Source: Chloroflexota bacterium (lineage in GTDB: Bacteria; Chloroflexota; UBA11872). From it: a DNA stretch of 64,000 bases. The position numbers and the translations under genes are program-made. The notes under the pieces were generated by a model. It saw nothing but the letters and a program-made list of their open reading frames with translations. It was not told the DNA's origin and did not search any database. Below are positions 1 to 64,000 of this stretch, piece by piece. Position 1 is the first letter of the stretch, and each line of letters opens with the position of its first letter. The DNA lies in NCBI GenBank assembly GCA_026707285.1, contig JAPOXD010000011.1:1-64000 (forward strand). Reading direction: 5' to 3'.

Positions 1-74
1 TCAGCAGTGGCTCGATCCCCGAGGGCGCAGCTCTGATTACTGGTACCCCGACGCCATACGGGGACAATCTGGCG

Positions 75-347
75 ATGCGGACTTTCGGGATAGACCGATA
101 TCTCGAGGTGCTGCGTGCGCAAGCCCCCTCAGCGCTAGGACTTGCGGGGAGGCTGGTGCTGTTTGGCAATTTGGCGGTGTTCTCAGTCATGGTCGCGCAG
201 CGCTGGCTATCGACTCCCGAGTCGCACTTCTGGCGCGGCATCGTCTTGCCGGCCGCCGTGATCAGTGCGTGGGTAATGGGAGGGGGCTTGCTGATAGTCC
301 TCGCGGGCACGGCGTTGTTCTCAGTGACCCGCCTTCCCCTTACCTGA
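75..347 (+). CDS. hypothetical membrane protein, probably partial or frameshifted
   Basis: I do not recognise this 90-residue product. It has two hydrophobic stretches (about residues 24-45 and 53-83), compatible with two membrane helices. The frame is open leftwards to the window edge, so the ATG at 75 may be internal and the gene may begin outside the window. Just after its TGA a different frame (to position 484) encodes another hydrophobic helix followed by a basic tail (LITLIPAVLLVASM, then RWRHRRRP), as if the gene had lost its frame. The codon pattern looks coding but the gene may be decaying. No conserved domain is visible. Confidence 0.35.
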   Translation: MRTFGIDRYLEVLRAQAPSALGLAGRLVLFGNLAVFSVMVAQRWLSTPESHFWRGIVLPAAVISAWVMGGGLLIVLAGTALFSVTRLPLT

Positions 348-483
348 TCACGCTCATCCCCGCCGTGCTGCTCGTAGCGAGCATGTCCGCAGCGGCGGCA
401 TCGTCGGGTAGGTGGAGACACCGCCGGCGACCAAACCCGGCTCTACAACGATCCCTGCGACTGTGCGAAATCGCTAGCCCGTA

Positions 484-508
484 AGATTCCTCGCTGCGCT
501 CGGAATGG
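484..508. repeat. dispersed palindromic repeat, family B
   Basis: Sequence begins AGATTCCTCGCTGCGCTCGG and continues AATGG. Near-identical copies lie at 11729, 14449, 54916 (inverted) and 54971, with a partial copy at 21041. The centre is an imperfect hairpin (ATTCC...GGAAT). It is always intergenic in this window. Confidence 0.7.
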
Positions 509-840
509 TCGCGCCCCTCCCGCCCACCTCACGACCCGGCCACGTGGCGAGGCTGCCGCCAACATACAAATGACAGGTCGTGCGGGAAGGGCGAAGGGGT
601 GGCGCAGAGGCTTCTTTCAAGGGGACCGGACCACCATCCCAACCTTCCCCCTTCCCGGGGGCAAGGAGCTTGTTGGGAGATTGCCTTGGCTTTTTCGCAG
701 AGTTTCCTGTCAATATTTGCGGGCGAACGGTACGCGGTGATAGCTTCGATTAGGTGGCTCCGGGCGTTGTGCGCCCCGGTTTAGCCGACGCCCCGGAGCC
801 GGAGAGGACCTCTTCACGCTGAGACGACCGAGGCTGCAAC
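485..840. other. gene-free stretch upstream of the SUF operon
   Basis: This 356-base stretch holds one copy of the dispersed repeat AGATTCCTCGCTGCGCTCGG at its left end (from 484). It also holds a weak CTTCCC/GGGGGCAAGG-type palindrome near 645-667 and a small GC hairpin (761-779). The short open frames in it look like noise. The SUF promoter must lie here or just upstream, but I see no convincing -35/-10 pair and no IscR or SufR regulator gene. Confidence 0.5.
761..779. other. small GC hairpin before sufC
   Basis: CGGGCGTTGTGCGCCCCG folds as GGGCG, loop TTGTG, CGCCC. It lies about 60 bases before the sufC start and could be a 5' leader structure or an operator. No T-run follows, so a terminator role is not supported. 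Confidence 0.25.
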
Positions 841-1605
841 ATGCATAACGGCAGCGGCGCCGACGCGCTTGTCATCCAAGACTTGCACGTCAGCGTGGAC
901 GGCATGCCGATCCTTAAGGGCATCGACTTGCACGTGCCCAAGGGCGAGGTGCATGCGCTCATGGGGCCGAACGGCTCGGGCAAGAGCACCCTGGCGAACA
1001 CGCTGATGGGCCACCCGGCCTTCGAGGTCACCGGCGGCAGCGTGACGTTCAAGGGTCAGGACATCCTGGAGCTGGCCACCGACGAGCGCGCGCGCCTGGG
1101 GATGTTCATGGCCTTCCAGTACCCCTCCGAGATCACCGGCGTGCGGGTGTCCAATTTCCTGCGCATGGCGCTCAACGCCCAGCGCGAGGAAGAGATATCG
1201 GCCATGGAGTTTCGCCGGCTGATGATGGAGAAGATGCGGCTGCTGCGCATGGACATGAAGTTCGCCAGCCGCTACCTGAACGAGGGCTTCTCCGGCGGCG
1301 AGAAGAAGCGCAACGAGATTCTGCAAATGGCGGTGCTGCAGCCTGAACTCGCCATCCTCGACGAGACGGACTCAGGCCTGGACATCGACGCCCTGCGCAT
1401 CGTGGCCGATGGCGTCAATACGCTGCGCGGCGCGGACATGGCCACCCTGGTCATCACGCACTACCAGCGACTGCTGAACTACATCGTGCCGGACGTGGTG
1501 CACGTGCTCATCGACGGGCGCATCGCGCGCACCGGCGACAAGCAGCTCGCGCTGGAGCTTGACGAGAGCGGCTACGAAGCCATGACCGCGGCACAGGAGG
1601 CATAG
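841..1605 (+). CDS. sufC: Fe-S cluster assembly ATPase SufC
   Basis: ABC-type ATPase of the SufBCD scaffold. It binds SufB and SufD in the cytoplasm and drives the conformational change that lets the scaffold assemble iron-sulfur clusters. The 254-residue length is normal for the family. Walker A (GPNGSGKST) is at residues 42-50, the ABC signature FSGGEKKRNEI starts near 150, and a Walker B segment (LAILDETDSGLD) follows near 166. The signature with EKKR is typical of SufC rather than of transporter ATPases. It is the first gene of a tightly packed operon. sufB starts three bases after its stop, and the AGGAGG that serves sufB lies inside the end of sufC. The ATG at 841 fits the usual N terminus. 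Confidence 0.96.
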   Translation: MHNGSGADALVIQDLHVSVDGMPILKGIDLHVPKGEVHALMGPNGSGKSTLANTLMGHPAFEVTGGSVTFKGQDILELATDERARLGMFMAFQYPSEITGVRVSNFLRMALNAQREEEISAMEFRRLMMEKMRLLRMDMKFASRYLNEGFSGGEKKRNEILQMAVLQPELAILDETDSGLDIDALRIVADGVNTLRGADMATLVITHYQRLLNYIVPDVVHVLIDGRIARTGDKQLALELDESGYEAMTAAQEA

Positions 1606-1608
1606 CGA

Positions 1609-3012
1609 ATGGCGGTGAAGTCGGCGGACATTGGTCTCGATAGCTACAAGTTCGGTTTCCACGACGACATCAAGCCGGTTTACAAGTCGCCCAAGGGGCT
1701 CAGCGCCGACATCGTGCGTGAGATCTCCCGCCAGAAGGATGAGCCGGAATGGATGCTCGAGTTCCGGCTGGAGTCGCTGCGGCAATTCGAGCGCAAGCCG
1801 GTGCCGACCTGGGGCGCCGACCTGTCACGCATCGACTTCGACGACATCTACTACTACATCCGGCCCCAAGACCGGCAGGCGCGCAGCTGGGACGACGTGC
1901 CGGACGACATCAAGAACACGTTCGACCGCCTGGGCATTCCCGAAGCGGAGCGAAAGTTCCTGGCCGGCGTGGGCGCGCAGTACGACTCGGAGGTCGTCTA
2001 CCACAGCATCCGCGAGGACCTGGAGCGCGAGGGCGTGGTGTTCCTCGACATGGACTCCGGGCTGCGCGAGCACCCGGAGATCGTGCGGGAGTACTTCGGC
2101 ACCATCATCCCCAACGGCGACAACAAGTTCGCCGCGCTCAACAGCGCGGTGTGGAGCGGCGGGAGCTTCGTCTACGTCCCGGAGGGCGTGAAGGTCGAGG
2201 TGCCGCTGCAGGCGTATTTCCGCATCAACGCGGAGAACATGGGGCAGTTCGAGCGCACGCTGATCGTCGTGGAGCCCGGGGCCTACGTGCATTACGTGGA
2301 GGGCTGCACGGCGCCGATCTACGCCACGGACTCGCTGCACTCGGCGGTGGTGGAGATCGTTGTCAAGGAAGGCGCACGCTGCCGTTACACCACGATCCAG
2401 AACTGGTCGACGGATGTCTTCAACCTGGTGACGAAGCGCGCGGTGGCCTACCGCGACGCCACGATGGAGTGGATCGACGGCAACCTGGGCAGCAAGGTGA
2501 CCATGAAGTATCCGGCGGTCTACCTGATGGAGCCGGGCGCGCACGGCGAGGTGCTGTCCATCGCCTTCGCGAGCGAGGGTCAGCACCAGGACGCCGGAGC
2601 GAAGATGGTGCACGCCGCGCCGGACACGTCGTCGATCATCACGTCCAAGTCGATTAGTCGGGCCGGCGGTCGCGCCGGCTATCGCGGGCACGTGAGCGTG
2701 CTGCCGGGCGCGGAGCGCTCGAAGTCGAACGTGGTGTGCGACGCGCTGCTGTTCGACGATGAGTCGCGGTCGGACACCTATCCCTACATGGACATCGAGG
2801 AAAGCAACACCGCCGTGCAGCACGAGGCCACGGTGAGCAAGATCGGCGAGCAGCAGCTCTTTTACCTGATGAGCCGCGGGCTGACCGAAGAGCAGGCCAT
2901 GGCAATGGTCGTGAGCGGCTTCATCGAGCCCATCGTGCGCGAGCTGCCGATGGAATACGCCGTGGAGATGAACCGCCTGATCGAGCTGCAAATGGAAGGC
3001 TCGATCGGATAG
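1609..3012 (+). CDS. sufB: Fe-S cluster assembly scaffold SufB
   Basis: Core beta-helix subunit of the SufBC2D scaffold, on which nascent clusters are built from sulfur delivered by SufS/SufU. At 467 residues it has the normal family length. Recognisable segments include the N-terminal [13 protein letters not shown] region, the central [20 protein letters not shown] stretch shared with SufD, and the C-terminal [15 protein letters not shown] and GFIEP region. The ATG at 1609 is preceded by a strong AGGAGG inside the end of sufC, so translation is likely coupled. The Cys and His residues expected near the SufB-SufD interface are present in the C-terminal half, though I did not assign them one by one. 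Confidence 0.96.
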
Positions 3013-3072
3013 CCCGACTGGACCCGAGCAGGCTCAGTATCCGGGCCGGTGCCCAACGAAGGACGCTCGCGC

Positions 3073-4398
3073 ATGGCGATTGACGCGCGGGCGCCCGGTC
3101 TGACCCGTCGAGCGGTCGACGAGGTTGCCGACGCAGGACAAGAGCCGGATTGGCTGCGGGCGCACCGCCGAGCCGCGTGGGACGTCTACGAGGCGACGCC
3201 GAACCCCGAACGCACCGACGAGGAGTGGCGGCGCACCGATTTGCGGTGGCTGCGGTGGGAGTCGCTGACGCCGGCGTCGCCGCTGGACAGTCTTGACCGG
3301 GTGCCTTCAACGGCGCCCGCGGCGGCGTTGTCGCCGAGCGTCACCATGCTGATCAGCGCCGGCGGCGCCCGCGTGATCGACATCAGCCCGGAGGCCCGTG
3401 CGGCGGGCGTGGTGGCGCTGGACCTGGCGGAGGCCGCGCGCACACAGCCGGCGCTGGTGCGTGAACGCCTGAGCACCACCGCCGTTACGCCGGAGCAGGG
3501 CAAGTTCCAGGCGCTCAACGCAGCGCTGTGGCAGGGCGGCGCCCTGGTGCACGTGCCGCGGGGCGCCGTGTTGGCGCAACCGATCCTGGTGGTGACCTGC
3601 GACGACGCGGCGCTGCGGCAGCCGCACCTGCTGGCCTCGCTCGGCGCGGGCGCGCAGGCGGCGATCGTGGAGTGGTGGGCAGACGCGGAGACCGACGCAC
3701 CGGCGCTCGTCAATGGGGCGACGGAGCTGTTCGCCGATTCCGGCTCTCACCTCACCTACACGCACGTTCAGGGCCTGTCGTCCGGCACGCGGTCGATCCT
3801 GTCGCAGCGCGCCTTGGTGCGCCGGGACGCCACGTTCACCAGCACCAACGTGACGGTCGGGGGACGGTTTCACAAGGCCCGAGTCGAGGCGAGCTTGACG
3901 GAGCCCGGCGCCAGCGCGGTGATGAACGGCGCGTTCAGACTTGGCAGCCGGCAGTTCGTGGATCACCACACCACGCAGGGTCACCTGGCCACGGACGGCA
4001 CCAGCGACCTGCTGTTTGCCGGCGTGCTCGACGGCCGGGCGCGCTCGGTCTACGCCGGCACCATCGTGGTGGACCCGAAGGCGCAACGCACCAACGCCTA
4101 TCAGAACAACCGCAACCTGCTGCTGAACAGCGGCACGCGCGCGGACTCGATTCCACGGCTGGAAATCATGGCGGACGACGTGCGCTGCACCCACGGCGCA
4201 ACCACGTCGACGCTGGAGCCGAGCCACCTCTACTACCTGTGCTCGCGCGGCCTCTCCGAGTCTCAAGCGCGTGAGCTGATCGTGGAGGGCTATTTCGAGG
4301 CGGTGCTGGACCGCGTGCCCCACGAGGGCGTGCGCGACGTGCTGCGCGGAGTCCTGACGGCGCCCGCATCGACCCGCGACGGCGCGACGGGAATCTGA
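3073..4398 (+). CDS. sufD: Fe-S cluster assembly protein SufD
   Basis: Paralogue of SufB that pairs with it in the SufBC2D scaffold and is implicated in iron acquisition. The product is 441 residues. It carries the shared SufB/D segment KFQALNAALWQGGALVHVPR and the C-terminal DDVRCTHGATTSTL and LYYLCSRGLSESQARELIVE region, with the RCTHGAT motif typical of SufD. I chose the ATG at 3073 because GAAGGA lies nine bases before it. An in-frame GTG at 3049 would add eight unconvincing residues. It follows sufB with a gap of about 60 bases, the largest inside the operon. The Rieske ferredoxin gene begins three bases after its stop. Confidence 0.94.
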   Translation: MAIDARAPGLTRRAVDEVADAGQEPDWLRAHRRAAWDVYEATPNPERTDEEWRRTDLRWLRWESLTPASPLDSLDRVPSTAPAAALSPSVTMLISAGGARVIDISPEARAAGVVALDLAEAARTQPALVRERLSTTAVTPEQGKFQALNAALWQGGALVHVPRGAVLAQPILVVTCDDAALRQPHLLASLGAGAQAAIVEWWADAETDAPALVNGATELFADSGSHLTYTHVQGLSSGTRSILSQRALVRRDATFTSTNVTVGGRFHKARVEASLTEPGASAVMNGAFRLGSRQFVDHHTTQGHLATDGTSDLLFAGVLDGRARSVYAGTIVVDPKAQRTNAYQNNRNLLLNSGTRADSIPRLEIMADDVRCTHGATTSTLEPSHLYYLCSRGLSESQARELIVEGYFEAVLDRVPHEGVRDVLRGVLTAPASTRDGATGI

Positions 4399-4401
4399 GG
4401 C

Positions 4402-4743
4402 GTGACCCAACCACAGGGCGCAGCGGGCGGCTACGTGGACGTTGGCCCAATCGAATCGGTTCCCGCGGGCAGCAAGGCGGCGGTGGACTTCGATGGCGAG
4501 CCGGTCGGCCTGTACAACGTCGACGGCCAGATCTTCGCCATGGACGACCTGTGCACGCATGACGAGGCCTACCTATCGGAGGGCGATTTCAACCCGTCGG
4601 CGGGCACGGTCCGTTGCCCGCGCCACAGCTCCCACTTCGACGTGCGCACCGGCCGGCCGCGAACCCTGCCGGCCATCCTGCCGGTGCAGGTCTACGAGAC
4701 GAAAGTCGAGCAGGGCCGAATCCTGGTGTTGTTCGATACTTAG
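4402..4743 (+). CDS. Rieske-type [2Fe-2S] ferredoxin of the SUF operon
   Basis: Small soluble protein of 113 residues with one Rieske domain. The cluster ligands are Cys51-x-His53 and Cys72-x2-His75 (CTHDEAY and CPRHSSHFD), as in NirD-type and dioxygenase ferredoxin components. It has no membrane segment, so it is a cytoplasmic electron carrier and not a cytochrome bc subunit. Its position between sufD and sufS, with three-base gaps on both sides, means it is made together with the SUF machinery. It may supply electrons for cluster assembly or for sulfur reduction, but that role is inferred from context. The start is the GTG at 4402; no ATG fits the domain start. Confidence 0.9.
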   Translation: MTQPQGAAGGYVDVGPIESVPAGSKAAVDFDGEPVGLYNVDGQIFAMDDLCTHDEAYLSEGDFNPSAGTVRCPRHSSHFDVRTGRPRTLPAILPVQVYETKVEQGRILVLFDT

Positions 4744-4746
4744 GAC

Positions 4747-6024
4747 ATGAGCCCCTCGACCCGCGGCGCCGTCGCGCCAGCCGACCGCGCCGCCCCGCTC
4801 GACGCCGTGGCGCTGCGGCGCGATTTCCCGATCCTGACCCAAGAGGTCCGCGGTAAGCCGCTGGTCTACCTGGACAACGCGGCGACCTCGCAGAAGCCGC
4901 AGGTCGTGATCGACGCCGTCCACGACTACTACACCACCACGAACGCGAACATCCACCGCGGCATCCACTACCTGAGCGAGAAGGGCACGGCGGCCTACGA
5001 GGACGCGCGCCTGCGGATTTCCAAGTTCATCAATGCCCGGCGCCCGCACGAGGTGATCTTCACGCGCGGCACGACGGACGGCATCAACATGGTGGCCCGC
5101 GCGTGGGGCGACGAAAACATCGCATCCGGCCACGAGATCCTGCTCACCGAGGTCGAGCACCACAGCAACCTGGTGCCCTGGCAGGCGCTGGCGAAGCGGC
5201 GCGGCGCGCGCCTGCGCTTCATTCCCACGGACGACGCGGGCGTGATCGACCTCGACGCCTACGGCGGCATGCTGGGTACGCAGACGAAGCTGGTGGCCGT
5301 GCACCACGTCTCCAACGTGCTGGGCGTGATCGCGCCGGTGGCCGAGATGGCCCGCCTGGCTCACGAGCACGACGCGGTGATCGCCGTCGACGGAGCGCAG
5401 TCGGCGCCGCACATGCCGGTGGACGTGCAGGCGCTGGACGTGGACTTTCTGACGTTCTCCGGACACAAGATGGCCGGGCCCACGGGCATCGGCATCCTCT
5501 ACGGCAAGGAGGCGCTGCTGGACGCGATGGAGCCCGCGCACTTCGGCGGCAGCATGATTCGCATGGTGGAGCTGGAGTCGTCCACCTGGGCCGACCTGCC
5601 GGACAAGTTCGAGGGCGGCACCCCCAACATCGCCGGCGCGATCGGCCTGGGCGTTGCGGTGGACTATCTCGAGCAAGTGGGCATGGATGCGATCAACGCG
5701 CACGCGCGCGAGCTCGGGGCCTATGCGGTCAACGTGCTCAGCGACATGCCCGGCGTGACCGTGCATGGGCCGGACGCGGACGGGGAACGGGGCGGGGTCG
5801 TGTCGTTCACAGTGAATGACCTGCATCCACACGACGTGGGGACCGTGCTCGACGGCGAAGGCATTGCCATCCGCGCCGGGCACCACTGCGCGCAGCCGCT
5901 GATGCGCAAGCTGGGCGTTCACGCCACCGCGCGCGCCAGCGTCTACCTCTACAACACGACGGACGAGATCGACCGGCTGGTCGAGGGCGTGGACAAGGCG
6001 CAGCGCTTCTTCGGCACGATCTGA
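4747..6024 (+). CDS. sufS: cysteine desulfurase SufS
   Basis: PLP enzyme that removes sulfur from L-cysteine as a persulfide, leaving alanine, and passes it to SufU. It is a 425-residue class-V aminotransferase-fold protein of the group II (SufS/CsdA) type. The PLP-binding lysine is Lys241 in FLTFSGHKMAGPTGIG. The catalytic persulfide cysteine is Cys381 in RAGHHCAQPLM, in the short active-site loop expected for the SufS type. The N terminus has the family segment RDFPILTQ and the LVYLDNAATSQKP motif. It starts three bases after the ferredoxin gene, and sufU follows after a single base, so the last three genes are almost certainly co-translated. Confidence 0.96.
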   Translation: MSPSTRGAVAPADRAAPLDAVALRRDFPILTQEVRGKPLVYLDNAATSQKPQVVIDAVHDYYTTTNANIHRGIHYLSEKGTAAYEDARLRISKFINARRPHEVIFTRGTTDGINMVARAWGDENIASGHEILLTEVEHHSNLVPWQALAKRRGARLRFIPTDDAGVIDLDAYGGMLGTQTKLVAVHHVSNVLGVIAPVAEMARLAHEHDAVIAVDGAQSAPHMPVDVQALDVDFLTFSGHKMAGPTGIGILYGKEALLDAMEPAHFGGSMIRMVELESSTWADLPDKFEGGTPNIAGAIGLGVAVDYLEQVGMDAINAHARELGAYAVNVLSDMPGVTVHGPDADGERGGVVSFTVNDLHPHDVGTVLDGEGIAIRAGHHCAQPLMRKLGVHATARASVYLYNTTDEIDRLVEGVDKAQRFFGTI

Positions 6025-6025
6025 G

Positions 6026-6490
6026 ATGGCGCTGGACGACCTCTACCGCGAAGTGATCATGGATCACTACAAGCGCCCGCGGAACCGCGGCACGCTGGAC
6101 GACGCGAACGTGGTCGTCGAGGGGGCCAATCCGCTCTGCGGCGACGAGGTCACGCTCTGGCTCGACATCGCGGACGGGACGGTGACCGACGTGCGCTTTG
6201 CCGGCCATGGGTGCTCCATCAGCCAGGCGTCGGCGTCGATCATGACGGAAGCGATCGAGGGTCGCCCGATCGGGGAGGTCGACGAAATCGTCCAGGCGCT
6301 TCGCGGCATGATGCTGGAGGGCGACGAGCCGGACGAGGACCTGCTGGGCGACGGCATCGCGCTGGAAGGCGTGCGGCAGTTTCCGGTGCGGATCAAGTGC
6401 GCGGTGCTGGGGTGGAACACGCTGCAGCTGGGGCTGAAGCAGTTTGTCGACTCCGGCGGCAAGCCGGTCGAGGCGCACCATCGCGAATAG
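6026..6490 (+). CDS. sufU: zinc-dependent sulfurtransferase SufU
   Basis: Sulfur acceptor of 154 residues that collects the persulfide from SufS through a zinc-bound cysteine and carries it to the SufBCD scaffold. The three conserved cysteines are Cys38 (NPLCGDE), Cys63 (GHGCSISQAS) and Cys125 (IKCAVLGW). Together with Asp40 these match the zinc site of Gram-positive SufU. The inserted segment around residues 90-105, which separates SufU from IscU, is present. It is the last gene of the SUF operon, starting one base after sufS. No clear intrinsic terminator follows. Confidence 0.95.
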   Translation: MALDDLYREVIMDHYKRPRNRGTLDDANVVVEGANPLCGDEVTLWLDIADGTVTDVRFAGHGCSISQASASIMTEAIEGRPIGEVDEIVQALRGMMLEGDEPDEDLLGDGIALEGVRQFPVRIKCAVLGWNTLQLGLKQFVDSGGKPVEAHHRE

Positions 6491-6593
6491 CACGAGTGGC
6501 CGGGTGCGGGGTCGCGGGCGACTTTCACGTGCGCACAGCGCATCGCGACGCAGCGCCGGACGACGCCCTCGTTTCGCTGGTTGCCCTCCACGG

Positions 6594-6623
6594 GTGGATT
6601 CCCGCCTTCGCGGGAATGACGGA
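6594..6623. repeat. dispersed palindromic repeat, family A
   Basis: Copy of the element with core TTCCCGCCTTCGCGGGAA, flanked by GTGGA on one side and TGACGGA on the other. The core is a perfect 7-base stem with a CTTC loop. Other copies are at 12925, 26622 and 45915, with variants carrying an inner palindrome at 21164 and 44387. Confidence 0.8.
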
Positions 6624-6719
6624 CTCACATTGGGCCTCTGCGGTGCATGGCATGAGGTCGGGAATGACCATTCGCGTGGGCACAATTGGCCGCGCGAGCG
6701 CGCGGGGAGCAGCTGATTC

Positions 6720-7709
6720 GTGATCGCCGCTAATCGTCCGGCCGCCTCGGCCCTGGCCCGGGTGACGGAAGCCGGCGCGGTGGCCGCGGCCCGCGCCATG
6801 GGCCACGGCGACGGCAAACACGCCGACTCGCTGGCGGTGGACGCCATGCGCACGGCGCTCGACCAGGTCGGTCTGGCGGGACGCATCGTCATCGGCGAGG
6901 GCGAGCGCGACGAGGCGCCAATGCTCTTCATCGGCGAAACCGTCGGTCCCGAGACCGGCACGCCGTTCGATATTGCGGTCGATCCGCTGGAAGGCACGAA
7001 CCTGGTGGCCGGCGGCCTGCCGAACGCCGTGGCCACCATGGCCATCGCCGAGCGCGGCGGGCTGCTGAACGCGCCGGATACCTACATGGACAAGCTGATC
7101 GTCGGTCCGCCGGCTGCGGGACGCGTGAGCCTGGACTACCCGGTTCGCGAAAACCTGCAGATCATCGCGGATGTGCTCCGCCGAGGAATCGCCGATCTGA
7201 CCGTGGTGGTGCTGGATCGCCCGCGTCACGAGACGCTGATCGAGGAAATCCGCACGGCCGGGGCGCGGATCAAGCTCATCAGCGACGGCGACCTGACCGC
7301 GGCGGTGTCGGTGGCCGTGGCGGGAACCGCCGACCACGCCGTGATGGGCATCGGCGGCGCGCCGGAGGGCGTGCTGGCCGCGGCGGCCCTGCGCTGCCTC
7401 GGCGGCGAAATTCAGGCCCGGTTCAAGCCGCGGGACGAGGCTGACCGGCAGCGACTGGCGGGGATGGGAGTGGCCGACGCGGAGGAACGCATCTTCCGCA
7501 CCGAGGACCTAGCCAGCGGCAACCAACTGGCGGTGGCGATCACCGGCGTGACCGACGGGGACCTGCTGCGCGGGGTGCGCTTCTTCGGCGGCGGGGCGCG
7601 CACGCATTCGCTGGTGATGGACCTGCCGTCGTCGGTGATTCGATTCGTGGACAGCATTCAGATTCTGGACCGCGCAAACCTCGGCCCGGTGCGTCTGGGA
7701 CCGACGTAG
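6720..7709 (+). CDS. glpX: class II fructose-1,6-bisphosphatase GlpX
   Basis: Hydrolyses fructose-1,6-bisphosphate to fructose-6-phosphate, the committed step of gluconeogenesis. The 329-residue length is normal for GlpX. Family motifs in order are KHADSLAVDAM near residue 35, VIGEGERDEAPML near 57, and the metal-binding DIAVDPLEGTNL near 83. Further on come GIGGAPEGVLAAAALRCLGG and the C-terminal FFGGGARTHSLVM. The start is the GTG at 6720, with GGGGAG about 12 bases upstream. The gene stands alone between two repeat-bearing spacers. The related sedoheptulose-1,7-bisphosphatase activity of some class II enzymes cannot be excluded. Confidence 0.95.
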   Translation: MIAANRPAASALARVTEAGAVAAARAMGHGDGKHADSLAVDAMRTALDQVGLAGRIVIGEGERDEAPMLFIGETVGPETGTPFDIAVDPLEGTNLVAGGLPNAVATMAIAERGGLLNAPDTYMDKLIVGPPAAGRVSLDYPVRENLQIIADVLRRGIADLTVVVLDRPRHETLIEEIRTAGARIKLISDGDLTAAVSVAVAGTADHAVMGIGGAPEGVLAAAALRCLGGEIQARFKPRDEADRQRLAGMGVADAEERIFRTEDLASGNQLAVAITGVTDGDLLRGVRFFGGGARTHSLVMDLPSSVIRFVDSIQILDRANLGPVRLGPT

Positions 7710-7784
7710 GTGCGGAGTATTTCCCGCAATTGCCACATCGCGACACGGTGGCGCGGGTGACACCATGCGCGACGGGAGTAGCGT

Positions 7785-7820
7785 CCCCTCATCCCACCCT
7801 TCTCCCCAAGGGAGAAGGAG
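7785..7820. repeat. dispersed palindromic repeat, family C
   Basis: CCCCTCATCCCACCCTTCTC followed by CCCAAGGGAGAAGGAG. The inner TTCTCCC/GGGAGAA arms form a hairpin. Related copies are at 11844, 12023 and, in inverted sense, 17834. Confidence 0.65.
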
Positions 7821-7891
7821 CCGGACCGGCGCTAGAGCAGTATTCGCTCGATACCCTCACCCTCGATGAGACGTTTGCATGAAGGCGAAAA

Positions 7892-7915
7892 GGCGGGTCT
7901 GAGACCCGCCCCTAC
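7892..7915. repeat. dispersed palindromic repeat, family D
   Basis: GGCGGGTCTGAGACCCGCC is a perfect palindrome with an odd central base, followed by CCTAC. It resembles the 29-base palindrome at 11773. It ends about 20 bases before the AAGGAG that serves the next gene. Confidence 0.7.
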
Positions 7916-7947
7916 ACCGAACAAGCAGCGACCGAAAGGAGTCCCAG

Positions 7948-9720
7948 ATGTCTGAGATGCCCGGGGACGGATTCACGGATCGGTGGCTGCGGGCGCCGGC
8001 GGACTACCGCTGCGACCTGGACCGCTGCCAGCCCTCGGATGCGATCAGCGCCGGCGCCGCGCGGGGGCGCTGGCGGACGGTCTCGTACACCGCGGGCGAT
8101 CTCGCCGGCACGCTGCTGATCGCCGGCCCGGAAACCGCCGCGCCGCCGATCAGCTATCCGATCAACGCGCGGGGCTGGCACGCCATTTCCATCGGTTCGT
8201 ACACGTTTCCGGACGCCACCATCCGGCTGGCGGTGCGGCTGAGCGGCGACTCGGCCTTTTCGATTCTGCAGGTGCCGGAGCTGGAGCCCGGGTGGACCAC
8301 GCACTCCGCCGATAACGAGGAGTTCACGGAGCTGTTTTGGACGGTCGCGGACCTGACGGGCAAGCAACTCGAGATTCGCCAGATCAACTGGCGCGTGACG
8401 CCGGGGGACGCGCCGGGGTCAGTGCAGGGATCGGACGCGACGATTGCTTATGTCAAGCTAGTGCCCCTCGCCTACGACGAGGTGCGCGCGCTGCAACTGG
8501 ACCGCGACGACCCGAGCCGCCGGCGCCTCTTCGCCCACAACGACGCCCACGGCCCGCACTGGTCCTATCGGCTGACGGAAGCCGACGAGATTCGGCGTGA
8601 GCTGGAGCCCTACCGCGACTCCGACTTCGGCCGCATCTACTGGGAGTTCGCGGCGGGCGACCGCACCAACTACCTGAGCGCGATCGGCAAGCCCGCGACG
8701 TGCGACACGGCGCAGGACTTCGGTCGGCAGGGCGACCGCTTCGTGGCCGAAAGCTGGCGCATCTTCCGCGAGAAGGGCATCGACCCGCTGCGCATCGCCG
8801 TGGAGCACGTGCACGACGTGGGCCTGGAACTGCACGCCAGCTATCGCGTCGCGGGGTTCCACGAGCCGCCGCCGCTGCCGGACCTGCACGACGCCTCGTA
8901 CATTGCCGACCACCCCGAACAGCGCGGCATGGACCGGCAGGGCCGCCCGACGCCGCGCATCTCCTACAGCCATCCCGCGGCACGCCAATACGTGCTGAGC
9001 CTGTTTCGGGAGGTCGCGGCCTACGGCGTCGACGGGGTGTGCATGTTCTTCAACCGGCGCATGCCCGTGCTGGAGTACGAGACGCCGCTGGTGGAAGGGT
9101 TCCTGGAACGCCATGGACAGGACCCGCGCCTGCTCGACCCGCGCGACGCTCGTTGGCTGGCCTTTCGGGCCGAAACGTTGACGCTTTTCATGCGCGAGCT
9201 GCGGGCGGCGCTGGACGAGGAGGCGGCGCGGCTGGGTCGCACGACCCGGATCGCCGTGTCGGCCATCGTGACGGGATACGAAGACGAAAACCTGTTCTAC
9301 GGCATCGACGCGCCGACCTGGGTGCGCGAAGGCCTGGTGGACACGCTGATTCCCTACTCGTCGCACCCGGCATGGGGCAGCGTGCAGCAGTCGTGGACGG
9401 ACCCGGCCGACATCGAACCGTGGGTGCGCCTGACGCACGGCACGGTCACGCGGCTGGCGCCGAACGTGATGCCGCGCGGGCTGGCCTCAGCCGACTACCG
9501 GCGACGCGCGGGCGCGCTCTACGACGCCGGCGTGGAGAACCTGTATTTCTGGGACACGAGCCCTTACAAGCCGGGCTCGTGGGAAGGGCTGCGGCGCCTG
9601 GGGCACGTGGACGAGATTCGCGCCTGGCGCGCGGCCGGCGAGCCGGAATTGGCGCCCGCCACCACGCGCATCCGCGAGTTGGACGGCTGGAGCTTCGAGA
9701 CCTACGGGACGGGGGAGTAG
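7948..9720 (+). CDS. putative TIM-barrel glycoside hydrolase-like protein
   Basis: A 590-residue cytoplasmic protein with no signal peptide. The first 170 residues look like a beta-rich accessory domain. From about residue 200 to 560 the sequence reads like the barrel of family-10-like glycosyl hydrolases (GHL or DUF187-type): EHVHDVGLELHASYRV, a YGVDGVCMFFNRR strand, RIAVSAIVTGYEDENLFYG and GLVDTLIPYSS. Several acidic residues at strand ends could be catalytic, but I cannot name the pair. The substrate is unknown. The ATG at 7948 is preceded by AAAGGAG at good spacing, which settles the start. Its left neighbour glpX and right neighbour cupin are not obviously linked to it. Confidence 0.6.
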   Translation: MSEMPGDGFTDRWLRAPADYRCDLDRCQPSDAISAGAARGRWRTVSYTAGDLAGTLLIAGPETAAPPISYPINARGWHAISIGSYTFPDATIRLAVRLSGDSAFSILQVPELEPGWTTHSADNEEFTELFWTVADLTGKQLEIRQINWRVTPGDAPGSVQGSDATIAYVKLVPLAYDEVRALQLDRDDPSRRRLFAHNDAHGPHWSYRLTEADEIRRELEPYRDSDFGRIYWEFAAGDRTNYLSAIGKPATCDTAQDFGRQGDRFVAESWRIFREKGIDPLRIAVEHVHDVGLELHASYRVAGFHEPPPLPDLHDASYIADHPEQRGMDRQGRPTPRISYSHPAARQYVLSLFREVAAYGVDGVCMFFNRRMPVLEYETPLVEGFLERHGQDPRLLDPRDARWLAFRAETLTLFMRELRAALDEEAARLGRTTRIAVSAIVTGYEDENLFYGIDAPTWVREGLVDTLIPYSSHPAWGSVQQSWTDPADIEPWVRLTHGTVTRLAPNVMPRGLASADYRRRAGALYDAGVENLYFWDTSPYKPGSWEGLRRLGHVDEIRAWRAAGEPELAPATTRIRELDGWSFETYGTGE

Positions 9721-9738
9721 GCGCGGCTGCGTGTCCGC

Positions 9739-10089
9739 CTACAGCATCTCCGTCCAGGGGTCGAGGGCGGGATACATGTAGACGCAGTGCAGCGTCTCGC
9801 CGTCGCCGGTGCGGAAGCCGTGGGGGGTCCACGCCGGCGCCAGGAGAAAGTCGCCGGCCGAAACGGCGTGCTCCTCGTCGCGGAGCAGCAGCGTGCCGGC
9901 GCCTTCGACGACGTAGAAACCTTCTTCGATGCGGTGGCGGTGCACCGGCAACTCGCTGTTGGGGCGCAGGAGGAAAGCACCGGCGGTAAGCGCACCGGAC
10001 TCGGCTTCGGCGTTGAGCGCCTCGCAGGCCTCGAGTCCGGGCATATCCGTCGGGGCGAGCGGCTTGGATTCCGAGCGGATGATTGTCAT
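9739..10089 (-). CDS. cupin-domain protein
   Basis: Single-domain cupin of 116 residues. Motif 1 is visible as LPVHRHRIEEGFYVVEGAG (near residues 53-71), with two histidines and a glutamate for a metal. Motif 2 is the AGDFLLAPAWTPHGF segment with the last histidine. A small beta-barrel with a bound metal is therefore expected. Partners or substrates are not shown. The start is the ATG at 10089 because GGGAG lies about seven bases before it; an upstream GTG would add eleven residues. It is divergent from the ATP-grasp-like gene across a 180-base spacer. Confidence 0.82.
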   Translation of the reverse strand: MTIIRSESKPLAPTDMPGLEACEALNAEAESGALTAGAFLLRPNSELPVHRHRIEEGFYVVEGAGTLLLRDEEHAVSAGDFLLAPAWTPHGFRTGDGETLHCVYMYPALDPWTEML

Positions 10090-10271
10090 GGGTGTCTCCC
10101 TGGGCTGCTGTCCGGATACCATAACCGGCCTGCTGGAGGCCCTCTGCTAGACTCCCGGCGGCTGCCGCGGAACGCTGGCCGCACGGCGCAACGGCGCCAA
10201 CGCGTGAGACGCACCTGCTGAACACTCACACGCCCTCCCTTCGAGAACGAGCGCTCTACCTCGGCAGCGAC

Positions 10272-11624
10272 GTGCCGAGCGTCCGACCGGACGCGCCGGG
10301 CGTCCCGTGGCGCGTTTCGCCGGAGCCTTTTCCGCTGCGGCCGGAAACCGTGGACAGGCTGCGCGTGCTGGGCCACGACCTGCTGGCGTTCTACCAGGCG
10401 GTCAACCGCCTGTATCTGAGCGCCGCGCGGGGCCGGCAGCCGCCGTGGGTGCTGCAACTGCTCAACCAGGGCAAGCCGGAGCGCGTCCGAGAGCTGGGCC
10501 AGCTGCGGCGGATGCGGTCGCAGTTGCCGCGCCTCATCCGGCCCGATCTGATGGCGGGCGACGACGGTACGCTCCGGGCGACGGAGCTGGACTCGGTGCC
10601 CGGAGGGTTCGGCACGCTGGCGGCCCTGACCCGGCGCTATGCCGGTCTGGGGTTCGATCCGGTGGGCGGCGCCGAGGGCATTCCGCACGCGCTGGCGGCC
10701 ATGTTCCGCGAAGTGGCCGAGGGCGACGACCCGACGGTGGCCATCGTGGTGGCGGACGAGTCCGAGGACTATCGCCCCGAAATGATTTCGATCGCGCACG
10801 ACCTGCGGGAACTCGGGCTCGATGCGCATGCGGTGCATCCGCGCGAGCTCTTGCTGCAAGGCGACGCGCTTTGCTTCGGGGACGACGCGCGGCGCGTGGA
10901 CGTGGTGTACCGATTCCTGGAGCTGCACGACCTGCCCAACATCCCCAAGATCGATTTGCTGATCTACGCGATGAAGCAGCGGCTGGCCGTGGTCACGCCG
11001 CCGTTCAAGGCCTACCTGGAGGAAAAGCTGCTGCTGGCGCTCTTCCGGCACGCGGCCTTGCAGGACTTCTGGCGGGGTGAGCTGGGCAAGGACGTGATGG
11101 AACGCCTGGGCGTGGCCCTGGCACCGACCTGGGTGCTCGATCCGGCGTCGCTGCCGCCATTCGCCGCGATCGATCCGGCGCTGGAGACCGCGGGGCGGCA
11201 GGTGCGGACGTGGGACGAGCTGCCGGGGCTGACCCAGCGGCAGCGACGGCTGGTGATCAAGCCTTCCGGGTTCTCGGAGCTGGCCTGGGGCGCGCGCGGG
11301 GTCACGGTGGGACACGACGCGTCGGCCGACGACTGGGGACGAGCCGTGCAGAAGGCGCTGGCGAGCTTCCCGACCAGTCCCTACGTCGTTCAGCCCTACC
11401 ACGAGAGCCGTCGGGTGCAGGTGCCGTATTTCGATCTCGAGGCGGACGAAGTGCGCGAGATGGACGGGCGCACGCGCATTTCGCCCTTCTACATCGTGGC
11501 GAACGACGACGTGACGTTGGCGGGCGTGCTGGTGACGGTGGTGCCGGCGGCGAACAAGGTGATCCACGGCACGCCGGAGTCGGTGCTGGCGCCGGCGGTG
11601 GTTTCGGACGAGGCGGTGGTTTGA
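10272..11624 (+). CDS. ATP-grasp-like protein of unknown substrate
   Basis: A 450-residue protein resembling the circularly permuted ATP-grasp group. Signals are RATELDSVPGGFG near residue 99, VVADESEDYRPEM near 160, and a C-terminal nucleotide-site-like stretch RRLVIKPSGFSELAWGARGV, then PYVVQPYHESRRVQVPYFD. The family ligates carboxylates to amines with ATP, but the substrate here is unknown. The GTG at 10272 is the first standard start. The frame stays open upstream and reads ERALYLGSDVPSVRP, which looks like real protein, so the true N terminus may lie further left, perhaps at a CTG near 10215-10218. The gene is divergent from the cupin. Confidence 0.6.
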   Translation: MPSVRPDAPGVPWRVSPEPFPLRPETVDRLRVLGHDLLAFYQAVNRLYLSAARGRQPPWVLQLLNQGKPERVRELGQLRRMRSQLPRLIRPDLMAGDDGTLRATELDSVPGGFGTLAALTRRYAGLGFDPVGGAEGIPHALAAMFREVAEGDDPTVAIVVADESEDYRPEMISIAHDLRELGLDAHAVHPRELLLQGDALCFGDDARRVDVVYRFLELHDLPNIPKIDLLIYAMKQRLAVVTPPFKAYLEEKLLLALFRHAALQDFWRGELGKDVMERLGVALAPTWVLDPASLPPFAAIDPALETAGRQVRTWDELPGLTQRQRRLVIKPSGFSELAWGARGVTVGHDASADDWGRAVQKALASFPTSPYVVQPYHESRRVQVPYFDLEADEVREMDGRTRISPFYIVANDDVTLAGVLVTVVPAANKVIHGTPESVLAPAVVSDEAVV

Positions 11625-11772
11625 GTAGGGCCGCGAATTGGCGAACGCCGTCTTTCCGGCCATGAGCCGGAATCCAGGTCCGGACAGCCGGCCCGCGCCT
11701 GAATCCCGCGGCCGAGGACGGGCGCTCTAGATTTCTCGCTGCGCTCGAAATGACACTGGTGGCCGATCCGAG

Positions 11773-11802
11773 GTAGGGGCGGGTTTGAAACCCGCCCCTA
11801 CG
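11773..11802. repeat. perfect palindrome, family D
   Basis: Arms GTAGGGGCGGGTTT and AAACCCGCCCCTAC around one central base: a 14-base stem able to form a cruciform or RNA hairpin. It is the clearest copy of the family. Confidence 0.8.
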
Positions 11803-11843
11803 TGACGGCCGCAGCCGTCGGCGCAATGGTGGTGGCCGGAGAT

Positions 11844-11880
11844 CCCCTCACCCCGACCCTCTCCCCGTGGGAGAGGGAGC
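11844..11880. repeat. dispersed palindromic repeat, family C
   Basis: CCCCTCACCCCGACCCTCTC then CCCGTGGGAGAGGGAGC. An almost identical copy lies 179 bases downstream (12023-12059), itself preceded by a family D-like element. Confidence 0.75.
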
Positions 11881-11916
11881 CGGACCCGGCGCTTGGTGGA
11901 GAGCTTCGGATTCGGT

Positions 11917-11983
11917 GTAGGGGCAGCCCTTGTGGCTGCCCTGGCCCGTGTCCAACGGGCGCCCACAAGGAGCGCCCCTACGC
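11917..11983. repeat. long imperfect palindrome, family D type
   Basis: Begins GTAGGGGCAGCCCTTGTGGC and ends CACAAGGAGCGCCCCTAC, so the outer arms pair across a spacer of about 25 bases. The inner AGCC/GGCT pairs give a second small hairpin. Confidence 0.65.
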
Positions 11984-12022
11984 GGCGGCCGTGAGCGCCG
12001 GCACAACGGGAGGTGGGCGGAA

Positions 12023-12059
12023 CCCCTCACCCCGACCCTCTCCCCGTGGGAGAGGGAGT
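12023..12059. repeat. dispersed palindromic repeat, family C
   Basis: Second close copy of the 11844 element, with the same CCCCTCACCCCGACCCTCTC left arm. Confidence 0.75.
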
Positions 12060-12098
12060 CGGGCCGCGGCAGGCGCAGCGGTGAATCCGTCGGGCTGC

Positions 12099-12127
12099 GG
12101 GCGCCCACAAGGGGCGCCCCTACACGG
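12099..12127. repeat. dispersed palindromic repeat, family D type
   Basis: GGGCGCCCACAAGGGGCGCC followed by CCTACACGG. It forms a GGCGCC-rich hairpin and shares its right end with the copies at 11917 and 21127. Confidence 0.65.
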
Positions 12128-12163
12128 AGGGGAGCGGGATGGAGGCGTTGCCGTCGTTGCCGA

Positions 12164-12835
12164 CTAGCTATCCGAGCGGTCGGCCTGGTGGCGGGCGATG
12201 GCGGCGTCGACGAGACTGGCCGCGGCTTCGGGGCCGTCGCGTCGCAGAACCTTGTAGAGCCCCGCCGCGCGGAGCTCGCGCCAGAGTTGCTCGCGGGATC
12301 CGAAGCCCGACACCGCGCGGCGCACGCGCTCGCGCCAGCGCACGTAGTGGTCCAGGTGCTGCTCGATTTCCAGTCCGAGCATGTCGTCCAGGTGCTCGCG
12401 CAGGGCGGCGGTGAATGCCGGACTGCGGCCGCCGGTGCTGACGGCCACGGCCACGGGGCCTCGGCGGACATAGCCGACGGCGAAGACGTCACAGGCTTCG
12501 GGGTCGTCCACGACGTTGACGATGGCTCCGCGGTCGCGCGCGTCATCGGCGATGGCTCGATCGCGGCCACGGTCGCCGGTGGCGATGATCACGAGCGCAT
12601 GGCCGTCGAGATGGGATGGGTCGTAGGGCTCGCGCCGCAGCTCGGCCTGTCCTGAGTCGGCGAGGGCCTGGAGGCTCTCAGCGACGGCGGATTCCGGTTC
12701 GACGAGGACTGTGGGATTGATGCCGAAGTCGGCGAGGTATGCGGCCTTGTCGGCCGCCGCCGGGCCGCCGCCCACGACGAGCGCGGTGCGGCCCTGCATG
12801 TTGAGGACCATGGGTAGGTAGGCGCGTTTGCTCAC
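12164..12835 (-). CDS. precorrin-2 dehydrogenase (siroheme synthase N-terminal type)
   Basis: NAD-dependent oxidation of precorrin-2 to sirohydrochlorin, and possibly the later iron insertion, in siroheme or cobalamin synthesis. The product is 223 residues. It has the family opening YLPMVLNMQGRTALVVGGG with the Rossmann GGGPAA loop, then LVIIATGDRGRDRAIADDAR and IVNVVDDPEACDVFAVGYVRRGPVAVAVSTGGRSPA, the hallmark of CysG-N/Met8/SirC. The SAM-dependent methyltransferase half of CysG is absent, so this is the stand-alone form. I chose the GTG at 12835 because it gives the usual short N terminus; a TTG three codons upstream is possible. No other siroheme or cobalamin gene is in the window. Confidence 0.88.
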   Translation of the reverse strand: MSKRAYLPMVLNMQGRTALVVGGGPAAADKAAYLADFGINPTVLVEPESAVAESLQALADSGQAELRREPYDPSHLDGHALVIIATGDRGRDRAIADDARDRGAIVNVVDDPEACDVFAVGYVRRGPVAVAVSTGGRSPAFTAALREHLDDMLGLEIEQHLDHYVRWRERVRRAVSGFGSREQLWRELRAAGLYKVLRRDGPEAAASLVDAAIARHQADRSDS

Positions 12836-12924
12836 AAGAGGCAACCGTCGGCAAGTCCCTTGCGCAATTCGCTTGGGCGCGGGATGAGTGGAGTCTCTTC
12901 GTGGACGACGGGAGTGTATGCCGG

Positions 12925-12954
12925 GTGGATTCCCGCCTTCGCGGGAATGACGGA
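12925..12954. repeat. dispersed palindromic repeat, family A
   Basis: Full copy with core TTCCCGCCTTCGCGGGAA. A partial right half (GGCGGGAATGACGGAG) follows at 12998-13013, about 45 bases further on. Confidence 0.8.
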
Positions 12955-13110
12955 GGAGAGCGAGGTAAAGACGGAGGACGTCACTAGGGTGCGCTTGGGC
13001 GGGAATGACGGAGAGAGACGCAGGTATTGCCCACGGACGGCGACCGGCGGAGGCGCAGCGCAGAACATGTGTTGATCCTTCGGTTGCCGGGGCCTTGCTA
13101 CCGTCACGCG

Positions 13111-14319
13111 ATGCCAGCCAGCGAGCGCGTCGCGCCGGAATCCGCCAGTCTACGCACTCGCAGCTTCGCGACCTTCGCGCTTGTGGCAGCGCTGGGCGTG
13201 GCGGGGTGGCTGCCGACCTCGTACTTCATGTCATTGCTGGTGCGCGAGCAGCTTGGCGGCGGCATCGCGGGGGCGGCGCTGGTCATCGGCACGATGCACG
13301 TGTCGCGGTCGATCGGCGCCACGGTCACGGGTCGCTGGGTCACGCGGCTCGAAAGCCGCGGCGTGCACGCGCTGGGTCTCGCCGGCATGACGGCGCTGAT
13401 GGTGGTGCTGGTCGTCACTCCCGACGTTGGCTGGGTAATCGCGGCCGCCCCCGTGGCGGGCCTGGCCATGGCCTATTTCTGGACGGGACTGCAGACATAC
13501 GTCATCGAAATCGCGCCGGAGTCCCGACGCGGGGCCGCCGTCGGCGCCATTGGGTTCGTGGTGGTCCTGGTCCCGGGCATCGCCGGCGTGGCGCAGGGCT
13601 TCGTGGCGGACGCCCTCGGCTTCCGCGTATTCGCCATCGGGGCGGGAGCTGCGCTTGCCGCCGCGCTGGCGCTCACGCTCGGGGCGTTGCCGCGACCGGC
13701 GGCTGTCCGGACGCGGCAACCGGCGCCTGGCGTCGGCTTCATCCGCCTGATGCGCTTTCGGGGGGTGGCCGCGGTAGTTGTCGTGCGGATCGCGTCGACG
13801 GTTGCCTATGCGGCCATGGTGTTGCTGGCGGGGCCGCGACTGGTCGAGGTCGGCGGCGACCTGCGGGCCGTTGGCGCCATGACGCTGGTCGCGTCCGTCG
13901 GCGGCGCCGTGGCGCAACTGGCGATCGGACGGCTGTCGGACCGGCTGGGCCGGCGCGCGGTGCTGGCCGGCACGCTGCTGTTGGCGGTTCCGGCCACGGC
14001 CGCGTTCGGATTCGTGGAGAACGTGCCCGGGCTGCTGGTGGTCGCCACCGTCTGGGCGGTGGCGATGTGGGGCATCAACACCATGGCGGTGAGCCTCTGC
14101 GGCGACGTGGCGCCGTCGGGCTCGCTGAGCCGCGTGATGGTGCTGGATGGGACGGCGTTTTCGGCGGGGGCCGTCATTGGTGCGGCGGTGGTGTTCGCAA
14201 CTGCGGCGTCGTCGCTTGCCGCCGCGCTATACGTGGGCGCGGCGGCCATGGTGGCGGGGCTGGCGGCGCTGCCGCTGGCGGCTCGGGCGCGAGAGGATGC
14301 GGCTGCCGGGCGACGCTAG
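13111..14319 (+). CDS. MFS transporter
   Basis: Twelve-helix major facilitator of 402 residues; about 12 hydrophobic stretches can be counted. The loop between helices 2 and 3 reads GRWVTRLESRGVHALG, and an equivalent loop in the second half reads GRLSDRLGRRAVLAG, the classical MFS motif A position. The substrate is unknown; drug or sugar efflux are both possible. I chose the ATG at 13111 because the first helix starts soon after it. The longer open frame upstream (from 13027) reads as Arg-rich noise and overlaps repeat DNA. A conserved partner gene is not evident. Confidence 0.85.
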   Translation: MPASERVAPESASLRTRSFATFALVAALGVAGWLPTSYFMSLLVREQLGGGIAGAALVIGTMHVSRSIGATVTGRWVTRLESRGVHALGLAGMTALMVVLVVTPDVGWVIAAAPVAGLAMAYFWTGLQTYVIEIAPESRRGAAVGAIGFVVVLVPGIAGVAQGFVADALGFRVFAIGAGAALAAALALTLGALPRPAAVRTRQPAPGVGFIRLMRFRGVAAVVVVRIASTVAYAAMVLLAGPRLVEVGGDLRAVGAMTLVASVGGAVAQLAIGRLSDRLGRRAVLAGTLLLAVPATAAFGFVENVPGLLVVATVWAVAMWGINTMAVSLCGDVAPSGSLSRVMVLDGTAFSAGAVIGAAVVFATAASSLAAALYVGAAAMVAGLAALPLAARAREDAAAGRR

Positions 14320-14408
14320 GCAGGTCCAGAGGTCTCCTCGGCGGCGACCGACCTCAAACCGCATCGCCTGCGCGATCCTAGACCGCTACTCAGTCTTTCC
14401 GTACAAAT

Positions 14409-14476
14409 GCGAGGAATCTAGGGGCATTGCGCCATTCCCGCGCTCCTTAGATTCCTCGCTGCGCTCGGAATGACAT
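14409..14476. repeat. inverted pair of family B repeats
   Basis: GCGAGGAATCTA (14409-14420) and TAGATTCCTCGC (14448-14459) form a 12-base inverted repeat with a 27-base loop; the right copy continues into the full family B element ending at 14476. It lies between the converging MFS and SDR genes and could act as a bidirectional transcript end. A similar arrangement is at 54916-54999. Confidence 0.7.
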
Positions 14477-14501
14477 CGAGGGGACCGCCACGCGAACTGG
14501 C

Positions 14502-15332
14502 CTAGTAGGGCGGTTGCGTCTCCGGATGGCGGCGCATGAAGTTGGCCTGCTGGACGCCGATGTTTTCTTGCAGCTGGATGGACAGGCCGCCGTCAACGAC
14601 CAGGGCGTGGCCGGTGACGAACGAGGCGTCGTCGGAGCACAGGAACGAGACGGCCGAGGCGATTTCCTCGGGCTTGCCGGTGCGGCGAAGCGGGTATTGA
14701 TCGGCGAACAGCTTCAGCCCGTCCGGATTGTCGTCCCACATCACGCGCTGGATGTTCTCGGTGACCATGTGCCCGGGGCAGATGCTGTTGACGCGGATGT
14801 TGTCCGGGCCGTGCTGGATGGCCATTTGCTTGGTGACGCCGATCGCGGCGGACTTGCCGGCTTCGTAGACCAGGTAGTCCTTGGCCATGAGCAAGCCGTG
14901 GACGGAGGCGATGTTGACGATGTTGCCGCCGCCGACGCGGCGCATTTCGGGGACGGCGTATTTGGCGCCCAGGAACAGGGCTTTGACCAAGAGCGACATG
15001 CCGAAGTCCCATTGCTCCTCGGTGACTTCCTCCACGCCGCCGGGGAGCGCCTCCATGGCGGGGAAGGCGTTGTTGACGAGGATGTCCAAGCGGCCCCAGC
15101 GGTCGACGGCATCCTGGACCATCTCCCGGATGTCGTCGTGCCGGGACACGTCGGAGTGAATCGCGGCGGCCGTGCCGCCCGCGGCCTCGATTTGCGCCAC
15201 ATTCGACGCCGATAGCTCGTCGGCGATGTCCGCAATGAGCACGCGCTCGCCGTCGGCGGCCAGGCGACGGGCAATGGCGCCGCCGATGCCGGTGGCGCCG
15301 CCGGTGACGATTGCTACACGAGATTCAGCCAT
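14502..15332 (-). CDS. short-chain dehydrogenase/reductase (SDR)
   Basis: Classical NAD(P)-dependent SDR of 276 residues. The cofactor loop TGGATGIG is at residues 10-17, NNAF (the NNAG equivalent) is near 90, and the catalytic YxxxK appears as YEAGK, preceded by NIVNIASVHG with the catalytic serine. The C terminus has the usual PEEIASAVSFLCSDDASFVTG and GHALVVDGG. The substrate is unknown; the family includes sugar and polyol dehydrogenases. I chose the ATG at 15332 because AGGAG lies seven bases before it; an ATG two codons upstream is too close to that site. It runs on the minus strand between the formamidase gene and the MFS transporter. Confidence 0.9.
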   Translation of the reverse strand: MAESRVAIVTGGATGIGGAIARRLAADGERVLIADIADELSASNVAQIEAAGGTAAAIHSDVSRHDDIREMVQDAVDRWGRLDILVNNAFPAMEALPGGVEEVTEEQWDFGMSLLVKALFLGAKYAVPEMRRVGGGNIVNIASVHGLLMAKDYLVYEAGKSAAIGVTKQMAIQHGPDNIRVNSICPGHMVTENIQRVMWDDNPDGLKLFADQYPLRRTGKPEEIASAVSFLCSDDASFVTGHALVVDGGLSIQLQENIGVQQANFMRRHPETQPPY

Positions 15333-15470
15333 GGTCATGCTCCTGGGGAGGGTCTGGAATGCTCCTCGCGATGACGGGATCCGTGGCAATTCAGGGGGTC
15401 GGCCGACGAACTCCGCCCGGGCCGTCCGGCATGACCCCCATCCTAACCTTCCCCTCGGTTCGGACCGCCT

Positions 15471-16427
15471 TTAGCCGCCCGCTACCTGTCGCAGCACGTC
15501 CTTCCGCAGCTTGCAAATCATGGTGTAGGCGGGGTCGAACATGTTGCCCAAATCGTACTCGACCATGCGGCCGAGCAGCAGATGGGCCTCGCGGGTCGTC
15601 AGGCCGTAGTCGGCTTCCAGCCAGCGCACCATCTCGGACGTGGCGTGCTGCACCGCCTGGTCGAGCGGTCGCAGGTTGCCGGCCGTCATGATGTGGGTGT
15701 CGTTCTCGAAGCGCGGCCACTCGATCGTCTTGCCCTTGATGAGGTCCAGCGTGAAGGTCACGTCCAGGGGCACCTCCACGCCGGTGCCATCCATCTCGCC
15801 GTCGCCCTGCAGGGCGTGGCCGTCGCCGGTGTGGAATAGCCCACCGGGCGCGAACACCGGAAAGTAGAGCCGCAGCCCCTCGACCACGCCGTTGTAGTCC
15901 ATGTTGCCGCCAAACGGCCCGGAGGTGGCGGTCGAGATGTGCTGCCGACCGGGCGGCGCCACGGCCACGCAGCCGATCATGGTCTGCAGCGGCAGCGCCA
16001 CGTCATGGATACGGTTTCGCGCCGGCGTGGGCTCTCCCGCCGGGGCTTGCTCGGGCGGCTGGAGCCTGATCGCTTCAGCCTCCAGGTCGATGTCCCAGAA
16101 CGAACGGTCGGCCTCATCGCTGAAATCGGGCACGTCGTCGAACTCGAGCACGTTGGCCGCCAGCGCCGACGAGCTGAAGCCCCACGCCCGCGTGATGCGT
16201 ACCTTGTCGAGCGTGACGACCAGGGTGTCGCCCGGCTCGGCGCCGGCGACCGCGAACGGGCCGGACTGCGGGTTTCCGCGATTGGCGACGGTGTTGCCAT
16301 GCCGGTCACCGCCGCGGGCATCGACGGTGCTGGTGCGCACGCTGTCGCCTGGCTGGACCGTCAGCGGCGGCTCGTGCCAGCCGAAGGTGTTGTGATAGGT
16401 CGTGGGCTCGAACTCGTGATGCGCCAT
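15471..16427 (-). CDS. acetamidase/formamidase family protein
   Basis: A 318-residue protein of the FmdA/AmdA family, which hydrolyses short amides such as formamide or acetamide to ammonia and the acid. Supporting segments are HNTFGWHEPPLTVQPGDSV at the N terminus, GPFAVAGAEPGDTLVV, the RNIHDVALPLQTMIGCVAVAPPG-like stretch, TSGPFGGNMDY and FHTGDGHALQGDGEM. GGNMDY and the GDGE motif are typical of the family. The ATG at 16427 is preceded by GGAAG. Other members act on different cyclic or linear amides, so the substrate is not fixed. The neighbouring SDR is on the same strand, about 140 bases downstream. Confidence 0.9.
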   Translation of the reverse strand: MAHHEFEPTTYHNTFGWHEPPLTVQPGDSVRTSTVDARGGDRHGNTVANRGNPQSGPFAVAGAEPGDTLVVTLDKVRITRAWGFSSSALAANVLEFDDVPDFSDEADRSFWDIDLEAEAIRLQPPEQAPAGEPTPARNRIHDVALPLQTMIGCVAVAPPGRQHISTATSGPFGGNMDYNGVVEGLRLYFPVFAPGGLFHTGDGHALQGDGEMDGTGVEVPLDVTFTLDLIKGKTIEWPRFENDTHIMTAGNLRPLDQAVQHATSEMVRWLEADYGLTTREAHLLLGRMVEYDLGNMFDPAYTMICKLRKDVLRQVAGG

Positions 16428-16669
16428 GTCGTGTTCTTCCGTCCGGTGGCAGGGCGAGGGCGGCGGCTCGTGGTCAGTTTCTCACTCGCGCGCCGAAGTG
16501 GCGCCTGGCGCTGGCCCGCAGGAGGACCCGCCTTGCAGCCGGAACGGCGTCGCCGTCGAAGAGCCGCCGAATCGACGAGTCGCAGTCGGCAGTTGCCGGG
16601 ACGCATGGGTGGTTTCAAAATTGGCCTCGCGTATTCGTGGTGAATCCGTCGTCCGCCGGGAGGCGCAGC

Positions 16670-17683
16670 ATGCGGCGACTTCTCGGAGCGCTCGCTGGTG
16701 CGGTTCTGATTGGGACCGTGACGGCAGGGCTTGTGCTCGCCCTCAACTACGACGGCGAGGACTACTGCCGGGACTATCCGGCATGGCCCAACGGGACCTA
16801 TCTGGGCCAAATGCATCCGTACCACTCGAACTTCTATGCGGGATTCGCCGAACGTCGCGGGTGGGACCCGTGTGTGACCTGGGCGTTGGACCAGCGCAAT
16901 TCAGCAGCCCGCGGGCTGCGCGAGCTTGGATACACCGTTGTCGAGCCTCCCGGGGGCTCGCCGCCATTGACCGCGACACCGACGCCCGACCCCGCGCCTA
17001 CGCCCCCGCCCGTGCCCGCGCAAACTGCGAACGCAACGACGACGTGGGTCTTGGACACGAGCGTGTATGACGAGGCCACGGGAGCCAAGCGATACATTGC
17101 CCTTGCCGCACAGAATCGGCGGGTCCTCGCGGTTCGTTGCCAAGACAACCTCATTGACACCATTGTCTATTTTGGCGAAGACGCCCACATCTCAGGCGAT
17201 ATCAATGGTCTGGTGGCGACGCAATGGAGATTCGACGCCAATCCCACGATTTCAGGCGTGTGGGGCACAGCGACGGACAAGCAGTTCATCTTCTCAGGCG
17301 CCGCCGTGGCGATGGCACGGCAGATTTTCGAATCAAGCCGATTCCGCATTCAGGCCACCGACCTGCTGAGCGGCAACCAGTACTTTGCGGACTTCACCCT
17401 CGATGGGCGCAGCGATCCGAACCATCCAGTCCGGCGCGTTTTCAGCGCGTGCGGTCTCACAATCGGTGAGAGCTACGCGGGCGAGGCCTTCTGTCGGGAC
17501 ACGCCGGCCTGGCCCAACGGCACCTACCTGGGCCAGATGCACCCCTTCCATGCCGACTTCTACACGGGCTTCGCGGAGAGGCGCGATTGGGAACCGTGTG
17601 AGACATGGGCCACCGACCAGCGGAACTCGGCGATACGCGGTCTGCGTGCGCTGGGGTATACCGTCACCGGCGATCCGCGGTAG
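16670..17683 (+). CDS. secreted or anchored protein with a duplicated Cys module
   Basis: I do not know the function of this 337-residue protein. An N-terminal hydrophobic segment (residues 5-26) is a signal peptide or anchor. Residues about 31-90 and 273-332 are near-copies of one module: C-RD-PAWPNGTYLGQMHP, then FY-GFAERR, PC-TWA-DQRNSA and RGLR-LGYTV. In both copies the two cysteines are 35 residues apart (33/68 and 275/310), suggesting a disulfide. Between them lie a Pro/Thr linker (about 92-120) and a beta-rich domain resembling the VasI type. A GGGAGG six bases before the ATG at 16670 fixes the start; the GTG at 16637 is not needed. Confidence 0.7.
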   Translation: MRRLLGALAGAVLIGTVTAGLVLALNYDGEDYCRDYPAWPNGTYLGQMHPYHSNFYAGFAERRGWDPCVTWALDQRNSAARGLRELGYTVVEPPGGSPPLTATPTPDPAPTPPPVPAQTANATTTWVLDTSVYDEATGAKRYIALAAQNRRVLAVRCQDNLIDTIVYFGEDAHISGDINGLVATQWRFDANPTISGVWGTATDKQFIFSGAAVAMARQIFESSRFRIQATDLLSGNQYFADFTLDGRSDPNHPVRRVFSACGLTIGESYAGEAFCRDTPAWPNGTYLGQMHPFHADFYTGFAERRDWEPCETWATDQRNSAIRGLRALGYTVTGDPR

Positions 17684-17833
17684 TCGGATAGCAAATCGCA
17701 CTCCGGCGCGGCGGGAATCGTCGCCCCGGGCGTCGCCCACGTATGTTCACCATGTCTCCGAACATGCGTTCATGATGTGCCTAGTCCACACAAGACCGCG
17801 GGAGTTGGCCACCAGTCGCGCGCTCCGGGTTCG

Positions 17834-17868
17834 CTCTCCCCACCGAGTGGGAGGGAAAGTGTGAGGGG
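17834..17868. repeat. family C repeat running into the next gene start
   Basis: CTCTCCCCACCGAGTGGGAG followed by GGAAAGTGTGAGGGG is an inverted-sense relative of the 11844 and 12023 elements. The GGGAGG Shine-Dalgarno and the GTG start of the downstream gene lie inside its right half. Confidence 0.55.
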
Positions 17869-18226
17869 GCGTCCGGTAGTCCTTTACGACGGCGAGTGCG
17901 CCTTCTGCCGGGTTTGCGCCCGAGTCCTGTGGCGCATTGACCGCGGCCGCCGCCTTGATCTGCTTGACTTCAACCGGCCCGATGCCGATCCGCTCCTGGC
18001 GCCGCTCCCAGCCTCCAAACGCCGCACCGCCCTGCACTTTGCGGATGTCGACGGCACCGTGCACTCCGCCGGCCCGGCGCTGCGGCGGGCGCTGGCCGAA
18101 GCCCTCGGTCCTGCCGCGGAACGCCTGCTCACCAACTTGGCCGTTGCAGGGCCGGTCGACGCCGCCTATTCGATCGTCGCTGCGCAGCGTCACCGCCTTG
18201 GATGGATCGAACGGCTGATGCCCTGA
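17861..18226 (+). CDS. DCC-family thiol-disulfide oxidoreductase (DUF393)
   Basis: Small thioredoxin-like protein of 121 residues. The family-defining start is VVLYDGECAFCRVCARVL, with the CxxC motif inside DGECAFC, and a second conserved block HFADVDGTVHSAGPALRRAL follows. Members are predicted to act in thiol-disulfide exchange; no substrate is established. The GTG at 17861 is preceded by GGGAGG seven bases upstream and gives the normal family start. Longer versions would translate the repeat DNA. The initiation region lies within a family C dispersed repeat, which is unusual. Confidence 0.85.
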   Translation: MRGRPVVLYDGECAFCRVCARVLWRIDRGRRLDLLDFNRPDADPLLAPLPASKRRTALHFADVDGTVHSAGPALRRALAEALGPAAERLLTNLAVAGPVDAAYSIVAAQRHRLGWIERLMP

Positions 18227-18377
18227 GGCAATGCGCTCACAACCGCTGGGGCATCGGCCTGCGGCTCAAACAGCAGCACGGCCTGGCGCGGGTCCTCGAC
18301 GCCGCCTGGCCGTACCGACCAAAGAGCAGTGAGACACGGCTGAGGTGGAGAGCGCTACGACAACCTCCCCGCTGGGA

Positions 18378-20819
18378 TCACGGTGCTCCCGGCGGCGTGG
18401 CCTGGCCATGATCGTCCGCGCCCCAGCAGGCGATGGAGCCGTCAGTCCTCACTCCGCACGTGTGGAAGTCCCCTGCGCTCACCGAGGCAAAGAGACCGCC
18501 GGAGGGACTGGACTGGCCGTATTCGTTATCTCTCCAGCATTCGACGGAGCCGTCCCGCCTCAAGCCGCAGGCGTGGCGCCCCCCGACGCTGACCGAGACG
18601 AATTCCCCTGGCGGTGGCGGGACCTCACCCTCGAGAACGTCACCGCCCCAGCATTCGAGCGTACCGTCGCCTCTCACGCCACAGGCGTAGGAACTTCCGA
18701 CGCTGACCGAGACGAAGGAACCTTCCGGTGGCTTGGCGTGCCCCAAGCCCAAAGCTTGCGCGACCGGGTCAAAGCCCCAGCACTCAATGGAACCGTCCTC
18801 CCTCACGCCGCACGTATGGGCTCCACCGGCGCTCACGGAGGCGAAGTCCCAGGGCGGCGGCGTGGCCTGGCCGACATCCGGGGGATCGTCCATAAGGGCG
18901 CCTAACACAACAGACGTGTTGGAACCCCAGCATTCGACCGAGTCGTCCGTCCTTACTCCGCAGGTGTGGTGCCCTCCCGTGCTGACTGAGGCAAAGAGTC
19001 CGCCGGGGGGAGTGGACTGATCAAACTCATTGTCGCCCCAGCATTCAACCGAACCGTCGATCGTCACTCCGCACGTGTGATATCCGCCAGCGCTTACGGA
19101 GACGAACCTTCCGGACGGCGGCGTAGCCTGATTCGTAAGGTCGCCCAACAGAGACGTGTTGGAACCCCAGCACTCAACCAAGCCGTCGGTGCGCACGCCG
19201 CAGGTGTGAAATCCGCCGGCGCTTATTGAGCTGAATTCAGTGGTCGCGCCTGAGTCAACGCGGCCACCATCTGCCGACCCCGGCTGTCCGATGTCTTCCC
19301 CAGCAAAGGCCTCATCAACGATGCTCTCATCAATGCAGCCGGCCTCGATCATGTCGGCAATTGCGTCCCGGTCCATGCCATTGACGATTTCAACTATCTT
19401 CGGGAGATGCTGAACGCTCACCGGATCCAATATGCGGGCAAGGTATTCCTCCAGTCGATCCAGAGACGCACCCTCTCCGGGTCCGGGAGCATCGTCCACC
19501 ACCTTCTTGGCGGCTCTCACATAGACCAACATTGCATCGTGCCAGTCGGCAAATTCCTCCGGCGGTTGCACGAATTCGAGCTCGTCAATGAAACCTCCCA
19601 AGAATTCCGAGAACTCACGAAGGCTGCTGAACGGGTCTTCCGGTTCTTGACCAAGACGGTCACAGACCGCCAGGTAGTTGTCGGGAGACGGTCGGGACGC
19701 ATCTTGCGCCTCCGCAACCGGCATCGCCGTGGGCGTCTGCTCGGCAGGACTTCCCGCGGCGGGCGTGCTTTCCGCAGGAGTCGATTCGGTCCCGGGCGGC
19801 GTGGATTCGCCCAGGTAATTGCTGCCCCAGCAGGCGACCGAGCCGTCGGTCGTCACCCCGCACGTGTGGGACACCCCCGCGCTCACGGATGCGAACCGCC
19901 CGGCCGGGGGGTCGGCCTGGCCGAGGTAGTTCCCATCTCCATCCTCATTCAGCCCCCAGCATTCAACCGAGCCGTCAGTCTTCACGCCGCACGTGTGGAA
20001 CAAGCCGGCGCTAACGGAAGAAAACTCACCGGGCGGCGGATCGGCCTGGCCGATCACCGTTCCTCCAGATTCATTCGCCCCCCAGCATTCGACCGAGCCT
20101 TCGGTCTTCACACCACACGTGTGGAACACGCCGGCGCTGATGGAAGAGAACTCACCGGGCGGCGGCGCGGCCTGGCCGATCACCGTTCCTTCAAATTCAT
20201 TCGCCCCCCAGCATTCAACCGAGCCGTCAATCCTCACACCGCATGTGTGAGACGCGCCGGCACTGACGGGCGAGAACTCACCGGGGGGCGGGTCGGCCTG
20301 GCCGCGCCAACTGGACTCATCATCCTCGTCCAGCACCCAGCAGGCGACCGAGCCGTCGGCCTTAACGCCGCACGCGTGAAACCCTCCCGCGCTGACGGAG
20401 AGGAACACGTCGGCTGGCGGCAGCGGCTTAAATGACGCGCCTACGCATACAACGCCTCCGCTGGCCACATCCCGGCACGTGTAGTCAAAGCCCCAGCACT
20501 CGACCCATCCGTCGGCTCTCACGCCGCATGTGTGGTATTGGCCGGTGCTGACGGAGATGAATGCCTCGGGCTGCTGGGTTGACGCTGCAGCGGGAGCAGA
20601 CTCTGGCAGAGTGACTGAGGGCGTCTCCTCGGCAGACTCCACTGGCGGTGTACCGTCGGCCGGCGTTGTCTCCGTCACAGGAATTTCTGGCGAGACTTGA
20701 CCCATTTCACCGCTGGATGCACTTTCGGCGGGCGCCTCGGACCCACAGGCGACAATCATCACCAGGATGATCGGCAGCGCCAGCAGGGTTAGAAGACTGT
20801 GCCTCCTGAGCCCGATCAT
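18378..20819 (-). CDS. RCC1-like repeat lipoprotein
   Basis: A large exported protein of 813 residues. The N terminus is a lipoprotein signal peptide with a lipobox ending in VACGS (cysteine near residue 26), followed by a Glu/Pro/Ser/Thr-rich tether to about residue 85. Then come 13 repeats of about 35-50 residues, each like FSSVSAG-HTCGV-TDGSVECWG and ending in QADPPPGEF-like loops. This matches RCC1/BNR-type beta-propeller blades. Six repeats precede and seven follow a non-repeat insert (about residues 345-520) predicted to be helical. Each repeat has two cysteines. The ligand is unknown; an extracellular binding role is inferred. Downstream, DCC and this gene converge. Confidence 0.85.
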   Translation of the reverse strand: MIGLRRHSLLTLLALPIILVMIVACGSEAPAESASSGEMGQVSPEIPVTETTPADGTPPVESAEETPSVTLPESAPAAASTQQPEAFISVSTGQYHTCGVRADGWVECWGFDYTCRDVASGGVVCVGASFKPLPPADVFLSVSAGGFHACGVKADGSVACWVLDEDDESSWRGQADPPPGEFSPVSAGASHTCGVRIDGSVECWGANEFEGTVIGQAAPPPGEFSSISAGVFHTCGVKTEGSVECWGANESGGTVIGQADPPPGEFSSVSAGLFHTCGVKTDGSVECWGLNEDGDGNYLGQADPPAGRFASVSAGVSHTCGVTTDGSVACWGSNYLGESTPPGTESTPAESTPAAGSPAEQTPTAMPVAEAQDASRPSPDNYLAVCDRLGQEPEDPFSSLREFSEFLGGFIDELEFVQPPEEFADWHDAMLVYVRAAKKVVDDAPGPGEGASLDRLEEYLARILDPVSVQHLPKIVEIVNGMDRDAIADMIEAGCIDESIVDEAFAGEDIGQPGSADGGRVDSGATTEFSSISAGGFHTCGVRTDGLVECWGSNTSLLGDLTNQATPPSGRFVSVSAGGYHTCGVTIDGSVECWGDNEFDQSTPPGGLFASVSTGGHHTCGVRTDDSVECWGSNTSVVLGALMDDPPDVGQATPPPWDFASVSAGGAHTCGVREDGSIECWGFDPVAQALGLGHAKPPEGSFVSVSVGSSYACGVRGDGTLECWGGDVLEGEVPPPPGEFVSVSVGGRHACGLRRDGSVECWRDNEYGQSSPSGGLFASVSAGDFHTCGVRTDGSIACWGADDHGQATPPGAP

Positions 20820-20958
20820 GTGCGCCTCCGGATTCGACCTCTAGGCAACAATTCAGCGACTGGCGGGACCGGTACCACCGCACGGGGCGCGGCGCCGCAC
20901 TCTAGCATGCTGTGACTTTCATTACATTGAAACCGCGCATGTATGCCGCGCCGTTCAT

Positions 20959-20985
20959 GCTTCGACCGGCTCGGCACGAACGGGG
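20959..20985. repeat. dispersed repeat, family E (short copy)
   Basis: GCTTCGACCGGCTCGGCACG followed by AACGGG. It shares TTCGAC and CACGAACGGG ends with the longer copy at 25550. Confidence 0.55.
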
Positions 20986-21073
20986 GATTCTGGCGTGGCC
21001 CGAAGCGGCGGTCGGATTTGGCCTGGGTTGCCCGGGACTCGAGATTCCTCGCTTCGGAGAATGCCCGTTGTTG

Positions 21074-21155
21074 TTGGGGCGCCCCTAGTGGGTACCCCGG
21101 GGCCTTTTGAGCAAGGGAGTGCGGACGGGCAGCCACGTGGGCTGCCCCTACACGG
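21074..21155. repeat. family D-type palindromes, two close copies
   Basis: GGGGCGCCCCTAG at 21076 and GGGCAGCCACGTGGGCTGCC (21127-21146) followed by CCTACACGG. The second is a near-perfect palindrome centred on CACGTG. Confidence 0.65.
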
Positions 21156-21163
21156 ATCGCCCG

Positions 21164-21217
21164 CTGGATCCCGGCCCCGTATCGGGTACGGGGCAGTCTC
21201 TTCGCCGGGGTGACGGA
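21164..21217. repeat. nested family A repeat with inner palindrome
   Basis: A diverged family A element (CTGGATCCCGG ... TCGCCGGGGTGACGGA) is split by an inner palindrome CCCCGTATCGGGTACGGGG. The same nested layout recurs at 44387-44440, and the inner palindrome alone at 23140-23163. Confidence 0.65.
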
Positions 21218-21310
21218 CCGGGAAAACCCCCGTGAACGTGCCTGCGCGCCGAGCGACCGGTACGCTACAGCCCAATTCCCGCCTGCCATTCTCATTGAGG
21301 AGTCCCGCCC

Positions 21311-22096
21311 TTGAGTAATCAGCTGAAAGTGATCGTCACCGGCGCCACCGGTGTCATCGGGCGCACGCTGATGGAGGACCTGGACGGCGTCTTCGCGCTC
21401 ACCGGGACGTCGCGCCAGCCGCAGGACGATGCGCGGTTTCGGGTGCTGGACTTCGACGACATCGACGCCGTCGCCGAGGCGTTCGCCGGGCAGGACGCGG
21501 TGGTGCACATGCACGCCAAGTCGAACCACGACTCGGACGAGCTGGGGCCGTATCTCCAGCCCAACGTGGTCGGCGTCTACAACGCCTACGAAGCGGCGCG
21601 GCGGGCCGGGGTGAAGCGCTTCGTATTTGCCAGCTCGAATCACGCGACCGGCTGGTACGAGCTGGTCGGCGAGCGCTGCGACGCGGAGTCGACGCCACGT
21701 CCCGACGGCATGTACGGCGTCGCCAAGGTCTGGGGCGAGGCGGTGGGCCGGTACTACGCGGATCGATTCGGGCTCGAGGTCGTCTGCCTGCGTATCGGGA
21801 GTTACCAATACCGCCGGAAGCCGCCGGAGTGGGACACAGGCGCGCGCATCCTCTCCACCTGGCTGAGCGATCGGGACCTGGTCAATCTCGTGCGCCGATC
21901 GGTCGAAGCGCCGGGCATTCGCTGGGGCATCTACTATGGGATTTCGGCCAACGCGCGCGCCTACTGGGACATCACCAATGCCGTCACCGAGCTCGGGTAC
22001 CGCCCGCGGGACAACGCCGAGGACTACGCGGACGAGGTGCTGGCCAAGGGCGGCGAGTACGACCTGTGGGGCTACACGACCGAGGGCATGGTCTAA
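21311..22096 (+). CDS. NAD-dependent epimerase/dehydratase, uronate dehydrogenase-like
   Basis: Extended-SDR protein of 261 residues. The cofactor loop is VTGATGVIG (residues 9-17), VHMHAKSNHDSDE lies at the place of the uronate dehydrogenase active-site loop, and the catalytic pair is in YGVAKVWGEAVGRYYADRFG, which is close to the YxxxK region of bacterial uronate dehydrogenases. The following VVCLRIGSY also fits. The enzyme would oxidise hexuronates to aldarolactones, though other sugars are possible. The TTG at 21311 is chosen because AGGAG lies seven bases upstream. The aldo/keto reductase gene starts about ten bases after its stop, so the two likely form an operon. Confidence 0.82.
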   Translation: MSNQLKVIVTGATGVIGRTLMEDLDGVFALTGTSRQPQDDARFRVLDFDDIDAVAEAFAGQDAVVHMHAKSNHDSDELGPYLQPNVVGVYNAYEAARRAGVKRFVFASSNHATGWYELVGERCDAESTPRPDGMYGVAKVWGEAVGRYYADRFGLEVVCLRIGSYQYRRKPPEWDTGARILSTWLSDRDLVNLVRRSVEAPGIRWGIYYGISANARAYWDITNAVTELGYRPRDNAEDYADEVLAKGGEYDLWGYTTEGMV

Positions 22097-22105
22097 GGCG
22101 CGTCC

Positions 22106-23047
22106 ATGACCGAAAGCACGACGGCGACGCTGCCGACGCGACCCTTCGGCCGGCACTCGGACCGGGTGTCGATCATCGCCCTGGGCGGCGGGCACATCTC
22201 GCGGCCCGGGGTGACCGACCAGGAAGCCGAACGCATGATCCGCACGGCGCTCGACAACGGCGTCACGTTTTTCGACACCTCCTGGGACTATGCCGAGGGT
22301 CTCAGCGAGCGCCGCTACGGCCGGGTCCTGCCCGACCACCGCGACGACATCTTTCTTATGTCGAAGGTCTGCGACCGGACCCGCGACGGCGCCCTGGAAC
22401 AGCTCGACGAGAGCCTGCGCCGCCTGCGCACGGACTACCTGGACCTCTGGCAGTTTCACGAGATCAACTACGACAACGACCCCGAGTGGATCTTCGAGCC
22501 CGGCGGCGCGGCCGAGGCCGCCGAGATCGCCAAGGCCCAGGGCAAGGTGCGCTACGTGGGCTTCACGGGGCACAAGAGCCCGCACATCTTCAAGGGCATG
22601 CTGGCCGCCGACTTCGAGTGGGACTCCTGCCAGATGCCGGTGAGCGTCTTCGACCACCAGTACCGCAGCTTCATTGCCGAGATTCTTCCCGAGCTGAACC
22701 GGCGCGGCATCGCCTGCATCGGGATGAAGTCGCTGGGCGGCAACGGGCAGTTCATCACCGAGAGCGGGCTGACGGCGCAAGAGTTGCGGCGCTACGCCCT
22801 GTCGCAGCCGATCACGTCCCTGGCCTGCGGCGCGGTCACACCTGCCGACGTCATGCAGGATCTCGAGATCGCCCGCACGTTCACGCCGATGTCGGAGGAC
22901 GAGCAGGAGGCGCTCCGCGATCGGGTGCGGCGCCAGGCCACCGACGGCCGCCACGAGTGGTTCAAGACGTCGACCTACTTCGACTCGCCCTATCACGCGG
23001 ATGCCCACGGGTTCGGCAGCCACCTGAGGATTCCCCGCTTGCCGTGA
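22106..23047 (+). CDS. aldo/keto reductase
   Basis: TIM-barrel NADPH-dependent oxidoreductase of 313 residues. Family signs in order: GVTFFDTSWDYAEGLSERRYG with the catalytic aspartate and tyrosine, LMSKVCDRTRDGALEQLDESLRRLRTDYLDLWQFHE with the expected lysine and histidine, then VRYVGFTGHKSP and a C-terminal region CGAVTPADVMQDLEIARTF. It lacks a signal peptide. It lies immediately downstream of the uronate dehydrogenase-like gene and probably works on a related sugar or sugar acid; that is inferred from position. The ATG at 22106 gives a normal N terminus. Confidence 0.88.
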   Translation: MTESTTATLPTRPFGRHSDRVSIIALGGGHISRPGVTDQEAERMIRTALDNGVTFFDTSWDYAEGLSERRYGRVLPDHRDDIFLMSKVCDRTRDGALEQLDESLRRLRTDYLDLWQFHEINYDNDPEWIFEPGGAAEAAEIAKAQGKVRYVGFTGHKSPHIFKGMLAADFEWDSCQMPVSVFDHQYRSFIAEILPELNRRGIACIGMKSLGGNGQFITESGLTAQELRRYALSQPITSLACGAVTPADVMQDLEIARTFTPMSEDEQEALRDRVRRQATDGRHEWFKTSTYFDSPYHADAHGFGSHLRIPRLP

Positions 23048-23122
23048 GGCCCGCGAACCTCGTCTGCAAATGATGTATGTCGCGACGCCGGCGTCGCTCG
23101 TGGTGAGCCAGTCGAACCACCT

Positions 23123-23166
23123 CCTTCGACTAGCTCAGAGCCTGCCCCGTACTCGATACGGGGACG
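23123..23166. repeat. family E fragment with inner palindrome
   Basis: CCTTCGACTAGCTCAGAGCC is followed by CTGCCCCGTACTCGATACGG GG. The second part is the reverse complement of the inner palindrome of the nested family A elements at 44387 and 21164. Confidence 0.55.
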
Positions 23167-23240
23167 AGCGGACGTAGAGCCGCGTCCGCCGTCCGCATGT
23201 GCGAAAGTGAAAGGACGCGCTTGACCAACGGGATGCGGCA

Positions 23241-23531
23241 ATGACGGATGCGATCGACCGGCTGGTATGCGCGGTGGTGCACAACGACGACGCCAACCGC
23301 GTGAATCAGGCACTGGTGGACGGGGGCTACGGCGTCACCCGCATCACGGCGCAGGGTGGCTTCCTGCGACGGGGCAACGCGGTCTTCGTGATTGGCGTGG
23401 CGCAGTCGGCGGTCGACGCAGTCATCGACGTGCTGAAACGGAGCGCGCACCAAGCGGCGGGTGCGGACGCCGGCGGCTCGGCCTACGGCATCGTGTTCGT
23501 GGTGCGGGCCGGCCAGTTCGCGAGGCTCTGA
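23241..23531 (+). CDS. PII-like cyclic-di-AMP receptor homologue (PstA/DarA type), copy 1
   Basis: A 96-residue protein of the DUF970 group, related to PstA/DarA, trimeric PII-like proteins that bind cyclic-di-AMP. Typical signals are LVCAVVHNDDANRVNQALVDGGYGVTRI near the start and the strongly conserved GGFLRRGNAVFVIGV, followed by a dimer/trimer strand VDAVIDVLK. The final strand AYGIVFVVRAGQFARL fits the family. It starts at the ATG at 23241, preceded by repeat DNA. A second copy begins two bases after its stop. No diadenylate cyclase gene is visible in the window. Binding of the nucleotide is inferred from family membership. Confidence 0.82.
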   Translation: MTDAIDRLVCAVVHNDDANRVNQALVDGGYGVTRITAQGGFLRRGNAVFVIGVAQSAVDAVIDVLKRSAHQAAGADAGGSAYGIVFVVRAGQFARL

Positions 23532-23532
23532 C

Positions 23533-23877
23533 GTGACCATGACCGCAGGCGAGAACGACCGCTTGGCCATCGCCGTGGTGCAGGACGCGGACGCGATGCG
23601 CCTATCCAACGCGCTCAATGACGCCGGATTCGCGCACACGCGGATTCCGACGCGCGGAGGATTCCTGCAGCGCGCCAGCGAGGCCATCATGGTGGCCTAT
23701 TCGCATACCCGCCACGAAACCCTGATGGAGCTGATCGCCGGCCAATGCCAGACCCGCAGCGAGATGCAGATCGTCTCGCTGGCCGGGGACACCATGCTGT
23801 TGGCCGAGCCGGTCGAGGTCGAGGTCGGCGGCGCCACGGTCTTCACGATGGAGCTCGAGCGCTTCGTCCGGCTCTGA
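23533..23877 (+). CDS. PII-like cyclic-di-AMP receptor homologue (PstA/DarA type), copy 2
   Basis: Second DUF970-type protein, 114 residues, directly after the first. It has LAIAVVQDADAMRLSNALNDAGFAHTRI and GGFLQRASEAIMVAY. The GN of the first copy (GGFLRRGNAVF) is replaced by AS, which may alter the ligand loop. The two paralogues could form a mixed trimer or respond to different ligands. The GTG at 23533 is chosen; an ATG two codons later is equally possible. The amidohydrolase gene follows after about 50 bases, with no visible functional link. Confidence 0.8.
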   Translation: MTMTAGENDRLAIAVVQDADAMRLSNALNDAGFAHTRIPTRGGFLQRASEAIMVAYSHTRHETLMELIAGQCQTRSEMQIVSLAGDTMLLAEPVEVEVGGATVFTMELERFVRL

Positions 23878-23931
23878 TCCGAGCGGCGCCTGGCGCATAA
23901 TGCGCGCGCCGACCCGTACGCCATTCGCCTG

Positions 23932-25536
23932 ATGACCGACCAAATCATCGACGTATCCGGGCACTTCGGCGCCGTGCCCTTCGCCCGCGCCGCGTGGACT
24001 CCGGCAGAGGTCGTGGACCGCGCGGCGGACGCGGGGATCACCCACACTTACGTCGCGGCGCTCAGCGGGGTCTACCACGAGGCGGGCGTGGGGAATGCCG
24101 ACGCCCTCGCCGCGGCGGCGCGGCATGGCGAGCTGACGGCAGCCGCCGTGGTCGATCCGCGCTCCGGCAGCCGCGCGCTGGACCAGGTCGAGGCGTCGAT
24201 CGATGCCGGCGTGCGGCTGTTCCGCGCGTTTCGCGGGGCGCAGGGCGCCTGGCCGCCGCACGAGGCGACGTTTCTGGCCGCCGCCCGCCGCATCGCCGGG
24301 GCGGGCCTGGTGCTGATGGCGGACCTCGGCAACCCCATCGGCGAGCTGACTGAATACATGCACGCGCTGGGCGACCTGGACCTGACGATCGTCTTCGCCA
24401 ACGTGTCCTACGCCACGCTGGGCGAGGCGCTCACGGTGATGCGGACCGATCCCCGGATCCACCTGGAAAGCCATCGGCTGTGCCGCCCCGACACGCTGGA
24501 GCTGATCGCATCCGAGGTCGGCGCCGACCGCGTGCTGTTTGGCACCTCCGGGCCGCCTTTCAACGCGCTATCGGCGCTCAACCTGGTGCGGCACGCCAAC
24601 CTGCCCGAACTGGACCGCCGGCTCATCCTGGCCGGCAACGCGCTGCGGCTGATCGAGGGTCATGGGATGGCCGATCGTGCGACGCCAGATCTGGCGCCCG
24701 ATCCATTCGGCCCGCCCGTGCGGGGTCCGGAGACGGTGCCGATCATCGACATCCACGCGCACAACGGCGCCTGGCCCTACGCCGGCGCCACCAGCCGCGA
24801 CAACCACGGCATCACGACGCTCGAGCGGCTGATGGCCGAGTACAACGTCGAGCAGACGTTCGCATCCTCGGCGCTGGCCATCACGAACGACTTCCGCCGG
24901 GGCAACCGGGAGCTCGTGGAGGGAAGCCGTGGACGCGGCACCATCCGCCCGCTGGTGACGATCACCCCGCACGACGTGGCCGGCTCGTGCGAGGAGATGG
25001 ACCGGTGGTATCCCGAGCCGCACGTCGTGGGGGCCAAGCTGCACACGCAGCTGTCCCGCGTTCCCATCGGCGATCCGCGCATGGCCGCGCTGTTTGAGGA
25101 AGTCGCCGCTCGCGGCAAACCGGTGGTGAATCACGTGATGGCATTGGGTGGCTTCGATCCGCCGTCCGAAACCCAGCAAGTGGACGGCATCGTCGAGCTG
25201 GCGGCGAGACATCCGGACCTGACCGTGGTGGCCTATCACGGCGGCGGTCTGGATTGGGAGCGGATGTTGGAGCTTGCCGAACCGCTGCCCAATCTTTATG
25301 TCGAGTACGCCAGCTCCTGGCCGCAGGACAACCCGGTGCGCGCGGCCGTCGAGCGGCTCGGACCAAAGCGCGTGATGTTCGGCACGGACATGGACTTGCT
25401 CTCGCCGTCGCTCATGGTGGGACTGGTGGATAGCGCCGGCCTGGATTCCGCGGCCTACGCCGCGGTGCTGCACGGCAATGCGCGGCGGGTGTTCCGGCTG
25501 GGGCCGGCGGGGACGAGCGAAGAAACGTCCGAATAG
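23932..25536 (+). CDS. fused two-domain amidohydrolase
   Basis: A 534-residue protein built from two amidohydrolase_2-type barrels. The second (about residues 270-525) has the metal ligands: His275-x-His277 (DIHAHNGAWPY), GAKLHTQ, YHGGG and Asp486 (MFGTDMDLLS). The first (about 5-240) aligns in order but has Ser9-x-His11 (DVSGHFG) in place of His-x-His and Ser206 (LFGTSGPPFN) in place of the catalytic aspartate, so it is probably inactive. The likely activity is metal-dependent hydrolysis or decarboxylation; the substrate is unknown. The start is the ATG at 23932. No signal peptide is present. Confidence 0.82.
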   Translation: MTDQIIDVSGHFGAVPFARAAWTPAEVVDRAADAGITHTYVAALSGVYHEAGVGNADALAAAARHGELTAAAVVDPRSGSRALDQVEASIDAGVRLFRAFRGAQGAWPPHEATFLAAARRIAGAGLVLMADLGNPIGELTEYMHALGDLDLTIVFANVSYATLGEALTVMRTDPRIHLESHRLCRPDTLELIASEVGADRVLFGTSGPPFNALSALNLVRHANLPELDRRLILAGNALRLIEGHGMADRATPDLAPDPFGPPVRGPETVPIIDIHAHNGAWPYAGATSRDNHGITTLERLMAEYNVEQTFASSALAITNDFRRGNRELVEGSRGRGTIRPLVTITPHDVAGSCEEMDRWYPEPHVVGAKLHTQLSRVPIGDPRMAALFEEVAARGKPVVNHVMALGGFDPPSETQQVDGIVELAARHPDLTVVAYHGGGLDWERMLELAEPLPNLYVEYASSWPQDNPVRAAVERLGPKRVMFGTDMDLLSPSLMVGLVDSAGLDSAAYAAVLHGNARRVFRLGPAGTSEETSE

Positions 25537-25549
25537 CAATTGCGTTCAT

Positions 25550-25599
25550 GGTTCGACAGAGCCTGCCCTGAGCCCGTCGAAGGGCTCGCCACGAACGGG
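25550..25599. repeat. dispersed repeat, family E (full copy)
   Basis: GGTTCGACAGAGCCTGCCCT, then GAGCCCGTCGAAGGGCTCGC and CACGAACGGG. The centre contains the palindrome GAGCCCGTCGAAGGGCTC. It lies just before the Phd/PIN toxin-antitoxin operon. Confidence 0.7.
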
Positions 25600-25635
25600 C
25601 CGCGGTGCGGCGCTTGCAAACCGAGGCAGCCGAAC

Positions 25636-25660
25636 TCTAGACTTAGGCTAGCTTAGCTAA
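25636..25660. promoter_or_regulatory. candidate operator of the Phd/PIN module
   Basis: AT-rich stretch TCTAGACTTAGGCTAGCTTA followed by GCTAA, ending 15 bases before the antitoxin start. It contains the overlapping palindromes GCTAGC and TTAGCTAA. Its contrast with the GC-rich surroundings, and the habit of Phd-type antitoxins to repress their own operon, support an operator. No binding data are implied. Confidence 0.45.
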
Positions 25661-25675
25661 TGCAGGGGGATCGCC

Positions 25676-25909
25676 ATGCAAGTAAACATGCACGAGGCCA
25701 AGTCGCAACTCTCACGACTCGGCGAGCGGGCCTGGGAGGGCGAAGAGGTCGTCATCGCGAAAGCGGGCAAGCCGTATCTGCGGCTGGTGCCCTTTCGGCC
25801 ACAGAACAAGCCGCGGAGGCTTGGCGACCTCAAGGGCCAGATTTGGATCGCTCCCGACTTCGACGAGACGCCCGAGGAAGTCATCAAGGCCTTCGAAGGC
25901 GACTTGTGA
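25676..25909 (+). CDS. Phd/YefM-family antitoxin
   Basis: A 77-residue antitoxin. The N-terminal DNA-binding part reads MQVNMHEAKSQLSRLGERAWEGEEVVIAKAGKPYLRLVPF, which I split here as MQVNMHEAKSQLSRL and GEEVVIAKAGKPYLRLV: the classical Phd/YefM fold. The C-terminal acidic tail (DFDETPEEVIKAFEGDL) would wrap the toxin. GGGGGA lies before the ATG at 25676. Its TGA overlaps the GTG of the PIN toxin gene (GTGA), so the two are co-translated. Confidence 0.9.
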   Translation: MQVNMHEAKSQLSRLGERAWEGEEVVIAKAGKPYLRLVPFRPQNKPRRLGDLKGQIWIAPDFDETPEEVIKAFEGDL

Positions 25910-26298
25910 GGCGTCTGTTGATGGATACCCATGTGCTCCTGTGGGCACTTGGGGCCGAGCAAATGCTAGGGAGCGACGTACGTAGAGCCTTGACTGACCC
26001 GCGCAACGATGTATTCGTCAGCGCGGCTAGCGTCTGGGAAGTCGCTGTCAAGAGCGCGCTGGGCAAGCTGCGAGCCCCAGACTACTTGGCCGCGACGGTC
26101 GAGGCAGCCGGATTCAGCGAGCTTCCGGTGACCCTTATTCACGCCGAGCAGGCGGGGAGCTTGCCCAAGCTTCATGGCGATCCGTTCGACCGCATGCTCG
26201 TTGCCCAGACGCAGGTCGAGGGGCTCACCCTGGTCACCGCCGACGCCAACATACTCCGGTACCCCGTCCGCACGATGGCAGCGCGGGATGGCGTCTGA
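25906..26298 (+). CDS. PIN-domain toxin (VapC-like)
   Basis: A 130-residue PIN ribonuclease, the toxin of a type II pair. The first acidic residue is in MDTHVLLWAL, the second in SVWEVAVKSALGK, and the third and fourth in HGDPFDRMLVAQ and LVTADANI, the usual PIN metal-binding set. Phd-type antitoxins with PIN toxins of this HGDPFDR subfamily are common. The GTG at 25906 overlaps the antitoxin stop by four bases; a TTG at 25918 or ATG at 25921 would shorten it by a few residues. The tRNA-Thr gene follows on the other strand after 18 bases. Confidence 0.9.
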   Translation: MRRLLMDTHVLLWALGAEQMLGSDVRRALTDPRNDVFVSAASVWEVAVKSALGKLRAPDYLAATVEAAGFSELPVTLIHAEQAGSLPKLHGDPFDRMLVAQTQVEGLTLVTADANILRYPVRTMAARDGV

Positions 26299-26305
26299 CG
26301 GCTAG

Positions 26306-26312
26306 AAAAAAA
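26306..26312 (-). terminator. T-run after tRNA-Thr
   Basis: Seven T residues on the minus strand begin four bases after the tRNA discriminator base. With the GC-rich acceptor end just upstream this may end the tRNA transcript. There is no separate hairpin, so the call is weak. Confidence 0.35.
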
Positions 26313-26316
26313 CCGG

Positions 26317-26389
26317 AGCCGACGGTGGGATTCGAACCCACGACCTGAGCTTTACGAAAGCCCCGCTCTGCCAACTGAGCTACATCGGC
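26317..26389 (-). tRNA. tRNA-Thr(CGT)
   Basis: A 73-base cloverleaf folds on the minus strand. The acceptor arms are GCCGATG and CGTCGGC with one G-U pair, the D arm is GCTC/GAGC, the anticodon arm is GGGCT/AGCTC with loop TTCGTAA, and the T arm is GTGGG/CCCAC with TTCGAAT. The anticodon is CGT, reading ACG, so the amino acid is threonine. The CCA end is not encoded. It ends close to the PIN toxin gene. Confidence 0.95.
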
Positions 26390-26727
26390 GGACGGGGAAA
26401 ATGCTAGCACCCGGACGTTCGTAGTCGCTCTCAATCAGCTCAATGGTCTCCCTCGCCGGCGGCCCTTGACCCACCCGGACGTTGCCCGCACGCCTGGAAG
26501 CCAGCCCGCTCATTTCCACGTTGGCCCGGACCTTGATTTCTGCCTTCGGACACTCTTGCAGAGTCCGGTGGGGCTTGGGGACGAGCGGGCGCATCCGGTC
26601 CGCCCCCAGGTTCAATGAATGGTGGATTCCCGCCTTCGCGGGAATGACGGAGGGGTTGCGCGAAGGTCTTCCTTCGCGGGAATGACGCGAGGCAAGCGCA
26701 GGTTTCGCCGCAGGCAAAGGCAGCCGG
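26390..26727. other. gene-free stretch upstream of tRNA-Thr
   Basis: It holds a double family A repeat (26622-26687). A minus-strand open frame of about 80 codons (from 26594) runs on into the tRNA gene and includes a protein-like stretch VEMSGLASRRAGNVRVGQG. Because it ends inside the tRNA I treat it as a gene remnant or chance. A TAGCAT about 15 bases before the tRNA could be its -10 box. Confidence 0.45.
26622..26687. repeat. family A repeat with adjacent half copy
   Basis: A full copy (26622-26651) with core TTCCCGCCTTCGCGGGAA is followed by the right half CCTTCGCGGGAATGACG at 26671-26687. Confidence 0.75.
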
Positions 26728-27567
26728 CTAAAGGCCCCAGACGTCCCGCATGACCTGCCGCACAGCCGGCGGTCCTTCGATGGTGGCCACTTCGTCGGCG
26801 GCGGCCTGCACGTCGGGCGGAGCGTGCGACATGGCGATGCCGCGTCCGGCCCATTGCAGCATCTCGATATCGTTGCGGTCGTCACCCACGGCCACGACTT
26901 CGGCAGCGTCGATCCCCAGCTCGTCGGCCAGCCAGGCCACGCCTTCCCCTTTCGTCCCGCCGGCCGGCAGGGATTCCAGACCACCCGCCCCGAGACGCTC
27001 GCTCCACCAGGAGACCGTCGAGACGGCATCGCCGAGCTCATCGTTGATGCGGCGCTCGGCGCCGGCCACGGCTTCACGGTCGCCGAAGGCGAACACCTCG
27101 ACGGGCGGCGCGGCGATTGCCGTGCTGGGCATGGGGCGAATGATTGGCAGCTTGGTGGACAGGTAGAGCCGCGTCGGGGCATGGGTCCACCACGCGCCGT
27201 CGCACAAGTAACGCTCGCCGGCGAAGGGCGACTCGACCCAGACTCCGGCCATGCCGCAGTCTCGATAGACCCCGAGCACCGCAGCCGCGGCGGCGTGGGT
27301 CATGTGCCTGGCGCGCAGCACGTGCCCGTCGCGGACGCGCCGCACGATGCCGCCGTTATTGAGGACGGCGTACGCGCCTGCCGGCAACTGACGCGTGACC
27401 TCGGCGGTCATATACGTCCCGCGGCCGGTTGCGACGACGACGGTTACGTCTTGCGCGGCGACGCCGCCGAGCGCCCGGATCACGTCCTGATCGGGGCCCA
27501 CGCCGGGCCAGGTCAGCGTGCCGTCCACGTCGAGCGCGAGGAGTCGGGGGCGCAGGCTAGTCCTCAT
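26728..27567 (-). CDS. HAD-superfamily hydrolase, Cof type (IIB)
   Basis: Phosphatase-like protein of 279 residues. HAD motif I is LALDVDGTLT with Asp13 and Asp15, motif II is VVVATGRG, motif III includes the lysine in GGTKGEGVAWLADELG, and motif IV is VVAVGDDRNDIEML. The large type IIB cap lies between motifs II and III. Members act on sugar phosphates, flavin or nucleotide phosphates; which one is not shown. The ATG at 27567 overlaps the end of the FmdB gene by 11 bases, arguing for co-translation. An ATG six codons further upstream is possible. Confidence 0.88.
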   Translation of the reverse strand: MRTSLRPRLLALDVDGTLTWPGVGPDQDVIRALGGVAAQDVTVVVATGRGTYMTAEVTRQLPAGAYAVLNNGGIVRRVRDGHVLRARHMTHAAAAAVLGVYRDCGMAGVWVESPFAGERYLCDGAWWTHAPTRLYLSTKLPIIRPMPSTAIAAPPVEVFAFGDREAVAGAERRINDELGDAVSTVSWWSERLGAGGLESLPAGGTKGEGVAWLADELGIDAAEVVAVGDDRNDIEMLQWAGRGIAMSHAPPDVQAAADEVATIEGPPAVRQVMRDVWGL

Positions 27568-27961
27568 TGAACGCGTCGCCGCCATCGTCCAGGTCGGAAG
27601 CCGCGTCCTCGAACTCGGCGTCGTCGGGCATTTCGCCGGCCTCCATGCGCCGCAACATGGGCTCGAATTCGTCGGGCAATGCTTCGCCCATCTCCTCGCT
27701 CATTTGGCGCGTCATGCGGGCGAGGCTGCGCGGATCGCCGGACTCCAGGCCTTCCATAGCGGCGTCCATGCCCGAGAAGTCGTCGTCGCCCGCGCCGTCG
27801 TCCGACGCACCGCTGCGGACGATGGTGACGCGCGACAGCAGGCGCTCCAGCCGATCCGAGCCGCAGTGGGGACACGTCGGATCCTGCACCGCGGCGAAGG
27901 TCTTGAAGAGCTTGGTGGAGCGCTGCCGGCAGTCGGGGCAGCGGTAGTCAAAGACTGGCAC
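27557..27961 (-). CDS. FmdB-type zinc-ribbon protein with acidic tail
   Basis: A 134-residue protein. The first 45 residues form an FmdB/CxxC zinc ribbon: FDYRCPDCRQRSTKLFKTF then CPHCGSDRLERLLS, two CxxC knuckles. The remaining 90 residues are rich in Asp and Glu, with a helical part (ARMTRQMSEEMGEALPDEFE) and an acidic end. Family members are suspected regulators, but the function is not established. The gene overlaps the HAD phosphatase downstream by 11 bases, so the two are likely co-expressed. The ATG at 27961 starts right at the ribbon. Confidence 0.82.
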   Translation of the reverse strand: MPVFDYRCPDCRQRSTKLFKTFAAVQDPTCPHCGSDRLERLLSRVTIVRSGASDDGAGDDDFSGMDAAMEGLESGDPRSLARMTRQMSEEMGEALPDEFEPMLRRMEAGEMPDDAEFEDAASDLDDGGDAFNED

Positions 27962-28096
27962 CGGAGGGTTGAGGCCGCGCTGGAACGGCCAGCGCAGGGA
28001 CGCCGCAAGTGTACGGCGCGCCCCAGTTTGCGGATGCCCGCGGTGCTAGGCTCGGTGCTGCAATTCGACCGCGCGAGCTCGTTCGAGCGTGCTGCC

Positions 28097-29251
28097 ATGA
28101 GGCGTTGGGAGCCCAGCAAAGACTGGCGCCGCCGCCATGGCTTGCGAGCGCACACGGTCACGGCGCTGTGCCGCGCGGCCGCGCTTGTCATCCGTCCCGC
28201 GCCACCGGGCGTTCACGCGCTGCCGCCCTCGCCATTCTCCGCGGTCGTCATCAAGCCGCTCGCGCTAGGCGACGTGCTGCGGACGACGCCGTTACTGCAC
28301 GCCCTGCGCCGGGCCCACCCCGACGCACGGATCACCTATGCCGTCGGCGACTACGCCCGACGCACGCTCGAAAACAATCCCCACATCGACGACATGCTGG
28401 ACATGGGACAGCTCGGAACGCCGCGCCGGTACGACGCGCAGGCCTATCTGGGTCTCGCCAGACGGCTTCGAAAGGGCCGATTCGACGTGGCCGTGATCTT
28501 GGACCGCTCGCCGCTCATGGCGCTCTTGCCCTACCTCGCGCGCATTCCCCACCGCATCGGCCTCCACAACAAAGGGCGCGGGTTTGCGCATACCACGCGA
28601 GTTCCGATTGCCGACGACGAGCACGAAGTCGATGCCTACTTGCGGGTCGCAAGGGCCGCGGGAATCGATACCAGCGACGTTCGCTGCCACTTTCGCCCCT
28701 CGGTAAGCGACGAAGCGGCCGCCGACCGCTTGCACCAGGAGTTTGGCGCCACGCCCGGACGCCCGCTGGTGATCATGGCTCCCGGCGGCGGCTTGAATCC
28801 GGGCGCGGTGGACGTCTCGAAGCGCTGGACCGCCGCGGGCTATGCGCATGTGGCCGACGCACTGATCGAACGCCGCGGCGCAACCGTCGTGCTGGTGGGC
28901 CTGCCGTCCGATGCCAGCTCCAATGCCGCCGTACGGTCGGCCATGCGCGCGTCGGCGATCGACCTGAGCGGGCAGACCGGCTTCGGACAGCTCGCGGCGC
29001 TCATTGCCCGCGGGGATTTGTTTGTCGGCAACGACTCGACGGCGGCGCAGCTCGCCGCCTGCGTGGGCACGCCGTCGGTCACCGTCTTCACCACGACCGA
29101 GCCGTGGGTCTATGGACCCTACGCGCCGAACGCAGTCTGGGTGTATCGCGGCAGCCCCTCGAGCGGCTTGGTCGACAGCCCGGGGACTGCCGAGGTAGAG
29201 CAGGCGGCCCTCGACGCGCTGCCGAAACGGACCGAGGGCCCCGCGGGCTAG
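28097..29251 (+). CDS. glycosyltransferase family 9 (heptosyltransferase-like)
   Basis: A 384-residue GT-B enzyme. The N-terminal domain shows the family opening AVVIKPLALGDVLRTTPLLHALRRAHPDARI, and the C-terminal one the nucleotide-sugar site VIMAPGGGLNPGAVDVSKRW and LIARGDLFVGNDSTAAQLAACVGTPSVTVF. GT9 enzymes add heptose or related sugars in envelope glycans. In the absence of other LPS genes here the acceptor is unclear. The ATG at 28097 is a choice: the frame is open upstream and an ATG at 28034 is possible, but the added residues look unconserved. The gene converges with the mutY-like gene across four bases. Confidence 0.85.
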   Translation: MRRWEPSKDWRRRHGLRAHTVTALCRAAALVIRPAPPGVHALPPSPFSAVVIKPLALGDVLRTTPLLHALRRAHPDARITYAVGDYARRTLENNPHIDDMLDMGQLGTPRRYDAQAYLGLARRLRKGRFDVAVILDRSPLMALLPYLARIPHRIGLHNKGRGFAHTTRVPIADDEHEVDAYLRVARAAGIDTSDVRCHFRPSVSDEAAADRLHQEFGATPGRPLVIMAPGGGLNPGAVDVSKRWTAAGYAHVADALIERRGATVVLVGLPSDASSNAAVRSAMRASAIDLSGQTGFGQLAALIARGDLFVGNDSTAAQLAACVGTPSVTVFTTTEPWVYGPYAPNAVWVYRGSPSSGLVDSPGTAEVEQAALDALPKRTEGPAG

Positions 29252-29255
29252 ACCT

Positions 29256-30035
29256 TCACGAGTCCGTTGCTGCCGCCCGACGGGGCGTAGCCCGCGACCC
29301 GACGCGATAGCCCACCGTGCGTTCGGCGGCCATGGGCACGCCCTCGACGCGCCACACGGCCACGGGCGGTCCGCCCGTGAGATCCCGGCAGAGCCGGCGC
29401 AACGGACACCGGGGGCAGTCCGGCGCTCGCGCGGTGCACACGGTGGCGCCCAGGTCCATGAGGCCCTGCCCGTAGTCGTAGAAGCGCCGGGCCGGAGTCA
29501 GCGCCTCGGCAAGCTCGGCGAGCCGGCGGGCGTCGCGGTAAGCCGAGCCCTCGGCCGGGAGCCCGACGGCCCGGGTGTAGACCCGCGCGATGTTGGTATC
29601 TACCAGTGGCGCGCGTTTGCCGTTGCCGAATGTGTGCACGGCAGCCGCGGCATAGGGACCGAGGCCCGGAAGGCGTCGCAGACCCTCGAGCGAATCCGGC
29701 ATGCGGCCCCCGTGGTCCGCGACGACGACCGCCGCCATGGCCTTCAGCCACTTGCCTCGAATGTGGTACCCGAGCGGATCGGTCAGCGCGCTGACCTCTG
29801 CGGCGGGCGCGCGATGAAGGTCCTCGATGGTCGGGTAGCGGCGCACAAACTCCCGGTATACCGGTGCCACCCGAGACGCCTGCGTTTGCTGGAGCAGCAG
29901 CTCGGACACGGCCACGCGGAAGGGATCGTGAGTCTCACGCCACGGCAGGTCACGCCGATGCGCGCGGTACCAGCGAATGAGGCGGTCCTGAAACGCGGTC
30001 CGAAATCGGTGGTCGATTTCCAGATGGCTAGTCAC
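29256..30035 (-). CDS. MutY-like adenine (mismatch) DNA glycosylase
   Basis: HhH-GPD DNA repair glycosylase of 259 residues with a [4Fe-4S] cluster. The catalytic glutamate is Glu45 (SELLLQQTQASRV), the hairpin is LRRLPGLGPYAAAAVHTFG, the catalytic aspartate is in LVDTNIARVY, and the cluster cysteines follow C-x6-C-x2-C-x5-C (CTARAPDCPRCPLRRLC). The tyrosine in GLGPYAA is seen in actinobacterial MutY and in thymine-DNA glycosylases of the Mig type, so A/G or G/T specificity is open. The C-terminal MutT-like domain of E. coli MutY is missing. The GTG at 30035 fits best; an earlier GTG adds 27 unlikely residues. It diverges from the LCP gene. Confidence 0.85.
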   Translation of the reverse strand: MTSHLEIDHRFRTAFQDRLIRWYRAHRRDLPWRETHDPFRVAVSELLLQQTQASRVAPVYREFVRRYPTIEDLHRAPAAEVSALTDPLGYHIRGKWLKAMAAVVVADHGGRMPDSLEGLRRLPGLGPYAAAAVHTFGNGKRAPLVDTNIARVYTRAVGLPAEGSAYRDARRLAELAEALTPARRFYDYGQGLMDLGATVCTARAPDCPRCPLRRLCRDLTGGPPVAVWRVEGVPMAAERTVGYRVGSRATPRRAAATDS

Positions 30036-30146
30036 GGAACGCCCGCCTGAATCGCTATGCACATGCACTGTCGCTCCGCGAGCCGATGGTACGGTCAAAA
30101 GGATCGTGCGCCGCACGAGAATTCGATTTTCCAGCCCGCCACGCCA

Positions 30147-31409
30147 TTGATCCGATTCCTGGCGCGCGCCCTCACCCCAATCGCCATCGGCATGCTGGCG
30201 GTCGCCGCGTGCGGCGACGCCACGCCTGGGCCAGGTTCGGCCACAACCGCGATCGTGGTCGTGGCGCCGACGCCCGAGTCGCCCGTGGCGCCAACGACCG
30301 CCGCCGTCGCTCCAGACTCGCCGTCGCCGCAGCCGACGGACACGCCGAGCGCCACCGCCTCGCCGGAGGCGTCGCCCACGGCCGCGACCCCGCCTCCCGC
30401 GGTCGCGAGCACACCAACACCGCCGTCGACTCCTGTGGCCCCGACGCCGGAGCCGGCCGCCCCAGTTGACGACACGCCGGCGGCCGGGGCGGCCACCCCA
30501 AATCCAGGTCCCGCCGAACCCGTCCAGCTGCCCACTGCCGTGACCGACCTGCCCGGGGTCGAGCAGCGCGTCACACTCCTGCTGTTGGGCATCGACCAGG
30601 CGGACTCGTTCGAGGGCAACACGGACGTCATCATGCTGGTGAGTCTGGACCCAGAGAGCGGCTCGGCTTTGGTGCTCTCGATTCCGCGCGATCTCTGTCT
30701 AGACACCTGCGACACGCACTCGACCCGGGTAAACGAGATCTTCAAGCGCCAGGGCATGGAGCCGCTTCAGGCGACGCTTCACAACATCACCGGCCTTCCA
30801 ATCGACTATTTCCTGCTGGTGAACTTCTACGGCGTGGAGCGCATCATCGACGCGCTGGGCGGCGTGAACGTCTGGTCGCCGCGCGAGTTTGACGAGCGGT
30901 TCGTCTACCTGGACACGGACGAGGAGATTCGCCTGGTCCTGGAGCCGGGCTCGAACACGCTCAACGGTCGCGAGGCCGTCGCCTACGGCCGCTCGCGCAA
31001 GTACGACCCGGGGGGCGACTTTGCCCGGATTTGCCGCCAGCAGCAGGTGATGCGCGGCCTGCGGGAGCAGGCCTTGTCACCGGCGCTGATCGTGAACATA
31101 CCCGCCGTGCTCGAGGAGCTCGGCGGCGCGTTCCGCACTGATTTTCCGCTCGAGCAGCTTCCCGCGCTGGCCAACTTGGCGCTTCGGACCCCTCCGCAGC
31201 GGGTGCACTCGTTTGCCGTGCACAGCCGCGGCGGTGAGCTGCTGCAGTGGTTCACGGGCGAGGACGGGGCATTCCTCCTGCGTCCGGACCTGGTCGCGAT
31301 TCGAGACTTCGTGGCCGACGCGTTCGCACGATCCTTGGAAACCCCGACGAACGCGGCCGGCGAGCCGGTCTTCATCGCCGACAACTGCGAGGCCTACTAC
31401 CCGAGCTAG
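30147..31409 (+). CDS. LytR-CpsA-Psr (LCP) family lipoprotein
   Basis: Envelope glycopolymer ligase or regulator of the LCP family. From a TTG at 30147 there is a compact lipoprotein signal peptide with LAVAAC and Cys22, followed by a Thr/Pro-rich tether of about 100 residues. The LCP domain (about residues 150-320) shows LLLGIDQADSFEGNTDVIMLV, LSIPRDLCLDTC, the HSTRVNEIF segment, and NTLNGREAVAYGRSRK, with the arginines used for pyrophosphate binding. LCP enzymes attach polymers to peptidoglycan, so this is an outward-facing protein. The open frame runs upstream to an ATG at 30057; I prefer 30147 because it gives a normal signal peptide and leaves room for a promoter facing mutY. Confidence 0.87.
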   Translation: MIRFLARALTPIAIGMLAVAACGDATPGPGSATTAIVVVAPTPESPVAPTTAAVAPDSPSPQPTDTPSATASPEASPTAATPPPAVASTPTPPSTPVAPTPEPAAPVDDTPAAGAATPNPGPAEPVQLPTAVTDLPGVEQRVTLLLLGIDQADSFEGNTDVIMLVSLDPESGSALVLSIPRDLCLDTCDTHSTRVNEIFKRQGMEPLQATLHNITGLPIDYFLLVNFYGVERIIDALGGVNVWSPREFDERFVYLDTDEEIRLVLEPGSNTLNGREAVAYGRSRKYDPGGDFARICRQQQVMRGLREQALSPALIVNIPAVLEELGGAFRTDFPLEQLPALANLALRTPPQRVHSFAVHSRGGELLQWFTGEDGAFLLRPDLVAIRDFVADAFARSLETPTNAAGEPVFIADNCEAYYPS

Positions 31410-33109
31410 CCTTCGGCGGCTCCCATGCGGGGAAAGTTTCGGGCCTCGCCGCTGTGCACGAACTCAGAATCGTGAAAGGCCGGCAACGCCCGCCACGCAC
31501 CGTCGGGGTACTTGCGATTTCGCAGGGCGTCGCCGAGCAGTCGCAGTTGCACCGGCTCTCCGGAATGAGGCCAGCTCTCGAAGACGGCGTTTTGGAAGTA
31601 CTGCCGGATTACGCCCGGCTCGGCGCCGGGAGCAATGATCGTGCCGGGCGCGCCGGTGTCCACGCGCGCCTCGGTGCGTGGAGCGCCAAACGCCAACGCG
31701 CCGCCGAATTGCTCGAAGAAGTCGAGGAATCCAGTCACGGTGCCGTCGACCGCGAAGTTGGACACGCGATGGCCCCACGTGCCCACGATCACGCCCTCCT
31801 GATTCGAAAACAGGGTGGGTTCGATGCCGAGATTGGGCGCGCCGTCGCGACCGCCGCCGATGAGGTCCCACGCGGGGCGGGCAAACACTTTCCGCTTGCC
31901 TGAAAAGGTGTCGAGGTTCCAGTCCATGACCCCGCGCTGGAACCACTGCGATATGACGCCGGGCACTTCGCGCCAGGGATCGGACGTGGGATAGCCCCAC
32001 CGTCGCAGGCCGCCCGTGGCTCCGAAATAGGTGGCGAAGCCCGCCGTCAGCAGTTCGCCATCCAGCCGCACGCGCCAATCGGTCAAGCTGTGACGCAGCG
32101 GGCCGGGCGCCGCGTCCTCCAGCGCGATTCCGACTGCCAGGTCCTCGGCTTCCGGCGGCGGCGGCGCCTGGCTGAGCGGCGATTCGAACACCTGCACGCG
32201 GCTGTTGAGACTATCGGCGACGTATATCCGGCCGTCGCCGTCGACGGCGATGCCCTGCGGAAAGCGAAACTCGTTTTCCTCGACGCCTTCGCTGCCGAAC
32301 CTCCCGACCAGCGTGCCGTCCGGCTCGAATACCGCCACCCGGTGGTCGGCTTCTTCGGTGACATAGAGCCGCTCCGCCTGGTCGACAGCCACGCCCACAG
32401 GGTTGCGAACCGCCGGCGCGGTTACGGCGAACCGCCAAAACTCTCCGGACGAACTGAAGACTTGGATCCGGTCGCGAAACGTGTCGGCGACGTACACCAA
32501 TCCCGAGGGGCCGACGGCGATGCCATTCGGCGTGCTGAACTCTCCCGGCTCCTCGCCGCGGCTGCCCCACATGGCGACGAACGAGCCATCTGGCCCGAAC
32601 TTCTGGACGCGATCGTTAAAGCCATCGGCCACGTAGACGAAGCCGTCGGCGTCGACCGCGATCCCGCGCGGCGCGTTGAACTGGCCCGCACCACCCCCCT
32701 GACCGCCCCACTGGCTGCGAAACTCGCCATCCCGCGTGAATACCTGAACGCGTCGATTGCCCCCGTCGACCACGTAGAGCAGCCCATCGGGTCCGAGCGC
32801 GATGCCCTTGGGCCGGGAGATCGAGCCGGCGGCAGTGCCTTCATCGACGATGACCAAGAGCTCAAATCCGTCCGGAGAAATTCGGACGACGCGGCTGGCG
32901 CGTGAGTCCGTCGCGAAGAGAAATCCGTCGTCATCGACAGCAACGCCCCACGGCGAGGATTCGCGGCCCACTCCCCGGATGGCGGCAAGCGTGACCGCCA
33001 AGGGCTCGTCGTCGTCCTGCGCGGACACCGTTCGCACCGCCAAGCCGGACAACGGCGCCAGCGCCAAGCCGGCGAGGAGGGCGCGTCGACCGAAGGGGCG
33101 GGGATTCAT
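31406..33109 (-). CDS. NHL-repeat beta-propeller protein, Tat-exported
   Basis: A 567-residue exported protein. The N terminus FGRRALLAGLALAPLSG carries a twin-arginine signal. Residues about 40-320 hold at least six NHL repeats, for example PRGIAVDADGFVYVADGFND and PNGIAVGPSGLVYVADTFRD, forming a beta propeller. The C-terminal 230 residues contain Trp/Tyr-rich repeats such as GYPTSDP, SQWFQRGVMDW and RQYFQNAVFE, a type seen as surface-binding domains. A binding or sensor role outside the cell is inferred. The stop codon overlaps the LCP stop in a shared CTAG. The ATG at 33109 fits the signal peptide. Confidence 0.85.
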   Translation of the reverse strand: MNPRPFGRRALLAGLALAPLSGLAVRTVSAQDDDEPLAVTLAAIRGVGRESSPWGVAVDDDGFLFATDSRASRVVRISPDGFELLVIVDEGTAAGSISRPKGIALGPDGLLYVVDGGNRRVQVFTRDGEFRSQWGGQGGGAGQFNAPRGIAVDADGFVYVADGFNDRVQKFGPDGSFVAMWGSRGEEPGEFSTPNGIAVGPSGLVYVADTFRDRIQVFSSSGEFWRFAVTAPAVRNPVGVAVDQAERLYVTEEADHRVAVFEPDGTLVGRFGSEGVEENEFRFPQGIAVDGDGRIYVADSLNSRVQVFESPLSQAPPPPEAEDLAVGIALEDAAPGPLRHSLTDWRVRLDGELLTAGFATYFGATGGLRRWGYPTSDPWREVPGVISQWFQRGVMDWNLDTFSGKRKVFARPAWDLIGGGRDGAPNLGIEPTLFSNQEGVIVGTWGHRVSNFAVDGTVTGFLDFFEQFGGALAFGAPRTEARVDTGAPGTIIAPGAEPGVIRQYFQNAVFESWPHSGEPVQLRLLGDALRNRKYPDGAWRALPAFHDSEFVHSGEARNFPRMGAAEG

Positions 33110-33465
33110 GGCGTGCGAATGGAGCGGGAACGGTTGGCTCCTGCCAGTCTAGCGGCGACCAAGAGCGCCGACCCATGTTGACCCGCGCCGCTGACGCTCA
33201 TGATTCTTGGTTCCATCGGGGTTGCATGCGCACCGGTGTGACGGTCACATGAAGAACGGCGCCCGCAGCGGATTCATGACGCCGGGGCGCGTATGCTGCC
33301 GCGCATGACACCCCGGCGCACCGCGGAGCGCGCTCCCATGCTCACGTGGGAAAAAAGTCGCGCCGATTTGCGCAACGTTTCGCGTCCGAGCCGCGATGTA
33401 TGTTCGGCGGGTCCGGACGTCCAAGGCAGCGGTCCTGCGGGAAGCTCGGACTCGCCTCCCTCCCC
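33110..33465. other. gene-free divergent spacer with a small perfect palindrome
   Basis: Spacer of 356 bases between the divergent NHL protein and flippase genes. It contains the palindrome TGTGACGGTCACA (33237-33249). The frame of the flippase is open back to a GTG at 33346, but the translation there is Arg-rich and not conserved-looking. No repeat of the dispersed families is present. Confidence 0.5.
33237..33249. promoter_or_regulatory. candidate operator palindrome
   Basis: TGTGACGGTCACA is perfectly symmetric around its central G. It looks like the half-sites of Crp-type regulators (TGTGA/TCACA) but with a 3-base instead of a 6-base spacer. It lies in the spacer between two divergent genes, about 130 bases before the NHL start and 215 before the flippase start. 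Confidence 0.35.
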
Positions 33466-35019
33466 ATGAGCCTGGGCGCCAACGGCATAGGACTCGTTGC
33501 CGTTGGCGCCCTGCTTGTTGCCGCGGCGACCGTCCACCTGGCGTTCCTCGCCACTCGGCGACTCACGCGGCCGACAGATCGCACTCACGCGGCCGAACAC
33601 CGTCGATTTGCGCGCAACGCCATTGCGCCGAGTGCCGTCAGCGTGATGCACCGCGTGCTCTTCGCGGTTTTCACGCTCGTGGTGCTGCAAATCATCGGGC
33701 CGGAGGGCAACGGCCAATACGCGTTTGCGATGAACCTGTTCTTGTATTTCACCATTATCGTCGACTTCGGCCTCGGCACCCTGCTGACGCGGGACGTCGC
33801 CAGAGATGCGGCGAGCCTCGAGCGCATATTCCGCACAACCTTGGCCCTTCGCGTGCGGTTACTGGGCGTCAGCATGCCCGCAATGGTCGGCATTGCCCTG
33901 ATCTACTGGGCCGCCGGCGCCATCGACGTGACGGCGCTGCTCGCGACCGCCGTGCTCGCGCTGTCACTGCCGGTGGAGGCGGTCAACCAAGCGTTTGCGG
34001 CGGTCTATGGCGCCTGGGAGCGCATGGATCGCCGGGCGCTGGTGGCAGCCGGTACCGCGGCTCTGACGGCTGGCCTTGGGCTGCTTCTGCTCGCCGCCGG
34101 GATGGGGGTTGTCGGGGTTGCCCTCGCGGGCGTGATCTCAGCCGGCTTCACCTTGATCGCCATCGGTCGACCGGTCGGATTCGGGCTGCTGCGCCGCTCC
34201 ATCCGCGTCCCGCCGGAGCAAATGCGCGGATTGGGACAGGCCGCGCTGCCGCTCATGCTCAACAGCCTGCTGGCCACCGCGTTCATCCAGATCGACATCC
34301 TCATCCTGCAGGCCCTGCAGAGCACGGAGATCGTGGGGCATTACAACGCCGCCTTCAGGTTCCTCAGCTTCTTGAACATCCTGCCCTCGACCGTGGTTCT
34401 CGCCGCTTTCCCCCTCATGGCCCGGGCGTCGGCCGACCCGGCCGAGCTGGCGCGCTGGTTCACGCGCGCGTGGCGGATCCTGGCCACGGCCGCCGGCGCC
34501 GCCGTCTTGCTGCTCTTCGTATTCGCCGAGCCGGTGGTCGAGACGCTGCTCGGGTCGGAATACCTGCCGCAGACCGCCACGGCGCTGGCGATTCTGATCT
34601 GGTTCCTGCCGCTGAGCTATCTCAACGGGACGCTGCAATACGTGGTAATCGCCTCGGACCGCCAATGGCGGCTCACCCCCGTGTTTCTGGTCGCCACGCT
34701 GATCAATGTGGGGCTGAACCTGGCGCTCGTGCCAATCTGGGGATTCGTGGCGGCCGCGGCGACGACGATCGGGAGCGAGGTCGTGTTGCTGGCAGGTCTT
34801 GGCTGGATCCTGCGCCGGGACCGGCTGCTCGGTCGCGTGCTCGAGCCGGGCGCGCGCCCGGCACTGGCTGCCGGAGTGGCGGCGGTGGTGGCGGTGTTGC
34901 TGCGCGATCTTTCGTGGATCGGCGCGGCGCTGGCGGCGATGGCCGCCTACGTCGTGGTGCTGGCCGTCATCGGCGGGCTTCGGCTCGCCGCAATCCGCGA
35001 CTCACTGCGATTGTCCTAG
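33466..35019 (+). CDS. polysaccharide flippase (Wzx/MATE-like)
   Basis: Integral membrane protein of 517 residues with about 12-14 hydrophobic helices, resembling polysaccharide exporters of the MOP superfamily. The first conserved part is RRFARNAIAPSAVSVMHRVLFAVFTLVVLQ, followed by GPEGNGQYAFAMNLFLYF. Later segments such as LPLMLNSLLATAFIQIDILILQ and GHYNAAFRFLSFLNILPS are typical of these flippases. It would move a lipid-linked glycan across the membrane. I chose the ATG at 33466; a GTG at 33346 would add 40 Arg-rich residues. It converges with the GT39 gene of the neighbouring glycosyltransferase group, so all likely serve one surface glycan. Confidence 0.85.
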   Translation: MSLGANGIGLVAVGALLVAAATVHLAFLATRRLTRPTDRTHAAEHRRFARNAIAPSAVSVMHRVLFAVFTLVVLQIIGPEGNGQYAFAMNLFLYFTIIVDFGLGTLLTRDVARDAASLERIFRTTLALRVRLLGVSMPAMVGIALIYWAAGAIDVTALLATAVLALSLPVEAVNQAFAAVYGAWERMDRRALVAAGTAALTAGLGLLLLAAGMGVVGVALAGVISAGFTLIAIGRPVGFGLLRRSIRVPPEQMRGLGQAALPLMLNSLLATAFIQIDILILQALQSTEIVGHYNAAFRFLSFLNILPSTVVLAAFPLMARASADPAELARWFTRAWRILATAAGAAVLLLFVFAEPVVETLLGSEYLPQTATALAILIWFLPLSYLNGTLQYVVIASDRQWRLTPVFLVATLINVGLNLALVPIWGFVAAAATTIGSEVVLLAGLGWILRRDRLLGRVLEPGARPALAAGVAAVVAVLLRDLSWIGAALAAMAAYVVVLAVIGGLRLAAIRDSLRLS

Positions 35020-35076
35020 CGCGGCGACTCCAGAGAAGAGCGCCGTGCATCAGCTTGCCAGCCGCGGCTTATGCCT

Positions 35077-37110
35077 TCAGCTCGACGCGGCGCCCCCCGG
35101 CTCACCGAGGGACGGCGGCACGAATACCGTCCGGCCGAGCCACAAGCCTTTTTGGCCGACATACGTCCGCAGGGCGAACTCGCCCGACATCGGCAGACCC
35201 TCGCCCTCGGGTCCCACAAAGCCCATGAAGGTCTGGTAAGTGCCGGGAGGCGAGTCGGCTGGAATCCAAAGCCCGGTTCGGACTTCGTGGATCTCGCCTG
35301 GCGACCATGCCGAGGTGCGTTGACCGGCGAAATTCTGCGCGTGGAATTCCTTGGAGTAGACCGCGCCGGTCGGGCCTTCCACCCACACGCGTATCCGCAG
35401 GTCGTAGTCGACCGGCGCCGGCATCGCCAGGCGGATGCTGAACCGCATGCCGTCGCCGGCCTCCCGCGGACCCTGGTCTTTGCGATGGCCGGTGAACCAC
35501 ATTTCGGCCATCTCGAAATCGTCATTGATGCTGATTTGGCCCTTGCGTTTCACGAAGTCGTAGACGTGCGTCATGTACAGCTGGAGCACGCCGTTGCGGA
35601 AGACTTCGGACCGCGCCTGCCACAAGTGGCGGGTGAGCCACGTCTCCGTGAGATTCCGGGGATCCGCCTGCTCCAGCCCCGCCAGCACCACCCACACGCG
35701 GTTGTGGTTCCGCGCCGCCTGACCCAGCTTGTGTTCGACCTCCAAGTAATTCACGGCCGGGGGCACCTCGTCGGGGAGGAGCCAGACATCGACCTTGTCG
35801 AGGAAGTCGGGGAAGTAGTGTCGCCAAAACCACCCCTGCCAGGGGCCGGCGAGCACGACGGCGTCGCGGAATTTGGTCTGATCAATGCCGGGGCGCCCGG
35901 GCCGCGCGAGGCTCTCGATGGTCGTGGTGATCGATCGGTAGTCGCCCCGCACGTAGTCGGTGAAATAGGCGCGACTCGCCGCAACCGGCCCGACCAACAC
36001 CACCAGCGCGACCCCGGTGGCGGCCAGCCTTCGCAGCGGAACCCGCGGCGCGGCGTCGAATGCCGCGGCCACGAGCACGCCGATCGCGGGAATCGCCGGC
36101 AGGAGATATCGAGGCTGATAGGGCTTGTCGAAGATGAGCAACAGCGCGAGAAAGGCGACCACCGACGCCACGAATCCGATCATGAGCCCACCGCGGCGGC
36201 GGATGACGACGGCGGCGACTCCGCATACGGCGAGCGCCGCGGCGCCGAGGGCAAATGCGGTTGAGAGTCGTCCGCTGCGGACTTCCTCCATGCCGACCAG
36301 CAGATCGAGCCACGCCACTCGGCCAATCTCGACCAGCAAGCCGCGTGTGAGATCGCCGGTGCCAAATGCCGGCAGGCTGTCGTGCAACCCGCGCGCCAGG
36401 ACCAGCCAGGGCAGCGGAATGGCGAGGGTTGTGGCGCCCACGGCGGCGAAGACCAGCACGCGGCGGCGGTGTCGCCGCCAATGCCAGGGCAAGGCCAGCA
36501 CCATGGCGGCAAGCGCGATTGCGACGGTGAAGTCGATGTAGCTGCCCGCCGCCACGCAGACGGCCATGCCCAGCCAATCGCGACGCCGTCCGGAGCGCAT
36601 GGCCCGCTCGAATAGCCAGAGCGAAAGCACGGCGAAGAGGGCCGCGGGCGCATACATCCGCGCTTCGCGGCTGAAGAACACCAGCAGCGGTGACGTGGTG
36701 ACGACGACGGCGGCGACCACCGCGGGCCAGGCCGCGACATAGCAACGGGCCAGGCGGTAGGTCGCGGGGATCAGCACAAGCCCAAACGGGATCGAGAAGG
36801 CCCGCGCGATCGGCTCGGACTCGCCAAACCACCCGATCCAAAGGTGCAGCGCCAGATAGTAGAGCGGGGGATGCTCGAACGGCGCCGCGGCCAGATCGGC
36901 CACGATATCGAGCAGGCCGGCACGCGCGTACCAGATGGCGGCGACTTCATCGAAATCGAAGTCGCCCAGCCCCTCCAGGTTCCACAGGCGCAGGCCCGCC
37001 CCCAGCACCACGAGCAGCAGCACCGCTCGCTCGGGGGTGACCAAGGGCGCGATCCGCCGCCCCCAGGTCGAGGCCGCGGCAGCCACGCCGGCGCTACCCG
37101 CCGTAGGCAT
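35077..37110 (-). CDS. GT39/ArnT-like membrane glycosyltransferase with C-terminal beta domain
   Basis: Integral membrane transferase of 677 residues. The catalytic loop is FDFDEVAAIWYARAG with the Asp-Glu pair, followed by FEHPPLYYLALHLW, the HPPLYY motif of the ArnT/PMT group. About ten helices fill residues 25-380. The next 180 residues are soluble, and the last 120 (QISINDDFEMAEMWF onward) look like a beta-sandwich domain. The donor would be a polyprenyl-linked sugar, the acceptor a lipid or protein outside the membrane. The ATG at 37110 overlaps the end of the GT4 gene by 17 bases; upstream in-frame sequence is that gene's shadow. Confidence 0.84.
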   Translation of the reverse strand: MPTAGSAGVAAAASTWGRRIAPLVTPERAVLLLVVLGAGLRLWNLEGLGDFDFDEVAAIWYARAGLLDIVADLAAAPFEHPPLYYLALHLWIGWFGESEPIARAFSIPFGLVLIPATYRLARCYVAAWPAVVAAVVVTTSPLLVFFSREARMYAPAALFAVLSLWLFERAMRSGRRRDWLGMAVCVAAGSYIDFTVAIALAAMVLALPWHWRRHRRRVLVFAAVGATTLAIPLPWLVLARGLHDSLPAFGTGDLTRGLLVEIGRVAWLDLLVGMEEVRSGRLSTAFALGAAALAVCGVAAVVIRRRGGLMIGFVASVVAFLALLLIFDKPYQPRYLLPAIPAIGVLVAAAFDAAPRVPLRRLAATGVALVVLVGPVAASRAYFTDYVRGDYRSITTTIESLARPGRPGIDQTKFRDAVVLAGPWQGWFWRHYFPDFLDKVDVWLLPDEVPPAVNYLEVEHKLGQAARNHNRVWVVLAGLEQADPRNLTETWLTRHLWQARSEVFRNGVLQLYMTHVYDFVKRKGQISINDDFEMAEMWFTGHRKDQGPREAGDGMRFSIRLAMPAPVDYDLRIRVWVEGPTGAVYSKEFHAQNFAGQRTSAWSPGEIHEVRTGLWIPADSPPGTYQTFMGFVGPEGEGLPMSGEFALRTYVGQKGLWLGRTVFVPPSLGEPGGAASS

Positions 37111-38242
37111 CGAGCGTCTGACGGGCGATGCGGCGCCACGAATAGCGGCGGGCCACGGCTTGTGATCCCGCCTCGAGCGTCGATCGGTACTCCGAGTCGT
37201 CTCGAACTCGAACCAACGCCGCCGCCAGCGACTCGGGATCGCGCACCGGCGTAAACGCCACCTCGCCGGGGCGCACATCCAGCAGGTCGGGCCGCACGGG
37301 AGTCGTCGTTACTACGGGCAATCCATGGGCCGCGGCAACCATGAACGACCCACGGCGCGTCGAGAGTCCATCGTCGTATGGCAGCGCCGCAACGTCGCAG
37401 GCGCGCAACCACCGAGAGATTTCGGGAGCCTCCAAATATCCGGGTTCCAGCACGTTCACGCCGGCGAACGTGGATGGTGGCACCGGGGCTGCCGCTCGCC
37501 GCGCGCCGACATCCGGGCCCGCGCCTCCGATCAGCGCGAGCCGTGCATCGCATTTTGCTAGGGCCCGATTTCGCATCGCGGCCGCCAGCACGTCCAATCC
37601 CTTCCCCGCCTGCCGGAAGCCAAAGAAGCCGACGAGAAAGGCGTCCGCCGGCAGGCCCAGGTCGCGGCGAGCCTCGTCACGCGTTCCCAACGACGGGGGC
37701 GGCTCGATGGTCGGTCCCGCCGGAATGTACTGGGATCGACGCCATTCGCCCGGGATGCGAGCGCTCACGCACGCGCGATCGAGGGCGTCGACGTAAATGC
37801 AGACGTCCGCCCAGCCGCGCAGCAGATCCACCACCCGTCGGCGCAACGGGCCCGCGCGGGGAAACACAAACGGCTCTGCCAGATCGTGAAACGTGACGAC
37901 GACCAGGCCGCTAAAGCCCATCAGGCGCAGAGCCCAGGGCATGAGCGGCGCTTGCAGCGCCGAGTCGAACGCCCCGGCTTGGTATTGGATGTGCACGATG
38001 TCGTTCCGAAATCGCCTGACCAGCCGAAGGACGGTGACAATCTGGCGGCACCAGGGGTTAGGCGCCAGGCGGTAGACGCGATCGACCGGACTGTCCTGCG
38101 ACGCGGCCTCGGTGGCCACGTAGGTGCGCGCGCCCAGATCCTCCAGCGACGAGCGCAAGCGGATCACATGATCGGCGATCCCGCCGCGGCGCGGTGGAAA
38201 CTCGGCAGTGACGAAGAGAATTCGGCGCGTCGGCGCGGGCAC
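37094..38242 (-). CDS. glycosyltransferase family 4
   Basis: GT-B glycosyltransferase of 382 residues. The N-terminal domain begins RRILFVTAEFPPRRGGIADHV, the glycine-rich acceptor loop. The C-terminal domain has LVGFFGFRQAGKGLDVLAAAM and the donor-site part VAALPYDDGLSTRRGSFMVAAAHGLPVV. The second glutamate of the usual E-x7-E is not obvious, replaced by a GLSTRRGS stretch. It is a retaining enzyme by family. The GTG at 38242 gives the family N terminus; no ATG is available. The gene lies within a run of five minus-strand glycosyltransferases. Confidence 0.85.
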   Translation of the reverse strand: MPAPTRRILFVTAEFPPRRGGIADHVIRLRSSLEDLGARTYVATEAASQDSPVDRVYRLAPNPWCRQIVTVLRLVRRFRNDIVHIQYQAGAFDSALQAPLMPWALRLMGFSGLVVVTFHDLAEPFVFPRAGPLRRRVVDLLRGWADVCIYVDALDRACVSARIPGEWRRSQYIPAGPTIEPPPSLGTRDEARRDLGLPADAFLVGFFGFRQAGKGLDVLAAAMRNRALAKCDARLALIGGAGPDVGARRAAAPVPPSTFAGVNVLEPGYLEAPEISRWLRACDVAALPYDDGLSTRRGSFMVAAAHGLPVVTTTPVRPDLLDVRPGEVAFTPVRDPESLAAALVRVRDDSEYRSTLEAGSQAVARRYSWRRIARQTLDAYGG

Positions 38243-38285
38243 TAGCGTCGACTCCTCGGTGAGACGCCGTCGGGCGACACTGCCA

Positions 38286-39209
38286 CTAGCGGCGCCAGCC
38301 GAACCACTGCCACAGCGTGACGCGCGCGATGCGCCCGGCCTCGGCGCGCGGTGAGGGCGCACCGCGCCCCAGCAGCAACCGCAGGAGCTGCTCGGCCAGC
38401 CTGACGAGATTCACGAGGGCCACGAATAGGCGCAGGAATACGGCGAAGGGGCGCCCCCACATCTTGCCCGCGAATCGATAGCGACTCCGGAAGAAATTGC
38501 GCTCACGGGCCACAACATCGCGTCCCGCCGACGCGCCGCCCACATGCCGCACCCGAGCTGTTTCCTCGACGGCGCAGGTCCATCCAGCCGCCCGCAGCGC
38601 CCGGTGCAGATCAAGCTCCTCCGAATACATGAAATATCCCGCGTCGAATCCGCCGACATCGCGCAAGGCGCGCGCGCGGAACGCAAGACACGCGCCGTCC
38701 AGCCAATCCGGGGGCGCGTCGGGCACGGCGGCGTCGCGATAGTAGGAGCGCAGCACGGCCGAGCCTCGCAGCCAGTGCTCTAGCATCGTGCCGTCCGCAA
38801 TCGCGGCGCCGATGGAGGGAAACGCGCGGGCCGGCGAACGGCTGCTGCCGTCGGCGTCCAGGTGAACCGGACTCACGCAGCCGAGGCTGGGGTCGGCCTC
38901 GAGCCGGGCTCCGACGGCGGCGATTAGCCCGCGCTCGACGACCGCGTCGGCGTTCAGGACCAGGATGGGATCGCCGGTGGCAAGGCCGATGCCGATGTTT
39001 GCGGCGGCGCCGTAGCCGATATTCCGGTGGGTGACGCGCAGCGTCACCGCCGGAAACTGCGCGCGCACCTGCTCGGCGGTGCCGTCGCTTGACCGGTTGT
39101 CAACCACGATGATTTCGAGCTCGCCACCGCCGTCGGCCCGCAGCGCCTCGAGGCACGCGCCGATGTGACCCGCCGATTGGTGCGTCACCACAACCGCGGA
39201 CGCCCGCAT
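38286..39209 (-). CDS. glycosyltransferase family 2 (rhamnosyltransferase-like)
   Basis: GT-A enzyme of 307 residues. The nucleotide-sugar fold starts ASAVVVTHQSAGHIGACLEAL and IIVVDNRSSDGTAE, continues with HRNIGYGAAANIGIGLATGDPILVLNADAVV where NAD is the DxD equivalent, and ends in DWLDGACLAFRARALRDVGGFDAGYFMYSEELDL, the GGFDE-type acceptor site. A C-terminal hydrophobic stretch could lie on the membrane. The layout matches dTDP-rhamnosyltransferase-type enzymes, but the sugar is not proven. The ATG at 39209 comes eight bases after the previous gene's stop. Confidence 0.87.
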   Translation of the reverse strand: MRASAVVVTHQSAGHIGACLEALRADGGGELEIIVVDNRSSDGTAEQVRAQFPAVTLRVTHRNIGYGAAANIGIGLATGDPILVLNADAVVERGLIAAVGARLEADPSLGCVSPVHLDADGSSRSPARAFPSIGAAIADGTMLEHWLRGSAVLRSYYRDAAVPDAPPDWLDGACLAFRARALRDVGGFDAGYFMYSEELDLHRALRAAGWTCAVEETARVRHVGGASAGRDVVARERNFFRSRYRFAGKMWGRPFAVFLRLFVALVNLVRLAEQLLRLLLGRGAPSPRAEAGRIARVTLWQWFGWRR

Positions 39210-39217
39210 GGCGTGGG

Positions 39218-39985
39218 TTAACCCGACGCGGCGCGGCGGCGCCAGCACCGGGCCAGTCCGCGCTGGAGGCGCCACTCGTATTCGGCCATCAGCAGCGCCA
39301 ACTGCAGGCCCACCCAGCCGTCGCGATAGCCGTTGTATTCGACCAATCGGCGCCGGATTTCACGCAGGGGTTGCGCCACAACCGCCGTGCGGCGGCGCCG
39401 CACGCCAGCCCGGTACAGGCTCTTTGCCTCCATCCGCGCGTAGCACCGCTGCCGGCGGCGAAACTCACGGATCGTGCGATAGCTGTGGTGGACCAGCGGC
39501 GCCTCGATCACGCCGATGCTGCCGTCGACGTCGGGCACTTCATGCACCGCGCGCTCGATCGGATAGCTCACGCGGCGACGGTCCATCACGCGCAATTGAT
39601 GGTCGGGCGCCCATCCGCTCCCGCGCATCCAATGGCCAAAGATTCGATTCAGACGCGGCACGTCATAGGCCGCGTGGGCCTCGCGTCCCGCGCGGGTGCG
39701 CACTTCGGCGGCCAGCGCGTCGGACACGCGCTCGTCGGCATCGACGAAGAACACCCAGTCGTAGGCGGCGCGGGCCAGGGCGTCCTGCCGCTGGGCCGCG
39801 AACGTGGTGAAGCGGCGTTCGACCACGCGGGTTCCGGCCGGGGCGGCTGATGGCGTGCCGTCGGCGCTGAACGCGTCCAACACCAGGCGCTCGTCGCACC
39901 AGGCAAGCGTCCGCAGGCACGGCTCGATGTTGGCCGCCTCGCCCGCGGCGATCACGATCGCGCTCAGCGGCGCCGGGCGACTCAC
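39218..39985 (-). CDS. glycosyltransferase family 2 (WaaE/KdtX-like)
   Basis: GT-A enzyme of 255 residues. It has LSAIVIAAGEAANIEPCLRTL, then RLVLDAFSADGT and VFFVDADERVSDALAAEV with the DADE motif typical of the WaaE group. The later part shows NRIFGHWMRGSGWAPDHQLR and VHHSYRTIREFRRR. Members add sugars to glycan cores or spores. The GTG at 39985 overlaps the stop of the upstream gene by four bases (GTGA), and its own stop is followed eight bases later by the next gene, so the group is a translationally coupled operon. Confidence 0.85.
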   Translation of the reverse strand: MSRPAPLSAIVIAAGEAANIEPCLRTLAWCDERLVLDAFSADGTPSAAPAGTRVVERRFTTFAAQRQDALARAAYDWVFFVDADERVSDALAAEVRTRAGREAHAAYDVPRLNRIFGHWMRGSGWAPDHQLRVMDRRRVSYPIERAVHEVPDVDGSIGVIEAPLVHHSYRTIREFRRRQRCYARMEAKSLYRAGVRRRRTAVVAQPLREIRRRLVEYNGYRDGWVGLQLALLMAEYEWRLQRGLARCWRRRAASG

Positions 39986-40857
39986 GGCTCGTCGAGGGCC
40001 TCTAGTGCACCGCGAACGCCGGTCACCGACCGGCCGGCGGCTTCATCCATGGCCGATCGGGCGCGCAGTCCCCAATGCATCGCCGCCAACGCCGCCTTGG
40101 CGACCGGCGGAGATGTGTGCGTGCGGTACCAGCGCACGCGGCTCCGGTAGAGCTGCGCTAGCATGCGGTCCGGCTGCTCGCTGGTGCTCGCGCCGCCGAC
40201 GTGCCACACGCGCGCCGCCGGCAGGTGCGCCACGCGCCAGCCGAAGTCCTTGAGCCGCCGGCACAGGTCGATCTCCTCGCAATACATCCAATAGTCCGGC
40301 GAGAAGCCGCCGATCAGGTCGACGGCCAGCCGCCGCAGCAGCATGCAGGCGCCCAGCGGGTGATCGATGTCCACGGGGACGCCATCCGCCGCCACGCGAC
40401 CGTTGAGGCGCCCGCGCCGCAGCCACGCCGGCGCGGGCCAGGCGTCAATGGCGGCTTGCGCCACGCCGGGGAAGCGAAACGCCCCCTCCTGCGGCGATCC
40501 GTCGAGATTCCGGAAATCGGGGCCGACGCACGCCACGTCAGGCGACGCTTCGGCGTGATTTACGAGGTGCTCGATCGCGTCGCGGTCCACGAACACGTCG
40601 TCGTTCATGACGAGCACGTAGGCCGCGTCGGTGGCGGCGATGCCGTCATTCGCGGCCGCGCCGTAACCGGGGTTGTCCGGGCGGGCGATGGGCGTCACCC
40701 ACGACCCGGCGTCGCTCATCGCCGCCAGCGCACCGCCGTCGGCCGACGTGTCGACGAGCACGATCCGCCCCGGGGGCTGCGAGCTGTGGCGCAGCGCGTT
40801 GATGCAGCGGCGCGCTCGAGCGCCGCTGCCATGGGCCACAACGACCGCGTCAACCAT
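39982..40857 (-). CDS. glycosyltransferase family 2, first of the group
   Basis: GT-A enzyme of 291 residues. The fold shows VDAVVVAHGSGARARRCINAL, RPDNPGYGAAANDGI, YVLVMNDDVFVDRDAIE with NDD as the DxD equivalent, and LIGGFSPDYWMYCEEIDLCRRL. It is a close relative of the 38286 gene. It follows the ribosomal protein gene rplL by only 30 bases. The GGGAGG that should initiate translation lies inside a perfect 8-base hairpin (40864-40884), so expression may be controlled at that structure. The ATG at 40857 is the only good start. Confidence 0.88.
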   Translation of the reverse strand: MVDAVVVAHGSGARARRCINALRHSSQPPGRIVLVDTSADGGALAAMSDAGSWVTPIARPDNPGYGAAANDGIAATDAAYVLVMNDDVFVDRDAIEHLVNHAEASPDVACVGPDFRNLDGSPQEGAFRFPGVAQAAIDAWPAPAWLRRGRLNGRVAADGVPVDIDHPLGACMLLRRLAVDLIGGFSPDYWMYCEEIDLCRRLKDFGWRVAHLPAARVWHVGGASTSEQPDRMLAQLYRSRVRWYRTHTSPPVAKAALAAMHWGLRARSAMDEAAGRSVTGVRGALEALDEP

Positions 40858-40863
40858 GGACGG

Positions 40864-40884
40864 CCTCCCGGAGCCGCCGGGAGG
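40864..40884 (-). promoter_or_regulatory. SD-sequestering hairpin between rplL and glycosyltransferases
   Basis: On the minus strand CCTCCCGG, loop CGGCT, CCGGGAGG make a perfect 8-base stem. The 3' arm contains the GGGAGG placed six bases before the ATG at 40857. No T-run follows, so it is not a normal intrinsic terminator. It lies two codons or less after the rplL stop, so a ribosome ending rplL would open it. It could thus couple or attenuate translation of the downstream genes. Confidence 0.6.
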
Positions 40885-40887
40885 GGC

Positions 40888-41274
40888 TTAGCGCAACTCG
40901 GCGGTGGCGCCCACCTCGGCAAGCTTGGCGACGATCTGGTCGCCCTCGTCCTTCGAGACGCCTTCCTTCACCGGACCCGGCGCCGCGTCGACCACGCCCT
41001 TGGCCTCGCGCAGGCCAAGCCCCGTGATCTCGCGCACGGCCTTGATGACCTGGATCTTCTGCTGACCGGAAGACTCCAGGTGCACCGTGAACTCGGTCTG
41101 CTCGGCCTCGGCCGCCGCGCCGTTGGCGCCATCGGCCGCGGGCGCCGCGGCGACAGCCATCGGCGCGCCGGTGACGTTGTACTTCTCCTTCAGCGCCTCC
41201 ACGAGCTCGCTGAGCTCGATCACCGTCATGGAGTCGATCGCGCTGAGAATGTCGTCCTTGCTGATCGTGGCCAT
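40888..41274 (-). CDS. rplL: 50S ribosomal protein L7/L12
   Basis: Stalk protein of the large subunit that recruits translation factors. It has 128 residues in the usual three parts: an N-terminal dimerisation domain ([21 protein letters not shown]), a flexible Ala-rich hinge ([17 protein letters not shown]) and a C-terminal factor-binding domain ([20 protein letters not shown]). It starts four bases after the rplJ stop, the usual rplJL order, under L10-leader control. In most bacteria rpoBC follows; here a glycosyltransferase does. The ATG at 41274 fits. Confidence 0.96.
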
Positions 41275-41277
41275 CCG

Positions 41278-41814
41278 TCACGCTCCTTCCGCGTGTGGTT
41301 GCAGTTGTTCGACGCGTTCCTGCAAGGCGTAAACCAATCCGTGAATCGTGCCGGCCAGGGTGTGCACCAGGCCGGAAATCGGGCTTTCGATTGACCAAAC
41401 CAACTCCGATTGCAACTGCTCGACCCCGAACAGCGAGGCCAGCCGCGCAATGCGATCGGTGTCAAGCGCCTGCCCTCCGGCCACACCGCCGCGAATCTCC
41501 ATCTTGGGATTCGAGGCAGTGAATCCCCGCAAGGCCCGCGCGGTGCCAATGACGTCCTCGCCACTGAACGCGAACGCGGTCTGGCCGTGAAAAAACGGCT
41601 CCAGGTGCTCGGCGTTACTCTGGCGCGCCGCCAGGATCGCTAGCGAATTCTTCACCACGCGAAACTTCGCGCCGGTTTCGCGCATTTGGCGGCGCAGCGC
41701 TTGCATGTCCGACACCGTGAGCTCGCTATATCCGGCCACGATGCTCAGCGGCGCGTCCGCCAGCGCCGACGACAGCGCGTCGACGATTTCGACCTTTTCG
41801 GCCTTGGTGGCCAT
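41278..41814 (-). CDS. rplJ: 50S ribosomal protein L10
   Basis: Stalk base protein of 178 residues that binds 23S rRNA and carries L7/L12 dimers. It shows EKVEIVDALSSALADAPLSIV, SELTVSDMQALRRQMRETGAKFRVVKNSL and the FSGEDVIGTARAL region. The C-terminal helix QALDTDRIARLASL and on provides the L12 binding. The ATG at 41814 matches the family start; an upstream extension would translate the leader RNA. The 177-base gap to rplA contains the L10 leader, the known autoregulatory site of this operon. Confidence 0.96.
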   Translation of the reverse strand: MATKAEKVEIVDALSSALADAPLSIVAGYSELTVSDMQALRRQMRETGAKFRVVKNSLAILAARQSNAEHLEPFFHGQTAFAFSGEDVIGTARALRGFTASNPKMEIRGGVAGGQALDTDRIARLASLFGVEQLQSELVWSIESPISGLVHTLAGTIHGLVYALQERVEQLQPHAEGA

Positions 41815-41896
41815 GCGTGTCAACGTCCTTTCCTCGAATGACCTTGTGCCGCGGCGTCCGGCGGCGCGCCGTGACACGCGCCGCTCGCGTGGTCAT

Positions 41897-41964
41897 TCGC
41901 GCCTCGGCGGGCGTCCCCAAGGGAGCTTATGCAGCGCACCCGCGGTCTTCGGCTGACGGCAAAA
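41897..41964 (-). promoter_or_regulatory. L10-type ribosomal leader RNA
   Basis: In the spacer between rplA and rplJ, the minus-strand RNA contains CCGAAGACCGCGGGTGCG and later GGGGACGCCCGCCGAGG. This matches the conserved L10-leader pattern GAGGACAGCAGGUGC ... CCUGCCGAGG, with the CGGGTG and CGCCCG arms pairing. L10 (with L12) binds it and represses rplJL translation. The long GC-rich hairpins further down (41830-41890) may form the rest of the switch. Confidence 0.72.
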
Positions 41965-41990
41965 GGGGTGTGACTGGTGGGCTGGGCGCC

Positions 41991-42707
41991 TCAGGCGGCC
42001 AGCGCGGCGGCCTCCTCGTGAATGCGGGATACGTCCATCGAGACGCCCGGTCCCATGGTTGTGGTAAGCGTGGCGGAAAGCAGGTAGGTGCCCTTGGCGG
42101 CGGCGGGTCGAGCCTGGACGATGGCGTCCACGATCGCCGCGAGGTTTTCCTTGAGCGCCGCGGCGCCCATGGACACCTTGCCGGCGCGCACGTGCACGTT
42201 GGCCAAGCGCTCGACTCGAAACTCGACGCGCCCGGCCTTGAGGTCCTTGACGACCCGGCCCACGTCGTTGGTCACGGTGCCCGCCCGCGCGTTCGGCATG
42301 AGGCCGCGCGGACCGAGAATCCGCCCCAACGGCCCGATGATGCGCATGGTGTCGGGCATGGCGACCGCCGCCTCGAAGTCGAGCCACCCGCCCTGGATGC
42401 GCTTGGCCAGGTCGTCGGTGCCGATCTCGTCGGCTCCCGCCTCACGCGCTTCCTCGGCCCCATCGCCGGTAGCGAAGGCGATCACCCGGATCGACCGCCC
42501 CGTGCCGTGCGGCAGGGACAGCGTGCCGCGCACCTGCTGATCCTGGTGGGTGGGGTCCACGCCGAGCCGCATGTGCAACTCGACGGTTTCGTCGAACTTG
42601 GCGGGCGGGAACTGCACCAGCTGATCGACGGCGTCCGAGATCGAAAGCCTGGCTTCCGAGTCGACCATTTCGGCCGCCTGCCGGTAGCGTTTGCCGTGGC
42701 GCGGCAT
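41991..42707 (-). CDS. rplA: 50S ribosomal protein L1
   Basis: Large-subunit protein at the L1 stalk, which helps release deacylated tRNA, and a repressor of its own mRNA in many bacteria. It has 238 residues. The family signature is RILGPRGLMPNARAGTVTNDV, and other conserved parts are FDETVELHMRLGVDP and GTLSLPHGTG. The ATG at 42707 follows rplK by two bases. A leader lies after its stop, before rplJ. Confidence 0.96.
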   Translation of the reverse strand: MPRHGKRYRQAAEMVDSEARLSISDAVDQLVQFPPAKFDETVELHMRLGVDPTHQDQQVRGTLSLPHGTGRSIRVIAFATGDGAEEAREAGADEIGTDDLAKRIQGGWLDFEAAVAMPDTMRIIGPLGRILGPRGLMPNARAGTVTNDVGRVVKDLKAGRVEFRVERLANVHVRAGKVSMGAAALKENLAAIVDAIVQARPAAAKGTYLLSATLTTTMGPGVSMDVSRIHEEAAALAA

Positions 42708-42709
42708 GG

Positions 42710-43135
42710 CTAGCCCTCCACCAGCACGCCCATGCTGCGGGCGGTGCCTTCGATCACGCGCTCGGCGGACTCGACGTCATAGGCATTGAGATCCGGCATC
42801 TTGGTCTCGGCAATCTCGCGCAACTGGCGGCGGGTGATGGTGCCGACCACTTCCTCGTGCGGAATGGCCGCGCCCTTCTCGACCCCTGCGGCCTTGCGCA
42901 GCAGATCAGATACGGGCGGCGTCTTGGTGATGAAGGTGAACGAGCGGTCCTCGTAGACCATGATCTCGACGGGAATCACCGATCCCATCTGGTCCTTGGT
43001 GCGCTCGTTGTACTGCTTGGTGAACTCGACGATGTTGACGCCGTGGCTGCCCAAGGCCGGGCCAACCGGCGGGGCCGGCGTGGCCTGCCCCGCGGCAAGC
43101 TGCAACTTCACGATGGATCGGAGTCTGCGCGCCAT
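42710..43135 (-). CDS. rplK: 50S ribosomal protein L11
   Basis: Protein of the GTPase-associated centre, 141 residues. N-terminal part: [29 protein letters not shown] with the thiostrepton-region proline helix. C-terminal RNA-binding part: [29 protein letters not shown]. It is followed at two bases by rplA, and nusG is 12 bases upstream. The ATG at 43135 is standard. Confidence 0.96.
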
Positions 43136-43147
43136 GTTGTTTCGAGC

Positions 43148-43750
43148 CTAGCCTCCGGCCCCGGCCACCGGCCCGCCGCTCTGCTTCTCCACCTGAAGAA
43201 AGTCCAACTCGACCGGAGTTTCGCGGCCAAAGAAGGATACAAGCACGCGCAAGCGCTCCTTCTCGTCGAGCACTTCATCCACGGTACCGAAGAAATCGGT
43301 GAATGGGCCGTCGATGATCTTGACGCGCTCGCCGGCCTGGATGCGGACCTCCGGACGCGGGGTCTCGCCCTCCATCTGCTTGAAGATCACGTCCGCTTCC
43401 TCGGGCGGCAGCCGCGTGGGGCGATTGCCCGAGCCGACGAAGTTCACCACGCCCGGCGTGTTGCGCACGACGAGCCACGACTCGTCGTCAAGCACCATGC
43501 GCACCAGCACATAGCCGGGATACATCTTGCGCTTCACGCGGCGGCGCTGGCCGTGCTTGACCTCTTCGATTTCCTCGGTCGGCACGATCACATCGAAGAT
43601 CTTGTCGGAGGCGTCCATGGAGACCACGCGGTGCTCCAGGTTGTCCTTCACCTTGCCTTCGTAGCCCGAGTAGGTGTTGATCACGAACCAGCCCGCCTCG
43701 TCGCGAGCGGCGGTCGTCACAGTCTCGGCAGGTTTAGGCTGAATTGCCAC
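43148..43750 (-). CDS. nusG: transcription termination/antitermination factor NusG
   Basis: Essential transcription elongation factor of 200 residues. The NGN domain shows WFVINTYSGYEGKVKDNLEHR, IVPTEEIEEVK and MYPGYVLVRMVLDDESW. The KOW domain is AGERVKIIDGPFTDFFGTVDEV. The first 18 residues are an additional tail. It lies between secE and rplK, the common order. The ATG at 43750 begins 12 bases after secE ends. Confidence 0.96.
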   Translation of the reverse strand: MAIQPKPAETVTTAARDEAGWFVINTYSGYEGKVKDNLEHRVVSMDASDKIFDVIVPTEEIEEVKHGQRRRVKRKMYPGYVLVRMVLDDESWLVVRNTPGVVNFVGSGNRPTRLPPEEADVIFKQMEGETPRPEVRIQAGERVKIIDGPFTDFFGTVDEVLDEKERLRVLVSFFGRETPVELDFLQVEKQSGGPVAGAGG

Positions 43751-43762
43751 GAAAATCCCCCT

Positions 43763-44032
43763 CTAGGCCACGACGACGTCAAACAGCTCGGCGAACACAA
43801 AGTCGGCCAGCCCGAGCAGCATCGCCATGAGCAGGCTGATGGCCACCACCAGGCCGGTGAGCCGGATGGTCTGCTCGCGGGTGGGCCAGTGGGCCTTGCG
43901 CAGCTCGGCGTAGGCGTCGCGAATGAACGCCCCGCCCGGCAGCCGCGCCAGGCGGCTCGGCGGCGCCGTGCGGCGTCGCGAACGGCCGCCGCGGGCCGGT
44001 GCCCGGCTAGATTGTTCTCTAACGAGTTTCAC
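43763..44032 (-). CDS. secE: preprotein translocase subunit SecE
   Basis: Short membrane subunit of the SecYEG channel, 89 residues with a single C-terminal helix ([21 protein letters not shown]). The conserved [20 protein letters not shown] amphipathic segment, with the WPT motif, comes just before. The basic N-terminal extension (ARGGRSRRR) is longer than usual. The GTG at 44032 overlaps the end of rpmG by 14 bases. Confidence 0.92.
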
Positions 44033-44183
44033 GATGGCGTCGATGTTCGCGGCAGCGCGCGCAGTACTTGCTCAGCTCCATGCGATCCGGGTCGTTGCGC
44101 CGGTTCTTGCTCGACACATAGCCACGGCTGCCGCAGTCCGTGCATTCGAGCGTTATGACAAGTCGATCACCGCGTCGGGGCAT
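44019..44183 (-). CDS. rpmG: 50S ribosomal protein L33
   Basis: A 54-residue ribosomal protein of the zinc-binding type. It reads [18 protein letters not shown], then [19 protein letters not shown] and [14 protein letters not shown]. Two CxxC pairs (ECTDC, CARC) form the zinc site. The [12 protein letters not shown] and the HRHRET-like end are typical of L33. The gene is complete but very short. It heads the rpmG-secE-nusG-rplKAJL array and overlaps secE. A TACAAT box about 86 bases upstream may be its promoter. Confidence 0.93.
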
Positions 44184-44269
44184 CAGAACGTTCCGCAGAG
44201 CCGGGAGGACCGATGCGCGTGCCCGGCCTCACCACGCGCACGCCCAAGGCACTGGCCAAGGGATGTCGC

Positions 44270-44275
44270 ATTGTA
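44270..44275 (-). promoter_or_regulatory. candidate -10 box of the rpmG-secE-nusG array
   Basis: TACAAT on the minus strand (consensus TATAAT, 5 of 6), about 86 bases before the rpmG start. No good -35 is visible upstream, only a GC-rich palindrome TTCCCGGCCGGG. This is the only box-like signal in the 260-base spacer. Confidence 0.35.
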
Positions 44276-44386
44276 CACCGCCCGGCCGGGAAGTCGGTCG
44301 CACGGTAGCGGGCGACTTTGACATCTGAGCGCCGCATGGAGACCCAGCATCGGCGGGCGGCCTCGATGCGTCGCTTGACTTCCGTG

Positions 44387-44440
44387 GTGGATTCCCGCCC
44401 CGTATCGAGTACGGGGCAGGCTCTTCGCGGGAATGACGGA
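44387..44440. repeat. nested family A repeat with inner palindrome
   Basis: GTGGATTCCCGCC ... CTTCGCGGGAATGACGGA is a family A element whose loop is filled by CCGTATCGAGTACGGGGCAG. The inner part is itself the palindrome CCCGTATCGAGTACGGG. The next open frame starts seven bases after it. Confidence 0.75.
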
Positions 44441-44446
44441 CTCAAG

Positions 44447-44566
44447 GTGGTCCACTACCCGGCGTTTCGAGTCGGACGCGACGAGCTGGCTGCGGCCCCG
44501 GCGCTGGGTACCATTTGGCTCGTCGCCGGCATTGCGGCGGTGATTGGGATGGTGCAGTCCTCATGA
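44447..44566 (+). CDS. possible small membrane protein
   Basis: A GTG-initiated frame of 39 residues, VVHYPAFRVGRDEL then a hydrophobic segment TIWLVAGIAAVIGMV. It ends in TGA that overlaps the ATG of the next gene (ATGA). I do not recognise it. The overlap and the helix suggest a real short protein co-translated with its neighbour, but there is no strong Shine-Dalgarno and the sequence begins just after a repeat. Confidence 0.4.
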   Translation: MVHYPAFRVGRDELAAAPALGTIWLVAGIAAVIGMVQSS

Positions 44567-44880
44567 TTGGGCTGTTTGGGGCGATCTTCGCCACGGTTGG
44601 CCTTGCCGCGCGCCTAGTCGCCCACAGTCTTTGGCGTGTGCTCAACGTCGTTGTGCAGGCGCTCGGCATCATCGGTCGCCACCTGATTCGCCTCCTCTGG
44701 TGGATCATCCGCGTCGGAGTGCCCGCGCTTGGACGGGGCGCCCGCGCCGTCGGACGATTCATCGGGCCTCGGCTGGTGCTCGCCTTCGCGCTGCTTGGCT
44801 ACGCAACGGCCCGCGCCGGGACCTGGGTGCGGCGAAAGATCACCCGCGCGAACGACCCGCCATCACCCCCAACCGCATAG
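44563..44880 (+). CDS. hypothetical small membrane protein
   Basis: A 105-residue protein with three hydrophobic stretches (about residues 1-18, 24-50 and 67-82) and a basic C-terminal end (WVRRKITRANDPP). I do not recognise the family. It starts at the ATG at 44563, overlapping the stop of the short upstream frame. It converges with the ketopantoate reductase gene after 12 bases. Length and composition fit a real membrane protein rather than an antisense shadow. Confidence 0.5.
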   Translation: MIGLFGAIFATVGLAARLVAHSLWRVLNVVVQALGIIGRHLIRLLWWIIRVGVPALGRGARAVGRFIGPRLVLAFALLGYATARAGTWVRRKITRANDPPSPPTA

Positions 44881-44892
44881 GGCAGCGGGCGC

Positions 44893-45822
44893 CTAGATCC
44901 CCCCGAACGCCCGCGCTTTGGCCTTGAGCGAGAGGTAGATGGCTTCGAGCGCCGGTGTGGGCACGCCGGCCTCGCGGCCGCGGCGCACCACCGCGCCGGT
45001 GAGGTATTCGAGCTCGACGCGGCGCTGGTGGCCGAAGTCGACCTGGAGCGACGTGGTGTTGTCCGCCGGGGCGGATTGCAGCAGGGCGACCAGGTCGTCG
45101 CTGGTGGATTCCGGCAGATCGACGCCCAACGCGCGCCCAACGGACGCCGCTTCGTTGAACATCTTGCGGTAGACATCCTCCATGCCCTCGGTGGACAGGA
45201 TGTCGCCGAGCGGTAGCTGGCAGGCGGCGCTCATGCCGCCGTGCACCGAGAGCAACACGATCTTGCTCCACAGGATGCGGGTGATGTCGTCGCTGACCTC
45301 GGTTTCGATGCCGCAGCCGCGCAGCGCCTCGGCGATCGTCTCCACACGCTCGGACACCCCGCCGCCGGGCTCGCCGATGGCCGCGCGCACCAGCGCGTCC
45401 TGGTACTCGATGACGCCCGGCCCGGCAATGTGGGCCGTGAGCCAGGTGGCGCCGCCGATCACGTGCTCCGCGCCCAGCACCGACGACAGCATCGGCACGC
45501 TGTCGATGCCGTTCTGCAGCGTGAGCACCGCGGTCTCGTCGCCAACGGCGGGGACCAGAAGCTCGGCGGCGGACTGCGTGTCGTAGGCCTTGACCGCGAA
45601 CACGATGAGGTCGAACGTCGCCCCGGCGCCCGCCGGCCGTTCGACGACATTGACCGGGAGGAAGCGGCGCGATCCGTCCTCGCTGAGCATGCACAGGCCG
45701 TGCTCGCGAATGGCTTCCAAATGCGCCCCGCGGGCGACGAAAGTCACGTCGTGGCCGGTGTCGAAGAGACCGGCGCCGACAAAGCCGCCGACTCCGCCCG
45801 ATCCCATCATCATCACGCGCAT
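44893..45822 (-). CDS. 2-dehydropantoate 2-reductase (ketopantoate reductase)
   Basis: NADPH enzyme of 309 residues from the PanE/ApbA family, which makes pantoate for coenzyme A. The Rossmann loop is MMGSGGVGGFVGAGL, then LIVFAVKAYDT with the catalytic lysine, LTLQNGIDS, and the C-terminal domain with ITRILWSKIVLLSVHGG and its lysine. Members of the family can act on other 2-oxoacids, so panE is not assigned. GAAGGAGA lies before the ATG at 45822. No other pantothenate gene is adjacent. Confidence 0.9.
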   Translation of the reverse strand: MRVMMMGSGGVGGFVGAGLFDTGHDVTFVARGAHLEAIREHGLCMLSEDGSRRFLPVNVVERPAGAGATFDLIVFAVKAYDTQSAAELLVPAVGDETAVLTLQNGIDSVPMLSSVLGAEHVIGGATWLTAHIAGPGVIEYQDALVRAAIGEPGGGVSERVETIAEALRGCGIETEVSDDITRILWSKIVLLSVHGGMSAACQLPLGDILSTEGMEDVYRKMFNEAASVGRALGVDLPESTSDDLVALLQSAPADNTTSLQVDFGHQRRVELEYLTGAVVRRGREAGVPTPALEAIYLSLKAKARAFGGI

Positions 45823-45914
45823 GCTGCTCTCCTTCTCTTACGGGGTCTCTCGATTGGCCGGGTCAGACGCGGGATGTCTTGCACGCAGCCGGGGCGATTC
45901 CCGTCTAGTTGGGG

Positions 45915-45944
45915 GTGGATTCCCGCCTTCGCGGGAATGACGGA
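45915..45944. repeat. dispersed palindromic repeat, family A
   Basis: Full copy with core TTCCCGCCTTCGCGGGAA. It lies between the ketopantoate reductase gene and the end of the MBL gene, both on the minus strand. Confidence 0.8.
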
Positions 45945-45971
45945 GGGGGTACGCATAGGTCTTCTGGCCGA

Positions 45972-47852
45972 CTATCCCGCGCCGTCGCCGACGGTCACCA
46001 GCGCCTCGGTCACGGGGCCGCGGCTCCGGCCGTCCTCGCGGATTTCGGCCGTGAGAATGCGACGGATGTCCGAATGCGCTGGCGCCGTGGCGGTGAGCGT
46101 CAACTCGCCGCGGGCGCCGGCCTCCAGGTCCAGGGACTCAAATGCCTCGCTCGTGCGCCACGCATCGGGAACCAGCAGCCGCGCTTCGAGCCGCACGGCC
46201 CGCTCAGCGTTGTTGCGGAGCAGCAGGCGATACCGGCATGACTCGCCCGGTTCGGCATGGCGCAGATATGGGACCAGCCGCGCCCACCAGAGGTCAACGC
46301 CCTCGTCGGCCGGTTCGTCCAATAGGTCCCGCACGACGCGCTCCTTGCGGGCGATGAAGTCTCGGTACTCCGCCGCGCGACGCGAGTCCCACGGAATCAG
46401 CTCGCGATGCCCCGGACACACCAGGTCCGGCTTCACGAGGTCCATCACGTCGGCGCAGCGACGATGCATCCACAGCTGGAGGCTATTGCGCAGCACCGTG
46501 GTCTGATAGAGCTGCGCGGTCATCTCGCCGGTGATGCCGGGCGCAAGCTCCAGGAAGATATTGTCGCCGGTGAAGGCCACTTTCTGTCCATCGACGTGAG
46601 TGGCGAGGACCGAGTGAAACTCCGTCTGGCCCGGCGCGTGGTGGACCTCGAACTCAAACTCCTCCCACTGAAACCGCTCGCCGTCGCGCAGCTTGCGTTC
46701 GATCGGGATCGGAGTCGGCATTGTGCACGGCGTGCTGCACCAGCCGGCCGGGTCCTCCAACACCTGCGCCACCTCGTCCAGCGCCCAGACTCGCGCGCCC
46801 TCGTGGCGCACCAGATAGGGAATGCCCGCCGTGTGGTCGTCGTGGATGTGCGTGACCAGCACCATGTCCATCTTGCGCACGCCGTATCTCTCGCGCAGCT
46901 CGTCGAGGTGGTGCACCACGAAGCGCATCGTGTCGCCGTCCTCACGCTCCTGGGAGACGCCCATGTGCGCGAAGTGCGAGTGCCCGTAGTCGATGAAGCA
47001 CGCTTTGCCGCTATCGGATAGCAGCACGTAGAAGTTCGAGCAGGTATGCGGTCCGCCCCAGAGCAAATGCCGCGACACCTGGATGAACTTCGGATCGGGC
47101 AGGATTTCGAGCCCGTGTCCCCCGTCGCGCCCCAGGAACCGCATCCCGGCGCCCAGGCGCGCCAGCGCCATCAGCCGCTCTTCCAGCCGCGCGCAATCCC
47201 CAACCGGATCTTCGACCAGGTCGCCATGCGATGGGAGCGCCAGGTCGGGCGCGTGCCGCCGCAGCGCCTGGAGTGACTCCAGCGTGAACAGCGCGCCCTG
47301 CTGATCGGCGTAGCCGTACTCCATCGCGTGGTACTGGTAGAGCACGCCGCCCGCGCACAGCAGATCGCCGGTGAAGGCGACGCGCCGGTCGTCGATGCGG
47401 CCGATGAGCATGCTGCTGCCGTGGGTGTGGCCCTTGGCCGGGATGATCTCCAGCTCAACGTCGCGCCAGGTGAACGTCTCGTAGTCCTCGAGGTCGGCAT
47501 CGACCGCGACGCTTTCCGCCAGCGTGAAAAAGGTGTTGCGGTCGTTGTAGTTGTCGTAGACGCGCTTGTGCTGCCAGAACAGCTCGACCTGATCGAAGAG
47601 ATGGCGCTCGTGCTCGGGAACGGCCACCTTGGCGCCGTGATCCTTGAGCCGACCGGCGCCCCAGGACTGGTCGCGGTGATGGTGCGTATGCAGTACCCAC
47701 TCGACCTGCCGCACGCCGATTTCGTCGAGGTGGTCGACGACGGCGCCGAATCCGGAGTCGATCAGCAGGCCGCGGTCGCCGGCGGTCACGCAGTAGACGT
47801 TGCAGGTGTCGGTCCAGCGAAAGATGCGCGGGGAGATCTGGACCCAGGCCAT
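45972..47852 (-). CDS. protein with two metallo-beta-lactamase-fold domains
   Basis: Cytoplasmic protein of 626 residues with two tandem MBL hydrolase domains. Domain 1 (about 5-250) has T-H57-H-H59-R-D61-Q62, so the last histidine of HxHxDH is Gln62; it also has KGHTHGS and FTGDLLCAGG. Domain 2 (about 280-530) has THIHDDH with His335, His337, Asp339 and His340, then HHAPGQTEFHS and FTGDNIF, and appears intact. The last 100 residues form a separate beta-rich domain. MBL enzymes hydrolyse esters, amides, RNA or thioesters; the substrate is unknown. The ATG at 47852 fits; a longer frame from 48017 would cross the next gene's start. Confidence 0.83.
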   Translation of the reverse strand: MAWVQISPRIFRWTDTCNVYCVTAGDRGLLIDSGFGAVVDHLDEIGVRQVEWVLHTHHHRDQSWGAGRLKDHGAKVAVPEHERHLFDQVELFWQHKRVYDNYNDRNTFFTLAESVAVDADLEDYETFTWRDVELEIIPAKGHTHGSSMLIGRIDDRRVAFTGDLLCAGGVLYQYHAMEYGYADQQGALFTLESLQALRRHAPDLALPSHGDLVEDPVGDCARLEERLMALARLGAGMRFLGRDGGHGLEILPDPKFIQVSRHLLWGGPHTCSNFYVLLSDSGKACFIDYGHSHFAHMGVSQEREDGDTMRFVVHHLDELRERYGVRKMDMVLVTHIHDDHTAGIPYLVRHEGARVWALDEVAQVLEDPAGWCSTPCTMPTPIPIERKLRDGERFQWEEFEFEVHHAPGQTEFHSVLATHVDGQKVAFTGDNIFLELAPGITGEMTAQLYQTTVLRNSLQLWMHRRCADVMDLVKPDLVCPGHRELIPWDSRRAAEYRDFIARKERVVRDLLDEPADEGVDLWWARLVPYLRHAEPGESCRYRLLLRNNAERAVRLEARLLVPDAWRTSEAFESLDLEAGARGELTLTATAPAHSDIRRILTAEIREDGRSRGPVTEALVTVGDGAG

Positions 47853-47998
47853 GGACGCCTCAGTCAGCTTGGCGCGGCGAGGGCAGCGTACGGGACGGCG
47901 GTCGCGACACGCGAATAGAACGTGGCGGCGAGTTTGCGAGGCATCCGCGTCGAGTGTTGCTGTAGTCTGAACGGGCCAGCAAACCAGCCTTACCCACC

Positions 47999-49114
47999 AT
48001 GCCTGAAACCGGCGCAATTGCCGTCTTCAACGGAATTCGAGAGCCTTTCGACCTGCGGGAATTCCCGGTTCCGGACCCGGAGCCGGGCGCCGCGGTGATT
48101 CGCATGCGGCTCGCCAACGTGTGCGGCTCCGACATGCATTACTGGCGCGGCGACACGGACCTGGTCGCGCGCGGCTTCAACCTTCCGGGCACGCTCGGTC
48201 ACGAAGGCACGGGCGAAATCGCGAAGCTGGGCGCTGGCCTCACCGTGGACACCAACGGCCAGCCGCTGCGCGAAGGCGACCGGGTGGTCTTCGGGTTCTT
48301 CCACCCGTGCCTGCGCTGCCCAAACTGCATGAAGGGGCATACCTACGCCTGTCCGACGCGGCAGACCAATCGAATGACGCTGCTGGACGAGTGGCCCTAC
48401 TTTCGCGGCACCTTCGCCGACTACTACTACCTGTTTCCGAAGCACGCCATCTTCCGGGTCCCCGATCACCTGGACGACCACCTCATCTCGGGCGTGAACT
48501 GCGCCCTGAGCCAGGTGGTCTCGGGGCTCGACCGGGCCGGGCAGACGGTCAACGAGACCGTCGCGATCCAGGGCGCCGGCGGCTTGGGCGTCTACGCCGC
48601 AGCCGTGGCCCAGGCGCGGGGCGCCGCCCGCGTGATCGTGATCGACGGCGTGCCGGAACGGCTGGAGCTGGCAAAGGCGTTCGGCGCGGACGAGACGGTC
48701 GACATGCGGGATTTCGAGACTCCGGAGTCGCGGGTGGCCCGAGTCCAAGAGCTCACCGACGGCCTGGGCGCCGACGTGACCCTGGAGCTGGTGGGGCATC
48801 CCGCCGTGTTCGCGGAGGGCGTCGCCATGACCGCGCCGGGCGGGCGCTACGTCGAAATCGGCAACGTCTGCGTCGGGCACACGGCGAGCTTCGATCCGTC
48901 GACCATCGTCTTCAAGAGCATCACGGTGCTGGGCGTGGCCCACTACCGCTGGCGGGACCTGAAGCAGGCGCTGGACTTCGTGGCCCACAACGTCGACAAG
49001 CTGCCGTTCGATCGCGTGCTTTCCCACACCTATCCCTTGCACGAGATCAACGAGGCGTTCGAACGCCAGGACGAAGGCCACGTGACCCGCAGCGCGCTCG
49101 CTCCGGGGGGCTGA
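47999..49114 (+). CDS. zinc-binding alcohol dehydrogenase (MDR)
   Basis: Medium-chain dehydrogenase of 371 residues. The catalytic zinc region begins VCGSDMHYWRGD with Cys42, and GHEGTGEI carries the next ligand. The structural zinc cysteines are in HPCLRCPNCMKGHTYACP. The coenzyme domain has the GAGGLGVYAAAVAQ loop. The enzyme would oxidise an alcohol or polyol with NAD; the substrate is unknown. The stop overlaps the lysA start (TGATG), so the two genes are coupled. Confidence 0.88.
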   Translation: MPETGAIAVFNGIREPFDLREFPVPDPEPGAAVIRMRLANVCGSDMHYWRGDTDLVARGFNLPGTLGHEGTGEIAKLGAGLTVDTNGQPLREGDRVVFGFFHPCLRCPNCMKGHTYACPTRQTNRMTLLDEWPYFRGTFADYYYLFPKHAIFRVPDHLDDHLISGVNCALSQVVSGLDRAGQTVNETVAIQGAGGLGVYAAAVAQARGAARVIVIDGVPERLELAKAFGADETVDMRDFETPESRVARVQELTDGLGADVTLELVGHPAVFAEGVAMTAPGGRYVEIGNVCVGHTASFDPSTIVFKSITVLGVAHYRWRDLKQALDFVAHNVDKLPFDRVLSHTYPLHEINEAFERQDEGHVTRSALAPGG

Positions 49115-50433
49115 TGAGCCAGCTGCCCGAGCACGACCTGCTCGACCAGGTATTTCCGCTCGACACTGCCCGCGACGATGCCGGCGCTTTGGTCATCGGC
49201 GGCGCCTCATGCCAAGAGCTGGCGGGGGAGTTCGGCACGCCGCTCTACATCTACGACGAGGCGACGCTGCGGGCGGCATGCCGGGGCTATACCCGCGCGC
49301 TGGCGGGCAGCTATCCCAATGCGCTGGTGCTCTACGCCGGCAAGGCCTATGTCGATCCCACGCTGCTACAGGTGGCGGCCTCCGAGGGCCTGGGCATGGA
49401 CGCCGTCTCTTCCGGCGAGGTCCGCGTGGCGCAAGCCGCCGGGATTTCGCTGGAGCGCGTGGTGCTGCACGGCAACAACAAGCTGCCGCGCGAAATCGAC
49501 CTGGCGCTGGAGCTTGGCGTGGGGCGCATCGTCGTCGATGCGCTGGAGGAGATTGCCATCATCGACGAGCTGGCGCGGCGGCGCGGCCTTACGGCACAGG
49601 TGCTCCTGCGGCTCACGCCAGGCGTGGAAGCGCACACGCACGAGTACATCCGCACGGGCGCCGTGGACAGCAAGTTCGGGCTCGGGCTCGACTCCGGCGC
49701 CGCCGAGGAGGCCGTAGCGCGGGCGATGCGGGCGCCGAACCTCGACGTGATGGGGCTGCATGCCCACATCGGGTCCCAGATCTTCGACACCGAGCCCTAC
49801 GCCGACACGATCAACATCACGCTGGACTTCGCCGAGCGCATGCGCGCCGCCCACGGACTCGACCTGCGCGACCTGAGTCCGGGGGGTGGCGGGGGCGTGC
49901 GCTACACGCTGGACGACGATCCGCCCGACCCGGCCGACATCGTTGCGGCGATCAGGTCGACGGTGCTGGCGCGTGGGCTCGCCCATCCGCCGCGGCTGCT
50001 CATCGAGCCCGGACGCTCGATCGTGGCGCGCGCCGGAGTGGCGCTCTATGCCGTGGGCACCGTCAAGCACATCCCCGGCGTCCGCACCTACGTCTCCGTC
50101 GACGGCGGCATGGCCGACAACCCGCGTCCGGCGCTCTACCAGTCGAAGTACGCCGCGCTCCTGGCGAATCGGCCGGGCGACGGTCCACCCGAGGCGGTGA
50201 CGCTTGCGGGGCGCTATTGCGAGTCGGGCGACGTGCTGCTGCGGGACACCGTGCTGCCGCCGCTGCGACGGGGCGACCTCATCGCCGTGCCCGCGTCGGG
50301 CGCCTACCACATGAGCATGGCCAGCACCTACAACATGGTCGGCCGGCCCGCCGTGGTGATGGTCGCGGACGGCCAAGCGCGCCTGTCCCGCCGCCGCGAG
50401 TCCGACGACGATTTGTTGGCGGTGTTTCCCTAG
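49114..50433 (+). CDS. lysA: diaminopimelate decarboxylase
   Basis: Decarboxylates meso-diaminopimelate to lysine, the last lysine step. It has 439 residues. The PLP lysine is Lys77 in VLYAGKAYVDP. Other family parts are LHAHIGSQIFD, IEPGRSIVARAG and the dimer-contact GRYCESGDVL with the catalytic cysteine, then ASGAYHMSMASTYN. The start ATG overlaps the previous stop. Carboxynorspermidine decarboxylase relatives exist, but the length and the CESGD context favour LysA. Confidence 0.93.
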   Translation: MSQLPEHDLLDQVFPLDTARDDAGALVIGGASCQELAGEFGTPLYIYDEATLRAACRGYTRALAGSYPNALVLYAGKAYVDPTLLQVAASEGLGMDAVSSGEVRVAQAAGISLERVVLHGNNKLPREIDLALELGVGRIVVDALEEIAIIDELARRRGLTAQVLLRLTPGVEAHTHEYIRTGAVDSKFGLGLDSGAAEEAVARAMRAPNLDVMGLHAHIGSQIFDTEPYADTINITLDFAERMRAAHGLDLRDLSPGGGGGVRYTLDDDPPDPADIVAAIRSTVLARGLAHPPRLLIEPGRSIVARAGVALYAVGTVKHIPGVRTYVSVDGGMADNPRPALYQSKYAALLANRPGDGPPEAVTLAGRYCESGDVLLRDTVLPPLRRGDLIAVPASGAYHMSMASTYNMVGRPAVVMVADGQARLSRRRESDDDLLAVFP

Positions 50434-50465
50434 TTCGCGGCCGTCAATTCAAGCGGCCGCCCCGG

Positions 50466-50900
50466 CTACCGCAGCGGGTCGACGACCTCGAGAAACGGGA
50501 AACGATGGAAATGCGTGTCGCGGGTGCAGACGCGGCTGACGCCGTGCTCGCGCATCACCACCGCCGTGTGCAAGTCGTGCATCAGGTTGCCCCGGACGTC
50601 CGGCAACTCCGACAGCGTCTGCGCCAGGACCGCCTTGTGCCGCTCGGTCGGCCGCAGTAGCGCAAAGCCGGGCGAGTCGAGCAGCACGCGGAGAAAGCGC
50701 CACGCGTCACTGGGATGCCACGGCGACCGGAGCACGCGCGTATGCGTGCTGATGCGCAGAAACTCGTAGCAGACGTTCCACGTGAGAAAGGTTGGCGTCG
50801 GGTCAACTCGCCACTGGTTCAAGTGCTGCCGGCAAGCCGCGTGCGGCTCGGCATCTTCGTCGGCCGCGTAGACAAGGACGTTCGTGTCTACGGCGAGCAC
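50466..50900 (-). CDS. PIN-domain toxin (VapC-like)
   Basis: A 144-residue ribonuclease toxin. PIN acidic residues are in MLAVDTNVLVYAADED, NVCYEFLR, RGNLMHDLHTAVVM and VCTRDTHFHRFP. Its GTG follows the antitoxin stop directly with no spacing. VapC toxins cleave tRNA or rRNA; the target here is unknown. It converges with lysA. Confidence 0.9.
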   Translation of the reverse strand: MLAVDTNVLVYAADEDAEPHAACRQHLNQWRVDPTPTFLTWNVCYEFLRISTHTRVLRSPWHPSDAWRFLRVLLDSPGFALLRPTERHKAVLAQTLSELPDVRGNLMHDLHTAVVMREHGVSRVCTRDTHFHRFPFLEVVDPLR

Positions 50901-51140
50901 TCAGTCCTCGCCCATCGCCGCATATAGCTCGTCTCGGTTGGCGACATCGACCAGCGCACCGCCGCTGTTCCAGCGCGGCAGCTCCGGCAGCGCATCCCGC
51001 TTCGTGACAAACGGCGGCTCCGGTTCGAGCACCCGCATGATGCCGGCCTCGACCAGCGCTGTCATGGTGGTGCCGCGCCGCGCGGCCTCTTCGCGCAGAC
51101 GGCGCATCACCGCGTCGTCGAGATTCAGCGTGGTCTTCAT
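50901..51140 (-). CDS. ribbon-helix-helix antitoxin (VapB-like)
   Basis: A 79-residue antitoxin. The N terminus MKTTLNLDDAVMRRLREEAARRG is an RHH DNA-binding domain; in two parts, MKTTLNLDDAVMRRL and EEAARRGTTMTALVEAG. The rest would bind the PIN toxin. I chose the ATG at 51140; an upstream start adds an unlikely MVCFIGRRADC. It forms an operon with the toxin. An inverted repeat overlapping a promoter-like pair lies 33-61 bases upstream. Confidence 0.88.
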   Translation of the reverse strand: MKTTLNLDDAVMRRLREEAARRGTTMTALVEAGIMRVLEPEPPFVTKRDALPELPRWNSGGALVDVANRDELYAAMGED

Positions 51141-51171
51141 TAGGCAATCCGCTCGCCGTCCTATAAAGCAA

Positions 51172-51201
51172 ACCATACCTCATGTATGGCTATATGGTCA
51201 A
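51172..51201 (-). promoter_or_regulatory. candidate promoter/operator of the VapBC-like module
   Basis: On the minus strand TTGACC (51196-51201) and TATGGT (51172-51177) are 18 bases apart, a fair sigma-70 pair. An inverted repeat CCATAC-CTCAT-GTATGG (51173-51189) overlaps the -10, where a VapB-like repressor would bind. The AT-rich patch stands out from the GC-rich DNA. Confidence 0.5.
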
Positions 51202-51242
51202 CTATTGAGGAGATCCGTTTGTCACGGTGGATCGAGACCGGC

Positions 51243-52109
51243 TTATCCCGCGGCGTAGCCTTCGAGAATGCGCGCGGCGCTGGATCGCCGCAGCTTGGCC
51301 AGGGCTTGGGCTTGCAGCTGTCGGATGCGCTCGGCGGTGAGGCCAAGTCGGTTGCCGACATCGACCAGGCGCAGCGGCTCGCGCCCGCCCAGACCGAATC
51401 GTAGGCGCAGAATCGTCCGCTCGCGCACGTCCAGCGTGGCCAGCGCGCGGTTGAGGTCGGCGCTGAGGAACTTGGCGCGCAACTCGTCGAACGGCTGTGG
51501 CGCAGAGTCCGCGTCGGGCGGCGTTACCGACGCGTCATCGTCGACGGCCGCGCCGTCCAGGGAGATCGTACGACCGGCAAATCGTCGCAGCCGCGCCAGC
51601 TCGGCTGTGGGCAGCCCCACGCGGCGCGCCACTTCGCCGTCGTCGGGATCGCGGTGCAACTCGGCCCGCAGCTCGTCCCAGATTCGACGTGAAGTCGCCA
51701 GCTTGCGGTGCACGTAGTCGGGCAGCCGCAGCGGCAGGTCGGCCTCGGCGGCGGTCCGCGCGATGGGTTGCTGCACCCACTGCATGGCGAAGCTGCTGAA
51801 CCTGAAGCCGTGCCGCCAATCGAAGCGCTCCACGGCGCGCATGAGCCCCGTGTTGCCCTCCTGGATCAGATCGAGCAGCGGGGCGCGTCCGTCGGCGAAG
51901 CGACGCGCCACCGACACGACGAGGCGCAAGTTGGACGTGACCATTTGCTGGCGAGCCCCAGGCTCGTTGCGCTCGATGCGCTGCGCCAATTCGACTTCCT
52001 CGCGCGCGGTGAGTCGGGGAAACCGGCGAATCTCACGTAGATAGGCGCGCAGGCTCGACGCTTCGTCCATCTGGGCGGTCGGCCCTATTCCTCCACGTTG
52101 GGGGGACAT
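51243..52109 (-). CDS. RNA polymerase sigma-70 factor (group 1/2 type)
   Basis: Sigma factor of 288 residues without the long region 1.1. Region 1.2 is SSLRAYLREIRRFPRLTAREEVELAQRIE. Region 2 includes NLRLVVSVARRFADGRAPLLDLIQEGNTGLMRAVERFDWRHGFRFSSFAMQWVQQ, whose first part is LLDLIQEGNTGLMRAV. Region 3 covers about 145-190, and region 4 is RTILRLRFGLGG and LGLTAERIRQLQAQALAKLR. The size suggests an alternative principal-type factor rather than the housekeeping RpoD. The ATG at 52109 is used; an ATG 13 codons later is possible. Confidence 0.9.
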   Translation of the reverse strand: MSPQRGGIGPTAQMDEASSLRAYLREIRRFPRLTAREEVELAQRIERNEPGARQQMVTSNLRLVVSVARRFADGRAPLLDLIQEGNTGLMRAVERFDWRHGFRFSSFAMQWVQQPIARTAAEADLPLRLPDYVHRKLATSRRIWDELRAELHRDPDDGEVARRVGLPTAELARLRRFAGRTISLDGAAVDDDASVTPPDADSAPQPFDELRAKFLSADLNRALATLDVRERTILRLRFGLGGREPLRLVDVGNRLGLTAERIRQLQAQALAKLRRSSAARILEGYAAG

Positions 52110-52184
52110 TGGGAGCTTGTCGGCGCTGCCTCTCGGGGCCCGGCGGATCCTCGACGCCGCAAGTATACGCGCGGCCGGCGCGCT

Positions 52185-53189
52185 CTAAGCCATGCTTTCG
52201 AGCTGATCGATGGTGACCTCGTGCCGCAGCGGCAGTCCGTTCGCGTGCCGCTCCATCTCATTGAGCATCTCGTCGGTCAGCCTGGAACGCCGCTCGGGCG
52301 TGAGCCCCGCGACGTGGGGCGAAAGCAGCACCCGCCGCATCCCCAGCAGTGGATGGTCGGTCGGCAGCGGCTCCTGGTCGAATACGTCCAGGGCGCAGTC
52401 GAGCCGCTCCTTGGCCAGCTCGGCTAGCAGGGCGTCGGTGTCGATCAGGGCGGAGCGCGCGTTGTTGACCAGCACGGCGTCGTCCTTGATCAGCGCCAGC
52501 ATCCTGGCGTCGATCATGTGGTGCGTCGAGGGCAGCACGGGCGCGTGAATGCTGATCACGTCGCTGGTGCGCATCAGGTCCGGCAGCTCCAGCTTGCGCA
52601 CGCCCAGGCGCTGGGCGTCGGTTTCGGTCAGATAGGGATCGGCGACGACGATTTCCACGTCGAACGGCCGCAGCAGCGGAATCAGCCGCCGCCCGACCTT
52701 GCTCGCGCCAACGATGCCGTAGCGCTTGCCATACAGCTCGCGATCGGCAGGCGGGCCGATGTCGCGCCAGCGACCGGCCCGCATGGCAGCGTCGAATTGG
52801 CCGGTTCGACGCAGCAGTGCCAGCACCACGGTCAGCGTGTGCTCGGCGACGCCCATGGCGATGAAGTCGGCGGCATGGGTGACGCGCACGCCGCGTCGAA
52901 ACACGGCCGGGGGCGCCACGCCGCGGATGGTGCCCGCCGCGTAGCAGATGATCTCCAGCTCCGGCGCGGCGTCCAGCAGCCGCTCGTCGTAGGCGCACGA
53001 GCCCCACGAGGCCAGCACGGTCGTCGCGCCACCAATGCGCTCTCGCACGTCGGCGGCGTCCCAGGCTCGGTCGTCGTCGTTGAACGCTACCGACTCGGCC
53101 ATTTCCTCAAGCCGCGCCAGCGCTTCAGGCGTCGAGATGCGCCGGAGCAGCGGGCGCTCGACCGTCACCAGCACGCGCGGCGCCGACAT
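52185..53189 (-). CDS. D-isomer 2-hydroxyacid dehydrogenase family protein
   Basis: NAD-dependent dehydrogenase of 334 residues. The cofactor loop is YGIVGASKVGRRLIPLLRPFDVEIVVADP, where the usual GxGxxG is GASKVG. Then come SIHAPVLPSTHHMIDARMLALIKDDAVLVNNARSALIDTDAL, DVFDQEPLPTDHPLL with the catalytic glutamate, and LSPHVAGLTPERR with the catalytic histidine. It likely acts on a sugar-derived 2-hydroxyacid, given its neighbours. The ATG at 53189 has GAGGAG nine bases upstream. It is divergent from the isomerase gene. Confidence 0.88.
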   Translation of the reverse strand: MSAPRVLVTVERPLLRRISTPEALARLEEMAESVAFNDDDRAWDAADVRERIGGATTVLASWGSCAYDERLLDAAPELEIICYAAGTIRGVAPPAVFRRGVRVTHAADFIAMGVAEHTLTVVLALLRRTGQFDAAMRAGRWRDIGPPADRELYGKRYGIVGASKVGRRLIPLLRPFDVEIVVADPYLTETDAQRLGVRKLELPDLMRTSDVISIHAPVLPSTHHMIDARMLALIKDDAVLVNNARSALIDTDALLAELAKERLDCALDVFDQEPLPTDHPLLGMRRVLLSPHVAGLTPERRSRLTDEMLNEMERHANGLPLRHEVTIDQLESMA

Positions 53190-53272
53190 CGAGCCGCTCC
53201 TCGGTAGCAATCGCCTTGCGCTGGCATGATAGGCGCGCACCACGCGGTCCTGGCGGAGGCGCGGCACGGCCC

Positions 53273-54166
53273 ATGCAAATCATCCTCTTCACCAAGTTTT
53301 TCGAGACGCTGGAACCGCAGGCATTGGGCGAGCACGTCGCCGGCCTGGGCTACGACGGGCTGGACCTGACCGTGCGCCCCGGACACCCGATCAATCCGGA
53401 CAACGTGCGAACGGCGCTGCCACCGGCGGCGCGACTGTGGGAATCGCTCGGCCTCTCATGCCCAATGATCACGATGCCGACGGACTTCAACGACCCGACG
53501 CACGCGGACGCGGTTGCGATCTACGAGGCGGCGGCGGAGGCCGGCGTACAGGTAATCAAGACCGGCTATTTCATCTTCAAGCCGGGTATGGACTACTGGC
53601 GGGCGGTGGACCATGGGCGACGGCAGCTCGAGGGCTTCGAGGCGCTGAGCGCGCGCACCGGAGTCAAGTCCCTCCACCACACGCACAGCGGCGCGGTGCT
53701 GGGCTCGAACTGCGCCGGCCTGATGCACCTGCTCCAGGGTCGCGACCCCGCCCACGTCGGCGCCTACATCGACCCGGGGCACCTGGCGGTGGATGGCGAG
53801 GACATCGATATGGCGTTTGCCATGTGCGACGAGTACCTGGCCGCCGTCGCCGCCAAGGACGCCTGCCACCTTCCGGACTCCCGGCCCGACGCCCCGGCGG
53901 CCTACGGTCCCGCGTTCGTATACGTGGGCGAAGGCGCAGCCCCGTGGGGCCGCGTGCTCGAGCTGCTGGCCGAGCGGGACTTCGACGGGCCGCTCACGGT
54001 GCACACGGAGTACACCTCGCGGCAGGACGTCATTGCGACGGTGGGCGGCAAGGACCAGTCGGCGGACGCCGACGCCGTCCGCGCCCGCGGAGCAGCGCAG
54101 GACCTGCAGTTCCTGAGGTCGCGCTGGGCGGCGCTGCAGCAAGCCGGCGAGGGGGCGGCGTCGTGA
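53273..54166 (+). CDS. sugar phosphate isomerase/epimerase-like TIM barrel
   Basis: A 297-residue xylose-isomerase-like barrel. Signs: IILFTKFFETLEPQALGEHVAGLGYDGLDLTVRP at the N terminus, VKSLHHTHSGAVLGSN with a metal-binding histidine, HVGAYIDPGHLAVDGED with an aspartate and histidine, and the final GPLTVHTEY with a glutamate. The family includes epimerases, isomerases and inosose dehydratases. The substrate is unknown. The ATG at 53273 gives the normal start. The stop overlaps the SDR start (GTGA). Confidence 0.85.
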   Translation: MQIILFTKFFETLEPQALGEHVAGLGYDGLDLTVRPGHPINPDNVRTALPPAARLWESLGLSCPMITMPTDFNDPTHADAVAIYEAAAEAGVQVIKTGYFIFKPGMDYWRAVDHGRRQLEGFEALSARTGVKSLHHTHSGAVLGSNCAGLMHLLQGRDPAHVGAYIDPGHLAVDGEDIDMAFAMCDEYLAAVAAKDACHLPDSRPDAPAAYGPAFVYVGEGAAPWGRVLELLAERDFDGPLTVHTEYTSRQDVIATVGGKDQSADADAVRARGAAQDLQFLRSRWAALQQAGEGAAS

Positions 54167-54888
54167 GCTCGCCCCGTGTGGCGGCGGTGTTTGGGGCCAG
54201 CAGCGGCATGGGCCGGGCGTCGGCCCTGGCGCTGGGCGCCGAGGGCATGGACGTCGCCGTGCTGGCGCGGCGCAAGGTCGAGCTGGACGACGTGGCGGCG
54301 GAGATCCGCGAGTCCGGACGCCGCGCCCACGTGGAGCCCGTGGACCTGACCGACGGCGCCGCGGCGCGGCGGGCGGTGCGGGCGGTCGTCGACGGCCTGG
54401 GCCGGATCGACGTACTGGTGTACGCCGCCGGCTGGAACATCCCCAAGCGACGCCTCGAGGAGCTCAGCGGCGACGACTGGGAGGCCATGCAGCGCGTCAA
54501 CCTGTGGGGGCTCTACGACGTGGCGCAGGCCGCGCTGCCGGCGCTGCGGGCGTCGCACGGACGGCTGGTGGTTATCTCCTCCGCGGCCGCGATCATGCCC
54601 GACGCGTCGGGCGTGGCCTATCAGGCGGCCAAGAGCGGCGAAGCGGGCTTCACCCTCGGCATGATGCAGGAAGAGGCGGAAAACGGCGTGCGGGCCACGG
54701 TGATCTATCCGGGGCTCACCGACACGCCGCTGCTTGAGCAACGGCCCACACCGACGCCGCCCGAGATCGTGGCGCAGGCGCTCCAGCCGGAGGACGTGGC
54801 GCGCGCGGTGGTGTTCGTGAGCACGCTGCCGGAAAGGGCCTACGTGCCGGAGCTCAGCTTGCTGCCGGCAGCCGTCCAGCAGCGATAG
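54163..54888 (+). CDS. short-chain dehydrogenase/reductase
   Basis: Classical SDR of 241 residues. The cofactor loop is GASSGMGRAS, followed by VYAAGWN at the NNAG position, the catalytic serine in LVVISSAAAI and the tyrosine and lysine in VAYQAAKSG. The C-terminal region VIYPGLTDTPLL is usual. It starts at the GTG at 54163, overlapping the isomerase stop by four bases, so both are co-translated. It probably oxidises or reduces a sugar acid in the same pathway. Confidence 0.88.
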   Translation: MSSPRVAAVFGASSGMGRASALALGAEGMDVAVLARRKVELDDVAAEIRESGRRAHVEPVDLTDGAAARRAVRAVVDGLGRIDVLVYAAGWNIPKRRLEELSGDDWEAMQRVNLWGLYDVAQAALPALRASHGRLVVISSAAAIMPDASGVAYQAAKSGEAGFTLGMMQEEAENGVRATVIYPGLTDTPLLEQRPTPTPPEIVAQALQPEDVARAVVFVSTLPERAYVPELSLLPAAVQQR

Positions 54889-54915
54889 GCCGCCGCGCCG
54901 CCAGACACCTCCCGG

Positions 54916-54999
54916 TCATTCCGAGCGCCAGCGAGGAATCTAAGGGGCGCGAAGCATGCACCAACGTCCTTAGATTCCTCACTTCGTTTCGGAATGACA
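54916..54999. repeat. inverted pair of family B repeats
   Basis: TCATTCCGAGCGCCAGCGAG (54916) and, 28 bases after the end of that copy, TAGATTCCTCACTTCGTTTC followed by GGAATGACA. The two copies point at each other and can pair over about 25 bases. They lie between the converging SDR and Gfo/Idh genes, as does the similar pair at 14409-14476. Confidence 0.75.
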
Positions 55000-55054
55000 T
55001 GAGGGTGTTTCGGAGTGACATGTCGGGTACCGCGAAGCGAAACTTGCGACGCGG

Positions 55055-56146
55055 CTAGCGAAACGGGTCGTAGACCAGTCCCAAACTGCGGTCGGATAGG
55101 GGCAGGTCGACGCGCACGTTGCCGCGGCGGTGCGACTCGTTGAGGGCGATCTCGATCTCCATCGCGTTGCGCACGCGACGCCCGCTGGCACGCGGCTCGC
55201 CGCCGTTCTCCATGCACGTGATCAGGTCGTCGATGCCGTAGATCACCGACCAGTTGCGGGCCAGGCGCGGCTCGGGGAACGGCACCTCGACGCGCTGCGT
55301 GCCGGAAATGGTCTCCACGTCTTGCCACAGGCGCAACTCTTGCCAATCGAACGTCAGCTCGCCGGTTTCGCCGGTGATTCGCACCCAGGGCGCGCCCGGA
55401 CGCAGGCAGACGGGCAGGCCGCTTTGCAGGCGGATGAATCCGGAGCCCTTAAACTCGCGCCCGGCCTCGACCTTAGCGTCGTCGTCCGCAATGCCGATCA
55501 CCCATTCGCCCGGCGAATCGAGCAGGTAGTTCCACGAGTTGTGCTGCGCCATCACCAAATTCGTGTCCAGGCTCAGGAGAGGGCCGATCGCGCCCTCGTC
55601 CAGCAAACGTCGCGCGTTGGCCACCGCCGGGTGGTTCATGCTGACGGCGCCGACCACGAGTGGAACGCCCGCCGCCGCGCACACGTCGACCATGGCGTCG
55701 GCCCCGGCGAGCGTTGGCGCCATGGGCTTTTCCGTGATCACACCCTTCGCGCCGTGCTCCACCGCCACGCGGGTGGCCTCGGGCCTGAGCGCGGCATTCG
55801 AGGGAACACCCACGATGTCCAGGCGCTCACGGGAGATCATCTCCCGGTAATCGTCGTAGAGGGCCACGCCCGGGTAGCGCTCACCAAACGCCTCTCGACG
55901 CGGATCCGAAAGCTCGCAGGCGGCCACAAGCTCCGTCGCCGGGTGCAGCACCAGCGAGTCGGCGAAGCCGCTCGGCAGGCCTTCCCGGCCCGGGTGCGCC
56001 GTGGGCGGCGGGTCACGGTCCGGCCGCAGCGGCGGCATGGGCGTGTCGCGCCCGGCGCGCCCGTAATTCGCCTGCTGTCGCGTCGCAACGTCGTACAGCC
56101 AGCCCATCCATCCCAGACCGATGAGCCCTGCCCGGTAGGTCGCCAT
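55055..56146 (-). CDS. Gfo/Idh/MocA family oxidoreductase
   Basis: NAD-dependent sugar oxidoreductase of 363 residues. The Rossmann part begins YRAGLIGLGWMGWLYD, the signature EKPMAPTLAGADAM carries the conserved lysine, and GVSMNHPAV-like VGAVSMNHPAVANARR follows. The C-terminal alpha/beta domain is of the usual length, with an extended N-terminal insert (RDTPMPPLRPDRDPPPTAH). It would oxidise a sugar, sugar acid or inositol. The ATG at 56146 is standard. It diverges from the rhamnosidase gene across about 125 bases. Confidence 0.88.
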   Translation of the reverse strand: MATYRAGLIGLGWMGWLYDVATRQQANYGRAGRDTPMPPLRPDRDPPPTAHPGREGLPSGFADSLVLHPATELVAACELSDPRREAFGERYPGVALYDDYREMISRERLDIVGVPSNAALRPEATRVAVEHGAKGVITEKPMAPTLAGADAMVDVCAAAGVPLVVGAVSMNHPAVANARRLLDEGAIGPLLSLDTNLVMAQHNSWNYLLDSPGEWVIGIADDDAKVEAGREFKGSGFIRLQSGLPVCLRPGAPWVRITGETGELTFDWQELRLWQDVETISGTQRVEVPFPEPRLARNWSVIYGIDDLITCMENGGEPRASGRRVRNAMEIEIALNESHRRGNVRVDLPLSDRSLGLVYDPFR

Positions 56147-56271
56147 GACATTCGCTCCACCGCCTCAACGCCGACCTTCATGGTACGCGCGGCAGCAGGC
56201 TGCGTTGCAGGCGCGGGCCGGTTCTGTTACTCACCATGTCAACCGGCCCCTCGCCGCATGAGAGCAGGCCA

Positions 56272-58827
56272 ATGACCCAAGTGATGCAGGGCGCACAGAC
56301 TCCCTCCCGGCGAACCGTCGGGCAGTGGATTTGGATCGAGGGCGAGGCCAAGCCCTACAACTTCTACCTTTACGCGCGCGGGACGGTCGACCTCGACGGC
56401 GCGCCGGCGTCCGCGAAGCTCCACGTGACGGCGTCGGACCGCTACATGCTCTATCTCAACGGCGCCTACGTGGGCCGGGGACCCGCCCGCAGCGATCCCC
56501 GATTCAAGACGTACGACACCCACGACGTCGCCGCCGCGCTGCGTCCGGGCCGCAACGTCATCGCCGTGCGCGCCTATCACTTCGGCCAGCCCGTGCAGGG
56601 CGAGGGCTGGAACAGCATGAGCGGCAACAGCTTCACGGTGGGCGAGCGCGCCGGGCTGTGGGCGCAGATCGAGATCACCGACGCCGACGGCGCCACGCAG
56701 GTCTGCGGCACCGGTCCCGACTGGCGGCTGCTGCCCTCGCCGGCCTGGGATCGGAGAACCCCGCTGGTCAACTGCGGAATGATCGGATCGAACGAGATCT
56801 ACAACGCCGCGGCGGACATTCTCGACTGGACCGGGGTCGAGTTCGACGACAGCGAGTGGACGCGGGCGTGGCTGGTGCCGCTCTCCGATAAGCCATGGCA
56901 CCTGTTGGAAGCCCGCGACATTCCCCTGATGCGCGAAACCGATGTGCCGCCCGCCCGCGTGTCGCTGGTCGGCGAGTTGATCGACATGGCAAACGCGCGG
57001 CAGACGGACATCTACCAGCTAATCCTGGAGGGACTGCACTTCCCGCTGGAGCACGCGATCGCCGAAAACGTCGAGGCCGTCCTGGACGACGGTCCGGACT
57101 CGGCGCGGTTCCAGGGTGTGTTCGCGCCCCGCAAGGGCATTCGCGCGCCCTACGTGATCCTCGACTTCGGGCGCCAGGTGTTTGGGTTCCCACGCCTGCG
57201 GCTGGAAGCCGAGGCCGGCGCCATCCTGGACCTGACGTACGGCCAGCAGCTCATCAACGACCGTATCCCCGGCGCGCTGTCCTACGCCGACCGCTACATC
57301 ACGCGCGACGGCGACCAGACCTGGGAGGCCGCCGAGTACAAGCAGTTTCGCTACCTCTTCATCGCCATCCGCAGCACCTACAGCCCGGTGCGCATCCGCT
57401 CGATCTCGCTCAACGAGTACGCCTATCCCGCGCCGCTGCGCGGCAGCTTCGAGTGCGCCGATCCGGTGCTGACGACCCTGTGGAAAGCCTGCGTCGACAC
57501 CACCGATCTGCATCTCGAGGACACGATCGTGTGCGACGCCTACCGCGAGCGGATTCCGTGGAATACCGGCGACGGCAGCCACGGCATGCACGGGGCCTTG
57601 ATGGCCTACGGCGACATTGCGCTCCACGACCGGTTCCTGCGCCAGTTCATCACCACCGATCGCGGCGACGGCAGGCTGCAAATGGTGTTCCCGCGGGACA
57701 ACCCGACGAACCACTGCCACCCGCAGTTTCTACTGCAGTGGTCCACGCGCATCCGCGAGCACTACGAGTACATCGGGCGGCGCACGCTCCTGGAGCAGAC
57801 CTACCCGAGCGTGCGGCGGCTGAACGATTGGTTCGAGCCGTATCGCGGCGACATGGGCCTCCTGCGCGACATACCCGAGAACCAATGGATGGACTGGACG
57901 CCGGTTGACCTGCGGGGCGCGAATTTCAGCACCAACGCGCTTTATCTCAACTCGTTGGAGGACGGCGCCTGGCTCGCCGCCCAGATGGGGCGCGAGGACG
58001 ATCGGGCTCGCTGGCAGGGCATTGCCGACGAGGTGCGGGCCGCGCTGCGGGAGCACTTCTGGAATGCCGATCTCGGCGTGTTCGAGGACAGCCATTACCG
58101 CGGTGAACTCACCGGCGTGACCGGCGAGCTGGCGCAGGGATTCGCGCTGCTGTACGGCATCGCCACCGATGCGCAGGCGGAGCGGATGTGCGAGAGCCTA
58201 GTCGGGCGCGGCGCCGAGCTGTTCGAGGCGTCGCCCCTGTGGTACCCCTACGTGCTCGAAGGCATGCTTGCGCGAGGCTTCGGGGCCGAGGCGCTGCGGA
58301 TCATCCACAACCGCTACGACTGGATGATGTCGGCGCATGAAAATCCGACGCTCTGGGAAGGCTGGGATCCGTTCACCGCCGGCTCGGCGATCAAGACCGA
58401 CGCGGACTTCGAGCTCCGGCACACCGCCCACAAGGTCCGACCGGCGGGCGTGCGCAGCCTGGTGCACTCGGGCGGCGTCTACGTGGGCTGGGTGCTCTCG
58501 ACCCGCGTCCTCGGCGTGCGCGCCGCCGCGCCGGGCATGTCGCACCTGCGGGTGCATCCCCGCACGGGGAACCTGGCCTGGGCGCGCGGGACGTTTCCCA
58601 TTCCCGGCGGCGACGTGCAGGTGGCGTGGCGTCGCCGCGCCGGCGCGACACAGGTGACGCTGGACCTGCCCGACGGCCACACGGCGGATGTCGTGCTGGA
58701 CTTCGCAGGCGACGCATCCTCCGTGTTCGCGCACAACGGCCAGCGGCTGGAAACGCCGGACACGGGCTCGACGGTCGAAGTCGCGGTTGGTCCCGGCCGT
58801 CACATCGTCGAGCTGAGCGCGGAGTAG
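56272..58827 (+). CDS. alpha-L-rhamnosidase-like glycoside hydrolase (GH78 type)
   Basis: A large enzyme of 851 residues without signal peptide. The N-terminal beta domains start QWIWIEGEAKPYNFYLYARG and LYLNGAYVGRGPARSDP, typical of bacterial rhamnosidases. The (alpha/alpha)6 barrel carries DTIVCDAYRERIPWNTGDGS, at the place of the GH78 acid motif, and later WMDWTPVD and NPTLWEGWDPFTAG. The C-terminal beta domain closes the protein. It would remove terminal rhamnose or a related sugar. GAGCAGG lies before the ATG at 56272; the ATG at 56236 would add 12 residues. It is the last gene of the sugar block. Confidence 0.82.
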   Translation: MTQVMQGAQTPSRRTVGQWIWIEGEAKPYNFYLYARGTVDLDGAPASAKLHVTASDRYMLYLNGAYVGRGPARSDPRFKTYDTHDVAAALRPGRNVIAVRAYHFGQPVQGEGWNSMSGNSFTVGERAGLWAQIEITDADGATQVCGTGPDWRLLPSPAWDRRTPLVNCGMIGSNEIYNAAADILDWTGVEFDDSEWTRAWLVPLSDKPWHLLEARDIPLMRETDVPPARVSLVGELIDMANARQTDIYQLILEGLHFPLEHAIAENVEAVLDDGPDSARFQGVFAPRKGIRAPYVILDFGRQVFGFPRLRLEAEAGAILDLTYGQQLINDRIPGALSYADRYITRDGDQTWEAAEYKQFRYLFIAIRSTYSPVRIRSISLNEYAYPAPLRGSFECADPVLTTLWKACVDTTDLHLEDTIVCDAYRERIPWNTGDGSHGMHGALMAYGDIALHDRFLRQFITTDRGDGRLQMVFPRDNPTNHCHPQFLLQWSTRIREHYEYIGRRTLLEQTYPSVRRLNDWFEPYRGDMGLLRDIPENQWMDWTPVDLRGANFSTNALYLNSLEDGAWLAAQMGREDDRARWQGIADEVRAALREHFWNADLGVFEDSHYRGELTGVTGELAQGFALLYGIATDAQAERMCESLVGRGAELFEASPLWYPYVLEGMLARGFGAEALRIIHNRYDWMMSAHENPTLWEGWDPFTAGSAIKTDADFELRHTAHKVRPAGVRSLVHSGGVYVGWVLSTRVLGVRAAAPGMSHLRVHPRTGNLAWARGTFPIPGGDVQVAWRRRAGATQVTLDLPDGHTADVVLDFAGDASSVFAHNGQRLETPDTGSTVEVAVGPGRHIVELSAE

Positions 58828-58936
58828 CTGTGGCATCGAACAACGCCCATCCGCCGAGACGACGCCGCGCGCCTCGATGGGTGACAATGTCGCTGTCACC
58901 CGGACATCGCTCGAGGTCGTCGGCTAGGAGAACCTC

Positions 58937-59551
58937 CTGACTCTGTATAGGCAACGGTCCCACTGGCTAGCGCGAATACTCAAGGTCTGTTTGGTCATCG
59001 CCGCAGCCGCGATTGTCATGATTGCGTGCGACATTGGCGGCGACGAACCGGCGACACCCACTCCCGAGCCCGTTCCCGCCGCCACGCCCACGCCAACGAC
59101 CCCGCCTACACCGACTCCCGTCCCAACCCTCAGCCCCGACGAAGCCTATGTGGCGTTCCTCCGCAGCATCGTCACCACGCTGCGCGCGATCACGCCCGAG
59201 GCCCGCGAACTGGTGCACGCTCCGCGCTTGGACGACGGGTTCTGGAACATTGAGATTCGGGAGATGGCCTTTGGGCTGTCCAGCATCTTCGATCGTCTCG
59301 TCGGGAAAGATCCGCCGGACGACTGGGTGCGCTTCCACCTGACGCTGGTTTCCGCGCTGGGATCGACGGCGGAGAACGTGACCCTGGTCGTAACTTCGCT
59401 GGACGGGCTCGACTTTCAGACTTTCACCACGGCGCTGGGCGTGAGCGTGCAGGCGGTTGACCGCCTCATGGAAACGCTGCAGGAGTACGAGACACTGGAT
59501 CCCGGCGCCGTCCCGCCCATGAGGACGCCGGCGACGCCTGCGGACGGCTGA
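58937..59551 (+). CDS. hypothetical lipoprotein, possible CTG start
   Basis: A lipoprotein with a lipobox (VMIAC), a Pro/Thr-rich tether (TPTPEPVPAATPTPTT and more) and a helical domain of about 140 residues. I do not recognise the domain. A TTG at 58991 leaves only 12 residues before the lipid cysteine. The frame is open upstream, with a strong AGGAG six bases before a CTG at 58937, which would give a basic signal peptide (LYRQRSHWLARILKVCLVI). I therefore propose the CTG start, with the TTG as fallback. The domain binds no known ligand. It converges with the AbrB/PIN toxin pair. Confidence 0.6.
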   Translation: MTLYRQRSHWLARILKVCLVIAAAAIVMIACDIGGDEPATPTPEPVPAATPTPTTPPTPTPVPTLSPDEAYVAFLRSIVTTLRAITPEARELVHAPRLDDGFWNIEIREMAFGLSSIFDRLVGKDPPDDWVRFHLTLVSALGSTAENVTLVVTSLDGLDFQTFTTALGVSVQAVDRLMETLQEYETLDPGAVPPMRTPATPADG

Positions 59552-59564
59552 GCCGCCGTCGGCT

Positions 59565-59960
59565 TCAAGCGCCCCGCAGCTCCGGGAAGTACGTCGCGTA
59601 GAAGCCGCGGTCGCGGGTGAGGAAAGTATCGGCAGAAACGAGGGCGTGGGCGCCGATCAGGAAGTCGGCAATGATCCGATTCCGCGGTCCGCCGGCCACG
59701 CGGTACTGCTTCCACCTCAAACCAGCCTCGGAGGCAATGGACGTGTCGATTGGAGAGAGCGTCGCGCCTAACCCTCGCAAGGCATGGTCCAAGGCGGACC
59801 GGTCTGCAAAGGCCGGCACCAATTCGGCGTACACAATGTCGCAGAGGATGACAGCGCCGCTGTTGTAGGCGCCGCGGAGCCACTCGCTCGATCGAGGGCC
59901 GTGCCATTCATCGGGTAGAAATACATCCATCAGGACGTTGGTGTCGACGGCCGTGATCAC
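59565..59960 (-). CDS. PIN-domain toxin (VapC-like)
   Basis: A 131-residue ribonuclease toxin. Its acidic residues are in TAVDTNVLMDVFLPDEW, CDIVYAELVPAF, NRIIADFLIGAHAL and LTRDRGFYATYF. The GTG overlaps the antitoxin stop by four bases (GTGA). A third PIN toxin in this window, paired with yet another antitoxin family. Confidence 0.9.
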   Translation of the reverse strand: MITAVDTNVLMDVFLPDEWHGPRSSEWLRGAYNSGAVILCDIVYAELVPAFADRSALDHALRGLGATLSPIDTSIASEAGLRWKQYRVAGGPRNRIIADFLIGAHALVSADTFLTRDRGFYATYFPELRGA

Positions 59961-60187
59961 CGGCCTCGGATTTCCTCAATGTAGTCGTCAACGCTTACAC
60001 CCTCGCCGAGGGCGCCAGCACCCAGGATTCCGTACACGCGTTCGACTGGATGCTTTGCGGCCGTGCGCTTTTGGATGAGAAGGCCGTTCTCAGTCGGAAT
60101 GACCTCAACTTCCACATTGGGATTTATCCCGAAACGGTCCCGCAGAGCCTTGGGAATGGTGATTTGACCCCGCTCAGATACTCGCAT
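59957..60187 (-). CDS. AbrB/MazE-family antitoxin
   Basis: A 76-residue antitoxin with the swapped-hairpin AbrB domain: MRVSERGQITIPKALRDRFG, then VEVEVIPTENGLLIQKR. The C-terminal part (VYGILGAGALGEGVSVDDYIEEIRG) would bind the PIN toxin. It probably represses its own promoter; an extended -10 signal lies 33 bases upstream. The ATG at 60187 gives a complete domain. Confidence 0.9.
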   Translation of the reverse strand: MRVSERGQITIPKALRDRFGINPNVEVEVIPTENGLLIQKRTAAKHPVERVYGILGAGALGEGVSVDDYIEEIRGR

Positions 60188-60219
60188 GAATCACGCAATG
60201 CGAATTACGTACACGGAAA

Positions 60220-60228
60220 ATCATACCA
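60220..60228 (-). promoter_or_regulatory. candidate extended -10 promoter of the AbrB/PIN module
   Basis: On the minus strand TGGTATGAT fits an extended -10 (TGnTATAAT), placed about 33 bases before the antitoxin start. The AT-rich patch around it stands out. No clear -35 is seen, as is common with extended -10 promoters. Confidence 0.4.
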
Positions 60229-60486
60229 TTCCCATTGGCCCTAGCTGATTCCTGTTCAGCCGCCGTCACCGGACATGAGCGGCGCCGTCGCGCAGTGGGA
60301 CCACTTCCAGCAGCCTCACCACCCCAACCGCCACTTAGCCCAGGCCCGCGACCTCCAGGCCAACGCCCCTACGCAATCTCCTTGTGGACCGCATCCAAAG
60401 CCCGAACCCCACCATCCGTCGTCGATAGAATCGTGTCCCCCGCAGTGATCGGTTCCCCCGCGGGACCGGCGCGAAAGGCTGGTGAC

Positions 60487-61497
60487 ATGCGCCAGGTGGT
60501 AAAGCCCGTCGGGGCCACGACGGTCGCGCTTGCCGAGGTTCCGATTCCCGAGGCGGGCCCAGGGCAGGTGCGCGTCAGGGCCGTGCGGAGCCTCATCAGC
60601 CGCGGCTCGGAAACCGGGCGTCTCACCATCGGCCCGGACGACGAGCGCTACTCGACCGAAGAAGCCGCCGGGCAGTCCGTTCCATTGGGGTATTCCCTCG
60701 CGGGCGTCGTAGATGCGCTTGGACCCGGCGTCGCGCGCCACTGGCTCGGCCGACGCGTGGTCGCCCGCGAGCCGCATGCCGACTACGTGGTGGTCAGTCC
60801 GCCGGCTGCGCCCGACGATCAACCAGACGTGTTCCCGATTCCAGACGGCATGTCGTTCGAGACGGCCGCCTACTGGATCCTGGCCGCCGCCGCGGCGACG
60901 TGGGTCGAGATCGAGCGCGTGCAACCACGGGATTCCATCGTGATCCTCGGCCAGGGGTTGGTGGGAAGTCTGATGCTCCAGGTGCACAAGGCGGCCGGCC
61001 ACAGTCCCATCGTGGCGGTGGACGCCCTGGAGTTGCGTTGCGATCTGGCCGAACGCCTGGGCGCGGACGTGGTGATCAACGCGGCCCGCGAAGACACGGT
61101 CGAAGCGGTGCGGAGCCTCACGGCTGGCGTGGGCGCGGACATCGTGATCTATGCCGTGGGCGGCAGCCACGGCGCCGAGGCCTTCCTCCAGGCGCTGGAC
61201 ATGCTCGCCGTTGGCGGACTCCTCCATCTCATCGGGCTGTGTGAGCCCGAGCCGCTGCCGCTGCCGTCCTCGAAGATTCAAGGCCGGCGTCTGCTCGGGG
61301 GGTACTACGGGCGGGCCAACGACGCCTGGACGGCGCGGACGGGAATGGAATTGCTCGCGTCCGGCGCGATCGACGCCGCGGCCATGACCACGCACCGCTT
61401 TCCCGCCGAACGCGCCGGCGACGCCTTTGCCTTGCTGCAAGAACGACCCGGCGACGCCCTCGGCGTGATCCTGGAGTGGGACGCGGACCCGGCCTGA
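60487..61497 (+). CDS. MDR-family zinc-type dehydrogenase
   Basis: Medium-chain dehydrogenase-like protein of 336 residues. The N-terminal domain has SLISRGSETGRL in place of the usual catalytic zinc Cys-Gly-Ser-Asp, so the catalytic zinc may be absent. PLGYSLAGVVDALGPGV follows. The coenzyme loop is ILGQGLVGSLMLQVHKAAGH, then VGGSHGAEAFLQALDMLAVGG. This subgroup contains enzymes acting on sugars or tetrapyrroles; the substrate is unknown. I chose the ATG at 60487, with AAAGG upstream. The long frame upstream of it reads as low-complexity noise. Confidence 0.82.
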   Translation: MRQVVKPVGATTVALAEVPIPEAGPGQVRVRAVRSLISRGSETGRLTIGPDDERYSTEEAAGQSVPLGYSLAGVVDALGPGVARHWLGRRVVAREPHADYVVVSPPAAPDDQPDVFPIPDGMSFETAAYWILAAAAATWVEIERVQPRDSIVILGQGLVGSLMLQVHKAAGHSPIVAVDALELRCDLAERLGADVVINAAREDTVEAVRSLTAGVGADIVIYAVGGSHGAEAFLQALDMLAVGGLLHLIGLCEPEPLPLPSSKIQGRRLLGGYYGRANDAWTARTGMELLASGAIDAAAMTTHRFPAERAGDAFALLQERPGDALGVILEWDADPA

Positions 61498-61504
61498 GGG
61501 CCGC

Positions 61505-62416
61505 CTAGCCGAAGCCCGTGACTTCCTGGCCGAAGACCGCTTCGATCAGCGCCCGGTACTCCCGGTTGATCGTCCACAGACCGGCTTCCGAAGCTTGCTC
61601 CGAGGTGGTCTGGGCGTAGTCGTAGCGCGGGGCGTCGGCCAGGCGGTAGTTGATGAAGCCGTTGACTTCGTGCGGATGAAAAAAGAGGTCGCGGCAGCGC
61701 GCCACGCGCTCAGCCCAGGTTGACTGATAGCTCACGTCGCGCTTCACGTCGTCAGGCTGGGTCGTCATGATCGACGGGTCGTTCATCAGGTCCCACGCCG
61801 AGGCGAATCCGCCGTCGGCCTTGCGGAAATAGACGCCCATGCGGGGATCGACATAGGCCCACTCGCCGACGAACACCTCCGCCGTCACGTGCCCGCCGAT
61901 CACGTGGTACAGGATTCGCCCCGGAATGCCCGCAACCTCGCACAGCGGTACGTAGAGCCGCGAGAGCCCCTCGCAGAGCCACTCGCCCTTGGCGATCAAC
62001 TCCTCCTCGGTGCCGCCGTAGACGTAGTCGTCGTGTGAAGGGTCACGGCCGGCCTGTAGGTGCGCGTCGCGGCAGAAGCGCATCAGCGCCAGCGCCTTGC
62101 CCGCCGGCGTTTTAGCCCCACGCGTTGCGCGGCGCACGACATCCTCCAGCTCGGGGCGCGATCCGGCGATGTAGGTCGTGCGTTCGGGCGAATATGAACG
62201 ATAGAGGAAATCGGCGGTCTGCGGGCAGAGCAGCACGAGCTCGCGGCGCAGCTGGAAGTCGACGGTCCTGGAGTAGTTCACGTCGAGCTGGTTGTAGTTG
62301 ACGATGTAGGCGGCGCGCCGCTGCTCGCCCACGATCCGCTCAACGGCCGCCAGCCCCGTGTATGCCCCCAGGTCCTCCCACGAGCCGGCGGTCGGACCCT
62401 TGAACATCTCGCCCAT
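61505..62416 (-). CDS. transglutaminase-like domain protein
   Basis: A 303-residue protein with a papain-like transglutaminase core. The triad is Cys in WLCEGLSRLYVPLCEVAGIPGRILY, His in VIGGHVTAEVFVGEWA and Asp in YVDPRMG. A preceding helical part shows FLYRSYSPERTTYIAG and AGKALALMRFCRDAHLQAG. Such proteins are cysteine peptidases or amidases as often as transglutaminases. No signal peptide. The ATG at 62416 has GGGGAG about nine bases before it. It diverges from the TPP enzyme across 131 bases. Confidence 0.82.
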   Translation of the reverse strand: MGEMFKGPTAGSWEDLGAYTGLAAVERIVGEQRRAAYIVNYNQLDVNYSRTVDFQLRRELVLLCPQTADFLYRSYSPERTTYIAGSRPELEDVVRRATRGAKTPAGKALALMRFCRDAHLQAGRDPSHDDYVYGGTEEELIAKGEWLCEGLSRLYVPLCEVAGIPGRILYHVIGGHVTAEVFVGEWAYVDPRMGVYFRKADGGFASAWDLMNDPSIMTTQPDDVKRDVSYQSTWAERVARCRDLFFHPHEVNGFINYRLADAPRYDYAQTTSEQASEAGLWTINREYRALIEAVFGQEVTGFG

Positions 62417-62547
62417 CCGGGCGCTCCCCGCTGCGGCGGCGTCACCGATGCCGCAGGATAGACCGAAATGACCTTGGGGTCGGCGTCCACGGTGCGCGTC
62501 CGCGGGTACCATCGCCAGCCCAACGCCTGATTCGGGAGGGTTGTTCG

Positions 62548-64000
62548 GTGTCCGGGCGCTCATCCAATACGGGCGCGTCTCACCTGGTGGCGGCGCTGAT
62601 CGAAGCGGGAGTCGAGCGCCTGTTCTCGCTGTCCGGCAACCAGATTCTTTCGGTCTACGACGCGTGCCTCGATGCGGGGCTCGAGATCATTCACGTGCGT
62701 CACGAGGCCGCGGCGGTGCACATGGCCGACGCCTGGGACCGGTTGACGGGCCGACCGGGCGTGGCGCTGCTCACCGCGGGTCCCGGTCACGCGAACGGGC
62801 TGTCGGCGCTGTTCGTCGCGCGGCAGTCCGAGTCGCCGCTGGTGGTGCTCAGCGGCCAGAGCGCGCGCGCGGACGACGGCCGCGGCGCCTTTCAGGAGAT
62901 GCCCCAGGCGGAGCTTGCACAACCGCTCGCCAAGGCCGCCTGGACGGCGGAAGACTCGGCATCGCTCGGCGGCGACGTGCGCCGCGCGCTGGACCTTGCC
63001 GTGCGAGGTCGACCCGGTCCGGTGGCGGTCAGCCTTCCCAGCGACGTGCTCGAAGCGCAGGCGCGGCGCAGGGACTCCGCCTTCGAAATCTCAGACGTGC
63101 CGACATTGACCGACGCCGATCGGCGTCGGCTCGGCGAGCTACTCGACACCGCCCAGCGCCCGATGATTCTGGCCGGTCCGGCCATGATGCGGTCGCCGGC
63201 GAGTGATGGCCTCGAGCAGCTCGAGGCGACGACGGGCGTCCCGGTCGTGGCGACCGAGAGTCCACGGGGGGTGAACGACCCGAGTCTCGGAGCGTTCGCC
63301 GAGGTGCTGGCGCAGGCCGACGTGGTGTTGCTGCTAGGCAAGCGCCTCGATCACTCGCTGCAGTTTGGCGCGCCGCCGTTCTTCGCCGCCGACGCCTGCT
63401 TCGCGCAGGTCGACGCCGACGTCGCCGAGCTCGACCGCACCCGGCGAAACGTACGGCCACCGCAGCGACTGGAAATTGCGGTTCAGGCGCATCCGCGGCA
63501 GGCGGCGCGCCAACTCGCGGCCGCCGCCGGAAGCGCCGGGCACCATGGCTGGTGCGACGCCGTGCGCGCCGCCGCGGCCTACCGCCCGGCGGCCTGGGAC
63601 GACTGGCACTCGCCGCCCGACGGCCCGCTACATCCGATCGAGGTTTGCCAATCGATCGGGCCGTGGGTGGATGACGGCATCGTCGTGATCGACGGCGGCG
63701 AGTTCGGGCAGTGGGCCCAGGCGCTGCTGAGCGGCCGGCGACGGGTCATCAACGGTCCAGCCGGATCCATTGGCACCTCGATCCCATTCGCGCTGACAGC
63801 CCGCCTCTTCGACCGAAGGGCGCCGGTCGTCGCGATCCAGGGCGACGGCACAATCGGATTCCACCTGCTCGAGTTCGACACCGCGGTGCGCCATGACCTG
63901 CCGTTCGTCGCCGTCGTCGGCAACGACGCCGGGTGGAACGCCGAGCGCCGCTTGCAGGCGCGAACGTATGGCGACGACCGAATCTTTGCCTGCGATCTGC
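62548..64000 (+). CDS. thiamine pyrophosphate-dependent enzyme (acetolactate synthase-like), partial
   Basis: The gene runs off the right edge; about 484 codons are present. The N-terminal pyrimidine domain reads ASHLVAALIEAGVERLFSLSG, with the catalytic glutamate in VRHEAAAVHMADAWDRLTG and TAGPGHANGLSAL. A central domain follows. The pyrophosphate domain has GDGTIGFHLLEFDTAVRHDL and then VVGNDAGW, where the usual NN ends as ND. Members include acetolactate synthase, oxalyl-CoA decarboxylase and benzoylformate decarboxylase. Which one is unclear. The GTG at 62548 has GGGAGG upstream and is the family start. Confidence 0.87.
   Translation, partial: MSGRSSNTGASHLVAALIEAGVERLFSLSGNQILSVYDACLDAGLEIIHVRHEAAAVHMADAWDRLTGRPGVALLTAGPGHANGLSALFVARQSESPLVVLSGQSARADDGRGAFQEMPQAELAQPLAKAAWTAEDSASLGGDVRRALDLAVRGRPGPVAVSLPSDVLEAQARRRDSAFEISDVPTLTDADRRRLGELLDTAQRPMILAGPAMMRSPASDGLEQLEATTGVPVVATESPRGVNDPSLGAFAEVLAQADVVLLLGKRLDHSLQFGAPPFFAADACFAQVDADVAELDRTRRNVRPPQRLEIAVQAHPRQAARQLAAAAGSAGHHGWCDAVRAAAAYRPAAWDDWHSPPDGPLHPIEVCQSIGPWVDDGIVVIDGGEFGQWAQALLSGRRRVINGPAGSIGTSIPFALTARLFDRRAPVVAIQGDGTIGFHLLEFDTAVRHDLPFVAVVGNDAGWNAERRLQARTYGDDRIFACDL

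Follow-up and report, generated by a model that had tools for sequence, protein, structure and literature searches.

Adjacent short and long PstA/DarA-type genes form a conserved two-gene unit in Chloroflexota

PII-like trimers that act on a membrane transporter are known from the classical PII proteins (GlnB/GlnK), which act on AmtB. The closest described relatives of the two genes discussed here are the PstA/DarA proteins of Firmicutes (PF06153, DUF970). In Staphylococcus aureus PstA, Thr28 and Gly47 are located in one half-site for cyclic-di-AMP (c-di-AMP), and the GGFL motif, Asn41 and Phe99 come from the neighbouring monomer (PMC4316997, PMC4475381). The wild-type protein binds c-di-AMP with a Kd of 0.37 uM and the N41A variant with a Kd of 9.6 uM, and binding was not saturated for the T28A and GGFL-AAAA variants (PMC4316997). 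A variant lacking residues 71-87, which belong to the B'-loop, bound c-di-AMP in lysates and precipitated on purification (PMC4316997). In the PstA trimer, targets are believed to be held jointly by the long B-loops, and the ligand raises the odds that all three face forward (PMC12435418). The binding partners of PstA are still described as unknown in a recent paper (PMC12802241). The cation/proton antiporter CpaA is controlled by c-di-AMP via an RCK_C domain (PMC5575661). In addition, three PstA orthologues each have been reported for Sphaerobacter and Thermomicrobium (PMC4316997).

The window, which is the whole stretch of 64,000 nucleotides that was analysed, lies on contig 48 of a 61-contig, 3.2 Mb Chloroflexota genome that is 97% complete. 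A preliminary description of this DNA placed two adjacent PF06153 (DUF970-type) genes in it, and both were recovered. Gene A (23241..23531, + strand) is an open reading frame for a short PstA/DarA-type protein of 96 aa, assigned by PF06153, an AF2 model and Foldseek. It scores 59 bits, above the Pfam gathering cut-off of 27, and it aligns to profile positions 2-65 of 109 and is hence a partial-length copy. Gene B (23539..23877, + strand), also an open reading frame assigned by PF06153, encodes a long form of 112 aa, which scores 88.6 bits against the same cut-off and covers profile positions 2-108. The spacing of two bases given previously has to be corrected: the A stop and the B ATG are 7 nt apart, and a possible earlier, in-frame GTG start of B at 23533 would reduce this to 1 nt. 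In locus L040, the chosen B start sits at the position equivalent to 23533, where there is an ATG. The earlier description of both proteins as PstA/DarA-like stands by Pfam, but neither reaches the cut-off of 140 bits of the NCBIfam DarA equivalog NF058593 (60.3 bits for A and 87.1 bits for B).

The T'-loop motifs had been read correctly, as GGFLRRGN in A (23355..23378, + strand) and GGFLQRAS in B (23656..23679, + strand). Based on residue alignment and the roles described for S. aureus PstA (PMC4316997), A retains the equivalents of Thr28 (23337-23339, + strand), GGFL, Asn41, Gly47 and Phe99. B retains Thr28, GGFL and Phe99; its Asn41 is replaced by Ser within the motif and Gly47, just downstream, by Ala, and the Arg26 equivalent is also Ala. 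A further asymmetry, absent from the preliminary description, concerns the B'-loop. In the alignment, this loop of B comprises 23 residues between the equivalents of Arg67 and Gly94 (23758..23826, + strand), close to the roughly 25 residues of a canonical PstA/DarA loop, and is followed by the GGA motif, whereas the corresponding region of A has 8 residues and no GGA motif. Judged from its residues, A is a short form in which the c-di-AMP T'-loop motif is intact and the B'-loop, the presumed output element, is missing along with GGA. A thereby resembles the S. aureus 71-87 deletion, which is artificial, whereas A is natural and conserved (PMC4316997). In the AF2 model of A (8 alignment rows; mean pLDDT 76.6), the secondary-structure elements follow the ferredoxin-like order E-H-E-E-H-E and the B' hairpin is missing. 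In a Foldseek search of this model against PDB, the top matches were PstA structures (E 5e-7, query TM 0.60-0.69), and the GlnK-AmtB structure 2ns1 was among the matches listed. The single-sequence AF2 model of B is weak (66.9), and places strands E75-80 and E92-96 within the B'-loop with low confidence.

The pair shares with the Firmicutes proteins the fold, the T'-loop motif in A, and the B'-loop and GGA motif in B. It differs from them in consisting of two unequal tandem subunits, one loop-less and one without Asn41, and in lying away from tmk and below the DarA equivalog cut-off. Neither A nor B matched the P-II family (PF00543) of classical PII at E 0.001, and the loop roles in PstA are reversed (PMC4316997). 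Sphaerobacter and Thermomicrobium are multi-copy green non-sulfur bacteria as well, so that multi-copy PstA in Chloroflexota is already in print; the accessible portion of that report gives counts alone and mentions neither short forms nor tandems nor fusions (PMC4316997). A literature search of titles and abstract openings, which covered few subscription papers, returned nothing on the pairing of short with long PstA forms, on PstA heterotrimers or on PstA fused to antiporters; the division into short and long forms and the link to exchangers described below were likewise absent from the literature searched. The two unlike proteins of the window pair make up a conserved two-gene unit that falls within a known superfamily.

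The window genome contains four PF06153 domains, compared with the two described previously: besides A and B, there is a long copy on contig C14 (105.6 bits) and a short copy on contig C56 (64.2 bits). The thymidylate kinase-like gene tmk lies directly upstream of the C14 copy, which marks this copy as the canonical DarA of the genome and B as something else; no tmk-like ORF was found in the window. B is a fast-evolving paralogue of this tmk-linked DarA. The preliminary description suggested that a diadenylate cyclase be sought in the genome, and one is present (PF02457, 110.6 bits, contig 29). Despite this cyclase and the four PstA-type domains, a search of the genome for the c-di-AMP riboswitch RF00379 returned nothing; the same search gave matches in 2 of 14 controls. 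No exchanger was found beside the A/B pair. All exchangers of this genome are located on C14, where about 5.5 kb separate one of them from the canonical PstA copy.

PF06153 is present in all 41 genomes of the class to which the window genome belongs, and 40 of them have at least two copies. The earlier remark that most genomes have one such gene fits a statement in PMC4316997, but it does not hold for this class. The tandem order, which had been named as a point to check, is conserved in the window's family: all 19 genomes have the short gene followed by the long one, with a gap of 1-24 nt, or 160 nt in one case. Tandems are also found in families f3 (2/2) and f4 (8/9, long then short); the f4 genome without a tandem is 81% complete and has a single PF06153 copy. 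In f2 (0/5 genomes) and f5 (0/6) of the same class no tandem was found; the genomes there have short and long copies that are not linked to each other. One set of flanking genes is common to the six genomes of genus g1 and another to most genomes of genus g2, in a listing for which a simple gene caller overlooked some PstA genes. As the flanks differ between these two genera of the window's family, the pair has been kept while its surroundings changed.

Both genes are under purifying selection. In the window's genus (g1), Nei-Gojobori dN/dS is 0.105 for A, 0.082 for B, 0.092 for the canonical long copy (4 genomes) and 0.229 for the unpaired short copy, so the second copy, whose lack of conservation would have counted against the preliminary description, is kept together with the first. 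Proteins 93-96% identical to B occur in Chloroflexota assemblies. In a tree of the class, built without duplicate rows and without the truncated row C122, a branch (100/98) separates the 52 short rows used from all others, and B falls in a long-branched lineage separate from the C14 copy. This supports a single origin of the short form within the class. A single origin across the phylum was considered and not supported: the tree of the 81 columns left after removal of the B'-loop columns, with 9 changes counted, does not resolve it, and an f26 short form groups with an f26 long form. The B'-loop may have been lost more than once across the phylum.

In the phylum as a whole, PF06153 was found in 249 of 400 sampled genomes, and a short-form model gave full-length short matches in at least 10 further families, among the matches listed. 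For the class of genome G336, with a complete listing, 63 of 90 genomes match; two copies or more were counted in 43 of the genomes and an adjacent pair in 16. The 18 adjacent pairs comprise 12 tandems and 6 pairs within a single reading frame. A pooled set of 260 domains was compiled after three fragments had been dropped; it is non-random, as its loci were partly picked because a short form was present. B'-loop length is bimodal among the domains examined. The set holds 61 pairs, 60 of which consist of one long and one short domain, and these 60 span 16 families or genera (the genera f1g1 and f1g2 counted separately), that is, 14 families besides the window's. Seven ORFs encode two domains in a single frame, including the f3 fusion L057; of these, L174 is short-short and the other six are long-short. 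In L174 (1400-3148), the two PstA-like domains are C-terminal to a PF03417 (AAT, acyltransferase) domain. A total of 52 short domains are unpaired. Same-strand tmk-like ORFs were counted up to a distance of 600 nt, for domains whose locus includes 500 nt or more of upstream sequence. Such an ORF accompanies 55 of 84 unpaired long domains, from 28 of 37 families, and none of the 48 paired long, 62 paired short and 48 unpaired short domains; one f2 tmk, confirmed as Thymidylate_kin by Pfam, served as the query.

Among the ligand residues, Thr28 is retained in all 114 short and all 86 unpaired long domains and is lost in 11 of 60 paired long domains, in families f10, f41 and f83. Asn41 is lost in 14/60 paired long, 7/86 unpaired long, 13/62 paired short and 5/52 unpaired short domains. 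Counted by family, with f1g1 and f1g2 apart, Thr28 loss was observed in 3/16 paired versus 0/38 unpaired (one-sided Fisher p 0.023), and Asn41 loss in 5/16 versus 6/38 (p 0.18). The idea that ligand-residue loss is restricted to paired long copies was dropped: the Asn41 contrast was gone after a recount, and the Thr28 contrast persisted. This recount added 36 mainly low-scoring loci (L189-L224), because the unpaired long copies of the early count were mostly best-scoring matches. In f10, Thr28 is lost in 8 of 11 paired long domains and Asn41 in 9 of 11 paired short ones. In 5 of the 11 pairs, a long domain with Asn41 and without Thr28 accompanies a short domain with Thr28 and without Asn41, so that a complete site would form only at the hetero-interface, as would be expected for an obligate hetero-site. 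Counted by eye, an A-B type interface with both Thr28 and Asn41 is possible in 56 of the 60 pairs. In the other four (L119, L123, L130 and L128), no interface of any type carries both residues; they are one f10 pair (L128) and three of the four f41 pairs. In f41, Asn41 is missing from 6 of 8 paired motifs.

Family f10 also provides a link to cation/proton exchangers. G386, G265 and G066 encode a PF00999 exchanger that ends in the long PstA domain, and the short gene follows directly downstream. In L120, for example, the protein of 631 aa contains PF00999 at 16-384 and PF06153 at 526-628, and L238 and L237 are similar. In G259, the exchanger-PstA copy on C58 is broken up into two ORFs, and another copy, on C69, has an open frame. 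Exchanger genes separate from the PstA genes are located upstream of the pair in G045 and G057 of f10 and in G319 of f83. In G420 of f110, an exchanger-like ORF about 0.8 kb upstream of a fused pair, cut by the locus end and without Pfam assignment, is a candidate only. No other pair beside an exchanger was found among 256 loci, most of which have short flanks. The antiporter-PstA fusion was not upheld as a general architecture: at E 1e-60, only G066 and G259 were matched via the PstA domain in 298 genomes. G265 and G386 carry it as well, and all four genomes belong to f10. In one genome, the short PstA gene has another exchanger-like ORF behind it (L238:4176-5000 and L128:876-1400), which places the pair between two exchangers. 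CpaA and KtrA with RCK_C likewise combine a c-di-AMP receptor domain with a cation/proton antiporter or K+ transport subunit (PMC5575661), but in the f10 relatives the domain is of the PstA type and a free short PstA lies beside it. As in the GlnK-AmtB case, a PII-like trimer would act on a membrane transporter. The fusions and gene neighbours point to cation/proton exchangers as PstA partners for at least some members, and a cation/proton antiporter is the probable target in certain families of relatives.

Our tentative reading is that A and B are subunits of one c-di-AMP sensing unit encoded by a two-gene operon, in which A would keep the c-di-AMP site without an output loop, and B the output loop without Asn41. 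The sensor is probably assembled as mixed PII-like trimers, with the ligand held mainly at interfaces whose Asn41 half is that of A and the B'-loops offered to the target by B alone. As the S. aureus PstA deletion still bound c-di-AMP in lysates, the natural loop-less A is expected to bind. In a mixed trimer, a loop-less subunit would lower or reshape the output and still hold ligand; with ligand held mainly through A and loops only on B, c-di-AMP and the A:B ratio would together set the output. Such a combination of loop-less and loop-bearing subunits would represent a simple split of sensing and output in a PII-like trimer. The hetero-oligomer, raised in the preliminary description, is indirectly supported, at the level of sequence, by the single-frame fusions, the phylum-wide linkage and the complementary residue loss in f10. 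The reading as one sensing unit is further favoured by the conserved tandem, the purifying selection on both genes, the bimodal loop length, the restriction of Thr28 loss to paired long domains, the tmk contrast and the exchanger fusions of f10. Points against it are the Asn41 losses in unpaired copies, the four pairs without a complete interface, the lack of an exchanger beside the window's pair, the absence of pairs from f2 and f5, and the phylum-wide tree, which shows no single origin of the short form. The single-frame fusions also fit two stacked homotrimers.

The pair could instead form two separate homotrimers expressed from one operon without a complex, A being a loop-less binder (a buffer or blocker) and B one with weaker or altered binding. 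With Thr28 and GGFL kept in B and a complete motif in A, each could form its own trimer, and the unpaired short domains must act alone or with an unlinked partner; the fusions, the tight linkage and the f10 losses speak for joint assembly, and we regard separate homotrimers as somewhat unlikely. A shift of the pair, above all of B, to another nucleotide or metabolite would explain the changes of Asn41, Gly47 and Arg26 in B and the f41 motifs. It is considerably less probable, as A keeps Thr28, GGFL, Asn41 and Gly47 and the window genome has a diadenylate cyclase, as do 89 of the 90 genomes of the G336 class, among them its four f10 genomes (G045, G057, G066 and G336), whose sole PF06153 copies are pairs.

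It is very unlikely that A mainly poisons trimers of the canonical tmk-linked DarA on C14 as a loop-less subunit, with its linkage to B being incidental. Such a canonical copy is available in the genome, and in f2 and f5 short forms occur alongside unlinked long ones; however, the A-B linkage is kept where flanks change, and all four f10 genomes listed have pairs and no canonical copy. Decay of B as a duplicate, which its long branch and altered motif might suggest, is highly improbable and already contradicted by a dN/dS of 0.08, as low as the 0.09 of the canonical copy, and by a frame that is open in 19/19 genomes of the family. The mixed trimer can also be extended to Chloroflexota in general: the PII-like c-di-AMP sensor would then strictly require both subunits and have composite ligand sites, the short subunit always giving the Thr28 half and the long one alone bearing the output loops. 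In some lineages the long domain would be the cytosolic tail of a Na+/H+ exchanger; with the exchanger as a presumed dimer, a single free short subunit would join its two long domains to make up a PII-like trimer. This extension is speculative and, on present comparisons, unlikely in its full form.

Several further observations were made. In L219 (G426:C1:1632346-1633191), from a single-contig genome, a long PstA gene precedes three additional tandem copies of its own C-terminal half (profile 63-108). The f41 pairs (L242-L245) adjoin a gene for a CxxCxxCC-domain protein and one for a DUF4013 membrane protein, as assigned by Pfam on L242 only, with L243-L245 alike by their first residues. In the window, positions 18378-20819 (- strand) encode a putative lipoprotein of 813 aa with many repeats of the SAGxxHTCGVxxDGSVECWG type, which, judged by eye, we take to be RCC1-like. 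The small ORFs at 25660-26298 (+ strand) presumably resemble a Phd-type antitoxin and a PIN-domain toxin.
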